A stretch of DNA of 6,121 nt. It comes from Gammaproteobacteria bacterium. Lineage in GTDB: Bacteria > Pseudomonadota > Gammaproteobacteria > J113. The notes below the pieces were generated by a model. That model did no database searches. It was not told the origin of the DNA and saw only the letters and a program-made list of their open reading frames with translations. The position numbers and the translations under genes are program-made. The stretch spans positions 1-6,121 of the forward strand of contig RFJX01000017.1 of NCBI GenBank assembly GCA_003694425.1, given 5' to 3'. Positions 1-6,121 of this stretch are shown piece after piece; the first letter of the stretch is position 1; the number at the start of each line of letters is the position of its first letter.

Positions 1-460
1 GGCGGGCGCCCCGGCGGACAACGGCCTGCCGCTGGACATGGTGCTGCTCTACCGGGCGCGGGAGGCGGGGCTCTCCGTCGCCGGGCTCGAGACGCTGGAG
101 GAGCAGGCGGGGGTACTGGAGGGACTGAGCCTGGCGGACCAGCAGGAGCTGCTGCGCGACACCGTCTGTCACTACGACCGGATCCGGGCCGACCAGGAGG
201 CGCTCAAGCGGCTCTACTTGCAGCGCGACCTCGCCGGCCTGGCCCGCTATGCCGACCGCTACGTCAGCGACAGCGGCAGCTACGACCGCCTGGAGAAGAT
301 CCTCCTGACCGACCGCAACCGCCGCATGGCCGACCGGATGCAGGATTACCTGCGTCGGGGCGACGCCTTCATCGCCGTGGGCGCCATGCACCTGCCGGGC
401 AGGCGCGGACTGCTGCGCCTCCTGGAGCAGGCCGGCTACCGGGTCGAGCCGGTCTACTGA
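1..460 (+). CDS. TraB/GumN-family protein, C-terminal part (5' end outside window)
   Basis: The reading frame is open from base 2 (GCG GGC GCC) to the TGA at 458-460, so the start lies upstream and about 152 C-terminal residues are visible. The text is typical of TraB/GumN (YbaP/TIKI-like) proteins: an internal GLETLEEQ, a charged helical middle, then DRNRRMADRMQDYL followed by the conserved C-terminal segment with GAMH (a GxxH motif, codons 380-391), LPG and the closing LLEQAGYRVEPVY. In this family two GxxH motifs are thought to bind metal in a protease-like fold; only the second is inside the window. Bacterial members are usually exported or membrane-anchored, but the signal region cannot be seen here. 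The substrate is unknown. The family call is firm and any finer function is not. It is separated from the channel gene downstream by about 140 bases that contain a possible promoter, so it is probably a separate transcription unit. Confidence 0.85.
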   Translation, partial: AGAPADNGLPLDMVLLYRAREAGLSVAGLETLEEQAGVLEGLSLADQQELLRDTVCHYDRIRADQEALKRLYLQRDLAGLARYADRYVSDSGSYDRLEKILLTDRNRRMADRMQDYLRRGDAFIAVGAMHLPGRRGLLRLLEQAGYRVEPVY

Positions 461-490
461 TTCACCCGCAGCGGTACATTCCGCCATAAT
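461..490 (+). promoter_or_regulatory. Possible sigma70 promoter of the channel gene
   Basis: TTCACC at 461-466 (4/6 to TTGACA) and CATAAT at 485-490 (5/6 to TATAAT) are separated by 18 bases, immediately after the TraB/GumN stop. Transcription would start near 497, giving a leader of about 100 bases before the channel ATG. This is a sequence match only; in GC-rich DNA the CATAAT box stands out. Confidence 0.4.
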
Positions 491-520
491 GCCTCCCGTA
501 CCATGACCGGGGAAGGTCGT

Positions 521-541
521 GGCGTCCCGGCGCGGGGCGCC
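521..541 (+). other. GC-rich hairpin in the leader of the channel gene
   Basis: GGCGTCCC (521-528) and GGGGCGCC (534-541) pair over 8 positions (one G-T wobble) around a 5-base loop. There is no U-run after it, only a pyrimidine-rich CTCTCTGCC stretch. It could be a weak terminator for the upstream gene or an mRNA leader structure; its role is not established. Confidence 0.35.
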
Positions 542-599
542 TCTCTGCCTCTCCTCCCGGCCACGGGGTCCTGAAGCAACGAAAGGCAGGAGACTAGCA

Positions 600-1739
600 A
601 TGGACAATACGGAGACCGTACTGGAACAGCCGGAGCGCTGGATGGACATCGCCGCGCGCTACCTGTTCGGGGACTCCTGGATCGGCAAGGTGTTCCTGGT
701 CATCTTCTTCACCCTGCTGCTCGCCTTCATCGTCAAGCGGGTGATCCTCAAGCTCCTGCCGCGGCTGATGAAGACCCGCACCTACTGGGACAACGCCCTG
801 ATCGCGGCGCTGCAGCGGCCCCTGAACTGGCTGATCTGGATCCTCGGCCTCTCCTGGGCGGTGGAGATCGTCTGGGTACAGACCCACGATCCCCTGTTCA
901 CGGTCTACGGACCGATGCGGGACATCGGCGTCATCTGGTGTCTGGCCTGGTTCCTGATCCGCTTCATCCGCGAGGTCCAGGACCACATCGTCCGCAAGGG
1001 GATGATGGAGGAGGCGGCCTACGACCGCACCACCGTCGACGCCATCTCCAAGCTGCTGCGCGCCTCGGTGATCATCACCGCGGTCCTGGTGGCGCTGCAG
1101 AACCTGGGCTTCTCCATCTCCGGGGTGCTGGCCTTCGGCGGGATCGGCGGCATCGCCGTGGGCTTCGCCGCCAAGGACCTGCTGGCCAATTTCTTCGGCG
1201 GCCTGATGATCTACCTCGACCGGCCCTTCAACGTGGGTGACTGGATCCGCTCGCCGGACCGCGACATCGAGGGCACCGTGGAGGAGATCGGCTGGCGCCT
1301 GACCCGCATCCGCACCTTCGACAAGCGCCCGCTCTACCTGCCCAACGCCACCTTCGCCACCATTGCGGTGGAGAACCCCTCGCGGATGACCAACCGGCGC
1401 ATCTACGAGACCATCGGGGTGCGCTACGACGACGCCGGCAAGGTCCGCGCGATCATCGAGGATGTCCGGAAGATGCTGGAGAACCACCCGGAGATCGACA
1501 CCGGCCAGACCCTGATCGTCAACTTCAACGCCTTCGGCCCCTCCTCGCTCGATTTCTTCATCTACACCTTCACCAGGACCACCGAGTGGGTGAAGTACCA
1601 CCAGATCAAGCAGGAGATCCTGCTGAACGTGCTGGACATCATCGAGGGCCATGGCGCCGAGGTGGCCTTCCCCACCACCACCGTGCATCTCTATGACGAC
1701 ACCCCGCGCGAGGCGGCTTTGCCCGCGGGCGCCGGCTGA
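600..1739 (+). CDS. MscS-family small-conductance mechanosensitive channel
   Basis: This is a 379-residue inner-membrane protein that by family should open under membrane tension and release solutes during hypo-osmotic shock. Hydrophobic helices are seen near residues 27-50, 75-93 and 108-124, with another at 152-172. The pore-lining helix and start of the beta domain follow: FGGIGGIAVGFAAKDLLANFFGG (about 179-201), then LMIYLDRPFNVGDWI (202-216), the signature block of MscS proteins. The soluble beta and alpha/beta domains continue to the end, with LYLPNATF and VENPSRMTNRRI as recognisable family text. With more helices than E. coli MscS, it resembles the YnaI/YbdG type. The ATG at 600 is preferred because AGGAGA (588-593) sits 6 bases upstream. 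A GTG at 519 is in frame but would add 27 low-complexity, Arg-rich residues and has no comparable site. dapF begins 15 bases after its stop, so the two may be cotranscribed. Confidence 0.93.
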   Translation: MDNTETVLEQPERWMDIAARYLFGDSWIGKVFLVIFFTLLLAFIVKRVILKLLPRLMKTRTYWDNALIAALQRPLNWLIWILGLSWAVEIVWVQTHDPLFTVYGPMRDIGVIWCLAWFLIRFIREVQDHIVRKGMMEEAAYDRTTVDAISKLLRASVIITAVLVALQNLGFSISGVLAFGGIGGIAVGFAAKDLLANFFGGLMIYLDRPFNVGDWIRSPDRDIEGTVEEIGWRLTRIRTFDKRPLYLPNATFATIAVENPSRMTNRRIYETIGVRYDDAGKVRAIIEDVRKMLENHPEIDTGQTLIVNFNAFGPSSLDFFIYTFTRTTEWVKYHQIKQEILLNVLDIIEGHGAEVAFPTTTVHLYDDTPREAALPAGAG

Positions 1740-1754
1740 AGGTATCCTGCCCGG

Positions 1755-2579
1755 ATGCGACTGCGCTTCACCAAGATGCAGGGCCTGGGCAACGACTTCG
1801 TCCTGCTGGACGCCCGCGTACAGGCCATCGCGCTCTCTCCGGAGCAGGTGCGGCGCCTGGCCGATCGCCGCTTCGGCATCGGCTGCGACCAGGTCCTGCT
1901 GCTGGAACCGCCGACGCGGGAGGGGGCCGACGTGCGCTACCGCATCTTCAACGCCGACGGCGGCGAGGTGGAGCAGTGCGGCAACGGCGCCCGCTGCGTC
2001 GCGGTCTATCTGTGGCAACACGGCTATCCGGAGCGCCCGGTGATCACCGCCGAGACCACGCGCGGCCTCATCCGGCTGCATCCCGATCCGCTCGGCGCGC
2101 GCATCGACATGGGGGTCCCGTCAGTGGACCCGGCCTCGCTGCCCATGACGCTCGCCGGGGAGAATCCCTTCAGCCTGGAGATCGACGGCGAGACGGTCCG
2201 GTTCTATGCTGTCTCCATGGGCAACCCCCATGCCGTGATCCCGGTGGAGGACGTCGATGCCGCGCCGGTGGCGGAACTGGCGCCGAAGATCCAGGCCAGC
2301 CCCGCCTTCCCGCAGGGGGTCAACGTCGGCTTCCTGCAGGTCCTCTCGCCGGACCGCTTCCGCCTGCGGGTCTACGAGCGGGGCGCGGGTGAAACCCTGG
2401 CCTGCGGGTCGGGCGCCTGCGCGGCGATGGTGGCCGGGCGGCTGATGGGGGCGCTTGAGGAGAGCGCGACCGCGGAGCTCAGGGGGGGAGAGCTGCGGCT
2501 CAGCTGGAAGGGGGAGGGGGAACCGGTCTGGATGGCCGGCCCCGCCGAAACCGTATTCAAGGGGGAGATCGAACTGTGA
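1755..2579 (+). CDS. dapF: Diaminopimelate epimerase
   Basis: It converts LL-2,6-diaminopimelate to the meso form in the cytoplasm, giving the peptidoglycan cross-linking residue and the direct precursor of lysine. The protein has 274 residues, the normal size for DapF. The N-terminus MRLRFTKMQGLGNDFVLLD is the family start. The two catalytic cysteines of this cofactor-independent racemase are both present in their motifs: Cys75 in NADGGEVEQCGNGARC and Cys217 in GAGETLACGSGAC. SMGNPHAV (154-161) is another conserved block. The ATG at 1755 is fixed by this N-terminus; the ribosome site (GAAGG at 1738-1742) is weak and distant, suggesting coupling to the channel gene that ends 15 bases earlier. 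Its stop overlaps the next start in GTGA (2576-2579), indicating translational coupling with the DUF484 gene. lysA, often upstream of dapF, is not in the window. Confidence 0.97.
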   Translation: MRLRFTKMQGLGNDFVLLDARVQAIALSPEQVRRLADRRFGIGCDQVLLLEPPTREGADVRYRIFNADGGEVEQCGNGARCVAVYLWQHGYPERPVITAETTRGLIRLHPDPLGARIDMGVPSVDPASLPMTLAGENPFSLEIDGETVRFYAVSMGNPHAVIPVEDVDAAPVAELAPKIQASPAFPQGVNVGFLQVLSPDRFRLRVYERGAGETLACGSGACAAMVAGRLMGALEESATAELRGGELRLSWKGEGEPVWMAGPAETVFKGEIEL

Positions 2580-3295
2580 GCCAAGAGCGTGAAGCACCGG
2601 ACTATTCCCTTACCCTGGACGACGAGGCGGTCGCCTCCTATCTGCGAACCCACCCGGACTTCTTCCTCCGTCACGGCGAGCTGCTGACGGAGATCACCAT
2701 CCCGCACCGCAACGGCGGGGCCATCTCCCTGGTGGAGCACCAGGTCGCGGCCCTGCGCGACCAGAACACCCGCCTGCGGCGCCAGTTCCACGAGCTGGTC
2801 GAGGTGGCGAAGGAGAACGAGCGTCTGAGCCGCCGGCTGCACGAGCTGACCCTGCGGATCATGGCCGCCACCAGTGCCGGGGAGATCTTCCGCCGCATCC
2901 GCACCACCCTCGTCGAGGACTTCGGCGCAGACGCGGTCGAGGTGCGGATCTTCGCCGAGCCGGCCTTCCTCGAGGAGGAGGGCGGCGAGGAGTTCACCGG
3001 CGCCGGTGACCCGGTGGCGCAGATCTGCGCCCGGGTGATCGAACGCGGCGAGCCGCTCTGCGGACGCCTGCGCCGGGAGCAGCACGAGGCCCTGTTCGGC
3101 GAGAGGCACGAGGAGATCGCCTCGGCCGCCGTGATCCCGCTGACCAATTCGGGCTGGAGCGGCCTGCTCGCCATCGGCAGCAGCGACCCGGGCCGCTACC
3201 ATCCGGAGATGGGGGTCGACCTGCTCGCCCACCTGGGCGACGTCGCAAGCCTGGTCATCGATCCCTGGGTGGCGGCGCCGGACCGGCGGGACTGA
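2576..3295 (+). CDS. DUF484 family protein (YigA-like, GAF-like domain)
   Basis: A 239-residue cytoplasmic protein. The N-terminus has the DUF484 pattern: EAVASYLRTHPDFFLRHGELL (about 17-37), TIPH, then GGAISLVEHQVAALRDQN (47-64). A long heptad-type helix (about 52-95, rich in Leu, Glu and Arg) follows, then a globular part (about 99-230) compatible with a GAF-like fold, including SAAVIPL and GLLAIGS. The biochemical role of the family is not established. It is known mainly for its fixed place between dapF and xerC in gammaproteobacteria, as here. The start is GTG at 2576, overlapping the dapF stop and preceded by AAGGGGGAG (2559-2567) at 8 bases. xerC begins 5 bases after the stop, so all three genes are very likely one transcript. 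Confidence 0.9.
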   Translation: MSQEREAPDYSLTLDDEAVASYLRTHPDFFLRHGELLTEITIPHRNGGAISLVEHQVAALRDQNTRLRRQFHELVEVAKENERLSRRLHELTLRIMAATSAGEIFRRIRTTLVEDFGADAVEVRIFAEPAFLEEEGGEEFTGAGDPVAQICARVIERGEPLCGRLRREQHEALFGERHEEIASAAVIPLTNSGWSGLLAIGSSDPGRYHPEMGVDLLAHLGDVASLVIDPWVAAPDRRD

Positions 3296-3300
3296 ACCCC

Positions 3301-4200
3301 ATGGACACCCTGGAGCGCACCCTGCAGGACTACCTGCGCTCCAGCCCGCAGTTCTCCCCCCGGACCCTGGAGGCCTACCGGCGTGACCTGGAGGGCCTGA
3401 CCCGCTACTGCCGGGAGCAGGGCATCGAAGGCTGGGACCAGCTCGACACCGCCCTCGTCCGCCGCTATCTGGCGCAACGCCACCGTGAGGGTGCGAGCGG
3501 GCGCTCACTCCAGCGCTGCCTCTCGGCCATGCGCTCCCTCTTCCGCCACATGCTCCAGCGCCGGCAGGCGAAGGCCGACCCCACCGTCGGGGTCCGCCCC
3601 CCGCGCGGGCCCAGGCGCCTGCCGGAAGTCCTCGACGTGGACCAGACCGCGGCCCTGCTGGGCCCGCCGGGCGACGATCCGCTGGAGATCCGCGATCACG
3701 CCATGTTCGAACTGGCCTACTCCAGTGGCCTGCGGGTGAGCGAGCTGACCGGCCTGGACCTGGACGACCTGGACCTGCCCGGTGCCTCCCTGCGGGTGGT
3801 GGGCAAGGGCCGCAAGGAGCGCCAGCTCCCCGTCGGCAGCATGGCCCGCAAGGCCCTGGATGCCTGGCTCGAGGCGCGCCAGCACCTTGCCCGCCCCGAC
3901 GAGCGGGCCCTCTTCACCGGCCGCGGCGGTGGACGCCTGACCACCCGCTCGGTCCAGCAGCGGCTCGACCGCTGGGCCCGCCGCCGCGGCCTGGACGTCC
4001 CGGTCCATCCCCACATGCTCCGCCACTCCTTCGCCAGCCACCTGCTCGAATCCTCCGGCGACCTGCGCGCGGTGCAGGAACTGCTCGGCCACGCCAATAT
4101 CTCCACCACGCAGGTCTATACTCATCTTGATTTCCAGCATCTGGCGGGGGTGTACGACCGGGCACATCCGCGGGCGAGGAAGAAGAAGTCTGGCGACTGA
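3301..4200 (+). CDS. xerC: Site-specific tyrosine recombinase XerC
   Basis: XerC acts with XerD at the dif site to resolve chromosome dimers at cell division. The protein has 299 residues, the normal XerC length. The N-terminal SAM-like DNA-binding domain spans about 1-90 (SPRTLEAYRRDL; SLQRCLSAMRSLFRHM). The catalytic domain carries the full tyrosine-recombinase set: Arg145 (SGLRVSEL), Lys169 (GKGRKER), His238 and Arg241 (HPHMLRHSFASHLL), His264 (LLGHANI) and the nucleophile Tyr273 (TTQVYTHLD). The spacing between Lys169 and His238 is that of XerC/XerD, with no room for the extra segment of integron integrases, so this should not be taken as the integrase for the cassette downstream. The ATG at 3301 follows the DUF484 stop by 5 bases with only a weak upstream site, pointing to translational coupling. 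The last codons and stop lie within a perfect palindrome. Confidence 0.96.
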   Translation: MDTLERTLQDYLRSSPQFSPRTLEAYRRDLEGLTRYCREQGIEGWDQLDTALVRRYLAQRHREGASGRSLQRCLSAMRSLFRHMLQRRQAKADPTVGVRPPRGPRRLPEVLDVDQTAALLGPPGDDPLEIRDHAMFELAYSSGLRVSELTGLDLDDLDLPGASLRVVGKGRKERQLPVGSMARKALDAWLEARQHLARPDERALFTGRGGGRLTTRSVQQRLDRWARRRGLDVPVHPHMLRHSFASHLLESSGDLRAVQELLGHANISTTQVYTHLDFQHLAGVYDRAHPRARKKKSGD

Positions 4201-4214
4201 TGTCGCCAGACTTC
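4185..4214 (+). terminator. Perfect 13-bp hairpin across the xerC stop codon (possible terminator)
   Basis: GAAGTCTGGCGAC (4185-4197) and GTCGCCAGACTTC (4202-4214) are exact reverse complements around the loop TGAT, which contains the xerC stop TGA. The stem is long enough to end transcription or protect the 3' end of the dapF-DUF484-xerC mRNA, but no T-run follows, so it is not a classical intrinsic terminator. It may instead be a mobile palindromic repeat or the scar of the event that brought in the accessory DNA. Confidence 0.5.
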
Positions 4215-4247
4215 GGCTGTTGGCTGTCGGCCATCGGCTGTCGGTAG
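4213..4247 (+). repeat. Five degenerate 7-bp tandem units (TCGGCTG type)
   Basis: Reading from 4213 the units are TCGGCTG, TTGGCTG, TCGGCCA, TCGGCTG and TCGGTAG. Each keeps T-x-G-G in register, so this is a true heptamer repeat rather than chance composition. It begins inside the right arm of the xerC palindrome and lies in intergenic DNA. Such short heptad arrays vary in copy number by slippage; no function is implied. Confidence 0.7.
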
Positions 4248-4282
4248 TGCGGACGAAGTTGAGTCGAGCAGACGAGGGCAGG

Positions 4283-4435
4283 ATGGTTGCCACAGTAGCG
4301 TTTGCCGCCTGGATTATTGCAGTGTTTGTCGGACGTGTACGCTTGGGATTCAATGGGTTAAGGCGGGTGGGTCTGGGTTATATTGCGAAAGTGACGTATT
4401 ACAAGACGTCACTTCCTCGATCTAACTGTAGTTAG
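4283..4435 (+). CDS. Possible small membrane protein, 50 residues (doubtful)
   Basis: The frame opens at ATG 4283, with GAGGG at 4274-4278 just upstream, and closes at TAG 4433-4435. The product would start MVATVAFAAWIIAVFVGRVR, one hydrophobic helix (about 2-16) followed by a basic, Gly-rich tail (LGFNGLRRVGLGYIAKVTYY). The helix followed by positive charges gives it the look of a real small single-pass membrane protein, and composition is intermediate between the core genes and the cassette. Against it: it is short, I do not recognise it, and its last codons run through an inverted repeat and into the cassette boundary at 4431, which could mean its original 3' end was replaced. The frame can be extended upstream to an ATG at 4127 inside xerC, but that part is a shadow. 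An alternative view is that 4215-4430 is simply non-coding DNA. Confidence 0.3.
   Translation: MVATVAFAAWIIAVFVGRVRLGFNGLRRVGLGYIAKVTYYKTSLPRSNCS
4377..4426 (+). repeat. Imperfect 50-base hairpin with a perfect 9-bp core
   Basis: The core is AAGTGACGT (4389-4397) and ACGTCACTT (4406-4414) around the 8-base loop ATTACAAG. Outside the core, pairing continues with three mismatches to GTTA at 4377-4380 and TAAC at 4423-4426. It ends a few bases before the cassette boundary. The orientation GTTA...TAAC is opposite to an attC site. It might be an operator, a transcript structure or part of an integration site. Confidence 0.5.
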
Positions 4436-4439
4436 GGGC
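4422..4439 (+). other. Left boundary of the integron cassette (recombination core site)
   Basis: GTTAGGGGC (4431-4439) is the left core site. The expected cut is after G4431, so the cassette begins TTAGGGG. It fits GTTRRRY except for the last base, and it is the exact reverse complement of GCCCCTAAC at 5042-5050 at the far end of the same cassette. Immediately upstream, CTAAC (4422-4426) and GTTAG (4431-4435) form an inverted pair with a 4-base spacer. That resembles the simple inverted core arrangement of attI sites more than a full attC, although a collapsed attC is also possible. Confidence 0.65.
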
Positions 4440-5096
4440 AATAAAGGGAGGCATTGGTGCAGGCCACAGAAATAATTGACGCTATAAAAAAGGCTGTACT
4501 CGATGTAAAGGCGCAACAGCAAGAAGTTATATCTGTTGACGCTATGGCTAACTATCTCGATGCCTTAAAAAAGGATGTGAATGGTGCCGAGGAAGTCAAT
4601 CAGAAAAAATTTGAAGCAGATATTGCGGTATTTCGAGCCGAGCATGAAAGAAATCTTGCACACTATGAGGCACAACAACTCTATGCGCTAGAGATGTTTC
4701 GCTCAGTCATAGCATACGGTCAGGCAGCTTTGAAAAGTGCAATGTTAATAAATGGAGGAGCCGCAGCAGCGCTACTAGCCTTTATTGGAAATATATGGGT
4801 AAAAGGCATTGCCCCTGAAGCTGTGAGTTCCCTAACCAGCGCAATTGCGTATTTTGCGTTTGGTGTGCTCGTTGCGGCTCTCGGTACTGCGGGTAGCTAC
4901 TTCACGCAATATTGTTACAGCGAATCCTTTCAACGGACAGCAGTAGTGTTCCATACGCTTACGGTTGTTGTCGTGCTAGGGGCTTTCGTGCTCTTCGGCT
5001 TTGGAGCGTACGAATCATATCAAGCGTTTGTTGGGCATTTAGCCCCTAACAATGCGCCCCAACCGACGCAGTAAACTGCGCAGCTGGGCGTAAACG
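4432..5096 (+). mobile_element. Integron gene cassette (one ORF plus attC), no integrase in window
   Basis: A 665-bp unit runs between two G|TT core sites. It has the canonical cassette layout: start TTAGGGGC, ribosome site within 20 bases, one ORF filling the unit, and the stop codon lying in the attC loop. The two ends are complementary (GTTAGGGGC and GCCCCTAAC), which is what a circularised cassette requires. Base composition is clearly more AT-rich than in xerC. With no intI in the visible DNA it would be classed as a CALIN or solo-cassette locus unless an integrase lies outside the window. Confidence 0.8.
4457..5074 (+). CDS. Cassette-encoded three-helix membrane protein of unknown function
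   Basis: I cannot assign this 205-residue protein to a named family. The first half (about 1-93) is soluble, charged and strongly helical: DAIKKAVLDVKAQQQE, then KKFEADIAVFRAEHERNLAHYEAQQ, a probable coiled coil. It leads through EMFRSVIAYGQAALKSAMLINGG into three hydrophobic segments near residues 95-115 (INGGAAAALLAFIGNIW), 127-150 and 162-185. The tail is short and polar (APNNAPQPTQ). Helix 1 and the preceding YGQAALKS stretch look like the conserved core of a family. The start is GTG 4457, with GGGAGG (4446-4451) 5 bases upstream; a TTG at 4454 is in frame but only 2 bases from that site. The stop TAA (5072-5074) is inside the attC loop. Cassettes normally lack promoters and none is convincing here. 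Its location and shape would suit a membrane-acting stress, toxin-immunity or phage-defence role, but that is inference only. Confidence 0.88.
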   Translation: MQATEIIDAIKKAVLDVKAQQQEVISVDAMANYLDALKKDVNGAEEVNQKKFEADIAVFRAEHERNLAHYEAQQLYALEMFRSVIAYGQAALKSAMLINGGAAAALLAFIGNIWVKGIAPEAVSSLTSAIAYFAFGVLVAALGTAGSYFTQYCYSESFQRTAVVFHTLTVVVVLGAFVLFGFGAYESYQAFVGHLAPNNAPQPTQ

Positions 5097-5102
5097 TTAG
5101 GC
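5044..5102 (+). other. attC recombination site (59-base element)
   Basis: The site is exactly 59 bp from CCCTAAC (R'', 5044-5050) to GTTAGGC (R', 5096-5102, a perfect GTTRRRY). Inner arms CGCCC (5055-5059) and GGGCG (5086-5090) pair as L''/L', and the apex holds a further hairpin, CGCAG (5067-5071) TAAA CTGCG (5076-5080). Folded as single strand it makes the bulged hairpin that integron integrases recognise. R'' and R' mismatch at the outer base because the six bases after G5096 belong to the next cassette; against its own start (TTAGGGG) the match is perfect. Confidence 0.85.
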
Positions 5103-5120
5103 TCGCAAAGGAGAGGAAGA

Positions 5121-5282
5121 GTGTTTTGCACCAAATGCGGTACTGACAACTCAACCGACGCTCGCTATTGCTACAACTGCGGCACCGCGTTGCCACAAGA
5201 CACGCTGATGCCATCCGAATTACCGCACGTTACCGAAGATTCCAAAGTTACCGATTCGATCCACGAATCCGGTCAAACGTGA
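5121..5282 (+). CDS. Small zinc-ribbon protein, probably truncated, in a second cassette
   Basis: A 53-residue frame starts at GTG 5121, 7 bases after the strong ribosome site AAAGGAG (5107-5113), and 24 bases after the second cassette begins at T5097. The product begins MFCTKCGTDNSTDARYCYNC with Cys3, Cys6, Cys17 and Cys20, a CxxC-x10-CxxC zinc ribbon followed by GTALP, very typical of N-terminal zinc-ribbon domains. In most such proteins this domain is followed by a membrane or other domain. Here there are only about 30 polar residues ending ESGQT, and the stop falls one base before the first dispersed repeat (5284). No attC closes this cassette. I therefore think the 3' part was lost when mobile DNA inserted, though a genuine short protein is possible. 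It is absent from simple long-ORF lists because of its size. Confidence 0.65.
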   Translation: MFCTKCGTDNSTDARYCYNCGTALPQDTLMPSELPHVTEDSKVTDSIHESGQT

Positions 5283-5283
5283 T

Positions 5284-5309
5284 AATTGGGGACAGATTTA
5301 TTTATCAGG
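5284..5309 (+). repeat. Direct repeat copy 1 (AATTGGGGACAGATTTATTT type)
   Basis: AATTGGGGACAGATTTATTT at 5284-5303, then ATCAGG, matches the copy at 5534-5558 except for two substitutions (G/T at 5290, C/A at 5293) and one extra base (C5306). The GGGGACAGATTTATTT wording is, as far as I recall, a common dispersed intergenic repeat in proteobacterial genomes, often near REP-associated (Y1) transposases. That association is from memory and not visible here. Confidence 0.7.
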
Positions 5310-5347
5310 TTCGCGGTCATTATCCGTTGGCAGCGTAAGCTTCCCCG

Positions 5348-5530
5348 TCAAGCGGACAACTCAAAATTAGAGGCTTCGGCCTTTTGCAACGCCTCGGCCG
5401 GTGTCATCCCACCGAGGGAATCGTGGTCGCGCTCCTCGTTGTACTCCAGCATCCTGGCCCAGGTGATCTCCCGGACCTCCTCCAGACTCCTGAACAGCCA
5501 GGTGTCGAGCACCTCGGTCCGGTAGGTCGG
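5348..5530 (-). pseudogene. IS3-family transposase remnant, C-terminal 60 residues
   Basis: On the minus strand, codons from 5530 down to the TGA at 5350-5348 read PTYRTEVLDTWLFRSLEE, then VREITWARMLEYNEERDHDSLGG and MTPAEALQKAEASNFELSA. YRTEVLD, the LEEVREIT helix and YNEERxHDSLGGMTPAE are the hallmark C-terminus of IS3-family OrfB (integrase-core C-terminal region). The catalytic Asp-Asp-Glu residues lie upstream in the full protein and are absent, as is OrfA, so it cannot be active. Homology stops abruptly near 5530, just before the second direct repeat. The segment is GC-rich, unlike its surroundings. I could not identify a convincing terminal inverted repeat after the stop (5310-5347). 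Confidence 0.85.
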
Positions 5531-5533
5531 GAA

Positions 5534-5558
5534 AATTGGTGAAAGATTTATTTATAGG
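5534..5558 (+). repeat. Direct repeat copy 2 flanking the transposase remnant
   Basis: AATTGGTGAAAGATTTATTT (5534-5553), then ATAGG, lies in the same orientation as copy 1, 250 bases further on. It abuts the point where transposase similarity ends (about 5530). The two copies could have mediated the deletion that left only the transposase 3' end, or both could be ends of one inserted unit. Confidence 0.7.
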
Positions 5559-5627
5559 CGTACAAAGTGAAGACGATCGATCTGTGTCTATTTGCCTGGA
5601 GGCTCGCTCTGTCAATAGGTAAAAGAA

Positions 5628-5873
5628 ATGATTACCTGTGATCAGCATGACTACATAGAAATAGTTTGTACATTCAAATATCCTGTCAAGCTGACAATGA
5701 AGGACGGCAGCGTAAAAGAATGTGTCCCGATTGATACCATGTATGACTCAAACAGGAATGAGTGCATGAAGGTTGACCAGGATGGACGTGAAAGTCTGGT
5801 AATTCTAGACGATATCTCCAGACTGGAAGTATGTGTCGATAACCCACACTTTCAGAGAGTATCTTTTGACTAG
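5628..5873 (+). CDS. rof: Rof-like Rho-binding antiterminator
   Basis: An 81-residue cytoplasmic protein. By family (Rof/YaeO of E. coli) it binds the Rho transcription terminator and blocks its RNA loading, reducing Rho-dependent termination. The N-terminus ITCDQHDYIEIVC (2-14) matches the family's I-x-C-D-x-x-D-Y-x-E pattern. The small Sm-like barrel continues with PVKLTMKDGSV, DSNRNECMKV and SLVILDDISRLEV, and ends VDNPHFQRVSFD; length and the LTxKDG and LDxI blocks agree with known Rof proteins. The ATG at 5628 is fixed by the N-terminal motif; its ribosome site is weak (TAGGT with an A-rich spacer). Codons are AT-rich compared with the dapF-xerC genes, so it is probably horizontally acquired or accessory. 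It stands alone, with no attC on either side, so cassette membership is unproven. Confidence 0.8.
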   Translation: MITCDQHDYIEIVCTFKYPVKLTMKDGSVKECVPIDTMYDSNRNECMKVDQDGRESLVILDDISRLEVCVDNPHFQRVSFD

Positions 5874-6089
5874 TGGGCAGTGCATAACGGATTGCCGCAA
5901 CAGACCTGTCAGCCTGTCACACGTTTTGCCATGAACAAGGTGTATCATGCGCCAACTCGCCTTGCCGCGGAGCAAGGCAAGAGGTTCTGATTCAGAGTTC
6001 AGAAGATATGGGGAGAGAATTCAATTAACAGTGGATCTAATCATGACAAAACGTCACCGTTCGTCTGACAATTACCTGATGTGATGCCC
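5874..6089. other. Intergenic stretch with small inverted repeats only
   Basis: No supported gene lies here. GCCTTGC (5959-5965) pairs with GCAAGGC (5972-5978) around a 6-base loop, which could be a weak terminator for the Rof-like gene although no T-run follows. TTCTGA (5985-5990) and TCAGAA (5999-6004) form a second, weaker pair. No attC core pair (RYYYAAC...GTTRRRY) was found. Confidence 0.4.
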
Positions 6090-6121
6090 ATGAAGGTTCA
6101 CTATTTAGAGATTGTTTCTCA
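6090..6121 (+). CDS. Possible start of a VOC/glyoxalase-superfamily gene (cut by window end)
   Basis: From ATG 6090 the frame reads MKVHYLEIVS to the window end. This decapeptide is a common beginning of VOC (vicinal oxygen chelate) family proteins, where the first beta strand carries HYLEI-like text with a metal-ligand His. Only ten residues are visible and the upstream ribosome site is poor (no clear AGGAG), so the call rests on the peptide resemblance alone. Confidence 0.4.
   Translation, partial: MKVHYLEIVS

Follow-up and report, generated by a model that had tools for sequence, protein, structure and literature searches.

A probable integron remnant behind xerC: an attI-like site and one complete gene cassette without an integrase in a gammaproteobacterial genome

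The window analysed here, a stretch of DNA of 6,121 nucleotides, is an entire contig of a gammaproteobacterial draft genome that comprises 2,079,714 bases in 301 contigs and is 75.94% complete. The contig reads, in order, a truncated gumN-type gene, an mscS-type channel gene, dapF, a DUF484 gene and xerC, followed by an AT-richer tail; the contig ends at position 6121 (table 1). Each of the 35 nearest comparison genomes belongs to another family and has only the class in common with the host. The xerC gene, with its 3' end intact, encodes the host Xer recombinase: it is a true XerC by TIGR02224, and we rejected it as an integron integrase, its score against the corresponding model TIGR02249 (126.1 bits) being below the cut-off of 265. 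A short GGCTGT-rich repeat follows xerC (4212-4244), and two more copies of it, 91-94% identical over 31-32 bp, occur on another host contig (C262 8246-8360, L198).

Table 1. Positions of the features discussed, counted from the first letter of the window.
Feature	Position	Strand	Evidence or remark
xerC (host Xer recombinase)	3301..4200	+	NCBIfam TIGR02224, 350.4 bits (cut-off 335.15)
attI-like site	4378..4435	+	hairpin and core, cleavage after G4431; similarity to other heads
Complete gene cassette, between its two cleavage points	4432..5096	+	end complementarity and attC covariance match at the end
ORF, 205 aa, predicted membrane protein	4457..5074	+	GTG start after AGGGAGG; TTG 4454 as alternative
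attC, 59 bp	5044..5102	+	R'' 5042-5050, R' 5096-5102 GTTAGGC; covariance model and fold
Zinc-ribbon ORF, 53 aa	5121..5282	+	Pfam PF13240, 35.7 bits (cut-off 25)
IS3-type transposase, C-terminal fragment	5348..5527	-	Pfam rve_3, E 5.9e-10
rof gene (Rho-dependent termination modulator), near contig end	5628-5873		PF07073

Downstream of xerC, two G^TT cleavage points enclose a unit of 665 bp, which opens with G4431^TTAGGGGC and whose closing end runs from GCCCCTAAC (5042-5050) to G5096^TTAGGC. Since GTTAGGGGC (4431-4439, that is, the first bases of the unit together with G4431) is exactly complementary to the R'' sequence GCCCCTAAC in all nine places, the cassette can be delimited as 4432-5096. 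The first-pass annotation, made from the letters of the window, had already proposed a complete 665-bp cassette with matched ends and a 9-base complementarity between its opening and the left arm of attC, and every coordinate proved right. It had also described a 59-bp attC with nested pairing and the ORF stop in its loop, which agrees with our folding of the bottom strand (60 nt): the R and L arms are nested, the energy is -14.8 kcal/mol (z -2.96), shuffles did equally well in 2 of 200 cases, and the TAA stop codon (5072-5074) lies inside the terminal loop.

A covariance search for attC, which the same annotation had suggested as a check, returned a match ending at 5102 with 40.8 bits and an E value of 1.7e-9 (in the window, with filters off), compared with 10.2 bits for the same place on the opposite strand and 7.5 bits for the best match elsewhere in the window. 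The model, which includes the R and L helices, was built from 26 sites beside intI genes of other genomes, the window being left out. The training material came from members of the class that have an integron integrase, in 40 stretches around or beside intI; 38 candidate attC sites lay on the expected strand and side, and 12 of them were dropped for length, doubtful shape or redundancy. Rough attC scanners, weak on other arrays, were used solely for collecting these sites. Base pairing in the training alignment reached 84.4% of cells (71.1% in shuffles) and covariation 0.377 (0.147 in shuffles), and none of 500 shuffles reached either value. An integron integrase above the curated cut-off is present in 88 of the 229 class genomes searched. 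A host-wide covariance search scored 150 of 3038 candidates and did not recover the window's own attC; a pattern search was used in its place, in which CTAAC-N35..65-CGTTRG occurred a single time in the host genome (2.08 Mb), namely at the cassette site, as against 27 occurrences of the reversed control pattern. Rfam gave no match in the window up to an E value of 1.

Short inverted repeats are common, and one might suppose that chance palindromes happen to lie near an ordinary intergenic ORF. The E value of the attC, the exact match of the nine end bases and the homologues residing in cassettes elsewhere (see below) leave practically no room for this idea, which is refuted by the covariance test. 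The window holds an attC with R''/R' and L''/L' arms, a 5' end and an R'' that complement each other and one ORF in the cassette direction, as an integron cassette does, and, judged by its sequence, 4432-5096 is an integron gene cassette with a true attC and matching ends.

The left edge of the cassette had escaped notice in the first reading. The 54 bp at 4378-4431, which finish exactly at the cassette insertion point, contain a hairpin with 9-bp arms (AAGTGACGT at 4389-4397 and ACGTCACTT at 4406-4414; fold z about -4), and lead into a core, CTAACTGTAG^TTAG, at 4422-4435. When 4201-4431 was compared with 369 genomes of the class, one other genome, G083, matched, at 78% identity over the 54 bp of 4378-4431; a 67-base query (4370-4436) recovered G083 with an E value of 7e-8, the next genome following at 0.03, which is chance level over 369 genomes. 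The element is present in two of these 369 genomes (the host and G083), in none but the host among 398 genomes of the phylum, and in none of the viral contigs (exact pattern), plasmids or Escherichia coli genomes searched.

Sites upstream of real intI genes share the same build, i.e. a hairpin, a few bases and CTA N4 TAG^TTAG. In particular, locus L127, which carries a real intI, has a near-identical hairpin (AAAGTGACG ... CGTCACTTT) 321 bp from that gene. In Smith-Waterman comparisons the window's 66 bases scored 56 with G083 (shuffles 12.7±2.1) and 35 with the attI of L127 (shuffles 13.0±2.3), none of 2000 shuffles being as good in either case. Per 2000 shuffles, those as good numbered 3 for L167, 9 for L105, 21 for L116 and 62 for L126, and 284, 1312 and 1726 for L125, L122 and L115, respectively. 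By this measure the window site is strongly alike some attI sites, while for others the likeness is absent. The core motif CTAN4[TG][AC]GTTRG, defined post hoc from sites already seen, occurs at most 420 bp upstream in seven of 30 intI loci (eight sites in 10,662 bases; about 150 to 321 bp from core to intI) and is missing in the remaining 23, five of the 30 loci having less than 250 bp of flank. It is absent from 87,418 strand-bases of downstream flanks of intI loci, and occurs eight times in 1,208,154 strand-bases of 55 loci with homologues of the cassette protein, where two occurrences (L012 and L017) look like true attI and the one at L012:359 adjoins a truncated intI. Within the window it is found once, at the cassette edge.

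In an attI site the sequence is conserved, and cleavage within it falls at the left border of the first cassette; such a sequence is present here, and similar heads are found in G083 and L127. Its neighbour upstream is xerC instead of its own intI. The segment 4378-4431 looks like an attI site, a call that rests on similarity and that we regard as likely. The first-pass annotation placed the cassette outside any intI-attI array, which is correct as regards the missing intI and overlooks the attI-like site at the left edge. According to one study, descriptions of attI sites are poor except for class 1 integrons, and the standard tool does not search for such sites (PMC9024848).

The arrangement recurs in G083, which differs from the host in family and order, is 99% complete and consists of about 20 contigs. 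There the element (L197:8986-9050) lies 0.4 kb behind thyA and heads a cassette array that opens with ^TTAGCC and contains two attC sites, at L197 9725-9815 (34.1 bits) and 10160-10228 (33.1 bits); the first R'', AGCTAAC, matches the array opening in six of seven places. An intI search at an E value of 1e-60 in 229 class genomes, G083 presumably being one of them, did not report G083, and in 219 kb around the G083 array no ORF piece reached an E value of 0.1 with a profile of 27 IntI proteins, against which the IntI of L127 scores 568 bits. One other genome of the order of G083 (same genus, 87% complete) lacks the attI-like element. A third head, recognized by the core motif only, stands behind greB in L017 (JAEKKX010000017.1, a Lysobacterales MAG). 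Two cassettes follow it (L017:5579-6645; attC of 46.8 and 41.5 bits), the opening GTTAGGC is exactly complementary to the first R'' GCCTAAC, and the second cassette carries a homologue of the window's cassette gene; no IntI piece was found at an E value of 1e-10 in the 12.6 kb of this locus. The closing R' of this second cassette reads GTCAGGC, not GTTAGGC. The three heads, behind xerC, thyA and greB, surfaced without a systematic search.

The position of the cassette next to xerC invites the thought that the host XerC itself took it up at an adjacent site, in the manner of Xer-dependent mobile elements at dif. This we hold to be very improbable, as the other two heads follow thyA and greB, the attC at the right end is complete, with both R and L arms, and is the substrate of IntI, and attI-type cores occur beside intI.

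No intI above the curated cut-off was found in the 2.08 Mb of the host genome (76% complete), where the integrase model responds at two places, both within xerC, and six-frame translation of 4150-4431 and of 5097-6121 revealed no similarity to IntI. The impression of the first reading that no integrase is visible thus extends from the contig to the host genome at its 76% completeness, in which we saw no complete integron, i.e. one with intI present. With the host genome at 75.94% completeness, in 301 contigs, an intI may lie elsewhere in it, and the integron could even be complete in the cell, the integrase being encoded past the end of this contig or on one that was not binned. The end of the contig at 6121 and the completeness of 76% speak for this, as does the statement, in the available portion of PMC9024848, that draft assemblies overestimate integrase-less arrays. 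However, the attI side, where intI would stand (at 150 to 321 bp in seven of 30 intI loci), continues unbroken into xerC, and G083, at 99% completeness, has the same arrangement with no intI found; we therefore consider an off-contig integrase quite unlikely.

Another possibility is that a distant integrase inserted the cassette in trans at a non-classical site (attG or secondary) behind xerC, in which case there would never have been an integron here. Insertion at attG sites is described in the accessible parts of PMC12444791 and PMC12901181, and the lack of any intI remnant in 4150-4431 would be in line with it. A position away from any intI is a feature that the window's cassette has in common with attG-inserted cassettes. 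Yet the 54-bp hairpin and core element is conserved in G083 exactly up to the cleavage point of the array, and the window's element resembles the attI beside intI in L127, whereas attG sites are reported, in the part of PMC12901181 available, to diverge strongly in sequence from classical att sites. A left edge that resembles attI sites rather than unrelated genomic DNA sets the window apart from such cassettes, and we judge this course of events unlikely.

We thus favour the explanation that the locus is probably the remnant of a chromosomal integron behind xerC, which lost intI and kept an attI-like site and one complete cassette. According to this scenario, IntI would once have recombined the folded bottom strand of the attC of a circular cassette with the G^TT of attI, and intI, which in complete integrons stands about 150 to 320 bp upstream of such a core, would later have been deleted. 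The array would now be frozen unless an integrase acts on it in trans. Points that speak against this explanation are the single attC, the small number of genomes that carry the attI-like element, the post hoc definition of the core motif and its absence from most intI loci, the missing likeness to several attI sites, and the negative outcome of the promoter search in 4190-5320.

The DNA to the right of the cassette may be what later insertions left of a second cassette. The zinc-ribbon ORF, also overlooked in the first reading, starts 24 bp past the right cleavage point, which is the usual spacing for a cassette gene, and is probably the gene of a second cassette without its own attC; the covariance model found no second attC after this ORF in the window. 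The IS3-type region begins at 5284, and 5325-5454 within it shares 74-76% DNA identity with IS3 family transposases on plasmids. Two 38-bp direct repeats (5268-5305 and 5518-5555), 79% alike and ending in GATTTATTTAT, bracket the IS3-type fragment.

The 205-aa product of the cassette has no match in Pfam, NCBIfam or PADLOC. The best match in PHROGs (0.027) is to a family whose function is not known, and none of known function was matched. Its sequence retrieved nothing better than an E value of 0.2 from the PDB, and its predicted fold had no match at 0.001 in the PDB or BFVD. The AlphaFold2 model (pLDDT 88.4, pTM 0.60) consists of a long helix (27-115), which runs on to become the first of three probable membrane helices, followed by helices 120-155 and 159-194. 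We predict an inner-membrane protein that has a long helix in its N-terminal part and three membrane helices. No sigma-70-like promoter was recognized in 4190-5320.

A search among 5.8 billion proteins identified 139 relatives, 58 of which form an alignment (A1) together with the window's protein. Pfam matches of single relatives to VIT1 (9.2e-6, 2 of 59) and SLATT_5 (0.02, 1 of 59) are too weak for naming a function. The family is represented in 55 genome-contig loci, 15 predicted viral contigs and nine of the 369 class genomes, the host being counted. In nine of the 55 loci (L012, L017, L018, L019, L027, L030, L033, L038 and L044) the covariance model places an attC no more than about 150 bp from the homologue, at an E value of at most 0.1, and weaker matches lie near it in L009 and L042. 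Inspection by eye adds L004, from another gammaproteobacterial genome, where a relative 77% identical to the window's protein sits between matched cassette ends (GTTATGT at 5972 and 6748, ACATAAC at 6670; fold z -8.75); the covariance model missed this attC because its R' is GTTATGT. Judging from where the homologues sit, the family to which the cassette gene belongs is mobile.

The viral loci show a different setting. The covariance model detected no attC in any of the 15, and in eight of the 12 examined (L090, L092, L093, L095, L096, L097, L099 and L101) an endolysin gene, confirmed by PHROGs in all eight, lies at most about 1.3 kb from the homologue and on the other strand. L091, L100 and L102 do not have this arrangement, and in L103 the homologue is on the strand of its neighbours. 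By contrast, 50,697 phage records yielded no relative to tblastn, and 72,556 plasmid records yielded a single one. Extra genes on the opposite strand of prophages are a known place of phage-exclusion genes. Because the family turns up in integron cassettes as well as beside the lysis genes of predicted prophages, there as an extra gene on the opposite strand, we put a phage-related role first: the likeliest function, proposed tentatively and by analogy, may be to exclude or abort phage infection. The missing relatives among the phage records and the lack of matches in PADLOC, in PHROGs families of known function and in the fold libraries speak against such a role. Anti-phage genes have been reported among Vibrio cassettes of unknown function in the available text of PMC12444791.

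Cassettes outside intI-attI arrays, whether CALINs or solo sites, are said to be poorly explored reservoirs of genes, and the first-pass annotation had assigned the window's cassette to this category. Like a CALIN, the window has an attC-bearing cassette without an adjoining integrase; it differs in keeping an attI-like head and in having a single attC, fewer than the at least two that IntegronFinder 2.0 demands by default, as stated in the accessible part of PMC9024848. The arrays of G083 and L017 have two attC each by our model. With its attI-like left boundary, the locus is better described as an integron without an integrase than as a stray cassette. It resembles a sedentary chromosomal integron in its attI-like core and hairpin and in a first-position cassette of the same orientation, and differs in the lack of intI in the window. 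Another parallel may be the Xanthomonas chromosomal integron at ilvD, in which, as far as the available part of PMC12444791 tells, intI was inactivated or lost in many strains and the cassettes stayed. Both are located behind a housekeeping gene and retain cassettes after the (here presumed) loss of intI; the window's host belongs to another lineage, and its presumed integron lies behind xerC.

A limited look at the literature brought up no study that had searched for attI heads lacking intI. One could go further and imagine stand-alone attI platforms behind xerC, thyA and greB that are filled in trans by integrases from elsewhere in the genome or supplied by other elements, the cassette representing an undescribed anti-phage membrane family of integrons and prophages. 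This combination is rather unlikely; if such platforms did exist, integron capture would need no integrase beside the array, and the hairpin-core signature would make the platforms countable. The cassette family, which lacks a model in the libraries searched and is common to integrons and predicted prophages, is a good candidate for testing phage exclusion. A hairpin and CTAN4TAG^TT core that can be recognized without intI would split integrase-less arrays into remnants that keep attI and stray insertions.
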